From positions 1 through 64,000 of the forward strand of contig JACAAK010000004.1 in assembly GCA_025093985.1 (NCBI GenBank): a DNA stretch of 64,000 nucleotides. Direction: 5' to 3'. Shown in pieces: positions 1 through 64,000 of the stretch. The notes beneath the pieces are model-generated. The model had not been told where the DNA came from. It saw only the letters and a list, made by a program, of their open reading frames with translations, and did no database searches. The position numbers and the translations under genes were made by a program. The DNA is from Calvatia gigantea. Its lineage: Eukaryota > Basidiomycota > Agaricomycetes > Agaricales > Lycoperdaceae. Position 1 is the first letter of the stretch. Each line of letters begins with the position of its first letter.

Positions 1-215
1 GTTGACATTTGTCAACTGTTCCATGGATCGAGTTAATTATACTCATCCCCAAGTATAGCGCGATCCTACGCGTTCTATTGGTTTGGTAGGTACTGATGGA
101 TAATCAGAGCGCCTGATGAGTCTGTCATAAGACGAAACAGGTGGCTGGGGTAGCTCCCCAGCCTGTTGCGCTGTCTCTTCCATCAGACAACTCAACGGTT
201 TTTAGGAATCACCTC
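1..215 (+). mobile_element. End segment of hammerhead-bearing element, copy A (window edge truncates it)
   Basis: This segment recurs at 5013-5227, 5228-5430 and 20180-20395 with high identity by eye. It starts inside the element, because the longer copies have about 290 more bases upstream. Its right side runs into the stop codon of the minus-strand zinc-finger gene. Copy C (5228-5460) keeps bases corresponding to the last codons of that gene, so the gene and this end segment belong to one element. It carries the best-preserved hammerhead motif. Confidence 0.8.
93..186 (+). ncRNA. Hammerhead self-cleaving ribozyme, type I, copy A (all core positions present)
   Basis: The plus-strand RNA has the complete hammerhead layout. 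The core box CUGAUGA is at 113-119. Stem II is GUCU (120-123) with AGAC (130-133) and a 6-nt loop. GAA is at 134-136, followed by A15.1 (137) paired with U16.1 (166). Stem III is ACAGG/CCUGU plus CUGGGG/CCCCAG with a UAGCU loop and a 3-nt bulge. Stem I is AGCGC (108-112) with GCGCU (168-172), an internal loop, then CUGAUGG (93-99) with CCAUCAG (180-186). H17 is U167, so cleavage is predicted between 167 and 168. Helix I is open, making it type I. The reverse strand does not form the motif. Activity is inferred, not shown. Confidence 0.85.
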
Positions 216-1982
216 CACCCCCTAACCCCGTCAACGCATCAATCTCTGCTGTGATTTCACCGAGAGCGCGAGTATGGAGAGCCCCGATTGCCTCCAGTGC
301 TAATTCTTCACCGTTAATGATAGCAGACTTTCCTGAGAGGTCAGGTGCGTTGAAATAGAGCGTCGATTGTTCAGCTGAATGGAGGCTTGAGAGACCACGT
401 TTGAGAAGATAGAGACCAGGCATTATCGCCTCCGTCCTCTCGAGAAAATACTTCTCAACAGTTTCAAACGCACTGAAAAGGTTCTTCAGACAGATACTAA
501 GGGAGGAGAATAGTGTACATACTCGGAGACAGAACAATTAGCTTCCCTAATCTCGTTGTGGATCTTCCATGCAAAAACGAGCTGGCCAGTAAATAAGACA
601 GCAGCGATGTTGTGGGTGATAGCCCCTGGCAGAGCCCATTGTCCATCTTTTCGCAGGGCGGAGAGGAGGATGTAGTGGACTAGAGGACTGAAGAACTCGC
701 CTTGAAGGTCACCCGACGGAGTTTGTGTGAAGAGGAAGAAGAGAAGTCAGGTGAGGTGGTCGCTGGTAATGGATGCGCAGTCGAATGGAGTTGATATAGG
801 AGTCATGCTGGTCATGGGCTCATCCTCTTCACCGATATCAGAATCATTGTCAGAGTCGTAGGTATACAAAGCCTCTTGTAAGTCCTCCCATTCAGCTTTG
901 GTGATATCTTCATCATTCGGCAGTGGTTTCAGTGAAGAGACGAGGTCCTTGCACGCTGACGCGATATTGGGACACACAGGAAAGGTGTACCTGGATGAGG
1001 TCTCGGTGACTACGCGATGGATACAGGCAATAGCGCCAGCAACAATCCGACCATACGCGTCAATTGTCCCTGGATTCACGCTCCTGTGATGACGGACTTG
1101 TGTTTGATCATGTTCCTCTGCGGGGCGAGTGCTGATGAGCCGACGCAAGTAGTATGATTGTGTGGCATCTTGCATGTCAAGTAGAAATGCCGAAACATGT
1201 TTGTGTAGCGCCCCGTAAACGGGGTGGAAAGATGAATACGACACGAGCGGGATTAGATCTTCATGCTTGTGGCCTTGTACGCGCTCAATCCATCGTTCCT
1301 TGTGAAGGAACTGGTGGAGAACGCGATAATTTTCGTTCTTGGCAGGCATGTGTTGTGTTTCATTAATACGTCGTATGTCCTGTTGGTATAGGAACCAAGG
1401 ATCATGAACCGGCAATGGAAGAGGAGGTGGTGATTTGACAGGAAACCAGGAGCTTCCGTTGTGGTTCATAAAGCGTTGCACAAAAGTGGTCGTGGACGAT
1501 GGAGAGGGGTTGGCACACCTATGAAGGTCAAATGTCCTCCGGGAGACGTAAGAGTGGTGACATGTGGTGCATTGTGTGTAATTGGGAAGGGGAGGAGCGA
1601 GACCGTAAAGTGGCTCGACAGCATTGATGGGCCGAATAGGATGGTACGTGAGATCAGGGTATTGGCTGAGGATGTCGTGTTCAAGCTCCTTTTGAAGATC
1701 ACGCTGGGTCTTGAACTCCTTGTGGCGCTCAACAAAATGAGAGCGGACATCGAGTGGGTTGATGATGCCTTGGCACCCAATGCAGATAAGGGTGTGGTGT
1801 ACAACGTTGATGATGAGACCGTGCTCTTGTAGCAGCGGTGTTTGTACTGAGTGCTCGCTGTGGGGGTGAGGGGCGTGTGTAACTGAATTGGACGATGGAG
1901 TGGAGGGATGAATGGGGGGTGGAGGCGGGTGAGCGTGTGCAGTGCAGGGGGGATCTTCGGAGATGGAGGAGTCGTGAACCAC
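202..1982 (-). pseudogene. OrsD/DUF3505-like zinc-finger protein of a mobile element, recently broken
   Basis: The frame reads from an ATG at 1982 through a proline-rich start to two zinc-knuckle-like motifs. The first begins CIGC and ends in a His-x4-His pattern about residues 67-88; the second is CTTC...HRC about residues 139-157. Acidic and conserved C-terminal stretches follow. This resembles the OrsD-type (PF12013/DUF3505-like) proteins that are abundant in mushroom genomes. An in-frame TGA at 747-749 interrupts it, and the same frame continues with convincing protein (FLFTQTPSG..., ALPGAITHNIAAVLFTGQL) to about 523. A 26-nt segment (497-522, GTATGT...TTAG) must be skipped to keep the frame to the stop at 202-204. 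It is too short for a normal intron, so it may be an indel. One substitution (CGA to TGA would fit) explains the stop. An upstream coding part beyond 1982 is possible. Function unknown; probably nucleic-acid binding. Confidence 0.6.
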
Positions 1983-2834
1983 ATGTCGAACCTGTAGGTA
2001 GAGCGTAGTGAGTGACTGTCAGATTGTCTGGATTGAATGAAAGCCTCACCGTAGTTTTACGTGGTGGTGGGACAACGTTAACATGAATGTTTATCGCCGC
2101 TGAGTTTCGTGCCTGCAAGGTGGGCACAAGAAGGAGCGGTGAAGGCGTGGCTAGCGATATGACGTTCGAGTGCTGGTTTTGGGCAGGTGAAGATGTCGAG
2201 GGATTGGCTAGGCGCAGTTGAACTTTAGTATCCAGGGCAGAAGTCTTGAGTGATGGATTGAGACATGATCGAAGGTGTTTCTAGTGATTTGATTAGTTGG
2301 CAGTCATTGAACAAGTACGGGGCTAACATACCTTTACGAGCTCCATATCATAGTCTCGGTATAAACAACAAGGGCACGGAATTTTGTTATCTTGTGGATC
2401 ACGGCGTAGTTGATATGCTTGAGAGGCGGTTTTGCTCGAAAAAAAGGCAGTTTGAGCCTTGCAACCTTGGTGAATCAAACTGGAGCCATTGAGAAGTGGG
2501 CGTTGGCAAAGTGAGCATCTGTGGGATACGTTCTAATGAAGCTCTAGAAAAAAATGCGATAGTCGTGCAAGTACAGATTGCCCGGATCGTCTGAAGTTAA
2601 TTTGCGACGCTTGGACCTGTTGAGGCGTTAGTGATGTTTTAAGCAGGTAAAATACACTTACATAGGCTCAACAGCTTCAGGTGGTACATTTTCTTTGTCC
2701 CCGCATTGCATGGTAGGGCCAGGAGGAAGCAGACGAGCGTAATAAGATATACTAGAGGGAATGTTCAATGTGCGATCAACAAACCAACAATATTTGTCTA
2801 TACCTATTAGGCCAAACATTGATTACATACGCAT
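1983..2834. other. No gene seen; upstream region of the zinc-finger gene
   Basis: An open stretch continues on the minus strand to 2127 in another frame and could be an upstream exon of the zinc-finger gene, but I found no decisive splice pair. Nothing else is recognisable. Confidence 0.4.
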
Positions 2835-3125
2835 ATAGCCAGGGGACGGCTCGAGGAAGGCTCCCAAGCCTGGGCAGACAGCTCCAGAGCTGGCTCCGGA
2901 GAATGCCGGCAGGCGGGCATAGGCTCTGGAGGGACAGCCGCCAGAGCCTGTGTCCTAAATGGGGGTGGTGCAAGGCTCAGGGACAGGCTCGAGGGCACAT
3001 ACCGGTAATTGCCGAAGGCTCCAGAGCCTTGAGCGGAGGCTCTGGTGGGTGCTGAACGTTGGAGGCACTGGCTCCAGAGGCTCCCCGGCAATTGCCGAGA
3101 GCCGATCCTGGAGCCGCTCCCTCTT
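2835..3125. repeat. GC-rich cluster of GGCTC(T/C)GGAG-type inverted motifs
   Basis: Many near-palindromic words such as GGCTCCAGAGCC, GGCTCTGGAGG and AGCTCCAGAGCTGG are packed into about 290 bp, and an AATTGCCG word occurs twice. Open frames here are by-products of the repeat. No coding signal. Confidence 0.6.
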
Positions 3126-3490
3126 AGATAATTAAGGGAAAATATTGTTTATTCCATAGAAAGTCAAATACTTATCCCCTTGACATGATTTTGGTACCGT
3201 TGGAATCCTCTTGACGAGGGGATTCCAGTGGTAGTAAGGTTGTATGCTATTTCCCACCAAAGGGCACACACCTATGGGCTCCACGGCATTTGCCGAGAGC
3301 CTCTCCTGGAGCCACTCCTTCTTAGATAATTCATGGAAAATGTTCTTTATTCCGTAGAAAATCAAATACTTATCCGTTTTACATGATTTTGGTACCATTG
3401 GAATCCCCTTGACAAGGCGATTCCAATGGTAGTAACCTCATAAGCTGCTTCACAGCAAACGGCGCACACCCATAGGCTCCAGAGCAGCTA
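3121..3490. repeat. Direct repeat, period about 208 bp
   Basis: The block starting CTTAGATAATTAAGG (about 3122) recurs from about 3330 with the same landmarks: a TTATTCC.TAGAAA stretch, TTGACATGATTTTGG-like text, a GATTCCA.TGGTAGTAA stretch, and a GGCTCCA block. The second copy is shorter and diverged. Confidence 0.7.
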
Positions 3491-3499
3491 GCTCTTGCA

Positions 3500-4721
3500 A
3501 AGCATAATAATGCTAGGGTAATGACCCAAGGAGATGTATATATGATGTTGGATGAAATTGTAACAAGACTCATATATATGTGGTCTATGCCTGTAGGAAA
3601 TCTTTACCCTATTCTCTAAGAATTTCTCTACAGTTCTCAGCTATTTAATCTGACTACAGCCACTCTATGAAATCTGCTGTATTACATCTCAGCCAACCTC
3701 AGACCTCTGCCAATTGCCCTTATATATATAAATATTTGTACCATATTCAATTTCCATACTAGATACCAAGTCTTATTGAAGAAAGTTATTTAAGGGTGAT
3801 ATACATGACATTAGAGGGGTTAATGAGTGATGTACAATTAATGTAAACTACAATGTTAATCAGAATAGCACAGGATTGGTCAGAGCTGACTAAGATTTGT
3901 CAGCAATGCCTAAGCATTTATAAGCCTTCCTCCTACTCTATGATGCTGAGCTGGCCAGTTGTGAGAACTAACTAAGCAGAAAACTTCCCACTGCCTATTC
4001 TTCCACTCTCTAATGCCTAAGGGCTAGCCCAATTATTATATAGTATTTGTCAGAACTGACTAGGCAAAAAACTTCCCACTGTCCATTCTTCCACTCTCTA
4101 ATGCTTGAAGGCTGGCCAGATTATCAGTTTGGCCAAACATTGTTGATAACATAATTATGCATTAAAATAGATGTAATACTAAGAGAAAAATTAATAAACT
4201 TAAAGTGTAACTTGAATAACTGCTTAGATTAAAGTAACTAGAAGGACTAAAGTACTGCCCATGCTGAAGGCATGGAATCTGGCCTAGTCATATAGAAGGG
4301 AGGGAGAAGGGCATGTGATTAGTAAGGTACAATTACTAATCTAGTGTGATGTCACAGATTTCAACAAGTTTCTGACTCTTTACCTCAGTTGCTGGTCTTT
4401 TGTTGATTTATCTCTGTTCCTCTCTCATCTAGCTCACCAACCACTACTTCAATCTCTTGGCTACTTTACTCAACAGGCTACTTATATTAGGGCTATACAC
4501 TTGCCAAATTTCAGGGAAATCTGAATACCTTTTGGTTATCCTCCTTAACTGGCTTTCTTGGCCTTGAAGACTACTGGCAGTGTGGAGCAACCAAATCAAG
4601 GTACCCAGTGGTACCCAGCTTGGGTACTTTCTAAAATGATGTCCTTTATCTACTCACCAAGTTTGAAGCAATTCTATCACCATCAGGTGCAGTGCTAGCG
4701 CTGCACCCAACTAATGTAGTT
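3500..4721. other. AT-rich gene-free stretch with a short direct repeat
   Basis: No credible gene. Two copies of a segment of about 90 bp with AAAACTTCCCACTG and CTTCCACTCTCTAATGC occur at about 3945-4030 and 4045-4130. A related CTGACTAA.ATTTGT word recurs at 3890 and 6820. Confidence 0.5.
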
Positions 4722-5227
4722 AGGCTGATAGATGGACTAAGGGACTGTCCGAGCTGGACTGTTGCGTAAATAACCTGCCACGGTATGTACCCCGCCTTCA
4801 GTTGTCAAGCTGATGACATCGTTAGGTACTTGGTACGTTCATTTCATTATTTCAGTAATGTTCGTATTTAAGTGCATGGGCGCTTAATGGGCGCCCCGCA
4901 TTTGGGCGCTACGCGGGTGCTTAAGTACAAGTTTTTTCCTTTACTTTTCTTTCCTGACGATAAATTAAGCGCCCACAAGCGCTTGATTTTATGGGCGCTT
5001 TTTAAGCGCTCGCTGACATTTATCAGCTGTTCCATGGATCGAGCTATTTACGCTCGTCCCCAATAATAACGCGAACCCTCGTGTTCTATTGGTTTGGTAG
5101 GTACTGATGGATAATCAGAGCACCTGATGAGTCTGTCATAAGACGAAACAGGTGGCTGGGGTAGCTCTCCAGCCTGTTGCGCTGTCTCCTCCATCAGACA
5201 ACTCAACGGTTTTTAGGTATCACCTCC
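4722..5227 (+). mobile_element. End segment of hammerhead element, copy B (long form)
   Basis: It begins AGGCTGATAGATGGACTAAG and matches 19891-20395 closely over the whole length. The first 150 bp are followed by a GGGCGC/GCGCCC-rich structured part (4874-5012), then the hammerhead unit. No open frame of interest. The shared first bases in two independent copies suggest that 4722 is close to a true element end or a conserved internal boundary. I could not identify a target-site duplication. Confidence 0.75.
5104..5197 (+). ncRNA. Hammerhead ribozyme motif, copy B (core intact, one stem I mismatch)
   Basis: CTGATGA is at 5124-5130, stem II and GAAAC are intact, and stem III is kept with one G.U pair. 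The outer stem I CTGATGG (5104-5110) pairs with CCATCAG (5191-5197). Predicted cleavage is between 5178 and 5179. The base next to the stem I junction is A where copy A has G, giving an A.C mismatch that may weaken it. Confidence 0.8.
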
Positions 5228-5460
5228 TCTCAACTGTTCCATGGATCGAGTTAATTATACTCATCCCCAGATATAGCGCGATCGTATGCGTTCTATTGGT
5301 TTGGTAGGTACTGATGGATAATCAGAGCACCTGATGAGTCTGTCATAAGACAAAACAGGTGGCTGGGGTAGCTCCCCAGCCTGTTGCGCTGTCTCCTCCA
5401 TCGGACAACTCAACGGTTTTTAGGATCTCCTCCTACCCACCCCCATCAATGTATCTTATC
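5228..5460 (+). mobile_element. Second, tandem hammerhead unit of the element, copy C
   Basis: A head-to-tail repeat of the last part of copy B, starting at CAACTGTTCCATGG. Cleavage sites in B and C are 207 nt apart. It also keeps about 35 bp that align with the 3' coding end of the zinc-finger gene at 205-240 (CCCC.TCAA.G.ATC), which ties the gene to the element. Confidence 0.75.
5311..5404 (+). ncRNA. Hammerhead ribozyme motif, copy C (core G12 lost, probably inactive)
   Basis: CTGATGA is at 5331-5337 and stems II and III are intact, but the GAAAC box reads AAAAC, so the invariant G12 is A. In CpG context this is a deamination-type change. Cleavage is not expected. Confidence 0.75.
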
Positions 5461-6045
5461 TCATATATTTGCTATTAATCTGTATTGATGTTGAGAGTCA
5501 CCTTATCAGTTAGTATTAGCCAAGTTAATCTCATTATCAGTTGTCATTAGTATATCCTTATCTATTATCAGTCTATACTAATCTACTCAACTTTATTATC
5601 AGTTATTATCAGTGCATTATTATCTGTTATCAGTCTATGTCAATCTACTCAACTTTATTATCAATCAATGTTAAGTTCCCTAGTTATCCTATTAGTAGTG
5701 TTAGCAAGGTTAGTCTTATTATCAGTTGTTATCAGTACATCTTTATCTGCTATCAGTATATGCTAATCTGCTCAACTTTATTATTAGTCAATGTTAACTT
5801 CCATAATTACCTTATCAGCTAGTGTTAGTCAAGTTGGTTTCATTATCAGTTTTTATCTTACTATCAGTCTATCCTTATCTACTATCAGTCCATGCCAATC
5901 TACTCAACTTTATTATCAGTCAATATCAACCACCATAATCACCTTATTGGCAGTGTTAGTTAGGTTAATCTTATTATCAGTATGTTCTTATCTGCTATCA
6001 GTCCATATCAATCTAATTAACTTCATTATCAGTCAATGTTAACTT
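5455..6045. repeat. Minisatellite based on TTATCAGT / CTCAACTTTATTATCAGT
   Basis: About 600 bp of imperfect tandem units rich in TTATCAGT, TTATCTG and CAACTTTATTATCAGT. The long plus-strand open frames (rich in Leu, Ile, Ser, Tyr) are repeat artefacts. Confidence 0.8.
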
Positions 6046-6248
6046 CTTCAGGAATTATGGTTTGTGGAATCATAGCTGCTAATCTAGCACCATGAAGTAT
6101 TGGTGCAGGGACAGCTGAGATAGCTCTGTCACGACGATCATCTGGGTCTGTCATTTGAAGACGTTGTAAATGCTCTTCTGCCCTGACTTCTTGGCGGGTC
6201 CTCTCAGGAGTAGTGGGTGGAGATGGTGGTGGTGGTGGTGGTGGATCC
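6029..6248 (-). pseudogene. Terminal exon remnant of an unidentified protein
   Basis: The minus strand opens after a textbook intron 3' end (branch site TACTAAC, acceptor TTACTTAG at about 6250) and runs to TGA at 6029-6031. It encodes a Pro run, then PPTTPERTRQEVRAEEHLQR and PDDRRDRAISAVPAPILHGA. Codon use looks like real protein. A possible upstream exon ends at about 6300 (donor GTGAGT), giving a 52-nt intron, but its translation is not convincing. Probably a fragment of a transposon or host gene. Confidence 0.45.
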
Positions 6249-6249
6249 C

Positions 6250-7440
6250 TAAGTAATAAGTTAGTAACAGAAAGAATATTTCAAATCATAGATAACTCAC
6301 ATTTTAAGCCAATTTATAGATAGGATATAGGTATAGAAGCAGTATAAGAGCCAAGAATGTAGTGGTAATGAGTAAAGTTTTGTTGAACTACACCCACCAG
6401 AGTCCACTCTTTATATACCATTCAGGCAGTGAAAATTAATAAGCTAGATTCACAGCATTAGTGAGTAGTGAGTCATAGAAACAGCCATTGAGTCATTTAT
6501 TCAGTATTGACTCATTTTTTTAGTATGGACTGTTGTCTGACTAAGGAAATTATATAAAGACTGTAGTCTGAGTCATTCTCTGTCATTCCGGGGATGTTTT
6601 ATAATTTTTACACCAGGTGGAGTGTTGAATATTGTCATGGACTGAGTGTTAGTCTCCCAAAGCACTGAGGTGGCAGTGTTTGATGCGAAAAGGGTGGCAG
6701 TGTTTGATGCGGTGGCAGTGTTTGATGCAAAAACATTTGAAGGAGTAGAAGGGAACAACTTTTGCTTAGTCAAAGCTGACCAATTCTGACTAAGGCTGTG
6801 CAAAAGTAGCACAGGATTACCAATGCTGACTAAAATTTGTAAGCAAGGACCCCAAACACACCATCATCCCCCTCTATAATGATAATGATGATGATGATAT
6901 TCAACTATCCATTCTGCCACAAATTGTTCTTCATGGTCAAATTTCTGCTACTATGTCATCCTTGTAGAATCACTTCTATGATGAGGGTGCAGTATATTAA
7001 TCCATCCACAATGTGTCCAATGTTCCACCTCAAAGAACCACGTCTACAACCACACATTTATAGAGACCATATATTCCCACACTCTGTAGATTATTGCAAG
7101 GGCACGGATGACTGCTGAGGCCACTCAATTTCCATGTATTATACCTCATTCAAATCACCTCAATCAGCTCTTTCCAATGCTACCAAAACTGTACTAAACC
7201 ATCAACTCCTTGCTGTATTAATCCAATATTCCTTTAATAAAACACAGCTCCATAGCATAACACATAATTATTCCACAAACATCCCCAATATATCATTACA
7301 AAATGGTTGTTAATCCGACCAAGGTCTAAAAAACAGTGAATCAATAGCTGCAGCCATTGTAGAGCTACAAAGCCTTTTGTCTATTTGTGTAGAAATACTA
7401 TCAAGGCAGTATAAAATCAACACATTGTTGGCATATAATC
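6250..7440. other. Gene-free AT-rich stretch
   Basis: No gene recognised. It contains a short repeat of GGTGGCAGTGTTTGATGC (about 6670-6730) and a trinucleotide run GAT/GATG at about 6880. Confidence 0.5.
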
Positions 7441-10400
7441 TATGGGGGCTTGTTGGAATCGCCTTCATGAGTACTATTTAATGCTAATTAGACTGTAGTG
7501 AGCGCTTCACAATCTGGGGAGATATATCACCATCTTCCATTATAATACTTTCTATCATAGCACAACAAGTGCTGAACGTACCGCCACGTTTTTGCACTCG
7601 TTAGAAGCCGCTTTGAAACTCGAACAATTCAAAAAAAACACCGTGTCAATCCGTTCATTTCTTGTGGAGTTATTGTCTATTCTTTTTATATTCAACTATC
7701 TATGCTGCCAGAAGTTGTCCTTGATGACAAAATTTCTGCTACTATGTGCTGCTTGTAGAATCTCTTCTATGATGACACTTACTTCAGTGGGGGGAGTACT
7801 CTCACAGTATATTAATCCACACATTCATCCACAACGAATGGTGTCCACCACTCCAATATTCCCACACTCAATCAGTCACTGTCAGTAGTTGTTTAGCCAG
7901 TACTGGGGGCCACTGTTGCCCAACCATAATATATTATACCCCGTTAGAATCGCCTCAATGAGCTCTTTCCAACGATATCAAAATCATAATAAATGGATAC
8001 CTTGTCAGTATGTTAATTCACCATCTGTACAATAAAGCCAGTGTCATAGCAAGACATATACCCATCAGAGTAGCATCCGCAATATATTGTTGAAATGCGG
8101 CCGCATTTACAGTTAATTCGCAAAAAAGACTGAGTCAATAGCTGTAGCCATTGAATTGCTATAGAATACTTTGTATATCTCACAGAAATGACTAGGAATT
8201 GAATAGAAGCTCAACACCTCACCGGAATATAATGTATTTATGGTCGTTAGGATCCTCTTGATTAGGACTATCCAATGCACCTCTGACCGTAATTATCGCC
8301 TCAATATTCATTGAGTTATGGCATCATCATTGAAAATGAGGGTTTTTAACATAGCATTGCAACTACTGAGCGTGTCGGCCCGTATTTGGGTGCGTTTAGA
8401 ACCGGCTGAAAATCCGAACAATTCAATAAAGAGACCAGGTCAATCCGTCGAGTTCCTGAGGAACTATTTCATTATCATTGTTTCATTAGTGTTCTGGGGA
8501 TTCATTCACACAGATTCGTCCAAGACGAATTGATGTGTGCACCACTCAAACATTCCCACAGGTAGCGAAGGTCTGAAGCACACTGATTTGTCTTCGTCTT
8601 GGACGAATCTGTGTGCATGGGTCTCCAGAACACCAATGAAACAATGATAATGGAATAACTTCACAAAAACTCCACCGATCTGCTCAGTCTTTTTTTCAAA
8701 ATGATCGGATTTTCAGCCACTTTTCAACGCATCTAAATACGGGCCGACACACGCAGTAGCTGTGCTGCTATTTAATTACTTAGTATATCTAATGATCATG
8801 CTATAACTCAATGGGTATTTTAGCGATCACTACGGTACAAATTGCGTTGGATAGCCCTTATTAAGCGGATTCCAACGAGCCCAAATACATCATGCTCTGT
8901 CAAGGTGTCGTGATTCTACTCCATGGTTAGTGTTTCTTGTTAAATATACAAAGTATTCTACAACAATTCAATGACTGCAGATATTAACTCGGTCATTTTT
9001 TTACATTAACCGGAATTGCAGCCGCATTTTAACGAAATATTGGGAATGCTACTCCGATGGTTATATGTCATGCTATGGAGCTGGCCTTTATCACAGAGAT
9101 ATTGAATTATTATGCTAACGAGGGGATGGATTACTACAGCCTTGGTATTATTGGATAGAGCTCATTGAGGCGATTCCATGAGGTACAATACATAGCAATT
9201 GGATTGCAGGGGCTACCAGTACTGCCCCAACAGCACTGACAGCAACTGTTGAGTGTGGGAATATTGGAGTGGTCCACACCATTCGTCGTAGACGAATGTG
9301 TGTACACTGGTACCTCAATTTATCATGGAAATACTTCATCTTGGATGAATGGGTGTGTACCAAGTCCAGTTCACAGTGGCAATATTGGACAGGTGCACGC
9401 CCATTCATCCAAGACGAATGCATGTGCATCAGACCCCGCTGGACTGTGGGAAAATTAGAGTGGTGCACACATCAATTCGTCTTAGACGAATCTGTGTGCA
9501 TATGAGTTCTCAGAGCATTAAATATAGGATGATACTGGAATAATTCCACCAAAAATGAACGGATCCACTCCGTCTTTTTTTTAACTTGTTCGGATTTGCA
9601 GCGGCTTTCTATCGACTACAGATATGGGTTGATACGTTCATTTACTGCGGCACTATTCTGAAAACACATATTTTCAATGTTATTGCTATAACTCACTCGA
9701 TACCAAAGTGATCATCTCGGTCTGAATGCCATTGGATAGCACTCACTGAGCGGATTCCAGCAAATCTAAATACGTTATATTCCGATGAGGTACTGTATTT
9801 CTACTGTATTCACAGTATTTTCCTCCAAATAGACAAATAATTCTATAACAATACAGTGGACGGAGATAATAGCTCAGTCTCTTTCGTAGTAATATGATAT
9901 TAACAGGCAGCTTTTAATGAGATACTGGGGGTATTGCTCCAAAGATTATATGGTATGCTGTGAGGCCATTGTCTTATTAGAGGAATGCTGGAATATTATT
10001 GCAGGGAGTTGGCGGATTTTTACGGTCATGGCACTGTTAGAGAGAGCTCATTGAGGTGATTACAACGATGCATAATACATGATGATTGGGCAGCAGTGGC
10101 CCTCTGTATGAGCTGTACAACTACTGACAGTGAATGATTGAGCGTGGGAATATTGGAGTGGTCCACACCATTCGTCCAAGACGGATGTGTGTGCATTGGT
10201 ACCTCCATTTATTAAAATATTGGAGTGGTGGGCACTCATTCTTCTTGGACAAATGTATGTACCAAGTCCAGTTCACAGTGGGAATATTGAACTGGTGCAC
10301 CACCATTCGTTCAAGACGAATCAGTGGGCATCAGACCTCAGCTAACTACTGTGGGAATATTTGACTGGTGCACACATCAATTCGTCTTGGACGAATCCAC

Positions 10401-13400
10401 ATGCATATCTCCAGAACACTAATTCTAGAATGATAATAAAATAACCTCACGAGAACTGGACCGATTGACTTGGTCTTTTTTTTGAACTTTTCGGATTCTT
10501 AGCCAGTTTTCAACGCACCAATATACGGGCCGATACGCTCAGTATTTGTAGTGCTATGTCAAAAACCCGCATTTTTAATGATCATCCTATAATTCAATGA
10601 GTATTGAGCCAATCACTACAGTCTGAAGTGCGTTGGATAGTACTCGTTGAGTGGATTTCAACGAGTATAAATTCATTATATTCCAATCAGGCATTGAGCT
10701 TCTATTTAATTCCTAGTATTTCTGTGAAATGGACAAAGTATTCTATAGCAATTCAATGGCTGCAGCTATTGACTCGGTCTTTTTTGTGGATTGACCGGAA
10801 ATGCAGTCGCATTTTAACGGAGTATTGAGGATGTTACTCCGATGGCTATATGTCATATTATGGAGCTGGCCTTTATCAGAGATGTTGAATTATTATGCCA
10901 ACAAGTGGGTAGATTACTACGGTCTTGGTATCGTTGGACAGAGCTCACTGAGGCGATTCTAACGAGGTATAATACATGATGATTGGATTCCAGTGGCACC
11001 CAGTACTGGCTCAGCAATTACTGACAGTGACTGATTGAGTGTGGGAATATTGGAGTGGTCCACACCATTCGTCCAAGACGAATGTGTGTGCATTGGTACC
11101 TCAATTCATTATGGAAATACTGGAGTGGTTCACACACATTCATCTTGGATGAATGAATGTGTACCAAGTCCAGTTCACAGTGGCAATATTGGACTGGTGC
11201 ACGCCCATTCGTCCAAGACAAATGGGTGTGCATCAGACCTCACTGGACTGTGGGAAAATTAGAGTGGTGCACACACCAATTCGTCCAAGACGAGTCTGTG
11301 AATGAATCCCCAGAACACTAATCAAACAATGATAAGGAAATAACTTCACAGAAACTCGACGGATTTACTTGCTCTTTTTTTTGAATTGTTCGGATTTCTA
11401 GCAGCTTTCGAACGCACCAAAATGCGGGCCGATACCCTCCGTAGTTCTGATGCTATGTCAAAAATATCCACTTTCAATCATGATATTATTACTGAGGCCA
11501 TCACCACGGTCTAAAGTGTGTTGGATAGTGCTCATTGAGTGGATTTCAACGACCATAAATACATTATATTCCGGTCAGGCATTCACCTTCTGTTCTATTC
11601 CCAGTATTTTCTATCAAATATACAAAATATTATATAGCAATTCAGTGGCTGCAGCTATTGGCTCCGTCCTTTTTGTGAATCCATCGGAAATGCAGCCGCA
11701 TTTTAACCAGGTATTGGGGATGCTACTCTGATGAGTATAGATAATTCAATATACGAAGATACAGCAATAACTCCATAGAAAATGAACGGATCAATGCCGT
11801 CTTTTTTTTAAATAGCTCCAATGCCAAAACCCTTTCTAACGAGCCTAAAACCGGGCTGGTACGTTCAGTATTTGCTGCGCTATTTCACATACTATTATCA
11901 TAACAGATAGTGTTATATCTATTTAGATACTGGACCATTCTTTGCGGTCTAACTACCATTAAATAGTACTCATTCAGGTGATTCTAACGAGCCCCAATAC
12001 ATTACATTTGGATGATGTATTACTATTCTGCTGGGATATTGTGGGGACAGTGCATGCCACAAATCTCCTATTGTACAAGGGGCTCACTAGTACTAAAATA
12101 TGATGTTCAACCAATCCATGATATGAGGTTCACTATAGGTATACTATAGTACCAGGAATTTGATTGTCAAGAACAATTTCTGGCAGCATAGAGAAGTGAA
12201 TTTAGAAAGATACAGCAATAACTTCATGGAAAATGACCGGATTTGTGTGGTCTTTTTTTTAATTTGCTCGGGGCTAAAAGCGCTTTCCAACGAGTCCAAA
12301 AGCGGGTTGATACGTTCAATACCCCTTGCGCCACCTTACATAGTATCATTATAAAAGATAGTGTTATATCTTCTCAGATACTGAAGCGTTCTGTATAATC
12401 TGACCGCCATTAAATAGTACTCATTAAACCGATTCCAACGATGCCCGGCACATTATATTACAATGATGCGTTGGTTTTCTACTGTCTTCAGAGTATTTCC
12501 ACCTAGGTAGACAAAATATTCAATAGCTCTTTAATGTCTGTAGGTATTGACTTCGGATTTATAGCCACTCTCCAATGAAGCATTGGGGACATTAGCACAA
12601 TGATTATATGGTGGGATGTGAAAACAAAACTGTTGAGTATGTCAGTGGAAAGTGTGTGCAACATGCAGGGGTTAGCATGATATATAAGCATTGAAGTGAG
12701 ATCCCCAATACCATAATGAAATGCAGCTGCTATATGAATCAATCTCCGAAAGAGACCGAGTCAATACGTGGACCAGTTGAATTGTTATAGAATACAGTGT
12801 ATATTTTATAGGAAAGATTAGGAATGGAGTAGAGGCACAAGGACTTATCGGAATATAATGTATCTGGACTCGTTAGAATCCGTTAAATGAGTACTATCCA
12901 ACGACATTTAGACTGAAATGATCGCTTCAATATCAAGTGAGTTATAGCAGTATCATTAGAAATGTGGGTCTTTGAAATAGTGTGGCAACAAATGAACGTA
13001 TCGGCCCGTATCTGGAGTCGATAGAAAGCCTCTACAAATCCGAACAAGATAAAAAAAAGACAGAGTGGATCTGCTCATTTTTGGTGGAGTTATTCCATTG
13101 TTATTCTTTATTCAATGTTCTGGAGACTTATGCACACAGATTCATCTTGGACGAATTGGTGTGTGCACCACTCTAATTTTCTCACAGTCTAATGAGGTCT
13201 GATGCACACCCTTTCGTCCAAGACGAATTAGTGTGCACCAGTCCAATATTCCCACTGTAAACTGGACTTGGTACACATCCATTTGTCTTGGATGAATGAG
13301 TGTGCATCACTCCAGTATTTCCATAATAAATGGAGGTACCAATGCACACACATTCGTCTTGGACGAATGGTGTGGACCACTCCAATATTCCCACACTCAA

Positions 13401-16400
13401 TCAGTCACTGTCAGTAGTTGTTGAGCCAGTACTGGGGGCCAATGCAATTCAGTCATCATGTATTATACCTCATTAGAATCGTCTCAATGAGCTCTTTCCA
13501 ACGATATCAAAATCATAATACATGGATACCTTGTCAGTATGTTAATTCACCATCTGTACAATAAAACCATTATCATAGCAAGACATATACCCATCGGAGT
13601 AGCATCATAAATACATTGTTGAAATGTGGCTGCAGTATCTATTAATGCTCAAAAAAGACCGAGTCAATAGCTGTAGCCATTGAATTGCTATCGAATATTC
13701 TGTACATTTCACAGAAAATAGCAGGAATTGAATAGAAGCTCAACACCTCACCGGAATATAATTTATTTATAATCGTTGGAATCCCCTCAATGAGCACTAT
13801 CTAACGCACCTTAGAACGTGGTGATCGCCTCAATACTCATTGAGTTATGGCATCATCATTGAAAATGCGGGTTTTTGACATAGCACCGCAACTACTGAGC
13901 TTGTCAGCCCGTATTTGGGTGCGTCTAAAAGCGGCTGAAAATCCGAACAGTTCAAAAAAAAAAAACCAAGTTAATCCGTTGAGTTTCCGTGAAGTTATTT
14001 CATTATCATTCTGAAATTAGTGCTCTGGGGCATACACAGAGATTCGTCTTGGACGAATTGGTGTGTGTACCAGTCAAATATTCCCACAGTTAGCTGAGGT
14101 CTGATGCACACTGATTCGTCTTGGACGAATGGGGGCGCACCTGTCCAATATTCCCATAGTGTACTTGGTACACACCCATTTGTCCAAGACGAATGGATGT
14201 GCACCACTCTAATATCCATGATAAATTGAGGTACCAATGCACACACATCCGTCTTGGACGAATGGTGTGGACCACTCCAATATTCCCACGCTCAATCATT
14301 CACTGTCAGTAGTTGTACAGCTCATACAGAGGGCCACTGCTGCCCAATCATCATGTATTATGCATCGTTGTAATCACCTCAATGAGCTCTCTCTAACAGT
14401 GCCATGACCGTAAAAATCCGCCAACTCCCTGCAATAATATTCCAGCATTCCTCTAATAAGACAATGGCCTCACAGCATACCATATAATCTTTGGAGCAAT
14501 ACCCCCAGTATCTCATTAAAAGCTGCCTGTTAATATCATATTACTACGAAAGAGACTGAGCTATTATCTCCATCCACTGTATTGTTATAGAATTATTTGT
14601 CTATTTGGAGGAAAATACTGTGAATACAGTAGAAATACAGTACCTCATCGGAATATAACGTATTTAGGCTCGTTGGAATCCGCTCAGTGGGTACTATCCA
14701 ATGGCATCTACACCTAGATGATTGCTTCAGTGTCCGGTGAGTTATAGCAATAACATGAGAAACATGTGTTTTTAAAATAGCGCTGCAGTAAATGAACGTA
14801 TCAGCCCGTATTCGAGGTCGATAGAAAGCGGCCGCAAATCCGAACAAGTTAAAAAAAAGATCGAGTGGATCCGCTCATTTTTGGTGGAGTTATTCCAGTA
14901 CCATTCAATATTTAATGCTCTGAGGACTCATGCATACCAATTCGTCTAAGACGAATTGATGTGTGCACCACTCTAATTTTCCCACAGTCCAGTGGGGTCT
15001 GATGCACATCCATTCATCTTGGACGAATGGGCGTGCACCAGTCCAATAATTCCACTGTGAAACTGGACTTGGTACACACCTATTCATCCAAGATGAATGG
15101 GTGTGCACCACTCCAGTATTTCCATGGTAAATTGAGGTACCAGTGCACACACATTCGTCTTGGACGAATGGTGTGGACCACTCCAATATTCCCACACTCA
15201 ACAGTTGCTGTCAGTGCTATTGGGGTAGTACTGTTAGCCCCTGCAATCCAATTTCCATGTATTGTACCACGTTGGAATCGCCTCAATGAGCTCTTTCCAA
15301 CTGTACCAACACCGTAGAAATCCGCCTATTCTCTGGCATAATATTCCAGCATTTCTCTAATAACAAGGTGGCTCCATAGCACATCATGTAATTATTGGAG
15401 CAACATCCACAGTATCTCATTAGAGGCCACCTGTAAATTTAATTAGTCTACAAAAGGGACCGAGTAATTATCTGCAGCCATTGTGTTGTTGTCAAATTAT
15501 TTGTCTATTATGGGTAAATACTATGAATGCAGTAGAAATGCAATACCTCAACGGAATCAAATGTATTTAGGCTTGCTATAATCCGCTCAATGAGTGCTAT
15601 CCAACGTCATTTAGACCGAAGTGATCGCTTTAGTATCCAGTGAGTTATAGCACTATCATTAGAATGTGGGTTTTAGAAATAGTGCCGCAATAAATGAACG
15701 TATCAGCCCGTATCTGGAATAAATAGAAAGCGGTTGAAAATCCGATCATTTTAAAAAAAGACTGAGCAAATCGGTGGAGTTTTTGTGAAGTTATTCTATT
15801 ATCATTCTATATTCAATGTTCTGAGGACTTATGCACACAAATTCGTCCAAGATGAACAAGTGTGCACCACTCCAGTATTTCCATAATAAATGGAGGTACC
15901 AATGCACACACATTCGTCCAAGACAAATGGTGTGTACCACTCCAATATTCCCACACTCAACTATTCACTGTCAGTAGTTGTAAGACTCATACAGAGGGCC
16001 ACTGCTGCCCAATCATAATGTGTTATACCTCGTTGTAATCGTCTCAATGAGCTCTTTCTAACGGTACTAATACTGTAGGAATTGACTTACTCCCTGCAAT
16101 AATATTCCAGCATTGCTCTAATAAAAACATGGCCTCACAGCATACCATATAATCCTTGGAGAAACATTCCCAGTATCTCATTAAAGGACACCTGTTAGTA
16201 TCATATTTCTACAAAAATGACCGGGCTATTATCTCTGTCCACTGTATTGTTATAGAATTATTTGTGTATTTAGAGGAAAATACTGTGAATACAGTAGAAA
16301 TACAACACCTCAGCGGAATATAACATATTTAGGCTCGTTGGAATCCGCTCAATGAGTACTATCCAATGGCGTTCAGACCGAAATGATTGCTTTGGTGTCC

Positions 16401-19375
16401 AGTGAGTTATAGCAATACCATTAGCAATATCTGTTTTTGAAATGGCACCGCAGTAAATGAACATATCAGCCCGTATTTGGAGTTGATGGAAAGCCGCTAC
16501 AAATCCGAACAAGTTAAAAAAAAGACCGAGTGGATCAGTTCATTTTTGGTGGAGTTATTCCAGTACCATTCTATATTGAACACTCTGAGGACTAATTGCA
16601 CACCAACTCGTCCAAGACGAATTGATGTGTGCACCACTCTAATTTTCCCACAGTCCAGTGGGGTCTAATGCACATCCATTCGTCTTGGACGAATGGGCGT
16701 GCACCAGTCCAATATTGCCACTGTGAACTGGACTTGGTACACACACATTCATCCAAGACAAATGGCGTGCACCACTCCAATATTCACACACCCAATCATT
16801 CACTGTCAGTAGTTGTAAGGCTCATACAGGTGGCCACTGCAATCCAACCATCATGTATTGTACCTCGTTAGAATCGCCCCAACAATCTCTTTTCAGTGGT
16901 ACCAAGACCATAGAAATCTGTTCACCCATTAGTCTAATAATCCAACATCTCTGTGATAAAGGCCAGTTCCATAGCATGATATAACCATCGGAGTAGTATT
17001 CTCAATATTTCGTTGAAATGCGGCTGCAATTCCGGTTAATGTGCAAAAATGACCGAGTCAATAGCTTCAGTCATTGAATTGTTATAGAATACTTTGTATA
17101 TTTAACAAGAAACACTAAGCATGGAGTAGAATCATGACAACTTGACGGAACATAATGTATTTGGGCTCGTTGGAATCCGCTTAACAAGGGCTATCCAACA
17201 GAATTCAGACCGTAGTAATCGCTAAAATACCCATTGAGTTATAGCATGATCATTAGATATACTGAATACTTAAATAGCAGCACAGCTACCGCGCGTATCG
17301 GCCCGTATTTAGACACGTTGAAAAGCGGCTGAAAATCCGATCATTTTGAAAAAAAGACTGAGCAAATCGGTTGAGTTTCTGTGAAGTTATTTCATTATCA
17401 TTCTTTCATTAGTGTTCTGGAGATTCATGCACACAGATTTGTCTTGGACGAATTGGTGTGTGCACCACTCTAATTTTCCCACAGTTAGCTGAGGTCTGAT
17501 GCGCAGACATTCGTCCAAGACAAATGGGTGTGCACCAGTCCAATATTGCCACTGTGAACTGGACTTGGTACACACCCATTCATCCAAGACGAATGAGTGT
17601 GCACCACTCCAATATTTCCATAATAAATGGAGGTACCAATGCACACACATTCGTCCAAGACAAATGATGTGCACCACTCAAACATTCCCACACTCAATCA
17701 GTCACTGTCAGTAGTAGTAGGGCTCGTACAGGCAGCCACTGCTGCCCAATCATGATGTATTATACCTCGTTGTGATCGCCTCAATGAGCTCTTTCTAACG
17801 GTACCAGGACCGTAGAAATCCGCCTACTCCCTGCAATAATATTCCAGCATTCCTCTAATAAAAACATGGCCTCGTAGCATACCATATATAATCCTTGGAG
17901 CAACATCCACAGTATCTCATTAAAAGCCTCCTGTTAATATCATATTTCTACAAGAGAGACAGAGCTATTATCTCTGTCCACTGTATTGTTATAGAATTAT
18001 TGTGTATTTGGAGGAAAATACTGTGAATACAGTAGAAATACAGTACCTCATCGGAATATAACGTATTTAGGCTCGTTGGAATCCGCTCAATGAGTACTAT
18101 CCAATGGCGTTCAGACCGAAATGATTACTTTGGTGTACAGTGAGTTATAGCAATATTATTAGAAATATGTGTTTTTAGAATGGTGCCGCAATAAAGGAAC
18201 GTATCAGCCCGTATCTGGGGTTTATAAAAAGCCGCTGCAAATCCGAACAAGTTAAAAAAAAGACCGAGTGAATCCGCTCACTTTTGGTGGAGTTATCCCA
18301 TTATCATTCTATATTCCATGTTCTGGAGACTCATGCACACAGATTCGTCCAAGACGAATTGATGTGTTCACCACTCTAATTTTTCCACAGTCCAGTGGGG
18401 TCTGATGCACATCCATTCGTCCAAGACAAATGGGTGTGCACCAGTCCAATATTGCCACTGTGAACCAGACTTGGTACACATCCATTCATCCAAGACGAAT
18501 GTGTGTGAACCACTCCAGTATTCCCATAATGAATTGAGGTACCAATGCACACACATTCGTCCAAGATGAATGGTCTGCACTATCCCAATTTTTCCCACAC
18601 TCAATCAGTCAATGTCAACAATTGCTGAGCCAGTACTGGTAGCCCCTGCAATCCAATCACCATGTATTATACATCGTTAGAACCGGATCAGAGAGCTCTT
18701 TCCAACGGTATTAAGACCGTAGATATTCGCCTACTCTCTGCCATAATATTTTAGCATTTCTTTAATAACAAGGTGGCTCCACAGCACTCCAGGTAGTTAT
18801 TGAAGCAACATCCCCAGTATCTCATCAGGGGCTTCCTGTAAATGTGAGTGATCTACAAAAGTGACCGAGTAATTATCTGCAGCCATTGTATTGTTATAGA
18901 ATTATGTGTCTATTTTGGGGTAAATACTATGAATACAGTAGAAATACAGAGCCTCAATGAAATATAATGTATTTGGGCTTGTTGGAATTAGCTCAATGAG
19001 TACTATTCAACGGAATTTAGACCGAAATGATTGCTTTAGTATCCAGTGAGTTATACCAATAACACCATAAATGCGAGTTTTTGAAATAGTGCTGCAATGA
19101 ATGAAAATATTGGCCCGTATCTGGAGTCGCTGAAAGGCCACTGTCAATCCAAACAAAATGAAAAAAAGTATGAGTAGATCTGCTCATTTTTGGTGGAGTT
19201 ATTCCAGTATCATTCTATATTTAATGTTCTGAGGACTTATGCACACCAATTTGTCTTGGATGAATTGGTGTGTGCACCACTCTGATTTTCCCACAGTTGG
19301 GTGAGGTGTGATGGACATCCATTTGTCTTGGACAAATGGGTGTGCACCACTCCAATATCACCCCCAGTCCATTCC
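7440..19375. repeat. Macrosatellite of about 900-bp units with palindrome clusters, in blocks of opposite orientation
   Basis: Palindromes of the type ATTCGTCTTGGACGAAT or ATTCGTCCAAGACGAAT occur in clusters of 2-4 at about 65-75 bp spacing. Clusters lie near 7.82, 8.51-8.61, 9.28-9.49, 10.17-10.40, 11.07-11.30, 13.14-13.37, 14.04-14.27, 14.94-15.17, 15.84-15.93, 16.60-16.77, 17.44-17.67, 18.34-18.57 and 19.25-19.34 kb. Between clusters, conserved blocks recur (GGCCCGTAT..., GAAAATCCGAACA plus an A-tract, AAAGACCGAGT, CTCAATGAGCTCTTTCCAA). Units at about 8.58-12.3 kb read opposite to those at 7.6-8.57 and 12.9-19.3 kb. Open frames here are repeat artefacts that recur on either strand. No gene. 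Confidence 0.85.
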
Positions 19376-19800
19376 CCCATTCCCAGTCTATTCTCTGCCC
19401 ATTCTTCTTCATTCCCCTCCTGATCCCCTCCTTATTCTTACTCATCCCCTATGAGCCTGCCCACCCCCAGCCTGTCCCCAGCTGTCCCCTGCCCATTCCC
19501 TGCCCATTCCCTGTCCATTCCCTGTCCATTCCCTGCCCACCCCCAGCCTGTCCCCAGCTGTCCCCTGCCCATTCTCTGCCCATTCCCTGTCCATTCCCTG
19601 TCCATTCCCTGCCCACCCCCAGCCTGTCCCCAGCTGTCCCCAGCCTATTCCCTGTCCACCCCCAGCTGTCCCCAGCCCATTCCCTGCCCATTTCCTGCCC
19701 ACCCCTACTCATTCCCTGCCCATTCCCTGTCTACCCCTACTCATCTCCAGCCCATCCCCTGTCCACCCCTACTCATCCCCTGCCCATCCCCCTCCAATAA
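19376..19800. repeat. Minisatellite based on CCCATTCCCTGTCC / CCCCCAGCCTGTCCCCAGCT
   Basis: Pyrimidine-rich tandem units of CCCATTCCCTGCC type alternate with CCCAGCCTGTCCCCAGCTG. Proline-rich or Gly/Trp-rich open frames on both strands come from the repeat. Confidence 0.85.
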
Positions 19801-19890
19801 TTTTTGACCCCTATGACCCCTAATGTCCAACTCACCTAGATAACCTCCCCTAACAATGGTGAGTGGAACCGGCCTTGTCTCGTGATGCGC

Positions 19891-20395
19891 AGGCTGATAG
19901 ATGGACTAAGGGACTGTCCGAGCTGGACTGTTGCGTAAATAACCTGCCACGGTATGTACCCCGCCTTCAGTTGTCAAGCTGATGACATCGTTAGGTACTT
20001 GATGCGTTCATTTTATTACTTCAAGAATGTTCGTATTTAAGTGCGTGGGCGCTTAATGGGCGCCCCGCATTTGGGCGCTACGCAGGCACTTAAGTACAAG
20101 TTTCCCTTACTTTACATTTTCCTGATGATAACTTAAGCACCCACAAGCGCTAGGTTTTTGGGCACTACTTTAGCACTCGTTGGCATTTGTCAACTGTTCC
20201 ATGGATCGAGTTATTTTTGCTCATCCCCAATAATAACGTGATCATTCACATTCTATTGGTCTGGTAGGTACTGATGGATAATCAGAGTGCCTGATGAGTC
20301 TGTCATAACACAAAACAGGTGGCTGGGGTAGCTCCCCAGCCTGTTGCGCTGTCTCTCCATCGACAACTCAACGGTTTTTTAGGATCACCTTCTTC
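19891..20395 (+). mobile_element. End segment of hammerhead element, copy D
   Basis: Full-length match to 4722-5227, starting with the same AGGCTGATAGATGG and ending after CTCAACGGTTTTTTAGG. The single-copy gene part is absent. It lies directly after the CCCATTCCC minisatellite. Confidence 0.75.
20271..20363 (+). ncRNA. Hammerhead ribozyme motif, copy D (decayed)
   Basis: CTGATGA is at 20291-20297 and stem III is intact. Stem II is broken (ACAC instead of AGAC) and G12 is A. Stem I is preserved through a G.U pair (AGTGC with GCGCT). Expected to be inactive. Confidence 0.7.
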
Positions 20396-21430
20396 CCCCC
20401 GAGACTTACGCGACGTTGCCATTCACCTGATCCCATGATTTTTTTTTCCTTCACGAAATTTTTAGTAAAAAGACCAAGCGAGTGAGGGACTGGACATACG
20501 GCCGTTTTTCTGTCATGGCAGTGCCTTGCGATCCTAAGGAGAGATTGCGTTTCGAGCTGAAGTCATCATTAATAAACAGAGTATTCGTGAAATTTAGAGA
20601 ATACATACATCGTATTTGGTGGCATTGAAAGAAGAGTTGTGGAGGGTCTGTTGCAACGCTGGTTGCGAATACATGTTGATATTAGTCCTCCAACCCTTTG
20701 ATTGGCCACTGAGCAGGCGGATCAGTCGAAGCGGTGGGTCTCACTCAGAACGTCTAAGGATCTCACTGCATCGTGTGTGATGAGGTGATACAATCAACAC
20801 CTGGCAGTTTGATGTACGGTAAATATCAATGTTCAGATGAGGTATATTTGAGCAGCACAAGGAAATGTTGGTGTATTGAATAGCATGAAGGTGTGGCTAA
20901 GACAGGCGGGAGGGGGTGGAACATAGGGTGAATCAGGGGATCAGAATTAATCTACACAAAATCATGCCATCTGAAGCACTTTCAGTGACTATATGCACAG
21001 ATTGCGTGGTGGATTACTCACATAGACAGTGAAGGAACGAGTACAAGCCCTGAAACCATCCAACAGGTGGCCCTTTGTCGTGAGGGACGCTCATTGTCAT
21101 GGCCGTTTTGAGGGGAGAGCGGCAAATGTTCCGTGAGTGGCGTTGTTGCATGCCACGGTGGCAGAGAGGATAGGAACGGCGTTGGCGATGGGAGTATTCC
21201 TGGTCGTTTGGATGGCGGCGATAACTTTGCAGGAGGTAGCTGTGGCGTGAAGGTTGTGATTGATGGCCGTTTTGAGGGCCAGTGGTGAGTGTTGTATGAG
21301 CTATGTGATTGGATGGCATAGCAGTGGTGGCAGATGGATAGCAGGAGGCCGACGATGCCATAGGAGGAGCTAGTTGTAAGGGCGGGGTGGTATGGATGGA
21401 CAGGGGAGCATACCATCATGGACCATCAAC
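20396..21430. other. No gene seen
   Basis: Open frames on the minus strand at 21014-21419 contain an internal repeat of the type TGATGGCCGTTTTGAGGG and look like repeat-derived noise. Nothing else is recognisable. Confidence 0.4.
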
Positions 21431-21800
21431 GCGGGACATTGTTGCCATGGCCTGGATGGCATGGGATGGCATGGGATGGCACAGGATGGCACGGGATGGC
21501 GGTGAGCAGTGGTGTTACGGTGAGGAGAGGACAGCAGAGAGGAGGGGAGACAATGGCACAGTGGGTGGGAACGATGGCACGATGGCTCAGCATGCCGTCA
21601 GATGAGCCACCGGAACGTGCCGGATGCACTCAATGGCACGCTGAGCCATCGATGGCACAGTGGATGGCACGGGGAGCGGGGTGGCGATGGATGGCACAGT
21701 GGATGACCCCCAGGTATCTGTACCCGAACGATGGTACCGTGCCCCGGAACGTGCCATCGGCACGTTCCGGATGGCACCACGATGGCACAAAATGGCAGAT
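21430..21800. repeat. GATGGCAC minisatellite with a perfect hairpin at 21744-21770
   Basis: Many GGATGGCAC / CGATGGCAC units. The end contains CCGGAACGTGCC, ATC, GGCACGTTCCGG: a 12-bp perfect inverted repeat with a 3-nt loop. Confidence 0.75.
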
Positions 21801-21870
21801 ATATTTGGTGTAATTACAAAACAATTGTAGTAATTTAAATACTGCACCAAAAATTATGGTACTAGGCTCG

Positions 21871-23161
21871 TTAAAATTCATTTTTAAAGGGATTTCCAGC
21901 TGTATATAAATAGTTGAGCACCCCACCACCTGGGCTGTCACCCAGGCCAACAGCCACCAGACCCCTGGTAACAGTTGGACTACCTTTAGGGTGTGACTGA
22001 ACATGTTGGTCTAGCAAGGTGAGCTTTCTGAATTGCAAAATGGTTCCCAGTTCCAAACACAGGACAACAATTTTAAGGGCCTGAAGTTCTGATGCAAAAT
22101 TGGATTGCTTAGGGAGATAAGGGAGGATATCAAGGGCAACGTCCTGTGTTGTCTGAAGAACAAATCATTCAAGTGAAGTATTTTTTGTGAATTGTTTTAG
22201 AGGAGCATCTGGATCGCAGACTGTAATGTCGGCTGGGTAAGGATGGTGAGTACACCAAGGGTGAACTTGTAATTAAAACCTCACATACCATCCCTCATGG
22301 ATCCAGGCACGTGCAACACAAATTTCTTGTGATTTGTCCCCAACACATCCAGAAATATCCGGAGGTGATAAGAATCAATATAGCTATTCCACGAGAAATC
22401 ACAGATCACCAATAACGAGATGTTGGTATAGTTTGGTTGGCACGCCATCATCCAATCCGCCACTTCCAGGAGTACCCGCATATCCAGTATTAGGTTTTGG
22501 AGAAACTTTGGAGGGTGCAATCTGCATAGACTAGGATCCGTGACTCTATAGCTACCATCGTCAACAAAAGCAGTCACTTCTTCGACGAACGGAACAGCCG
22601 GATAATGTGGACGATGTCGTTGAATAAATGGCAGTGAGAAACACGAAAGACAAGGGCCTTGATTTGGAAGGGGACTGGCAGCGAAGGGGCCTCAAGAGTG
22701 GCGTCATCACCCCCCTTGTCAGGGGGCGGCCACCTCCCCTTGTCGAATTTGAGCGTCTCGAGGGATGGAAATAAGAGTGCATCAAGAATGGATAGCATTG
22801 CGTGAAATGATTGAGGTTTCGGGGCAGTGTTCCAGGCGTCAGATAGTTTCGTGGGCAGGCATGGTATGAAATGCAAAACTTTGATAAATGCCGGATCGAG
22901 GGTGCGGAGTGGTGATTGGAAGGCATCGACCAGGCCGAGGACGTCTCTTGGATCCCGTTTGATTTTGACCACCCCCCTTGGAAAATGCGGAGACGGCAAA
23001 TGACGTCGGGCGATCAACATCCAGGTATTGCAGACGAGTGCGCACGTCAAAACTGTACTGTGCTCCGATTGCCAACGTTCGTCTCCATCGGCGGAATCTG
23101 GAATGAGCTCAATAATATGTTCCAAGGTTTCGACAGGAATGTGTAGATCCTGGTGGTCCAT
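21871..23161 (-). pseudogene. F-box-like protein gene, degenerate (paralogue of 50701-51647)
   Basis: The ATG at 23161 starts a protein with an F-box-like N-terminus (IPVETLEHIIELIPD, then VCNTWMLIARRHLP). A leucine-rich middle part follows. The frame breaks near 22574-22580, where a one-base shift is needed to continue into EEVTAFVDDGSYRV. A good intron (GTATGTGAGG...TTACAG, about 22220-22290) leads to a last exon interrupted by TGA at 22165-22167 (DAPLKQFTKN, stop, then DVALDILPYLPK). The paralogue near 51 kb shares the exon order and wording, such as FQSPLR.LDP and QFTKN. F-box proteins are substrate adaptors of SCF ubiquitin ligases; this copy is unlikely to be functional. The exact 3' end is uncertain. 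Confidence 0.6.
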
Positions 23162-23392
23162 GGATAAGTACAGCGTATGACTTGCAGGGTGAGAATCATG
23201 TTTTCAGTGAATCTTCGGTGATAACATACGACACACGTCCTTCAGTCCATTGGGTTTCAACTGACTAACTGTCACCGCTACATCTGTCTTTGCCTCCGCC
23301 AAATACTTGTGAGAAGGAAAGCCACTATCCAGTCTATAGATTAAGGCATATTAACGGACCCAAAATCAAGGGATAGATAAGGACTAGTGCGT

Positions 23393-23905
23393 TTAGTAGT
23401 AATGGACTTCCTCCCGCTCGCAACCTCTCATGAATGGAGGTTCAGTACCCTTGTACTAGATATCTGTCCATAGTAGGTCCTTGTGGTTTGGTTCGGGAGA
23501 AGCCTCGGCCTCCTCGACAGCAGTGTCAACTTCAGCCTTTGTGGCTGTGTCGAGAGCCTGGTTACGAATGAGAAACCAGATCATACAGAGTGAAATGGCG
23601 AATACGTACCTTAAGCTCTTGCTCAGTAGCCAGTCCCAACTCTTCAATATAGCGCTCGAGACCACGGATAGGATCTTGAGTGCTATACATACGTTGGACC
23701 TCCTCGCGGGTACGGTAGGTGGTGCCGGGGTCGGACATGCTATGTAGCGGGTGAGATTGGTTGAGCAGTGAGCAGTGTCAGGGAACCAGAGGAAGACGTA
23801 CGAGGGACCACTGTAGCGGTAAGTGATGAACTCCCATAGCAGGGGCCCATTTTCTTCCTCAGCGGCCCACCGACGAGGGTGTCATTGCTATTTGCACGCG
23901 ATGCC
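23393..23905 (-). pseudogene. 3' fragment of pyruvate dehydrogenase E1 alpha subunit gene (PDA1-like)
   Basis: Three collinear exons with introns still in place encode the conserved C-terminal part: WEFITYRYSG, then SMSDPGTTYRTREEVQRM, STQDPIRGLERYIEE, then ATKAEVDTAVEEAEASPEP and YKGTEPPFMRG. The family motif YRY.GHSMSDPG has lost its His (GPS here), a residue of the thiamine-diphosphate site. An in-frame stop replaces a Tyr in WTDIYYKG, and RGRERE reads RGCERE. The sequence is unrecognisable upstream of about 23905. It is a segmental copy of genomic DNA, not a retrocopy, because introns remain. No function expected. Confidence 0.8.
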
Positions 23906-23909
23906 TCGC

Positions 23910-24853
23910 ATTGCTTATTGCCGCTGGCACTGCTGTTGTGAGTCATTGATAATTCTTAAGGATTTTAGCCAAAACTCACAGATCAATTCCCTTAGCCGAA
24001 CACGAGTTTAAAATTTATTGCTCCCTAGCATCCTCAGCTATAAACCTGAAGAGAAATAAAAAAGCACAGACGCACTCGAAAAGCGTGGTTTAAAAGGTTA
24101 CATTTAGTTTGCTAGAATAAATCCGATGAGAAAGCTTTCCAGAACGGCTGTGATGACTACCTACGATGCGGGAGAGGAGGCTGTGGCTGGGTTCGTCATA
24201 TATCTTCTCTTGTCCTTACCGATGCACTTTAAAGGTCGTGTTCCCCTATTGAGCGAATTGTGGTGGCTGTCAATTCCATATGTAGGATTTCTGTCTGTGA
24301 AGTCCGACTTGGAGGACTGAGGATTTAAGTTTTTCTTTCCACTTCTTATCACGTTTACTTTGGAGAGAGTGGGTCCATAAAATATGAGCTGAATGACCGA
24401 CCCCATGGCCTGAACCTGATGCAAGGGCGCAGTGGTATGCCTCGTCGTTAACCTGTCCCTGTGTTATATCCGTCGCTGACGGTTGGTTCTCATGACCACT
24501 TTATTACAGATAATCACAATTTATCGCAATGTGTTCTTATCAAACGCGAAACTCATTTACCTCTGTGCCGATGAATAACTCTGCGGATCCAAAAAGTCAA
24601 CGTAACTCAAGCTTGTGCGATAATCCATGGTGTCCGGTGAGCGGATCACACGCTCCTAGTACCTTCCCGATACATACCAAAGGGATAATAGAACCTATAC
24701 ACTTCTGGGTGGCGGTTGGTTCTAGAGCGTTTTGAACGAGGGTTGGACCAGGGTTGGCACTTGCGATGTCGCATAGGGCGTTGGCTGTGTCTCGGAAGGG
24801 GGGATCATAGATTCGTAATACAATAGTACAACGGTGGTGCTGGTTGATGCGTA
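23910..24853. other. No certain gene
   Basis: A minus-strand frame at about 24640-24800 encodes protein-like text (DPPFRDTANALCDIASANPG) followed by a possible donor GTATGT, but I do not recognise it and found no complete model. It could be a remnant. Confidence 0.3.
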
Positions 24854-25536
24854 TTATATCCACTGCGATTTATCCCAGGCTGGGTCCTGCAAAAAGGCGC
24901 AGAGCACCTTGCTTCCAGTCTACGGGTAATAGACCCAGATGAGAAAGGTGTGAATAAGAAATGTTGGAACACGCACTTGGAGAAGTGGATGCCCAGCAAC
25001 TATGCTTAGAAAACGTTCCAAACCCTCTCTACGACTCTCAATGACCTCGTCCGAGAAGCGGTTGGTGAATACCTTTCCAGGCAGCGGCGGAATGTTGACG
25101 CGTGTGGATTCATGTTCAAGGATATCGCGGAAAGCTTCAAAATCCGAATAACGCCTGCGGACAACCGAATGGCGTAGTTTGAATGCGGGGATGTTTGTCT
25201 ATGGAGGTCATGAGCCAATCACCAGACGAGATATGCTCGCTATCCGCACCTTGCAAACAATCTCATAGTCGGTATACATCTTGCGACCAAATCCTGATTA
25301 CGCAATCAGACAAGTGATAGAGCACCCTGAATGGCAAGAATATGGACCATGTGTCTGTGGGTTCCCGACCTCTATCTCAAGGAAGCTCTCCGGAATGCTG
25401 TACATCTCTTCAATCTACGCAGGTGAGACATCCCACGGCGCAATAACACATAGCTACATACTGTTTGTTCTCTCCCAGCGAAAAGCGAATCTTCGAAGGT
25501 GCTGCTGCGCGCAAAGGGAGAGACGGAGCTGGCCAT
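24854..25536 (-). CDS. SNX3: Sorting nexin-3 (SNX3/Grd19), PX-domain protein
   Basis: Five exons (25536-25462, 25414-25348, 25293-25250, 25198-24977, 24919-24854) joined by four introns of 47-57 nt give 157 residues, the usual size for this short sorting nexin. The protein is nearly all PX domain: [28 protein letters not shown], then [15 protein letters not shown] with the Arg that binds the PI3P phosphate, the IPPLPGK loop, and [16 protein letters not shown]. Grd19/SNX3 binds PI3P on endosomes and works with retromer in recycling cargo to the Golgi. All introns start GT and end AG; the second donor (GTCCAT) is unusual. Start chosen at the ATG that gives [12 protein letters not shown]. Appears intact. 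Confidence 0.88.
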
Positions 25537-25539
25537 GAT

Positions 25540-26085
25540 GGACGGCGGACGGTGGGGACAGCGTATGGGTGGCTGTGGGGACTTATGTTCGTGATCACGT
25601 GAGCCCCTGTCAATTGATAAGTGAGGCGCTGAAGGGGCTGAGTCTATCAGTTTAACTCTTGACAAGACCGCAAACTTTCCTGTGCCGCTATGCGCCTGGG
25701 GAAGAAATGATCGGGCATCGTGGCGTCGAGCGGGCGAACACAATGTTAACCAGACTCAAAAGGAAACACATACTATCTTTAATCTCCCGATCCCTGAACT
25801 TGGCCTCGTTTAGGCTGACAGTAAGAACGAGTCTATGTCGTGTGGCCACGCAAACAGGTTGATATGTCCGCTCTCAGCAGTGTCAGAAAATCACAACTCT
25901 GAAGAGGTGAGTCTTCAAGTTCCCTCTGTTTGTCGCTCACAGCACTCTCCGGGCGTGTGTGCATACGAATTCCGTCCGATGGAGGAATATTAGTCATTAG
26001 TAACCCTCGGCAATTTCATTTCACGAGAACGGTAAAGCAAATTCAAACAGGGCATTACTTGTTCGTGAACAATAGTAATGACCAG
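25540..26085. other. Intergenic, no gene seen
   Basis: Between the SNX3 start and the end of the pectate lyase gene. It should hold the SNX3 promoter; no clear element was recognised. Confidence 0.4.
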
Positions 26086-26089
26086 ATTC

Positions 26090-27353
26090 TTAGAAAACTA
26101 AGGTTTGGCCAGCGCTGCTAACGACCAGAGAGAGAACACTGGAGGTGGGGATGAGGCTGTGCGCATAAGGGGCCGTAGTGAAATTTCCAGGGGGTGCAGT
26201 GTTAGGTGCACCCATGTTTCCACGAGCGACAACGCCGCCTTGGCCATCAGAAGAATAAATGCCAATGGCAGTGTCTAAACAAACCGTGGTCAGTCCAATC
26301 CCTCTTTCTGCAACGAAGGCAGGGGGGGCATACTAAACCAGACATTATTTTCTACAAGAAGTTGAGCATTGGCAAGAGCGTTGATGCCATCATTGTTGGA
26401 TTCGAAGGCGTTGTTGAAGATGTGACCGTGGCCAAAACGGAAGGTTGGGATACGAGAGTTCAAGTTGAACCAGTAATTGCTGGCGTAGGTAACAGTGACG
26501 GCGATGTCTTCAGCGCCTCCGCCGTCAGCGTGGCCTATGACAGATGCTTTGTTGTGAGTATAAAATCTGCTGTTGGTCACCGTGACTCCAGTCGTCGTGG
26601 TGATGTCGAGGAGATTAGCATAACTAAACCAACTTGAGCATGGGAGAGGCAAGGTTGTACACACCAGACTTACAAGTCTACGTCGTGATCCCTGTCGCTA
26701 GAGAGGTCAACGTGATCAATCCAGACTTGATGAGTGGACTGGAGGCTGAGAGCATTACCAACGTCAGCGAGGACCTTGGAAATTCTAATGTTACGGATGA
26801 TGACATTGCTCTCGTTAATGACGCGAAGACCAACTCCGTTGAGCACTAAGAGTGAACGTGGGTCTTTGGTAGGAGAAGAATATTTAAAGACGATACCACT
26901 CGAGGTCGACCTCCCGATGATCGAAGTATTTGAACCGACGTCGACGATAGCACTGCCAACTATCGTACCTGCTTGCTATGATAAGCAAGCCCTACAACCA
27001 TCAGGGTTAGTCACAAACCGGAGATGATGACTGTCTTTTTGGCGTCGCCGGAGACGGCGGCAGTGAGAGCACTGAGAGTGGACACGGTGATTTGAGTTGG
27101 CCCGGAGCCACCAGAAGTTCTATTTGACGGCCTTCATATTGTAAACTGCACAACTTAGACATCGACATACCCTCCGTTGATAGAAGCATAACCAACAGTT
27201 GCGACGTCTCCAGGAGATGCGCGCTTTTCAACGTGAATGCTAGCCTGGTGGTGAAACGGCAGTCAATGAAGTGCAATGAAGGCCACTGGGGATTATATCA
27301 ACCAAAGTAACTTGGAAAACAGCAAGGGAGATGACAAGGGAAAAGATTTTCAT
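26090..27353 (-). CDS. Secreted pectate lyase, polysaccharide lyase family 1
   Basis: Six exons (27353-27312, 27244-27171, 27119-27019, 26968-26674, 26623-26334, 26274-26090) give 328 residues with no break. The N-terminus (MKIFSLVISLAVFQA) is a secretion signal. The body is a right-handed beta-helix protein: TQITVSTLSALTAAV, GTIVGSAIVDVGSNTSIIG, NVIIRNIRISKV, then WIDHVDLSSDRDHD with calcium-site Asp residues, and NSRIPTFRFG holding the RxPxxR catalytic Arg motif. PL1 enzymes cleave polygalacturonate by beta-elimination in plant cell walls. Introns are 50-67 nt. A copy of the promoter and first exon was carried downstream by the segmental duplication (see 31184-31225). Confidence 0.9.
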
Positions 27354-28153
27354 GGTTTCTGTAGCAGGAAAGAGGGTGACCCTGCGGGCCACGATCTTTT
27401 TCCTTTAAATCAACCACCCTGCTTATATCACACCATTCCGGCGAGACCGCATCCTGGTTAGGATGAGGTCAACAGGGGCCCCGTTGAAGAAGCGGCCCGT
27501 GTGGCCCTTCAAATCTCGTGTGGTAGTTCTCTATCACTTCGCTTGGCAAGGTCATGCTTGACCTGGTGGGCCAATGCCTGCTGAATGACATGATTGATTG
27601 GACGTCAACTCGGAATAACCTAGTGTCTTCTATTTATGTGACCATTCTATTTAAAACAAAATCAAGGACCTCATTCCATGAATTGGTCAGCGCCCAACGA
27701 GATCTCTCGTTTATACTAGTTATTCTACCTTGCTAGCCCATTGAAACGCTGCGAGTTATTATCTTTGCTAATTGGCCCGTCCTGATCGTTAATCAAGCTG
27801 ATCAACTTCGTAGCCACGTCCCTTCAATGCCGGTCACCATAACAGATGAATGAAATAGCCAACTGACGTGGTCACTTCACGAAATCTGCATCCCTCCTTC
27901 CTTGAGGTTTGCACTGCGGTTGGCGCAAGCCCGCACAGCTAATCCTAAAGGAGGACCCTGTAGAGTTAGCGACAGACGTTCGAGAGCGTCCCGAGACGTC
28001 AACAACGCCAAGTCTCGACCAAGAATGAACTTAACGACTAGCGGCCATATCTCGAGACAGGGACTTTCAGTGACAACAATATAAATTAGTGAGTGTAGAT
28101 CGCGATAACCGTACAACACGTCAATCGTGTAAGGAGCAGCAAAGCAAGGGTGC

Positions 28154-29041
28154 TCAAGATTCCGGTGTTTTCGAGGGTGGACATGAACGGTCAGGCATAT
28201 CCCATATACCAATTACAATGTCTTTGACCTAACAAAATTCTGTACATGGGATAAGGATGAGTAGACCAGGGAAAGACGTACTCGGTTACATCTTTGGGGA
28301 ACTGGGAGCCTTTTCCCGTGCAACGCGTACTCTGTTGGAGTCGTTGAACACATGATTTGCCAGTCATCATCGCGATTGAAGTGATCTAGTTTGGCCGTGA
28401 AGCGCTATTTCGAGATTACGGTGAGGTTTTGAAGTGACCAATTAAAAGGAGACGTACGCGGCGGCCAGCGGTCCCTTGACAGCCCTAGGGGACCAACTTT
28501 AGTGAGTGGAAGGAGGTTCCTGAGAGATTGGAAGATTGCGGCACACCTCGTCTTTAAATTCTGTCCATCTTGTCTCGCAATCCGGCTCATCGAAATCTAC
28601 AACCCAGTGCGCCCAAATCCCACTCCATAGTCCCTTAAAAGTGGTCATCATTAATGTTACAGGACATCACATGCTCGCGGTCCAACACACCAAGTCCTCA
28701 CAGAATGTTGGCTCAAGTTCAATGTTATGAATCTTTGCGGACGACCGTCTGCATTCCTGTAACGCATCCCGTCCGTGACCCGGGGAAAGGGACTTCGCTG
28801 TATACTCCCGTGTCTTATGCCGCAAACAATGTTCTCCACGTCTTAAGCTATCCCATGCAAGCGGCTCTGACGAAGTGGAATCCAAAAACGGCATCTGACC
28901 TAGTCGCTCAAAGAGTGAACTGACTTTGGCAGCGACCTCACCACTTGTTGCTCCGGACACTATTATTCCGAGTGGAAGGAGCCAAACGATCGCGATGCAG
29001 AGAAGGCCAATGTACATTCCCGATGCGGATTTAGTGCTCAT
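28154..29041 (-). CDS. Uncharacterised Cys/Trp-rich basidiomycete protein, copy 1 (intact)
   Basis: Five exons (29041-28691, 28633-28547, 28484-28458, 28404-28282, 28228-28154) give 220 residues without a break. An N-terminal hydrophobic segment (about residues 10-29, IGLLCIAIVWLLPLGIIV) suggests a signal anchor or signal peptide. The rest has conserved Cys and Trp motifs that I recall from an uncharacterised, expanded mushroom family: WAHWVVDFDEPDC, DDDWQIMCSTTP and IGIWDMPDRSC. Four or more conserved Cys suggest a secreted or lumenal, disulfide-bonded domain. Function unknown. Copy 2 (32033-32923) has a one-base insertion and copy 3 (36195-36542) has lost all but the first exon. Confidence 0.75.
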
Positions 29042-29113
29042 GCGATGGTGTTCTGCTTCGTAGCTTGTTGGTTCACAACCAATGTCAGGTGGGGATGAAG
29101 GTGAGGGAAGGGA

Positions 29114-29652
29114 ATGGAGGCGAGTGGTTGGGAGAAGGGGCTGAGTTGGGTCACTAGAGTAAGAGATCGAGGTATGTCGTGCGTGATCGCGTGTTACTGG
29201 GAACCTTCTGGAGTGGTCTCGCTTCAGACAGAATGTTCGGGAGAATGGCCGATGATTATCGAAAACTCACAGATCTTGGTCGGTGGTCCGAGTGGCATTG
29301 GGATTGGGCGAGATATTGCAGGAATAGTAATCTGTGTCGTAGAAATGCATTTGTTGAGTATCACTCCTTGGAAAAGGAAGGAAGCGTCAGCAGTATGGTT
29401 GGTAAGAGAAACCGGCGGAAGCTTACCGAAAGCGAGCGTCGGCTGCCGAGCCGGATGTTGTGGTCACTCGGTGAAGTCCCATTCTTCGCTGTCGAGGCTG
29501 GGGGTCCGGTTGAACCAAGGGCAAAGAGAAGGGGCACACAACCCCAAGGTTACCCTACGGGCTGTTTTTCACTGCATAGACGTGCTGGTGGGAGAACCTT
29601 TGCGCATGGACGAAATGAGGTACCTCAAGCTAACTGGCTGAACCCGGAATAA
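29114..29652 (+). other. Overlapping open frames in the spacer of U1, coding status unknown
   Basis: Two plus-strand frames stay open over the same 0.5 kb (29114-29641 and 29179-29652). Neither resembles a family I know. A donor-like GAGGTATGTCG lies at about 29170. The same sequence occurs at 32996-33534 and 36615-37153, but the copies are too similar to reveal selection. It could also be leader or promoter sequence between the divergent genes A and C. Confidence 0.25.
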
Positions 29653-30563
29653 GTGATGTGTTTAATTTAGCAGCAACAAATAGCAAAAAGACCAAGGCAC
29701 GTTTGCGGAGACCAAGGCACGTTCGCGGGATCCAAGCCACCAGAACCCAAAGTTGGAAGTAGGTTCGTCGTAGTCGTTTTGGAATATGCGTACAACCGCG
29801 AGCTTTGCGTTATATGAACGGCCACAATGAGCAAGTAGCAGGGTCCTGGAAAAATCACGTGAAAGAGACGTGACTTTCGACCGAAAGGCTCTTGACAGCA
29901 CCCACCGCGATGTCGCAAATCCGTGGCTTGTCCGAAGGCTCGCAAAGGTAATCTATAGGTCACCAGGCAAACTGGTACACCCTTGATTGATACTGCTCAC
30001 TCGCTGCTTCTGCGACCATGTGTGCCCTTAGCGATGGCAAAAATATCCACCGGTTATCAACTTATCCCACATCCCGGAACAACCATATTCTGGTCGCCAG
30101 GCACTCGGTGGGGGGTAACCACAGCGAAGAAAGGCGAAGCAAACTAACCTCTGAGAGAAAAAAATCCCTCAGTAGCACGTACGCGAGGGTCCGTATTCTG
30201 TTGCAGGAACACCTGATTTTACACTTGAGTACAAAGATTTCTGGATGTCGCTTTTCATGCCCGACCCCGACACCAATGCCCCCAAGTAGTGCCTTTGTTC
30301 TCGAAATGGGATTTGTGCCCAGAATGTATGGCCTCATATGACCGTGCTCTGGGAGAACACCCCCACTTTTTGAGAGCTACCAAGCACCTGCTGATGTCCG
30401 CTCAATTCATATTTGGGAGATCAATCGGCAACACCCTAATTCATCACCAATCCAACTTCACAACTTAAATACTTCGCGACATATAATTAATTTGACCATA
30501 AGACACATATCATCGCAAGCACCCCCCAGGCCCCCGCGAGAGTGTACAACTGTTATCATCCCT

Positions 30564-31181
30564 ATGTCCAGAGGTCTCATTGCAGATGCTGGAGCCAACG
30601 AGCTCGGTTACTCGATGCTGAGTTTCGAAGGGTTGGGGATTCTGGAGATCGGGTTGTCTCTCAGCTATTTGTTATTCGGCGTTGTTATCAGCCAGTGCAT
30701 TATTTACTTTCGACGGTACTCTAGAGATGATCCAAAACCTTTGAGATATTTCGTACGCCTCTTGCATTACCACTGGAAGAGAACACTGACTTCTTTCCTG
30801 CAGGTCTCTACCGTATTGTAGGTCGTCGTCTATCAGCTACCTACTCAACTGAAGCTCCAAAGGTTCTTCGAATTCGCCCACTCTGCAGTAATATCGGGGA
30901 TGGTTTATACCATCTCTATCATATATCTGGCCCGTCCAGGACAGATCCCGCAAAACTCGTACTATTTAGTATTGGCTAATGTGCTCGAAACCATTATCGG
31001 CTTCCTTGTCCAGTCTTTCTTCGGTTACCGCGTCTACCGACTATCTCGGCAATTCAGGTTAGGCCTCGCGTGTTGGTCATTGGCTGCTACGAGGCTCGTA
31101 CTGGGGATATGCGTTGCTGCAGAATCTTTTATCGATGTACCCAGGGTCATATCAACAAAGAACTTGGCAAACAGCGATTAG
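30564..31181 (+). pseudogene. DUF6534-like membrane protein, copy 1, truncated by the duplication breakpoint
   Basis: Identical to copies 2 and 3 up to ...SFIDVPRV, then joined at 31147 to unrelated sequence (ISTKNLANSD, stop) that derives from the pectate lyase intron region. It lacks the last third of the protein, including at least two membrane segments, so a functional product is doubtful. Confidence 0.75.
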
Positions 31182-31183
31182 GA

Positions 31184-31225
31184 GACTTTGCACAGCAAGG
31201 GAGATGACAAGGAAAAGATTTTCAT
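31184..31225 (-). pseudogene. Orphan copy of pectate lyase exon 1 (with promoter copy beyond it)
   Basis: The ATG at 31225 and following bases match the start of the PL1 gene (27353) with a one-base deletion in the AAGGG run that shifts the frame. The rest of the gene is missing because the duplication breakpoint lies in its first intron. Confidence 0.7.
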
Positions 31226-32032
31226 GGTTTCTGTGGCAGGGAAAGAGGGTGACCCTGCGGGCCACGATCTTTTTCCTTTAAATCAACCACCCTGCTTATA
31301 TCACACCATTCCGGCGAGACCGCATCCTGGTTAGGATGAGGTCAACAGGGGCCCCGTTGAAGAAGCGGCCCAGTGTGGCCCTTCAAATCTCGTGTGGTAG
31401 TTCTCTATCACTTCGCTTGGCAAGGTCATGCTTGACCTGGTTGGGCCAATGCCTGCTGAATGACATGATTGATTGGACGTCAACTCGGAATAACCTAGGT
31501 GTCTTCTATTTATGTGACCATTCTATTTAAAACAAAATCAAGGATCCTCATTCCATGAATTGGTCAGCGCCCAACGAGATCTCTCGTTTATACTAGTTAT
31601 TCTACCTTGCTAGCCCATTGAAACGCTGCGAGTTATTATCTTTGCTAATTTGGCCCGTCCTGATCGTTAATCAAGCTGATCAACTTCGTAGCCACGTCCC
31701 TTCAATGCCGGTCACCATAACAGATGAATGAAATAGCCAACTGACGTGGTCACTTCACGAAATCCGCATCCCTCCTTCGTCGAGGTTTGCACCGCGGTTG
31801 GCGCAAGCCCGCACAGCTAATCTTAAAGGAAGGACCCCGTAGAGTTAGCGACAGACGTTCGAGAGCGTCCCGAGACGTCAACAACGCCAAGTCTCGACCA
31901 AGAATGAACTTAACGACTAGCGGCCATATCTCGAGACAGGGACTTTCAGTGACAACAATATAAATTAGTGAGTGTAGATCGCGATAACCGTACAACACGT
32001 CAATCGTGTAAGGAGCAGCAAAGCAAGGGTGC

Positions 32033-32923
32033 TCAAGATTCCGGTGTTTTCGAGGGTGGACATGAACGGTCAGGCATATCCCATATACCAATTACAATGT
32101 CTTTGACCTAACAAAATTCTGTACATGGGATAAGGATGAGTAGACCAGGGAAAGACGTACTCGGTTACATCTTTGGGGAACTGGGAGCCTTTTCCCGTGC
32201 AACGCGTACTCTGTTGGAGTCGTTGAACACATGATTTGCCAGTCATCATCGCGATTGAAGTGATCTAGTTTGGCCGTGAAGCGCTATTTCGAGATTACGG
32301 TGAGGTTTTGAAGTGACCAATTAAAAGGAGACGTACGCGGCGGCCAGCGGTCCCTTGACAGCCCTAGGGGACCAACTTTAGTGAGTGGAAGGAGGTTCCC
32401 TGAGAGATTGGAAGATTGCAGGCACACCTCGTCTTTAAATTCCTGTCCATCTTGTCTCGCAATCCGGCTCATCGAAATCTACAACCCAGTGCGCCCAAAT
32501 CCCACTCCATAGTCCCTTAAAAGTGGTCATCATTAATGTTACAGGACATCACATGCTCGCGGTCCAACACACCAAGTCCTCACAGAATGTTGGCTCAAGT
32601 TCAATGTTATGAATCTTTGCGGACGACCGTCTGCATTCCTGTAACGCATCCCGTCCGTGACCCGGGGAAAGGGACTTCGCTGTATACTCCCGTGTCTTAT
32701 GCCGCAAACAATGTTCTCCACGTCTTAAGCTATCCCATGCAAGCGGCTCTGACGAAGTGGAATCCAAAAACGGCATCTGACCTAGTCGCTCAAAGAGTGA
32801 ACTGACTTTGGCAGCGACCTCACCACTTGTTGCTCCGGACACTATTATTCCGAGTGGAAGGAGCCAAACGATCGCGATGCAGAGAAGGCCAATGTACATT
32901 CCCGATGCGGATTTAGTGCTCAT
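32033..32923 (-). pseudogene. Uncharacterised Cys/Trp-rich protein, copy 2 (one-base insertion)
   Basis: Same exon layout as 28154-29041. In exon 2 an extra G makes TGGACAGGAATTTAA where copy 1 has TGGACAGAATTTAAA, so the frame stops at once. Two further extra bases fall in the next intron. If the extra base is an assembly or sequencing error, this copy would be intact. Confidence 0.65.
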
Positions 32924-32995
32924 GCGATGGTGTTCTGCTTCGTAGCTTGTTGGTTCACAACCAATGTCAGGTGGGGATGAAGGTGAGGGAAGGGA

Positions 32996-33534
32996 ATGGA
33001 GGCGAGTGGTTGGGAGAAGGGGCTGAGTTGGGTCACTAGAGTAAGAGATCGAGGTATGTCGTGCGTGATCGCGTGTTACTGGGAACCTTCTGGAGTGGTC
33101 TCGCTTCAGACAGAATGTTCGGGAGAATGGCCGATGATTATCGAAAACTCACAGATCTTGGTCGGTGGTCCGAGTGGCATTGGGATTGGGCGAGATATTG
33201 CAGGAATAGTAATCTGTGTCGTAGAAATGCATTTGTTGAGTATCACTCCTTGGAAAAGGAAGGAAGCGTCAGCAGTATGGTTGGTAAGAGAAACCGGCGG
33301 AAGCTTACCGAAAGCGAGCGTCGGCTGCCGAGCCGGATGTTGTGGTCACTCGGTGAAGTCCCATTCTTCGCTGTCGAGGCTGGGGGTCCGGTTGAACCAA
33401 GGGCAAAGAGAAGGGGCACACAACCCCAAGGTTACCCTACGGGCTGTTTTTCACTGCATAGACGTGCTGGTGGGAGAACCTTTGCGCATGGACGAAATGA
33501 GGTACCTCAAGCTAACTGGCTGAACCCGGAATAA
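32996..33534 (+). other. Second copy of the spacer open frames
   Basis: Sequence-identical counterpart of 29114-29652 as far as I can see. Coding status unknown. Confidence 0.25.
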
Positions 33535-34445
33535 GTGATGTGTTTAATTTAGCAGCAACAAATAGCAAAAAGACCAAGGCACGTTTGCGGAGACCAAGGC
33601 ACGTTCGCGGGATCCAAGCCACCAGAACCCAAAGTTGGAAGTAGGTTCGTCGTAGTCGTTTTGGAATATGCGTACAACCGCGAGCTTTGCGTTATATGAA
33701 CGGCCACAATGAGCAAGTAGCAGGGTCCTGGAAAAATCACGTGAAAGAGACGTGACTTTCGACCGAAAGGCTCTTGACAGCACCCACCGCGATGTCGCAA
33801 ATCCGTGGCTTGTCCGAAGGCTCGCAAAGGTAATCTATAGGTCACCAGGCAAACTGGTACACCCTTGATTGATACTGCTCACTCGCTGCTTCTGCGACCA
33901 TGTGTGCCCTTAGCGATGGCAAAAATATCCACCGGTTATCAACTTATCCCACATCCCGGAACAACCATATTCTGGTCGCCAGGCACTCGGTGGGGGGTAA
34001 CCACAGCGAAGAAAGGCGAAGCAAACTAACCTCTGAGAGAAAAAAATCCCTCAGTAGCACGTACGCGAGGGTCCGTATTCTGTTGCAGGAACACCTGATT
34101 TTACACTTGAGTACAAAGATTTCTGGATGTCGCTTTTCATGCCCGACCCCGACACCAATGCCCCCAAGTAGTGCCTTTGTTCTCGAAATGGGATTTGTGC
34201 CCAGAATGTATGGCCTCATATGACCGTGCTCTGGGAGAACACCCCCACTTTTTGAGAGCTACCAAGCACCTGCTGATGTCCGCTCAATTCATATTTGGGA
34301 GATCAATCGGCAACACCCTAATTCATCACCAATCCAACTTCACAACTTAAATACTTCGCGACATATAATTAATTTGACCATAAGACACATATCATCGCAA
34401 GCACCCCCCAGGCCCCCGCGAGAGTGTACAACTGTTATCATCCCT

Positions 34446-35985
34446 ATGTCCAGAGGTCTCATTGCAGATGCTGGAGCCAACGAGCTCGGTTACTCGATGC
34501 TGAGTTTCGAAGGGTTGGGGATTCTGGAGATCGGGTTGTCTCTCAGCTATTTGTTATTCGGCGTTGTTATCAGCCAGTGCATTATTTACTTTCGACGGTA
34601 CTCTAGAGATGATCCAAAACCTTTGAGATATTTCGTACGCCTCTTGCATTACCACTGGAAGAGAACACTGACTTCTTTCCTGCAGGTCTCTACCGTATTG
34701 TAGGTCGTCGTCTATCAGCTACCTACTCAACTGAAGCTCCAAAGGTTCTTCGAATTCGCCCACTCTGCAGTAATATCGGGGATGGTTTATACCATCTCTA
34801 TCATATATCTGGCCCGTCCAGGACAGATCCCGCAAAACTCGTACTATTTAGTATTGGCTAATGTGCTCGAAACCATTATCGGCTTCCTTGTCCAGTCTTT
34901 CTTCGGTTACCGCGTCTACCGACTATCTCGGCAATTCAGGTTAGGCCTCGCGTGTTGGTCATTGGCTGCTACGAGGCTCGTACTGGGGATATGCGTTGCT
35001 GCAGAATCTTTTATCGATGTACCCAGGGTCCCGAACGGGGTTGAGTTAGTATTGAAGTTTGGGTGGTTGATTACGCTAGCATTTGGGATAGGTGCCCTGG
35101 TAGACGTTGTTATTGCGGTATTGCAGGTATGGTATTTGCGAGGAGCCGTGAAGAGGTTGCAAGATACCAGGTACGAACTCCCCACCTTGTCGTTTTATGT
35201 TTGTTCAATTGGTGATGTTATATATTCAAGGGCGCTTGCGACGTTAGAGAATGTTACGAATTGGTGTCTCCGTACGTAACCACCCGTGTCTATTTGTGAG
35301 CGATTGAATCGACGCTGTCCCGCGATACCAGAAACTGGACTTGTCACGAGGTGGGGGTTCGTTCACACCAAGAGAAGAACGGAACACTGATTAGCGAGCC
35401 TTACCTTTGGATGATGATAGCTTGGCCTCGGTACTAGTCATTATATGTGTCAGTGCTTCTCTCTTCTCAAACTAATCGCAAAACGTGACCACTGAGAAGT
35501 CCACTTTTTTTATAGTTCCAGCTTATGAACAACCGTGCGCCCCCTCGTCTTTGTGTTCGCGACTTCGTGGGTCTGCTGACAAAGGTTTTTTTTGGGGGTT
35601 ACTAGAGGTGTGGGTTGCGATTTACCTGGTGCTCGCAAAATGTACGCCCATTATTTCCATCCCCTGACGTACCCTACTGATAGGGACGAAGTATACACAA
35701 ATTCGTTACTGACTGCGTACGGCGTTTCCTCGTCTCGTTTTGGGAGGCGCGCTCATATCAAATATATCTTTTCCCTCCGCGTGTCCCCGTCTTCTTGTGT
35801 CTAGGTTACTCCTTCGGCCTCTAAGAGATGGTCCCCGAAATCCCGGCTTGAACGTCACCGGGAGGTCTCCATCCTCCATAGGAAGTAACAATGGGGCACA
35901 GTTCCCGACTCGGAGTATCGGTACGTGCTCGGTCTGTTGCATTTCGGAGATGAGGAGAATTTTCATGACGGGATGTGTGGAGTAG
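34446..35985 (+). CDS. DUF6534-like multi-pass membrane protein, copy 2
   Basis: Start at MSRGLIADAGANELG. Exon 1 (34446-34634) is followed by an intron ending TTGTAG at 34703; using the nearer CTGCAG acceptor would create an in-frame TAG. Further exons are about 34704-35170, 35231-35271, 35332-35350, 35421-35446 and a 3' part to about 35985. Hydrophobic segments: LGILEIGLSLSYLLFGVVIS, FAHSAVISGMVYTISIIYL, YYLVLANVLETIIGFLVQ, then a segment around ITLAFGIGALVDVVIAVLQV. These are followed by TGLVTSLASVLVIICV (after splicing) and WVAIYLVLAK. The order matches the seven-helix DUF6534 proteins that are abundant in mushrooms and have no known function. The 3' exon choice is the weak part of the model. 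Copy 3 (38065-39605) is nearly identical. Confidence 0.65.
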
Positions 35986-36194
35986 ATCGAAAAGAGACAG
36001 TGGTGGTTGCCTTATCCCCGACCCGCGGCGACAGTGATATGCCTGTAGGTTTCTTTTCACCGCTGCTACAAACTAAACTGGGATGATAGGCTCATGAGCT
36101 GTTGGATAGCTCAACCGCTCAGAAAACAGCCTCTCCCGAAATGTGCTGTGTGCTGTGACTATTTTTGACTTACATTACTTTTTCTTTCTTCCAA

Positions 36195-36542
36195 GTCCTC
36201 ACAGAATGTTGGCTCAAGTTCAATGTTATGAATCTTTGCGGACGACCGTCTGCATTCCTGTAACGCATCCCGTCCGTGACCCGGGGAAAGGGACTTCGCT
36301 GTATACTCCCGTGTCTTATACCGCAAACAATGTTCTCCACGTCTTAAGCTATCCCATGCAAGCGGCTCTGACAGAGTGGAATCCAAAAACGGCATCTGAC
36401 CTAGTCGCTCAAAGAGTGAACTGACTTTGGCAGCGACCTCACCACTTGTTGCTCCGGACACTATTATTCCGAGTGGAAGGAGCCAAACGATCGCGATGCA
36501 GAGAAGGCCAATGTACATTCCCGATGCGGATTTAGTGCTCAT
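36195..36542 (-). pseudogene. Uncharacterised Cys/Trp-rich protein, copy 3 (first exon only)
   Basis: Identical to exon 1 of copies 1 and 2, then cut at the U2/U3 junction. The frame runs to a stop at about 36159 in unrelated sequence (EERKSNVSQK). Confidence 0.8.
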
Positions 36543-36614
36543 GCGATGGTGTTCTGCTTCGTAGCTTGTTGGTTCACAACCAATGTCAGGTGGGGATGAA
36601 GGTGAGGGAAGGGA

Positions 36615-37153
36615 ATGGAGGCGAGTGGTTGGGAGAAGGGGCTGAGTTGGGTCACTAGAGTAAGAGATCGAGGTATGTCGTGCGTGATCGCGTGTTACTG
36701 GGAACCTTCTGGAGTGGTCTCGCTTCAGACAGAATGTTCGGGAGAATGGCCGATGATTATCGAAAACTCACAGATCTTGGTCGGTGGTCCGAGTGGCATT
36801 GGGATTGGGCGAGATATTGCAGGAATAGTAATCTGTGTCGTAGAAATGCATTTGTTGAGTATCACTCCTTGGAAAAGGAAGGAAGCGTCAGCAGTATGGT
36901 TGGTAAGAGAAACCGGCGGAAGCTTACCGAAAGCGAGCGTCGGCTGCCGAGCCGGATGTTGTGGTCACTCGGTGAAGTCCCATTCTTCGCTGTCGAGGCT
37001 GGGGGTCCGGTTGAACCAAGGGCAAAGAGAAGGGGCACACAACCCCAAGGTTACCCTACGGGCTGTTTTTCACTGCATAGACGTGCTGGTGGGAGAACCT
37101 TTGCGCATGGACGAAATGAGGTACCTCAAGCTAACTGGCTGAACCCGGAATAA
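36615..37153 (+). other. Third copy of the spacer open frames
   Basis: Counterpart of 29114-29652 in U3. Coding status unknown. Confidence 0.25.
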
Positions 37154-38064
37154 GTGATGTGTTTAATTTAGCAGCAACAAATAGCAAAAAGACCAAGGCA
37201 CGTTTGCGGAGACCAAGGCACGTTCGCGGGATCCAAGCCACCAGAACCCAAAGTTGGAAGTAGGTTCGTCGTAGTCGTTTTGGAATATGCGTACAACCGC
37301 GAGCTTTGCGTTATATGAACGGCCACAATGAGCAAGTAGCAGGGTCCTGGAAAAATCACGTGAAAGAGACGTGACTTTCGACCGAAAGGCTCTTGACAGC
37401 ACCCACCGCGATGTCGCAAATCCGTGGCTTGTCCGAAGGCTCGCAAAGGTAATCTATAGGTCACCAGGCCAACTGGTACACCCTTGATTGATACTGCTCA
37501 CTCGCTGCTTCTGCGACCATGTGTGCCCTTAGCGATGGCAAAAATATCCACCGGTTATCAACTTATCCCACATCCCGGAACAACCATATTCTGGTCGCCA
37601 GACACTCGGTGGGGGGTAACCACAGCGAAGAAAGGCGAAGCAAACTAACCTCTGAGAGAAAAAAATCCCTCAGTAGCACGTACGCGAGGGTCCGTATTCT
37701 GTTGCAGGAACACCTGATTTTACACTTGAGTACAAAGATTTCTGGATGTCGCTTTTCATGCCCGACCCCGACACCAATGCCCCCAAGTAGTGCCTTTGTT
37801 CTCGAAATGGGATTTGTGCCCAGAATGTATGGCCTCATATGACCGTGCTCTGGGAGAACACCCCCACTTTTTGAGAGCTACCAAGCACCTGCTGATGTCC
37901 GCTCAATTCATATTTGGGAGATCAATCGGCAACACCCTAATTCATCACCAATCCAACTTCACAACTTAAATACTTCGCGACATATAATTAATTTGACCAT
38001 AAGACACATATCATCGCAAGCACCCCCCAGGCCCCCGCGAGAGTGTACAACTGTTATCATCCCT

Positions 38065-39605
38065 ATGTCCAGAGGTCTCATTGCAGATGCTGGAGCCAAC
38101 GAGCTCGGTTACTCGATGCTGAGTTTCGAAGGGTTGGGGATTCTGGAGATCGGGTTGTCTCTCAGCTATTTGTTATTCGGCGTTGTTATCAGCCAGTGCA
38201 TTATTTACTTTCGACGGTACTCTAGAGATGATCCAAAACCTTTGAGATATTTCGTACGCCTCTTGCATTACCACTGGAAGAGAACACTGACTTCTTTCCT
38301 GCAGGTCTCTACCGTATTGTAGGTCGTCGTCTATCAGCTACCTACTCAACTGAAGCTCCAAAGGTTCTTCGAATTCGCCCACTCTGCAGTAATATCGGGG
38401 ATGGTTTATACCATCTCTATCATATATCTGGCCCGTCCAGGACAGATCCCGCAAAACTCGTACTATTTAGTATTGGCTAATGTGCTCGAAACCATTATCG
38501 GCTTCCTTGTCCAGTCTTTCTTCGGTTACCGCGTCTACCGACTATCTCGGCAATTCAGGTTAGGCCTCGCATGTTGGTCATTGGCTGCTACGAGGCTCGT
38601 ACTGGGGATATGCGTTGCTGCAGAATCTTTTATCGATGTACCCAGGGTCCCGAACGGGGTTGAGTTAGTATTGAAGTTTGGGTGGTTGATTACGCTAGCA
38701 TTTGGGATAGGTGCCCTGGTAGACGTTGTTATTGCGGTATTGCAGGTATGGTATTTGCGAGGAGCCGTGAAGAGGTTGCAAGATACCAGGTACGAACTCC
38801 CCACCTTGTCGTTTTATGTTTGTTCAATTGGTGATGTTATATATTCAAGGGCGCTTGCGACGTTAGAGAATGTTACGAATTGGTGTCTCCGTACGTAATC
38901 ACCCGTGTCTATTTGTGAGCGATTGAATCGACGCTGTCCCGCGATACCAGAAACTGGACTTGTCACGAGGTGGGGGTTCGTTCACACCAAGAGAAGAACG
39001 GAACACTGATTAGCGAGCCTTACCTTTGGATGATGATAGCTTGGCCTCGGTACTAGTCATTATATGTGTCAGTGCTTCTCTCTTCTCAAACTAATCGCAA
39101 AACGTGACCACTGAGAAGTCCACTTTTTTTATAGTTCCAGCTTATGAACAACCGTGCGCCCCCTCGTCTTTGTGTTCGCGACTTCGTGGGTCTGCTGACA
39201 AAGGTTTTTTTGGGGGGTTACTAGAGGTGTGGGTTGCGATTTACCTGGTGCTCGCAAAATGTACGCCCATTATTTCCATCCCCTGACGTACCCTACTGAT
39301 AGGGACTGAAGTATACACAAATTCGTTACTGACTGCGTACGGCGTTTCCTCGTCTCGTTTTGGGAGGCGCGCTCATATCAAATATATCTTTTCCCTCCGC
39401 GTGTCCCCGTCTTCTTGTGTCTAGGTTACTCCTTCGGCCTCTAAGAGATGGTCCCCGAAATCCCGGCTTGAACGTCACCGGGAGGTCTCCATCCTCCATA
39501 GGAAGTAACAATGGGGCACAGTTCCCGACTCGGAGTATCGGTACGTGCTCGGTCTGTTGCATTTCGGAGATGAGGAGAATTTTCATGACGGGATGTGTGG
39601 AGTAG
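38065..39605 (+). CDS. DUF6534-like multi-pass membrane protein, copy 3
   Basis: Same model as 34446-35985. Only a few base differences are visible, including an extra T near 39306 (GGGACTGAAG against GGGACGAAG), which may affect the splice acceptor or frame of the 3' exon. Function unknown. Confidence 0.6.
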
Positions 39606-39813
39606 ATCGAAAAGAGACAGTGGTGGTTGCCTTATCCCCGACCCGCGGCGACAGTGATATGCCTGTAGGTTTCCTTTTCACCGCTGCTACAAACTGGGAT
39701 GATAGGCTCATGAGCTGTTGGATAGCTTCAACCGCTCAGAAAACAGCCTCTCCCGAAATGTGCTGTGTGCTGTGACTATTTTTGACTTACATTACTTTTT
39801 TTCTTTCTTTCTT

Positions 39814-41920
39814 TTTCTTTGTGCCTTCTTTTTCCCGGAACATGAGTGGCTTCTCAAATCAGTCCGTCAATTCATCGGCGCCGAGCACCGATGTGAGGAA
39901 GTATGTGTGTGTATGTGCATGTTTTTCCGTCCCGAGGGGGGGGGGGGACATATCATGTAACCGAAAATGTATTTGTAGCGCCAATTGCAAGGGTTCTTCG
40001 AGTGAAAGCTTCTCGAAAAATGAGAAGCGACCATCAGACTGGTTTTGTAAGGATTAGGAAGGAATTACCGGCAGGGCCGGGGAATTAAAAAGTGATGCGT
40101 TGATGTAGCGCTGAAGGTACACCACAAATCGGTTGTACGCGACTACCAATCTCCTCTGGAACCGAGGCCGAAATTAGGGTGCATCCGTATCCGTAGCGGA
40201 TGGTGTGATCTGTGCGACGTATATCAGTGATTATCACGGTCATTAGAGTGGTGTAGTAGAGGGAGAAAAAGGTAGGCTGTGGACGGCGGAGTGAACGTGA
40301 TCGGGACGGTGTGAAGAATGAGTCAAGTACATTGTATTTGAATGTAGTACAGTGAGGTATAGGTAAGCTACATGCATTGGAATTTAAATGAGGCATCTAT
40401 TTATAGTGCTGGGATGCGACTCCAAGTTGAGGTGGGGAGGCAGTTGCGGACGTTTTACAAGAAAGGCAGCCCTGAGGATCCGACTTTGCTCCATTTGCCG
40501 GGCTGTACTTGAAACCATTGAGAGCATAAGCTGCGTGTATGGAGTTGAGATGAAAAGGTAGTAGTGCGCTTGAAGACTGCGATCATTAAGTACAAGGAGG
40601 ATGCATACGCATTGCGGAAGGAGGGACAGCTGCAGCATGGGTGGGGTTCCACAAAGTGGTGCAGTTGCGTAGAAGCGCAGTGGAGGATGACAGTACGTTT
40701 TAGGGTGTTTTGAGTGCCTCGGAGTTGGTTGGGGTTGGGGATCTGTACATACATGAAGTTTACGCGTTGCAGGTGTCGAGAAGAAGCTGGTCTGATGGAA
40801 GGACATGGACCTTGTTGGCGGGTGGTGGTGGTGGTGGTGGTTTGGTTCTTTACTTACTCGGTCTCTGCGCTTAGTGACAAAGGGGTGTTGTTGTGTGCCT
40901 CGAGTTTGCCGAGCCACGGCGGGGGGGGGGGGGGGGAGGGTATGATGCAATGATGGCAACCGGGAGGTTGTTGCCGTGATGCTTTTACTATGTATGCCCA
41001 AAAAAGTGGGGACGGAACTCGGGCAGGCGGATTAGCACGGTAGAGTTTTGGAGTTTTTCCCGTGAAGGAGGCTGTACTGGATTGAAAGAGCGTTAGGGAG
41101 AAGACGACGATATAGAACATAGCCTAAAGCTTGTGCTTCTAGGGATCTCGGGATCACGCTAAGCGGTGTGTGTAAATAGATTGTTCTTGCAAAGGGATTG
41201 AACTTGCCACAGGGTCAAAGGGCATTGAACGGGACGCCCTTTACGGCATAGACAGGAAGTCCGAAAGCGGGAGGATGGAAGTAAGTAATGACACGGCGGC
41301 CGTTGATGAAGGAGGATTGGTCAAGGTGAGGTAGAACACGTGTGCAAAATGTGGGGTAATGCGTTCATGGTTCGGGGGTTTGCAACCCGTATTATAGTTT
41401 TTGCTGACAGGTGGGCGGGTGAGTCGTGATTGGACAACGGACAGGCGTGGGAGGAGAGGCGGAGGAGAAAAGGGCGTCGGATGGCGAGATAAGCCGGGTC
41501 TAGAGAAGGAAATGGAATTCACAGGGAGAGACAAAAGAAGCTGTGCAGCCGAGGACATGAGCGGGAGTGAGGCGCAGACAGGCGGCTAAAAGGACATCAT
41601 ATGATGTTGGGAAATCTGAAAAGAAGGGGAAGATCGTGTGTGAAGGGGAGATAATTCCGGGTGAGGAACACACGAGGGGTGCTGCGAACGTGTGGGCAGT
41701 GCTAGAAGACTTGTCTACAAATAATCCTACAGCCTCCGCTCTGTCGGGACGGGCGGGCAAGCGAACGACGATATGCCGTTTATGGCAGTGGTGTCGGCCA
41801 CGAGGCAAGAGTGTGACGCGGACGGTGCCGAGATGTGTGGGGATGTGACTTTGTCACAATACGCGCACTTATCAAAGGAAGGGACTGGGAGTTTCTTTCT
41901 CCAAAGGCCCACTGACTGAC
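39814..41920. other. No gene assigned
   Basis: A short two-exon plus-strand model (39842-40056, MSGFSNQSVNSS... to ...WFCKD) can be drawn but is weak. Minus-strand frames at 40380-41120 are interrupted by His and Pro runs from GTG/GGG tracts; the piece at about 40455-40700 looks somewhat protein-like (VEPHPCCSCPSFRNAYASS) but I could not build a gene. G-tracts occur at 39939 and 40920. Confidence 0.35.
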
Positions 41921-41921
41921 G

Positions 41922-44375
41922 ATGGACAATACTGACGACGCAGATCATCCACACTCTCAGCTTATGACTTTACTCAATGAATCCTACAAGGATTCTGAAA
42001 ATCTTCGCAGGGAACTAGCAGCAACAAAGAAACGCGCAGAAAAAACAGAACGCCTTCTCCTTGCTCTCCAGACTGTCCAGCAGGCTTCAGCAGATGTATC
42101 CTCTTCCTCTGGACAATCTCCCGATGTCACTCGACTACTAATGGATTACGAGGATCGTCTCTCTCGAGCAGAGCGCGCTAGGGATGAGGCAGAGTCCCGC
42201 AAACGCGCGATCCAGGAACACTGGCTCTCCTTCGAACGCTATCTCTCCCTCATCGAACACCGGGCCCAAGATGCCCGCTCCAGCTTTGCCCGGGTGATGT
42301 CTGGGGACATCACTCCTCTCTCTTTACCCGCTCTGACCCCATATACAGTACGCCCTTTTCCTTGTTATTTGCCGTGTTGGCTCAGTCACCCTTCCTTTTG
42401 TAACCTCTCCCATAGGGTCAACCCTCCGCACAGCCATCCACTCCCCAGCTTATTCTTCGGACCCCGACATGGACTCGTCTTTCAAAGCCGCCAGCCAAGG
42501 GCAAACGAACCAGATCGACGCGCTAGCCAGCTGAGCCTTTTTCTCTTTGGGCACTCCTGATGGAAGACCTCCTCCTCATTCTTCCCATACCACCTATCGC
42601 CCATTTGTAATCCCCCAAAATTTAACATACGTCGTCACCTCTGTCCAACTGGTGAGAAACCCCCTCCCCACATAACCCAGAAATCCATCTTTCCTCCACC
42701 AAATGCTCTTCAAGCTATCAGAAATCAAGCCCCTCGACGGCCTTTGCCATCCAAACCTCCATGCCAACTCAATTGATTTTCACCATGCTTACCAATACCC
42801 GCTTCCAACCCAGAGCAGCATAACATGTGCTTCTGCCCACTCGAATTCCGCCAGGCGATCACTTTAGTCTTACCACTTCACACAGCCTTCATGTGCCACC
42901 CTGAGGCCCTGGATCTTTTGGTGTACAACCTATCATTACTTTTGAAGTGATTTGGCCCTGGAAGAATTGTCAGTCCGGTAGAGGTGATGGTGGGCTAGGG
43001 GTGCAGAGGTGGAACCGTTATGGGCGGCCACCACGATTGGAAAGTTGCTATTGAAGTCGACCCTAGGAAATTATCGCCTTCCGAGGTAAGAAGGAAATAT
43101 GTAAGTCCTGACCGCAAGAGAGCCTGCCTACCGTAGAGCATTCCGCCTACCATCGAGTGTAAAGGATATGCGAAGTAATTTCCTGGACGATAAAGGGGCA
43201 ATTTTGAGACATGCGACCCGGCCATGGCCCGGAATGTTGTGATAGGTAATTCTGATTACCGAGAATTTAAGGACTGAAACCTCACTAGTACGATTAAGTG
43301 AACCGCAAAGACGGAAGGATTACAATCATCTTGCAATGATTAGAAAAATGGACAGACATAAATTAGGAAGGGCCGCCGCTATCCTGACCCTGTGCGTTTT
43401 CTCCCATCACCAATCTGATGCTTCAAGAAGATGCTGATCCTTCCTCCCCACAAGGCGTATCCAGCCCATTTGTCTAATTCCTATGAAGAGTATCGCGTCC
43501 GCCGTGAGCCTCGCATGATCCGACCTGGTGGAGGACATCCCCGTTCCCGTAGTCATTCATCCGAAAAATCCATTTCTTCGGTGGACGAAATGCTCTTACA
43601 AGCTACTGCAGGAGAATCGAATGGCACTGCGAATGGAACTCAGGGTCGTCCAAGACCACATAGCCATTCTCAAACAATGCATCCACCGAATGCTTACTGA
43701 CCCAGGCTGGGTCCTGCAAAAACGTGGAGACTTCCGCAGGCTGACCTGTAGATGCGTAGATTGATTTGGACTCATCTGTCCAAAAACCCTCTCACCCGGG
43801 TCCAGTTAACATGTGCTTCTGCCCACTCCAACCTTTTCCTCCTATGGACAGCAGTAAGTTTAGGTCGTTTCCACTTGACTACAGCCTTCATTCCAGCTCC
43901 TCGCGCACCCTCTTTTCGCGCGGATCACGGGCTCGCAATAACAATAATAATGGTTGGGGGCATTGAGCCTTGCGAGAGGTGATGAGGCAACCGAAGCTAG
44001 GCTAATAGGGAAGGTATATTAGGCGGACAAGAATTGGAACGTGGACTTGTTTCGTTACTTAGTGGGGATGGTAAATATGAGAGTCGATCGAAAAGCACCA
44101 GTTCCCCCCGTCCAGGTAAGCGACCATTGGCGAGCAGGATAAGCGCAAAGGTGTAAGGACATAGGAGTAATTGCTGAGAATAAGACCCATCATAATCCCC
44201 GGAACGGTCTGTGATAGGTCAGTTCTGATGTACCCGTGAGGAATCCTTAAACTGACGACCCTGCGCTAAGGTGCCGGAAGAAGATGAAGCGGGTAGAGAG
44301 GCGGGGTACGTTGGAGCAGCAGCTCGCAAATGCAAACGCGAACACACTTGGAAGGACAGGATCCCATGTAGTGGT

Positions 44376-44411
<36 letters not shown>

Positions 44412-45036
44412 ACCGCAACCGCATCCTTCAGAGAGGAGTCTACAACGGTCGGATACGGTGCTCACGCATCAGTCTCAAAGCCAGGGTAACAACGGTGGTC
44501 AAATGAGCTTTCGGTCGGTGATGGGTTCGTCAACAAGTCCCGGAAAGGTTGGACGTGCCATGAGTCCACCTCCTGCGATAGCTTCATTGAAGGACGATGA
44601 CGAAAATGTCAGTCGCCATAGTCGCTCAAGCTCGAGGAACGGACGACCTGTGTCCAAGCACCAGCACCAGCACCAGCACCAACACCAACAGCACCAGTCA
44701 CCACAGCACCTCACCGTCCCTTCTAAGCGATCACCGTTGGCATCGGGATCTGTATCAGGAGACGGCAAGGATCCGTCACCGATTGGGAGGGTCGAGGTAG
44801 ATGGAGAGACAGATGCTGATGCCGAAGCAGAGGTTGATGCAGACGCCGAGGCAGACGGAGATAATGAAGAATACGAGATCGAGGATGACGAAGATCCTCC
44901 CCCACGGCGTAAAGGTCGGGATGTAAAACGGGCAGTACGGGAGGCCGATGAGGAGTTGCTGGAAGCGGTGGATGCTGCAGAGGCGAATAGCAACAGCTCA
45001 CACGTTGGTGGACGACGATATCACGACGAGGACTGA
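41922..45036 (+). CDS. Uncharacterised coiled-coil, Q/S/P-rich and acidic protein
   Basis: Exon 1 (41922-42347) encodes 142 residues that are mostly helical coiled coil: SQLMTLLNESYKDSENLRRE, KKRAEKTERLLLALQTVQQ, DYEDRLSRAERARDEAESRK. A 68-nt intron leads to GQPSAQPSTPQLILRTPTW (42416 on). Protein-like pieces follow at about 42550-42650 (FGTPDGRPPPHSSHTTY), 43470-43700 (RSRSHSSEKSISSVDEMLLQ) and 43766-43966. The last exon (about 44284-45036) has a poly-Gln run, a Gln/His repeat, an acidic Asp/Ala/Glu repeat and a basic end (RRKGRDVKRAVREADEELLE). Intermediate splice sites are not solved, and a 1-kb internal duplication (42.7-43.26 against 43.7-44.26 kb) complicates them, so this could be two genes. 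Composition suggests a nuclear or scaffold protein; no family recognised. Confidence 0.5.
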
Positions 45037-45288
45037 CCTGTTATGCATTGCTGTCGATTGTATACCCACGCATTATCGAGGATTATACGCATGTACACTA
45101 TTAAACCACCATAAACGGAGTGATAAATGAGGAGCATCACGTGATTACTGAATATGGATGACTCTGCATCGACTGCACCGACGACCAACACACCTTGCTC
45201 ATCGACCACGACAACGACAACGAACTTTTGGTCTGGCATTGACTTGCTCTGACCGACTTATACTACTTTCGCTACAGCTATCTATTCT

Positions 45289-48200
45289 ATGCCTCGCAAT
45301 GCCCGCAAGAAACAGGCTCTGTCTCCTCCTGGTCCCCTCCCAACTCCTCTCCCAGACCTGCCTGTGCATGCCCCAGAACCCCTTGCAGCCAGTTCTGGCT
45401 TTGACAACCTTATAGACTTTCACGAACCGTATACTTCGCCTCCTTTCAAGGAGGCACAGCTCCCGGACGACTATGACGACCGACAAGAGTCACCACCGCC
45501 CCTACCCATCCCACCGAGGATCCATCCACAGGATGATGAAGAGATGGAACAGGGACAGGCGTCGTTTGTAACGGGTGCTGGTCATACACGGATGCCCACG
45601 ATGCCCAAGTATGTAAACCACGCTGCATGCAGGCCTTGTCTCGCAATCCATCGCTCATTCTGACTCACTCCACAGGTCTCCGACCACTCTAGAGTCTCTC
45701 TCGCGCACTATCAAGACTTACGCCCCACAGTCGGCATCCGTCATCCGTTCCTCGGCTTCTGCTGCTCTCCGCACTTCCGCGGATGCCCTGCGTACCTACG
45801 TCCCTTCATCTGTCCACATCCCTGTCCCTTCCGCTGCACCCTCGCCCCCTATGGTCTCTCGTCCGTTGAGTTACGGTCGCTTCTCTGTTGATCCGGAGCT
45901 TCCCCGACAGCTTCCCCGCTATCGCCAAGATAGCAGGGATTTCGACTATGACTTGCACCATGAGGTTTCCGCACCGCGCCCGCCCTCTGGTCTATCAACA
46001 GCCCTGGGAAGTGATGCCATGGCGTCATACCCCCGTTCGCAATCTTCGGAGGATTCATCCACCGAAGTAATTACTTGGGCTCATTGGGATGTTATTTCTC
46101 ACAGGTCTGGTGTCTTTCCGCTTGCTTCTTGTTCCTTTGATTGATCTAAGACTTCGTGTTATAATAGGCGCCGGGTGCTCTTGATTGGGTATACATCAGG
46201 GCTCCAGATTTGGGACTGCCAGGACCTCGCGTCCGTTACGGAGATCCTCAATCTCAACCTCTCGTCGGAGGCATGGGTCGTGGATGTCGTCGGTCACAGC
46301 GTCAGTTTCAACACTTTCGTACATGCCGCCATCCTCCCACCGCCGTCCGATACTCGTGGTGACCTGCTTGCAAGCCACCGTCCGTTCCTTGGAATCCTCA
46401 TGTCTGCCCTGACTCACTCCGCGTTTTTCGTTTATTCACTCAAGACTCATCAAATCATACAAAGGATTGCGTTACCTGGTATTGCCTCAACTTTTCAATC
46501 TAATAATCATTTTATTGTAATTGTAAGTCCCTGCACCCACTCATACTCCCGCCGTTACATTTACTCATGAACGGATCAGAGTACGACTTTGCCTCCGACT
46601 GTACATTTATTCTCGGCCTCAACTTTTCATTCGTTGTGGACCCTATCTTCAACCGCACTTGCCACGTTTTCGCCTGTACCAAATGTATCACTAGCTGCTC
46701 AGGTTGCTCCCCTAGATCCCCCACCCAAACCACCTCCTACTCCGGTATTCGCACTCTCTCATCGACTTCTCGCCTATGCCTCACCATCACCGCATCAACC
46801 GCGACGCTTGTCGACTCCCTCGACGAGTTCCCGTCCTTCACCCCCTAGTACATCGTCCTCACCCTTCGGGTTTACGCAGAACGACCTAGGCAATGCCGCG
46901 ATCAAGGTTGGAGGGACGGTATTAAGTGGTATGAAGTTTTTGGGAGGAATTGCATACGAGGCAGCGAAGAATAAACTTGCAGAAGCTAGCGGCGTTACTC
47001 ATATTCCACCCCCTCCTGGTACACGGTTCTTTTCCAGGAGTGCACCAACGGATGAACGGCCATTTTCCATTACCACTCCGCCATCACATGATAAAGTTGT
47101 CGTGCCGCATACGAATCCCGTCGTGGATCCTGGTTATTATGTTAGTGTGCTCGATCTCAAGGGTTTGCTCGACGGTGATAAGCCCGTCAGAGTCGCCGAA
47201 ATTAAGGTGTCTAATTCTCAGCCGGTGGCACGGTTGGCGTTTTCGAAGGATGGGTGTAGACTCATATCGGTTCCGGAGAACGGTCAAGTCGTGAGGGTTT
47301 TTGCTATCCGTCCCCGACGGCCGGAGGGAGAAGATGGGAAAGTGGGAGATGGTGTGAGGATGTATGATTTGAGGAGGGGGAGGACATCGGTTTTGGTGGA
47401 TGGTGTGGATTCGACGAGAGATGGGCTGTGGGTTGCGATTGCGACGAGGAACCGGACCGTTCATGTCTTCCCAGCTAATCCGTTCGGTGGAAAGCCAAAC
47501 CTTACGGGGCACCTACAAGGAAAGGTCAAGAACGTGGACGAGTTGGTGAGTACACCCCTCGCTTTTCTTCCTTTAGAATGAGTATTTACACCTCATAGCA
47601 AACACAGCTTATCGAAATTGGTCCCATTGTACGTCTCCGGCCGCTCAAGACTTCCAAGGCGGACGTATTCCGCGCTCCACTTGCATTTGCGTTGGTGCAT
47701 CCTAACGATGTCCACCTCCCTGCGGTGTTACAGCGTCCTCCGCCTTCAAAGTACGCTGATCCTGCTTCTTCGCCTCCTTCGCCGAGTCGCAGCCGACGTG
47801 CTCCTAATGTACAAGACATCCTGGTATTCGACCCTGCGGACGGCATGCTCTCACTTCGGCGCATAATTATTGATCAACGGTCCAAAGACCAACTCGGCCT
47901 CGCATCCGTATCGGCCATGGGTGTGGTATCTCGGTCTATGCCGGGTGCTGTTGGAAGTCCCGGACGACTTAGCGCATCTCCGGGTGCGATGAGCCGGGCG
48001 TCGTCGAGTTCAACTACGAGTGGTCAAGAGGTGGTGATGGAATTGGCCGGGCATGGAGAGCTCGTCGCGACGTGGAACCTGCAGAGAAAGAAGGATTGGG
48101 AGGAAATCAGGAATGCCATCAATGAGGCTGTTAGACGACCAAAGGAAGTCTTTGGTGCAGAGTAAGCCTTCCGTTCTATTGGTATTACTCACCTAGCTAA

Positions 48201-49126
48201 TCACTTTTCTTAGTTGGCTTGCGCAAGCCGAATTGTCTACTTCCTCACGCTCACCTCGCATTCTCCCTCGATCGCTCTATCTCTCCTACCAATTCACGTT
48301 CTGGACACTTGGAGAAGATTATCATGCCCTCCTTCGACAATATCATTTCGACGTCCGCGGAACAAAGATCCACGTTCGGAGGGAGGTTCAAGTCAGTGTT
48401 GGTGTCGGGTTAAACAATACCAGTGACCGCTTTGTGGAGGACCTCGACGTCCACCATGCCCGCAGCTCGTCTTTCGACGAACCCCTCGCATCCGCACTTG
48501 CAGGAGACCTTGTGGGCGATTATGCAAATGCCGTCCCACCAATCTTGCCTATGTACCCAAATGGTGTCTCGGGCGCACACTCCTCTTCACTGACTCCGGC
48601 ATTCATTCGCAATTCCATCCCTATTCGGAGGCTAGGAGATGGGATGTCAGAGGGCATTGGGAGAATCCGTAGGGAGATTTCGAGCTCGTACAAGAATAAG
48701 GTTCGATCACCGAGCCGGGGTCCGAGGAGGGACGCAGCGGAGGAGACTATCAATGTTCCGTTGGAGTTCGATGAAGAGGATGAGGACTTCTTGGGTGTCG
48801 CGAAGAGTGGCGGCGGCGACCCCGCTGCCACTGCTCTTGGCAAAACTGGTATAAGTGCTGAATCTGGAACGTCCGCTACTAGTGCCGGAGTTGATGACGT
48901 TACGCCGCCGACGCCGGATGGGGAAGATGTTTGGCAGGGTTGGGAGAGTCGTGAAGTTGGGCAGGCGGTGGAGGAAATGGAGAAGTTTGACGATATATCC
49001 GTTGTTGGATTCTTGGATGAGGAGCATCAACAGGAGAAGGAGAGGGCAAGAGCACAGGAAGTCGATGCCGGTACTATTGGGAAGAAGAAAAAGAAGGGAA
49101 AGAAAAAGGTTGGACGTGGTATGTAG
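45289..49126 (+). CDS. BCAS3-domain WD40-repeat protein
   Basis: Six exons (45289-45608, 45676-46104, 46168-46522, 46580-47545, 47608-48161, 48214-49126) joined by five introns of 52-67 nt give 1178 residues in one frame. After a disordered N-terminus, WD40-type blades begin at VITWAHWDVISHRRRVLLIG and GLQIWDCQDLASVTEI. They continue through GYYVSVLDLKGLL, VARLAFSKDGCRLISVPENG and TRDGLWVAIATRNRTVHVF. The C-terminal half holds the BCAS3-like segment (WLAQAELSTSS, SYQFTFW), acidic stretches and a Lys-rich tail. In animals BCAS3 works with PHAF1 at phagophores by binding phosphoinositides; fungal relatives are mostly unstudied. Start chosen at MPRNARKKQALS. The gene lies 250 bp after the coiled-coil gene on the same strand. 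Appears intact. Confidence 0.8.
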
Positions 49127-49304
49127 TGCGTTGCGATGTATATAATAGTATCAATGTGTGATGGGACTTGTTGTGGAGAAGCTGGACCTCCGGTACCCGT
49201 GTGATTCATATTCTCTCCTAACTAATAGCATATTGGGCGCAGAGTTGATGCTACCGATATACGTTAAACATCCTCCAATACCTTTGCTGAGATACCCGTG
49301 AGTT

Positions 49305-49848
49305 CTAAGGACTCGCACTACCGCCCGTCAATCTCATGCCTGCAAAGATCTCAATCCAATCATCTAGACGCTCCCGAACGAACCTGTCCAAATCCCAAGG
49401 TTCTTCTAAAATGTCATCGCTACCGCCGCTGAACAAGTACACATCCGCATCTACCATCTGATCCTCCTCACCGACGACAGTCACTTGGACCGGGGTTGCG
49501 ACATACTCGTCGCCTTCAAAATCATCAAGCTTTCTACGCTGTACCTTGTTCTGAGGGAAGAACAGCAAACCGTCGATGATCGAGCTTTCTTCATGCTTTA
49601 ACACACCAGGATAGTCCCTCTCGATTAGGGAGAAGCGTGCATGACCCTTAAGATGTGCAGGTTTGACGAGAGGTGCCACGACATCCTCTTTCCTAGGATC
49701 TCCTGTTATTGCCCAGGCGAGTAGCGGCATTGCGCGCAGTGTCCCATAGAGGAAGAGTGGTCGCGGTCCCACCTGCTCATATGAATTGCTGGTGCGGACG
49801 TGGGCTGTTAGAGCTTACCTCGGGGAGGCCGGAATTTGTAAGGCTCAT
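49305..49848 (-). CDS. AIG2-like gamma-glutamylcyclotransferase family protein
   Basis: Exon 1 (49848-49819) encodes MSLTNSGLPE. A 46-nt intron leads to exon 2 (49772-49305), giving 165 residues. The substrate-loop motif appears as LFLYGTLRA (residues 17-24), and the catalytic Glu candidate lies in DDFEGDEYVATPV (E96, in the family's FEG.EY motif). The enzyme family releases 5-oxoproline from gamma-glutamyl amines or peptides; the exact substrate cannot be told from sequence. Length fits the compact single-domain members. The gene is convergent with the BCAS3 gene, with 178 bp between stops. Intact. Confidence 0.85.
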
Positions 49849-49849
49849 T

Positions 49850-50700
49850 TCTTAGATTATGGTAGAGTTGAAAAGGCCATGAACGATAAGTATGATTCAT
49901 GTCTATGATTTTAGGCAGACCACAAATTGTTTCACCTTCCTTCAACTTCCCCTGGTGGCTCTCACCAAAAGTTAATCCACGAACACTACCCACATAGTAA
50001 GTCTCTTCGCGTTATCTACTGCTTCACCTCGCGGCTCAGGTCGCCAATGCGTCCCTGACATATCACACCGAAGAACTGGAATCTCGCATTGGATAACCCT
50101 CGGAAACACGCCAGCAGTCTATGTGTCCGTGGACCGAAGAGATGTTGGCAAGGGACCCCGCAATTCCCCTGGAATGTTATCGGCAGCACCAGATTTTGAG
50201 GGTCACCAGTCCCCAAGTTATCGACACAACAAACCAAATAGGAGAGTGGGAACTATCGGCACACAAAGGGATACTCGAACATGATGGCTTTTCGCTTAGA
50301 CCTCCACTATCCCCATGTGATCACCGGATCACCCGCGGGCCGACCGTGAAGACCTAGTATCCACTGAAAGCGGCCATCTTTGGAATATACAATAGGCTCT
50401 ATCTCTCCGGCAAGGAAAAGGGAACGGCATTTGTATGGATCGTTATCGCGTTTGTGCTTTCAAGTAATTTCTGTTAAAGTGAGAAATTTCGAGAACTGAA
50501 GATTCCAATTACACACCACCTAGTGAGCATCAAATCCAGTACTTTCGTTGCGTCGTGTATATGGTTTATCGATTTTGAACATTACAATCTCTCTGGCACC
50601 AGAAAGTGAAGATCGGAATCTAATTTACTTCTCTTAACATGGTCTGAGTTGAGCTTGCCTTTCCCCTCATGGAGGGGCATATGCTTTCTTATGCAACTTT
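49850..50700. other. Intergenic, no gene seen
   Basis: No reading frame or RNA feature could be supported. Confidence 0.4.
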
Positions 50701-51647
50701 CTACCTCTCCCAAACCTTCCACAATTTGCTATCACAGGAAATAAGGACCTGGTGGAGTAAGGTACGTGCATGGGCGGGTTGATCCAGCGACTTGAATTTC
50801 GCGAGGTATGGGATTTCCTCCGATTCGCAATACGAAAAGGTGATTTCAAGGGTCTCGGGCTCAGGTGCAAATTGAGCTTGCTTGAAGAGATAGAGGAGAA
50901 TTTCGATGGCGACGCCTGATGTTTCCAGAAGAACAAATTGTTTGAGAACATTTTTCGTGAATTGGGTGAGTGGTCTGTCTGGATTGCTGACCGCAAAGGG
51001 GTCTAAAATAGGGTATTAAAGAAACCGAGGTAAAGCATGATCCCACATACCATTCTCGTCCCCTTCTACCCCAAATACAAGTTCTTCAAGATTCGACCCC
51101 ACCCGATTCAAGAGTTTCCTGGGGCAACAAGAATTAATATCATCATTTCACAAGAAACCATAAGCTGTCAACGACGAGATGCGGGTATGGCGTGGTTGGC
51201 AAGACATCAACCACACCAACCACTCTGTCGTTTCCCACAGCGCCGGGATATCTCGAACTAATCTTCGGAGTGATTTTGGCGGGTGGAGTTTTTGGGATAT
51301 AGTAAGATCGATCGCGTCGTCGCGTAAAATGGCTTTACAGGCGATGATGGTGTGAAAGACAAAGTTTGGAGGAATTTGGGATCGAGCGCGCGGAGTGGTG
51401 ATTGGAAAACGTCGAAAGATCGAGCACATCCGTTGACTCTGATCTGATTTTGGCACTCCCCCTTAGGAAGTACAGGGCTAGCAGACAACGTCGGGCAAGC
51501 GACGTCCAGGCTTGCAGACAAGCGGGCTATCAAAAGTGTGCATCTGCGCTTTGGTTTCCAGCATTTATCCACATCACTAAAGTCTGGGGCGAGCTAGATA
51601 ATATGTTCCATCGTTTCAACAGGGAGGTAGAAGCTTTGGTCATTCAT
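50701..51647 (-). pseudogene. F-box-like protein gene, degenerate (paralogue of 21871-23161)
   Basis: The ATG at 51647 begins MNDQSFYLPVETMEHII, then hits TAG at 51594-51596 where the paralogue has Glu. The downstream text still aligns (FDVFQSPLRALDPKFLQTL). An intron (GTATGTGGG...TTTTAG, about 51002-51052) precedes a last exon with PLTQFTKNVLKQFVLLETSG and ITFSYCESEEIPYLAKFKSL, ending at TAG 50701-50703. Additional frame shifts lie between about 51250 and 51450. The shared architecture shows a family of related F-box genes decaying in this genome. Confidence 0.6.
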
Positions 51648-51699
51648 GGGCAAGTACGACGTGTAGCCACAAATCAAAGCGGCCCATGTTTGCAGCATT

Positions 51700-53069
51700 G
51701 AATCCAAGATATCACATAAACAGTTTCCCTCGCCCAGTTGACCTTATCAGATGACTCTGGGAAAAGGGCTCCTATGTGCGAGCATAAAGTCCAGAGAGCC
51801 GGGGTTACACCATTGAATCATATTAAAACCTCGCGGAAATACGCCGTTTGATCGTCCGCATCTGAGTCTAGGTCTAAACCTCGCCCCTTTGTTTTTTGAT
51901 ACAGTGCTTTCATATAGAAAAACTCCAAGGTTGGGTACATTATGAGAGCTGTAGAATCAACCCCGAACATGATAATGACAGATCGAAATGGCCCACCAAA
52001 AACACATCTGAAAACAACTAGAAAACAAATAAACTGTTGGATTTACAAATGCGGTCCGATGCCGAAAGCGGACCCACAACGGGTGGACGTGAGGACGACG
52101 GATCAATGAGGGATGGAAGGACAGCGGGGCGGCGTGTCTTGGTGGACACGCCGCGTGGTTTTTAGACATACGAAAACATCCCCCTACTAGACGTACGACC
52201 CTTTATCCTTTACGCTTAAATACAACAGCTTCGTAGTAGTTAGTCCCTCAGTTCTCATGCGTATAACGAGTGACTGAGGTGAGCATCATTAGCTTTAATA
52301 ATCGTTACATATACTCATGTATCGTAGACTTGGTGTTTCTTACAGGTAATATCATTACAGTTCTCGTGCGTATAACGAGTGACTGAGACTTAGTGTTTCT
52401 TACATAAACCTAGGACTTAAAAGAATTGATTGTCTGCAAACGAACGAAACAAAATTCCAAGAAAAAGAAATAAGGCCGGGCAAAGTCCAAGAAACATGAA
52501 GGGGCATCATGTGATGAAAGGCACCTACAATATCATTGGCTAAAAAATCCTGGGCACTTAGCTTATGACTCAGGTACGAAAGGGAAGCCCTCACTAACGA
52601 ATAACCGGAGTTCTACACTGCCCAAGCGGCGTTCTCGTTTCTCCGGGGAGCGGACAATACCAGTGCACAAAAGCGACCGGCGAAAAGCGATGACTAACTT
52701 AGTTAGCCGCGAAAGTTTCAAACCCCCATCAAAAATAAAAAATAAAAAACATGGCGTCCTTGTGAGGATCTGTTCAGAAAACATCACGCGAGGGTGGAAA
52801 TAGGTTCTTATGACTACAGTAGACGTACGATGCACTCATGGTTCAAAACGGAGCAAATCACACCCCGGGCTCATGACGTCATAGCGCGCCCCCTTCACTG
52901 GTGGACTCGAGGATATCATGTGCCCCTTGAATATCCGTCCTCTCTTTCCACAATTTCGACGACCCGCAGCACTATGTATAGTGAAGCATCTCGCCTCTCG
53001 CCTACAGAAAACTCTCACAATGCACGGGATGTCCCGTACCCTGTCAACCACCAAGTCCACCGCAATCGA
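51700..53069. other. Intergenic region with a short direct repeat
   Basis: The word TCGTGCGTATAACGAGTGAC occurs at about 52253-52275 (one mismatch) and 52362-52381. Each copy is linked to a CTT(G/A)GTGTTTCTTACA word, giving a duplicated segment of about 100 bp. Otherwise nothing is recognisable. A longer N-terminus of the next gene is possible from an in-frame ATG at 52974. Confidence 0.5.
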
Positions 53070-53715
53070 ATGGACCGACCACCTTACTCCCTGGCCAATC
53101 CGGACAAACCGTTCAACGCAGCCTATACGGGATCTTGTTTTTGCGGAAAGGTCGAGTATAAAATCTCGTGTGAACAGCCACTCGATGCAAAGTTCTGTCA
53201 TTGTCCAACTTGTCAACGGTTACACGGAGCGCCGTTTCAATGGGTGCGTCTCCTACGTTAGTATTGCGTTTGCATACCGGAATGTCAACGAAAGCCAGGC
53301 GGCAATACTTCACAAGACAAATGTGCATTTTACAAAGGGCTGCGAACAACTTATCTACTGGCATCCAGGAGAGAGGACACAAGAATACCTGTTGCCTTGT
53401 AAGGTCTCTTGCGGTAATTGTCGCACCCCCATCATGGACGAAGGGCGAAATATGCTGTTGATGTTCCCAACATTGATCCACTTCAGTACACTTGCGGAGA
53501 AACGAAAGTGGTACCCTACGTGAGTTGCAGTTTGCTATCCACTGTTCTTGGTTGATCTCCACCTCATTCATAGGTGCCATATATTTTATTCGAGACGAGC
53601 AATGGACGTGAGGGATGGGTTACCGAAATGGGATAAGCACAAAAGCGAAAGTAACTTGATACCTGAAGTGCTTGAAGACACTCAAGAAAAGACAGTTGAC
53701 GAAGAAGTGGGATGA
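53070..53715 (+). CDS. GFA/CENP-V-domain protein (Gfa-like, zinc-binding)
   Basis: Three exons (53070-53243, 53299-53519, 53574-53715) give 178 residues. Zinc ligands of the GFA fold are visible: GSCFCGKVEY (C23, C25), KFCHCPTCQRLHG (C43, C45, C48) and VSCGNCRTP. Typical flanking text is present: FQWAAILHK, LLPCKVSCG, MDEGRNMLL, TCHIFYSRRAMDV. The domain is named after a glutathione-dependent formaldehyde-activating enzyme, but most fungal members have no tested activity. I chose the ATG at 53070 because it places the family N-terminus (PYSLANPDKPFNAAYTGSC) directly after the start; an in-frame ATG at 52974 would add 32 residues. Introns are 55 and 54 nt. Its stop faces the stop of the P450 gene 89 bp away. 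Confidence 0.85.
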
Positions 53716-53803
53716 TTTGGGGAGACTCGAAAACGTTGTTTCCGCGAGCAAAGGTTGGATTTATAGTATTAGCAGTTCCTTGTAATAGATATCCCTTGAT
53801 TAC

Positions 53804-55945
53804 TTATTCAGTAGGGTCTGTCATATCCATAACTTCCTGAACTAGTATGATGGCATCTCGCGAGCGAGGCTGAATGGCGAACTGGAAGGGGACAGGGTGT
53901 CTATGACGAAAGTATAAGTACACCCTTTCCATGGAATGAGTTAACACTTACGACACAGCAGTGGATGAATATTCGCGAGTAGGCTCGATTAGCCGTCCAT
54001 CAACATTCCTTGCCTTTTCAATGTTGAAAACAGTCAGAATAGACGCTGCCGTCAACCAGATGGTAGATAATGCGACATGCACTCCAGGGCATATTCTGTA
54101 CTCCAAATTAATATTCGCCACTTGGAGCACATGAAGTCACTAACCGGCGTCCGAAACCAAATGCAATATCAATTGGATCGCGAAATTCATTATCCGTTCT
54201 CAACAGCCCTTCGGGAGTGAGGTACCTTTCCGGCCGAAACTCTTGCGGCTCGGGGTAGTCTGTTTCATTGTTGAGCATGGCCCTAATCATAGTTTAGGCC
54301 TCGACGAGCAAGGGTCAGCAAAGTACACTAACCAAGTGTTGAATATTACACTGCTGCCGTTGGGTATATAATAGCCTTTGTAGACATCGGGCGATGTGGA
54401 TTTGTGGGCAACACCTGGCGAGCCTAGTGTCAGACAGTCTCCGCATCGGCCGCCATCTAACTCACCTTCAGGGACGATAGCTTGCCATCTGCACAATGCC
54501 CTGCCTGGGTTACTGCGCTACGTGCGATACAAAAAGAATTTCATACCGAAATATTTCCTTTACCAAGGCAGAAACATAGGGAAGAAGCGGAATATCCGAA
54601 TGGTTTGGGAGCCTATCGCCTTCAAGGACGTTATCTAGCTCCAGCTGTGCGCGCTTTTGTACCTCGGGAAAAGAAATCATAGCAAGGATGAATGTTTGCA
54701 AGGCAGCCGTTGTTGTGTCGGTGGCAGCTGTAGTACATTAGCAATTTCTGGTAGGCGAAGTGGTAGATTACGTGCCCATATAGACAATTCCTGCGACGTC
54801 TTTAAACAGAGTCATTTGTTCCTCGTCCCTGTCATCCTGGCAGTCTTCAAGGCATAGAGACACGAAAGAGGGGTTTGGAGATGCACGAGATGCCTTCTCG
54901 AGATATGGATATAAACTAGCCCTAATGGGTAAAGGAGACTTACCCATTTTTTCTGCGCTTGCGCGAATATGCCTTCCCTCAACTTATCCGCCTGAATCCG
55001 CGACTTTGCCGCAGCCTTTTGAAAAGAAGCCCCGGGAAACCATACGGGAACATATTTCAAGAATGGCAAGATGTCAACAATCTTCGAACCTGCCACCAAC
55101 GCTTCCCCTACGGCTTTACCTCCTTCGCGAGCGAGCCGCATGTTAGGGTCGTTTTCGGGAAGAATGTCAACTCCATACGTCATTGAGAGTGTGATAGACC
55201 CAATCATGCTATAAGTCGTCGCTTGTCCAGTGTACAATCCCCTGATCAAAGAGGAAGACTTACTGCTTCATTAACTCCATCAACTCCGTGGGACGTTCCA
55301 GAAGCTGGTGAAGCAGGCGTTGTATGTATTTCGTTTCTTGGAGTTGATGGATAAGTGCATTCGAGGAGTTGAAGTATTTCTTGAAGAGGCGACGGCGCAC
55401 CCGCCAGGGTTCTCCATAAGGCATGAGGCCAAATTGAAAACCGAATCCAGACCTAGGAAAAGTCAGAATAGGTTTTTGATCGAAGTGCAGGTGTCCATAC
55501 AGCTCAGAAAGCATAATCGAAGTGGGGCTGCGGGTTCTCAGCGTCAACAGTGAGTTAGACCCAGATATGTGACTTAACGTGCGCACCGGCTCGAGTATAT
55601 CGCAGACCGTGTCTCCAATAATTCCTTCGCGGCCTGGTAAGAATTAAGAATAACTATCGACTTGCCTGCAGCATTCAAATGCAGCACATCCGAATCTTCA
55701 GAGCCTCAGTACGCAGGCACAACACTGGAGCTGGTTGACAGTAACTCACTGTATGTCTTTCCCCATTCAGCGTATACTTTCCAAGGATGCGAAGATGGTA
55801 TATCCAACAAATTGCCAACGATAGGGAGTTTCCTCGGACCAGGAGGAAGTGGATACCCTTGTGAACGATGGGTGTTATACAGGTATGCTGCTGCGAGGAG
55901 TGAGCCGAGAGCAGCTGCAAGTTCCCAGGGGTTCAAGGCGTCCAT
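53804..55945 (-). CDS. Cytochrome P450 monooxygenase, tandem copy 1
   Basis: At least ten small introns. Start at MDALNPWELAAALGSLLAAA (55945), an N-terminal membrane anchor, followed by YPLPPGPRKLPIVGNLLD. Conserved segments follow: GFQFGLMPYGEPWRVRRRL (C-helix WxxxR), an I-helix AATDTTTAALQTF, KEIFR (the ExxR motif), YPEPQEFRPERYL, and the heme loop FGFGRR-ICPGVHVA built across an intron. The stop is at 53804-53806. Such proteins are usually called O-methylsterigmatocystin oxidoreductase-like in mushrooms; the substrate is unknown. The intron before the I-helix appears to use GC instead of GT as donor (ATGG|GCACGT); copy 2 has GT at the same place. If this is not spliced the gene is dead. 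Exon phases match copy 2 throughout. Confidence 0.82.
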
Positions 55946-56333
55946 AACAGCTGACCAAACGTCGTGAATAAAGTCAAGATGAGGGAGTGCAGCAGTGGTT
56001 GAACAGCGGCCGTTGTTTCGCACACTTGCTACAAACACCACCAGGTGAGCGGTAGGGCCTGAGGCGTCCAAGCTGTGATTTCACCGAACTCGACGGCGCG
56101 CAGACCGGGAATCACCGAGGCGCAAATGGATGACGAGAGTACAACTCAAAAAATGGTGTTCGCTCGGTCGCTTACGGTGGTTCCCCTTCATATTTCCTTT
56201 TCCTGCACTACTTGTAAAATTTGAGCGGCTGCTCGATTGGCAGGGGGAACGAACCAGCTTAATAGTTAAGCAGACACTAGTCCCTAAATCTATCCCCCCA
56301 GCAATTTGAGAGAGGAATTTGGGGCCACATTAA

Positions 56334-58490
56334 CTATTCCCTCCAACTGACACCTGGCTTCGTGTGCTCATCATCATCCACCAACTCCATGGCTTCCTGG
56401 ACAAGCAAAGCAGCTCCCTTTGAGCGAGGGCGAATGACGTACTGAAAGGGTACAGGGTGTCTGGTGAAACCATAAGGGTCATTCTTTACGAGAGGTCGAC
56501 TGAGATCTTACGATACTGCGCTGGATTGGTATTCCCGGGTCGGCTCAATTGGTTGACCGTTGGCGTCTACTGCTTTCTCAATGTTGAAAACAGTCAAAAG
56601 AGATGCCGTTGCGAGCCAAATCACGGATAAAGCGATATGGGACCCTGGGCAACTTCTGAAATCGAAGTTAGTTTCTTATCTCCGGCGCGCACTAACCACC
56701 AACCTGCGTCCAAAACCGAATATGATATCAACCGGATCTCGAACGTCATCACCTGTTCTCAAGAGGCCCTCGGATGTGAGAAATCTTTCTGGTCGGAACT
56801 CCCGCGGTTCGGGATAATCAACTTCGTTGTGAAGCATGGCCCTAGATGTGGTTTTGGCGATCAATAAAAGAGAAGATTTTGACGCCTACTGACCAGGTAT
56901 TGAATATCACAGTACTACCGCTGGGGATATAGTAACCCCTGTAAACATCGGACGATGTAGATTTGTGCGCAACACCTAATGGCTCTGAATGAAGGCCATT
57001 CACATCTCAGCTAAGAGGACCAACTTACCTCCGGGAACAGCAGCTTGCCACCTGTGATGAAGGAAGCTAAGATGATCATTTCAGGGACAAGCAGCACCTC
57101 GCACCTGAGTACTTCCTTGACTAAGGCCGAAATGTAGGGTATCAGCGGAACATCCGAATGATTGGGCAGTCTACCGCCTTCAAGGACCCTATCTAACTCT
57201 CTTTGTGCACGCTTTTGCACTTCAGGGAAACAAACCATGGCCAGAATGAAAGTTTTCAAAGCAACCGTTGTCGTGTTACTTGCCGCTTCACACATACATT
57301 TAGCACGTCACAGAGGGCGAGAAGATGGGCTCTCACCCATATAAACGATTCCCGCAACATCCTTGATAAGGGTCAACTGTTCTTCGTCCTTCTCATCGTC
57401 GCAATCATCGAGACATAGTGAAACAAAAGACGGATTTGGCGAAGCACGAGACAACTTCCCCAGGACGTGAGTACTCATCCTGTTGGTGTGGTCAGAGGAA
57501 CCTACCCATTTCTCCTGCGCCTTCGCAAATATCCCCTCCCTCAAGTTTCTTGCAACAATCCTTGAATCCGCTGCAAGCCTCTGGAAAGAAGCTCCGGGGA
57601 ACCAGGCAGGAAAGTATTTCAGGACGGGTATGAGATCGACAAATCTGGAACCTGTTGACAGAGATTCGTTCACAGTTTTGCTCGCTCTGCGAGCGAGTTC
57701 CATATTTGGGTCATTTTCTGGAAGAATGTCTACGCCATATGTCATCGAGAGAGAGATGGATCCAACCATGCTAAAATTGTCAGGACACGCATCTGACCCG
57801 GCGGGGGAAGGCGACACACTGTGGGATTAACTCCATCAGATCCGTACGGCGTTCCAGGAGCTGGTGAAGCAAGCATCGGACATATTTTACTGCCTGGAGC
57901 TCGTAAATGGCTGAGTTTGATGGGCTGAAGTGTTTCCGGAAAAGGCGGCGTCGAACGCGCCACGGATCGCCGTAAGGCATGAGACCGAATTGAAAGCCGA
58001 ATCCGGACCTGGAATTTGTAAGAATGATGAACATAACGCCTGAAAAAAGACTCCTTACAGCTCTGAAAGCATAATCGAAGTAGGTCTGGAGGTGCTTTTT
58101 GTTAGGACCAGCGAACCGAACAACTAGAATACGCACCGACTCGAATATATCGCGGACCTCCTTTCCAGCAAATCCTTGGCAGCCTCGTAAGAGTTGAGAA
58201 TCACAATCGACCTGCCGACGGCGTTTAAGTACAAGATGTCCGAATCTGAAATGACTCTATAAGTGAAGGATATCCAAGCCCGATCAACACTTACTGTAGG
58301 TCTTCCCCCAATCAGTGTAAACTTTCCAAGGAAAGGCGGGTGGTAGATCAAACAAGTTTCCAACTATAGGTAGCCGCCTTGGACCAGGCGGAAGAGGATA
58401 TTTACTGGAACGGCGTTTGTCATATAGATATATCGCTGTCAGTAGTGAGCCCAGAGTAACCAGGACTTCCCAAGAATCCAAGACCCCCAT
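56334..58490 (-). CDS. Cytochrome P450 monooxygenase, tandem copy 2
   Basis: Same exon layout as copy 1, 389 bp upstream of its start. Start at MGVLDSWEVLVTLGSLLTAI (58490), then YPLPPGPRRLPIVGNLFDLP, GFQFGLMPYGDPWRVRRRLF, MTYGVDILPENDP, the I-helix AASNTTTVALKTF, KEVLR, YPEPREFRPERFL and the heme loop FGFGRR-SCPGSHIA. The end is HPVPFQYVIRPRSKGAALLV... with stop 56334-56336. All intron ends look like GT-AG. In the I-helix the usual acidic residue before TT is Asn here (SNTT against TDTT in copy 1), which may alter proton delivery. A recent tandem pair, probably ER-membrane enzymes of secondary metabolism or detoxification. Confidence 0.85.
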
Positions 58491-60991
58491 AACAGACCAA
58501 CGAGAAAACGTAAAGCTAATGAGGATATAAGAGTGCAGTGGTGGTTGAAGCTCAAGAAACGGGCGCTTTCTCTGGGAAATTCCGAGAGTGGAATCGAACC
58601 GCAACACGCTATTTGGCAGGTTTCCCCAGATTAAACTGGGGCTCAAACCATGCTGTTTATCAGGTCCCCGCTCAGGTAGTAAGGAAGCACTAAAGAGTCC
58701 AACACAACAAGAATCGGGAACAGCCGAAATGATAGGAACGCAATCAAGCGAGATGAACTCGCTAACCCCTTCGCAGCACTTCCCCTTCTTATTCCCCTTC
58801 ACCCACCGCCCATGTAGGACAAAATTAATCCGCATAAAATTTATCTGGGAAGGCAGACATTTCTCGTGCCCCTTTGTGCTCGTGCGAATGATAGTGCGGA
58901 ACAAGGATGTAACGAAGTTTAGCGCTAGTAGCCTCCTTGCATGAACGTGAGTGACCCTCCCTTGGGCTCTTGCTCGTAAAGACATGCGACGCTACACAAT
59001 GTGGCTGGAACTGGGCGATACGGACTGGAAGAGGGCCCCGATACCTAGTTGGTAATCAGGGAGAGAATGCGGAAGGGATCGCCCTCAACATGATGCGATC
59101 CCTCGAATCACCGTCCATGGAAGGTATCCTTTAGAACAGGGGTGCTGAGTGCGAGATATTAAAGAGGGAGATTCAAATGTGGCATACGGCACCGTCTCTC
59201 GTGGTAGAGGTTTCGTAGAGGGTGGAGGGAAACACGCAAGTAGCACACACAATCTAAGGCCCGAGGCTGACAATGCATCTCGCGCACTCAAATTTCAGAC
59301 AATGGCGGCACCCGCTCCAACAGGACCACGCTATATTCTGGGCAGGAAGAACATGATTCGGATACATCAGTTTATAATGTTTGTATGCCCCGTCCTGTTG
59401 AATAAGGAGCCGAGATGAAGAGAGTGGATTCGCCAATGATAGCACCACAGTTATCTACGGTGTAGAAGTGGGTTTATGACTTCGTGCTGCTTCCGCTTCA
59501 ACGATTCCCTGGGAAAAGGAGATTAGCTCATTTTGATCGACCCACCAGAATCACGGAGACATCATGGCCAAGAATACCGGCATATCGGGAGTGCAAGTGC
59601 GAGAAGGTGTGGCTGGACTCGGGACTTTTGTGTTCGCGCAACCTTTGAGATTTTCGCATAAGTTGTGTGGAAAAAAGTCCTGAATTGTAAGGTTCTAAAC
59701 AAGCTCTCTAGGCAGGGTTCTGGAAACAGTGGTTAATTGTATGGCGGCTCAAGGTCCGAAGTCAAGTCAACGACTAAATAACTAAGCCAAACTCGGTGTC
59801 GCGCGGGGACGTCCTAAGGTGCCAAGGCCTCCTCCAGTTCTCCGCCATGCCCATTTCCCCCTTCACTCTGTAATCCCAACCTCGCATCACGCCCATGATA
59901 ACGTTAGACCGCATCTCGAGTTGGGCATTTAAACTTTAAACTGATCTCCGCACTGATCTGCTGGTTACGTGTGGGCCACTCGACATTGATGGCATTCTGT
60001 GCGCCACGAGATTTTCGCGGAGCGCCTCTTATTAAGTGTCCAACTACCTCTGAGGGGGCGGAGGTACGGAACAAGTATAGACGAAATGCGTTCGGTGGCT
60101 TGGAATATGCGTCACACTACTTTTGTTGCTCTAAGCTACGGAAAACGCAGGGTGGCAGTTGAGGCCTGAGGAAAGGTCACAAGAAGAAATTCACTGATTT
60201 ACCGTTTTCGCTGCTTGAGGCCCAATTGAGTGGCTGTGTAGCTTTACCCTTCCGATACGTTCAGCTTGCCCTCGTGGACGTTGCAATGACAAATATAAGT
60301 GGTGCCACACGACCTACTTCTGGGATAGCCTACGCTCAAAAATTTGGGGTACATCCTGAATTAGGTGCGCAAATTTAGAACGAAGAAGGACATGCCATGG
60401 TTGGCGGGCTTCTCTTAGTAAACACTCGTGTCAACCCCTCGACATAGCATTGTATTATTAAGAATCTTGCTAACTTGGACATCTGGAGCCGGTATGAAAT
60501 AACAATGATACATGGTGGCTTATTGTCCTCGCAGGTGATAATTGACGTTGCTTGTTGAGGAGCGTATACCAAGTCAGTCTCGCTCCGCAGTTCAAGTCAG
60601 TCTCGTTCCGCAGTACCACCTTCTGTTCAAAACGTCTGTTCCTATGCCCCTCTGCCTGATTGCCTCGGAAAAATCGTGTGAGTTTCCTGACTAACTTGTC
60701 CCTGATATTCCACAGCAGTGAGCGGAGTGAGTCAAAGGGACTAAGTATAACCCATTAGGTTAGGTAAAACACCATGCGATTTTGACTCGTAGTCTCAAAT
60801 CGGCGCCTGCCTAACGGCCCTGCTTTCTAAACCAGGTGGGCCTTGGCAGCACCCAATCTATCCCTGAGGCTGGGGCTGGGGCTGTGGCCAAGGATTCAAT
60901 TTGTTAGGATTCAATTTGCGTTATGAAATGCTTTTTAAACCTCCAGACGAGCCCACTTATGCAGGCTCTCCTTCTTCCATAGCTACCTTCC
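58491..60991. other. Intergenic region, no gene seen
   Basis: About 2.5 kb with no supportable gene. A T-loop-like word (GGTTCGATTCC, minus strand, about 58588-58598) and a CCCCAG...CTGGGG hairpin nearby do not assemble into a tRNA. Upstream parts should contain the promoters of the P450 (minus) and permease (plus) genes. Confidence 0.4.
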
Positions 60992-63603
60992 ATGCCAGCG
61001 TTACGGGTGAGGAGGTTCCACTGGGTTTGCGACGGTAGTGGACTAAGTATTCGAATGAAGGTTTCTACATCCGCGACGCCATATCAAAATGATGATGTTC
61101 TTCCTCTCCCACCTTCCCGCAGGACTTGGACGAGGCGGACCTTCGTGTACTTCTGGCTTTCGATAGGTATTTGATATACGCTCCCTCTCTATTCTCGGCC
61201 CTCACATTGCATACGTAGGAGTCAGTTTGGGGTCATGGTCTGGAGCTTCAACAGCGCGTGAGTCGAAAGTTCGACGAGAGAAAGCCCTTACTTACTTGCT
61301 GAGCAATAGTAGGCCACTGGCCTAACGGTCGGCCAGGCAATTGGAGGTGCGGCGTTTATTGTCCGTCATTGGGCGCCTCTTCTTAACTTTCAACCCACTG
61401 CGTAGTCTGTGCCATAAGCAACATAATGTATGTTGTCAATGACGTCAGTTCTTCCAATAACTCACGTACTCCAGCATTGCCCTTGGTATGGTGGCGAGTG
61501 GTCAAGCAGGGAGCACGTGGCGTGTCCCATTCGTACGTAAGACCCGCGGATCCTTGGACATTACTTACTCTTGAATATTTGCAGGCTGTTGTAAACCGAA
61601 CTTGCTGGGGAATGTACGTGTGTCATGGTTGTTATCATTCTTGAGGCCCTGGAGACCAATACAGTGTATAGCCGAGGATCGTGGTTCGTAGTGATCAACA
61701 GGGTCATTCTCGCGTGTTGCTGGTTTGGCGTCGACGCGTGGTACGGAGGACAGATGGTAAAGGTCATGATAGGCGCAATATGGCGTGAGTGTTTCCAGAG
61801 AACTTGTTTTATACACTCTGAAAGTTGGGTGCAGCAAGCTTTCATCAGATGAAGAATCACTTCCCAGAGAGTGCCGCCATGACAACAAATGAATTTAGTC
61901 AGTTCCTCCAACCCATTTCAGCGGCACAGTGAGCCAAATCTGTTACTTAACAGTCTCATTTATCATCTTCTGGGTGGTTGGCCTACCACTGATTGTTCTT
62001 CGACCGGAACGGTCGGTTTAATTCTTTCGTCGTGCCTGACAAAATGACCTATAGGTCTCCAGGTACCATCGACCTGCGCTATTCGCTTCCGTCATCGTGA
62101 CAAGCACTGTATTCTGTATTTTTGTCTGGGCACTTGTAAAACAAGGAAACATCGGTCCACTTTGGAATGACCCTGACGATACATTTGACATAAGGCTTTC
62201 TAGATCCGAGGTGAACTGGACTATGGTGTGGATGGTCACGCGAGGCATCGGTTCTTGGGCAAGTGGTATCCTGTATCAGAGCGGTATGTTTCTCAGTTAG
62301 CAAGTATGCACATGAGTAATCCCTCGTAGACTTCACGCGTTACGCGAAGCGGCCCAACGACCAGATTTGGGGACAAATTTTTGTTGTTCCCGTCTGCTTC
62401 ACATGTGCAAATATCATGGGAATAGTTACTACGTCTTGTGCGCGTGGGTTTTACCCCGACGAGCCTCTCCTTTGGTTCGTAGACAATTCGTCAGTTTTTC
62501 CCGGTACTCCCTAACTGTGCTCCCTGCAGGAAGCTCCATGATTTACTTTACGCCATCCAAAAGAACGAAGGGACAGCGGCCAGAGCTGGTGTCTTCTTCG
62601 GAGGTTTTGCGTTCTTCTTGTCTTCGCTCTCTTCCACAGTACGTTCAGTCTGAACCTGGTGCTTATAAACCTCATGCAACCTGTTAGATCGTAGCAAGCG
62701 CTGTCGTAGGCGGAATTGACCTCGCTACCTTACTTCCACGGTAGACCTCCTTCCTAGTCTCGTCAGCACAAACTAATACGTCCTAGCTACATCGATATTC
62801 GTCGAGGATCTTTCGTCATCGCCATTGCTGGTGTCCTCATTAACCCTTGGAGGATTTTGAATGTAAAGGGCTGGCTAATTGAAAATATTTATGTCCCTTA
62901 CTTTCGCTGTAGTCTCCAAACAGTTTCATTACTGCGCTTTCGGGATACGCCGTCTTCCTTGGACCGCTGACAGGAATCATGCTGGTAAGCCGATCCATTC
63001 CTAGAGTCAACAACCTTGCCTCTGGAGCTTCATTGCAGACGGAGTATCATTTCACAAGACGACGCCGTATCAAACTATCACATTTGTTCCTTCCCAACAC
63101 GTCAAGCGATTATTGGTATCCATCTTATTTTATCGTTCGCATGTCATACTAACTTTTCTATTCAGGTTTTGGCGTGGACTCAACTGGAAGGCCACAGTGG
63201 CTTGGATCCTTGTGCGTACCGATTTCTGGACAGGTGATTTCCGCTAAAAGCATGCCCAGGGTGTTTTTCCCACCATGCCTGGTTTCATCGCCTCTGTCAG
63301 CCCTGGTACAAAAGTGAATGCAACGTGGATGTGAGCCTCATAGTGATCGCTTCTATCCCCAACAAAAGTAACTCACTTGGAACAAGGCATGTCTATTACA
63401 TGTCGTGGTTCCTGGGCCTTTTCATCAGTGGAGTCGCATGGTTCGCCTTGAATACCATCTGGCCCCCACCTGGGCTTAGAGAGGTTGACGACAAGCACAT
63501 GTTCAGTGAAGCCGTCAAAGGGGGACCACCATATCATGTCAACGGCGAGACGATGGACGAGAAGGAAAAAAGTTCATCGTTAAGTTCGAAAAACCACACA
63601 TGA
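60992..63603 (+). CDS. NCS1-family nucleobase/nucleoside permease (Fur4/Dal4/Fui1 type), one apparent frameshift
   Basis: A gene with about twelve small introns encodes a 12-helix transporter. Recognised blocks in order: LPLPPSRRTW, VSLGSWSGAS, LTVGQAIG, IIIALGMVASGQAGSTW, VVNRTCWGIRGSWFVV, FGVDAWYGGQMVKVMIGAIW, PESAAMTTNEF, FWVVGLPLIVLRPERYHRP, VTSTVFCIFVWALVK, ILYQSDFTRYAKRP, TTSCARGFYPDEPLLW, GGIDLATLLPRYIDIRRGSF, LINPWRILN, LSGYAVFLGPLTGIML, SSDYWFWRGLNWKATVAWIL and FPTMPGFIASVSP. This order is that of fungal uracil/uridine/allantoin permeases of the plasma membrane. Stop at 63601-63603. At 61310-61312 the exon starts with three bases where two are needed to read ATGLTVGQAIG in frame, so there is a +1 shift or a sequence error. 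The start (60992 or the internal ATG at 61058) is uncertain. Confidence 0.8.
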
Positions 63604-64000
63604 GGATATCATTTCCCGAATGTATATACACTGAAATCATCCATAACATATTCGCGAAACACAAGGGTTCTCTAGAGCACAACCCAATCCAATCATGACC
63701 AAGGATGGGATTTTGGCATAATTCACCGCGCCAAAGTAATAAGCTCAATGGACAGCATTCGACGTCCGGTCCCAAGTTTTGAGTGTGACACCTAGAACAT
63801 GCTACCCGAGACTTAGCTATTTAGCGCCTTCTCTCAGTCAACACCCTTCGCCGAAGGAATATGATGGAAACATTGGATACTCACAGTAAGGAAAGTGTTA
63901 TATCGCCATGTATTTTCGCTGTTAACCTAATGTCCGCATCCAGATTCAGGTCCAGCCTAAGCTTCAATGGCTTATCCGATCCAGATTCGCCCCCCCCACC
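63604..64000. other. Intergenic, no gene seen
   Basis: 3' flank of the permease gene to the window end; nothing supportable. Confidence 0.4.

Follow-up and report, generated by a model that had tools for sequence, protein, structure and literature searches.

What carries the hammerhead ribozyme motif found at the very start of this Calvatia gigantea sequence, and does self-cleavage take part in how that carrier is multiplied? To address these questions, we examined the window (64 kb, the first part of a 4.37-Mb contig), the copies of the motif elsewhere in the genome, and the ends at which these copies join their surroundings. Our results indicate that the hammerhead very probably belongs to the pseudo-LTR (pLTR) of a Penelope-like retrotransposon of the Coprina/Terminon type, which attaches to telomeres, lacks an endonuclease and resides in a basidiomycete, and that all four copies in the window are incomplete, either truncated or cut.

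The hammerhead motif and its surroundings

Judged by its letters, the sequence at 93-186 is a real hammerhead motif, for which self-cleavage is predicted (Table 1). It contains the CUGANGA and GAA core (CTGATGA at 113-119, GAA at 134-136), the A15.1-U16.1 pair (A137-U166), H17 (U167) and three helices. All the invariant positions listed in the earlier note were located here, as were its perfect stem II (GTCT/AGAC, 120-123 with 130-133; 4 bp and a loop of 6 nt) and its two-part stem I, in which GCGC at 109-112 pairs with 168-171 and, beyond an internal loop, CTGATGGA at 93-100 pairs with TCCATCAG at 179-186. Stem III does have the 11 bp claimed for it, but not as a continuous helix; it comprises 3 + 8 bp interrupted by a 3-nt bulge, GGU, at 140-142. 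Similarly, the motif occurs four times in the window, as had been proposed, but it is fully paired with an intact core in the first copy only. In copy 2 the hammerhead keeps its core letters, but stem I contains an A-C mismatch and stem III a C-to-U change; that of copy 3 has the same stem I mismatch together with a change of GAA to AAA; copy 4 has lost GAA and one stem II pair.

Table 1. Features of the window (E, coordinates on the reference copy described in the next section)
Feature	Position	Strand	Remarks
3' end piece of retrotransposon, copy 1	3..214	+	E 4848-5059 of the C56 copy, 92.5%; 5'-truncated or cut by contig start
Hammerhead ribozyme motif, copy 1	93..186	+	intact core, all pairs formed; cleavage predicted between 167 and 168
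Element tail 3' of ribozyme, ACAACTCAACGGTTTTTAGGAATCACCTCC	187..216	+	most mapped copies end at E 5052-5063
Telomere-like CCCCCTAACCCC	218..229	+	separates element from OrsD-like flank
OrsD-like ORF	747..1982	-	PF12013, E 1.9e-4, below Pfam cut-off; flank, outside element
Copy 2, 5'-truncated	4722..5229	+	hammerhead 5104-5197
Copy 3, 5'-truncated	5230..5434	+	head to tail behind copy 2; hammerhead 5311-5404
Copy 4	19841..20393	+	begins within element's internal telomeric tract; hammerhead 20271-20363

A strict descriptor, which demands the core, GAA-A, U-H, a stem II of 4 bp or more, a stem III of 3 bp and a stem I of 4 bp, matched once on the two strands of the window, at 113, and in 0 of 200 dinucleotide shuffles. 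The covariance models of Rfam 15 returned no hammerhead at E <= 1 when the 64 kb were scanned. A scan of 171 nt gave a sub-threshold type III hammerhead (21.0 bits against a gathering score of 48.5, E 0.022), which covers 105-143 only, in a register that omits the actual stem III and the cleavage side, and a relic copy at L046 also scored below threshold (19.4 bits, E 0.086). The earlier note had counted the lack of an above-threshold covariance-model match against the motif and, taken literally, this is the outcome. The identification therefore rests on the descriptor, the low diversity of the motif and its copies; a covariance model that does score high, R1, was built from such copies and is hence no independent test.

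The hammerhead had also been assigned to the terminus of a fungal mobile element linked to an OrsD-like gene. The first part of this proposal stands, since the copies share the hammerhead, but the link to the gene does not. The DNA holding the OrsD-like gene (231-2200) matches in full only itself; four other places match it over ~350 nt, at 69-70%, and 65 of the 66 genomic places with the ribozyme motif are away from it. With no second full-length copy of the OrsD-like DNA and a ribozyme at 66 places, an OrsD-linked element is ruled out.

Other repeats are found beside the copies or between them. One that ends in GCGCTGCACCCAACTAATGTAGTTAGG, or close to it, adjoins truncated copies at differing element positions (window ~4690-4722; L020, L021, L022 and L034), and another, ending in ACCCCTAATGTCCAACTCACCTAGATAACC, adjoins copies at window ~19810-19841 and in L018, L054 and L055. 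Fold-back repeats with arms of the TCCAAGACGAA type occupy 8122-9000 and 9334-18500 and are probably hairpin or MITE-like subtelomeric repeats; the microRNA families that Rfam offered at these two places score below gathering and were rejected as fold-back repeats.

An element at chromosome ends

As a yardstick we used the C56 copy (L015:3318-8380, 5063 nt), whose coordinates are given as E. It consists of an ORF of 1269 aa with a reverse transcriptase (RT), counted from the first ATG, followed by a 3' UTR, a short internal telomeric tract, the hammerhead and a C-rich tail; full-length copies have an additional pLTR with a hammerhead upstream of the ORF. Many of the motif copies have an open frame on their upstream side. 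The RT frame has 39 genomic matches, four of which cover residues 1-1269 without stops. Its relatives comprise 308 proteins, mostly unnamed or fungal hypothetical proteins and some annotated reverse transcriptases, and the named ones among the 120 listed come from Agaricus, Leucoagaricus, Armillaria and Lentinula. RVT_1 was matched by 12 of the 27 relatives that were aligned. The element's own RT had no Pfam match at E <= 0.01, nor at E <= 0.1. The motifs YIDD, TDKNLG and IPKIHK were observed, which would suit an RT of the Penelope/telomerase clade. No endonuclease was found among the six families matched by the 27 aligned relatives, and none of the 27 has a GIY-YIG-like pattern, the absence that marks endonuclease-deficient Penelope-like elements. 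The element is probably Penelope-like, and its likeness to Coprina is one of description rather than of compared sequence.

The internal telomeric tract lies at E 4495-4520 (L015 ~7812-7837); it is also present at the end of L046 and the start of L050, and is recognisable even in the strongly diverged relic. Searching the PDB by sequence gave no match for the single RT protein and weak matches only for a profile. Two of the RT relatives, P0110 and P0058, show weak similarity to Drt3a, an antiviral RT of bacteria (E 3.2e-9 for P0110, 2.9e-6 for P0058), with scores that fall far short of the cut-off. No relatives with DNA context were found in viral contigs, searched by pattern and RT alignment, or in genome contigs, searched by RT alignment.

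We searched the whole genome for copies with a 32-nt core pattern, allowing up to 3 mismatches. The pattern was found at 66 places, and its reversed control at none. None of the 66 copies is more than 93 kb from a contig end, and 44 are within 10 kb; for two of the 66, on a 43.9-kb contig, being within 93 kb is trivial. Their orientation relative to the contig end is identical in 65 of 66 cases (binomial p 2e-18), the sole copy of opposite orientation being the decayed relic at L046. The 3' end of the element is on chromosome-end DNA and its 5' end points toward the telomere, while the hammerhead stands directly before the 3' tail, as in Terminons. Telomeric repeats of this genome are TTAGGG with up to three additional G. 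The pattern C2-7TAAC follows the tail within 30 nt in 17 of the 66 copies, against 972 of 200000 random 30-nt windows (0.49%), although behind 8 of these 17 tails the bases could belong to the internal tract of the following copy. Copies also form head-to-tail arrays. At the end of one contig (L013:1-54), 54 nt of inverted element lie distal to telomeric repeats, likely an assembly fold-back.

Could these copies instead be a non-mobile subtelomeric satellite, holding the motif by chance and spread by recombination among chromosome ends? Subtelomeres do recombine, and many copies are short units of ~200-560 nt. Yet such a satellite is already contradicted by the RT copies that have the same 3' end, and fixed 3' ends, graded 5' truncation, the RT frame within the element, telomeric junctions and the splicing-like loss described below all speak against it. 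We regard it as very improbable and favor the retrotransposon.

Integration ends, pLTRs and the cleavage site

If cleavage shaped the copies, their ends should show it. For a junction map, E was aligned to the fetched stretches, which hold part of the genomic copies, and blocks with identical flanks were merged, giving 87 blocks. The 3' end is in the C-rich tail in 69 of them, 33-51 nt beyond the cleavage site; 18 end elsewhere, including pieces truncated where a fetched stretch stops, and none of the 87 ends at the cleavage site itself. Among 67 defined 5' ends, four are full length (five before de-duplication) and 13 fall within the internal telomeric tract (E 4493-4515). None begins at the cleavage site (E 5009-5017), and cleavage as the definer of 5' ends is therefore unsupported. 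By pattern, the upstream neighbor is telomeric repeats within 16 nt in 16 cases and the tail of another copy in 25; the 26 that match neither pattern count against our main reading. A re-scan anchored on 75 tails yielded 14 starts at E 4945 or beyond (4957 to 5035), again with none at 5009-5017; its very short tails, starting at E 5019, 5024 and 5035, are absent from the count of 67.

Decayed tails of two kinds (L018:9528; L017:4378, L020:5891 and L026:4343) may, by weak alignments, begin within ~2 and ~5 nt of the cleavage position, and for this reason we speak of no clear start at the site. These tails, for which the L020 and L026 positions are minus-strand coordinates, represent an older relative; L017, L020 and L026 have one flank in common, and CTAACCCC flanks three of the tails.

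Fixed 3' ends, scattered 5' ends and telomeric junctions are the features of an element whose copies are added onto the ends of chromosomes. What is new is that hardly any integrated copy begins or ends at the cleavage site; cleavage is apparently not required for integration.

The full-length copies offer a second view of the RNA that was integrated. Two elements have no mismatch between the 5' pLTR and their own 3' pLTR, the alignment having 472 matches and 7 gap columns in one and 465 matches without gaps in the other; a third has 2 mismatches beside 295 matches and 1 gap column. The distance of the first of these elements from other units is 3.4 to 9.4%. The junction from tail to ORF is identical in five of five copies. 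All three observations would be expected of a retrozyme-like route, in which the RNA cuts itself at each hammerhead, closes into a circle and is copied by RT into a pLTR-ORF-pLTR unit with equal pLTRs; a linear RNA gives no account of the equality within pairs. However, the margin of the third element is small (99.3% within its own pair versus 98.7% to other units), and neither C74 (over 141 comparable nt) nor C45 (which starts at E 20) has its own pLTR partner as best match. A further objection comes from a 52-nt stretch, GTGAGT...CTAAG, that is missing from the 5' pLTR in all three informative full-length copies (C56, C77 and C74) and retained in their 3' pLTR where fetched; one circle would not yield both forms. 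The presence of an RT sets the element apart from retrozymes, which are non-autonomous units that lack one. Given the loss from 5' pLTRs only, we lowered the circular-RNA route, which we now consider unlikely, and kept it as a rival to the linear RNA that we prefer.

The 52-nt stretch is kept by 15 other units (Fisher p 0.0012) and six further units begin inside it; the unit at L018:9017 was left out of the spliced count since it begins within the stretch. The simplest reading of the loss is the splicing of a cap-near intron in the integrating RNA. Alternatively, it may be an inherited deletion between GG repeats. On either reading, an uncut ribozyme seems to have gone through an RNA stage, and three full-length copies that combine a splicing-like loss with a retained, uncut ribozyme are a new observation.

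Selection on the ribozyme and its possible role

Is cutting by the ribozyme under selection? Across 55 copies, pairwise diversity is 3.7% in the ribozyme region versus 10.1% in the 78 nt upstream. Within the ribozyme, variable cells make up 3.1% of the core, 3.3% of the stems and 1.8% of the loops in the same 55 copies, which counts against our main reading; the core changes fall largely on CpG sites and within a single sub-family. The stems are paired in 97.9% of cells, over 19 pairs with few independent events. Double changes affect two of the 19 pairs, a number reached by 257 of 500 shuffles, though none of the 500 has as many double-changed cells or as high a covariation score; both comparisons involve few events among near-identical copies. 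At the stem III pair 145-161, 7 of 25 distinct aligned copies have U-A in place of C-G, which speaks for our main reading. The stem I double change of the L046 relic consists of two CpG-type changes that are possibly neutral. The core, GAA, stem II and UH are all kept in 45 of the 66 copies. Seven of the 66, with differing 3' flanks, have in common one ribozyme with two inactivating changes. Such sharing of a dead ribozyme by seven insertions, likewise new, means that loss of ribozyme activity does not prevent multiplication, in trans at least.

These results bear on the possibility that the hammerhead persists for its structure at the 3' end, for RT recognition or exposure of the tail, with self-cleavage weak or irrelevant. 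This would suit the absence of a clear integrated end at the cleavage site, the seven insertions with a dead ribozyme and a core as variable as the stems. It would also suit the predicted MFE fold (-45.4 kcal/mol), which buries the core in a GCCUG/CAGGU helix, the hammerhead fold being at -37.0 kcal/mol. In the available part of one report, catalytic mutants of a lizard Penelope element left insertion in vitro unaffected (PMC11167929), in agreement with the integration record described here. Yet structure alone would not need the catalytic letters that 45 copies keep, and we hold this explanation to be possible but doubtful.

Returning to a telomere-attached element with a hammerhead predicted to cleave, we propose that the C-rich 3' tail of its RNA would anneal to the G-rich chromosome end, that RT would copy toward the 5' end of the RNA, usually stopping early, and that the new end would be capped by telomere repeats. 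The integrating RNA would be mostly uncut. A cut at the 3' ribozyme would sever the tail from the RNA, and one at the 5' ribozyme would free the ORF RNA from its pLTR leader; thus, cleavage and template function would be mutually exclusive. We infer that a role of the ribozyme in mRNA release or down-regulation is more likely than one in integration.

A more speculative model, which we rate as improbable, makes the hammerhead a built-in switch. A conserved helix of GCCUG (111-115) with CAGGU (138-142), built by core bases together with the GGU bulge, which would otherwise be superfluous, would keep the genomic RNA uncut while the C-rich tail primes on the telomere, and refolding would cut the 5' copy to give ORF RNA. 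The bulge is invariant (0 of 165 cells changed, with CAGGTGG in 66 of 66 copies), a count that the search pattern favored. Energy prediction prefers the core-burying helix in both the window copy and the relic, but the folding program ignores hammerhead tertiary contacts; therefore, this helix is a lead only.

Hammerheads in fungal Penelope-like elements are already published. Cervera and de la Pena are said to have described hammerheads of Penelope-like elements in 2014, with fungal and protist variants stable as monomers. Coprina, reportedly described by Gladyshev and Arkhipova in 2007, is said to comprise endonuclease-deficient, telomere-associated Penelope-like elements of basidiomycetes; by description, the Calvatia element resembles it in its basidiomycete host, telomere attachment and RT without endonuclease. 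Penelope-like elements at chromosome ends are mentioned for Agaricus bisporus in the accessible part of another study (PMC7473861).

The earlier note knew of no pairing of a hammerhead with an element of the kind it proposed. The pairing of a hammerhead with a telomere-attached Penelope-like element has been described for the Terminons (Athena) of bdelloid rotifers. According to the sections available, these endonuclease-deficient elements have a 3' hammerhead followed by a stretch complementary to telomeric repeats, and they share with the Calvatia element its chromosome-end attachment, 5' truncation by telomeric repeats, head-to-tail arrays and end architecture (PMC6431247). They differ in reaching up to 40 kb with accessory ORFs (PMC6431247), whereas the Calvatia element is ~5 kb with one ORF of 1269 aa, fungal TTAGGG-type repeats and a full stem III. 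The usual hammerheads of Penelope-like elements are minimal, without helix III or tertiary contacts, in the portions available of two reviews (PMC6155905, PMC7761336), which also regard their role as unknown; the one in Calvatia lies in terminal repeats as they do, but has all three stems. Retrozymes, as portrayed in the accessible text, also have hammerheads in repeated units but no RT (PMC7229834, PMC4918200), whereas here an RT is encoded in the same unit. Five type-3 hammerheads are listed for Pleurotus ostreatus, in the part available without a link to elements (PMC5040776). In the literature searched, as far as its available text extends, we met no hammerhead in a fungal telomere-attached element, which is not a claim that none is in print.

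Overall, the 3' end of a telomere-attached element is an ordinary place for a hammerhead, and the kind of element is already known from rotifers and other fungi; the interest lies in how the integration ends tally with the cleavage site. What hammerheads do in Penelope-like elements and Terminons, and how active they are there, is still a mystery according to the available part of a review (PMC7761336). Dozens of countable integration ends and near-intact full-length copies in one fungus make the timing of cutting relative to telomere attachment directly testable. If the switch were true, fungal chromosome ends would record, copy by copy, which transcripts stayed whole. The element also provides a clear fungal example of chromosome ends built jointly by retrotransposon copies and telomere repeats.
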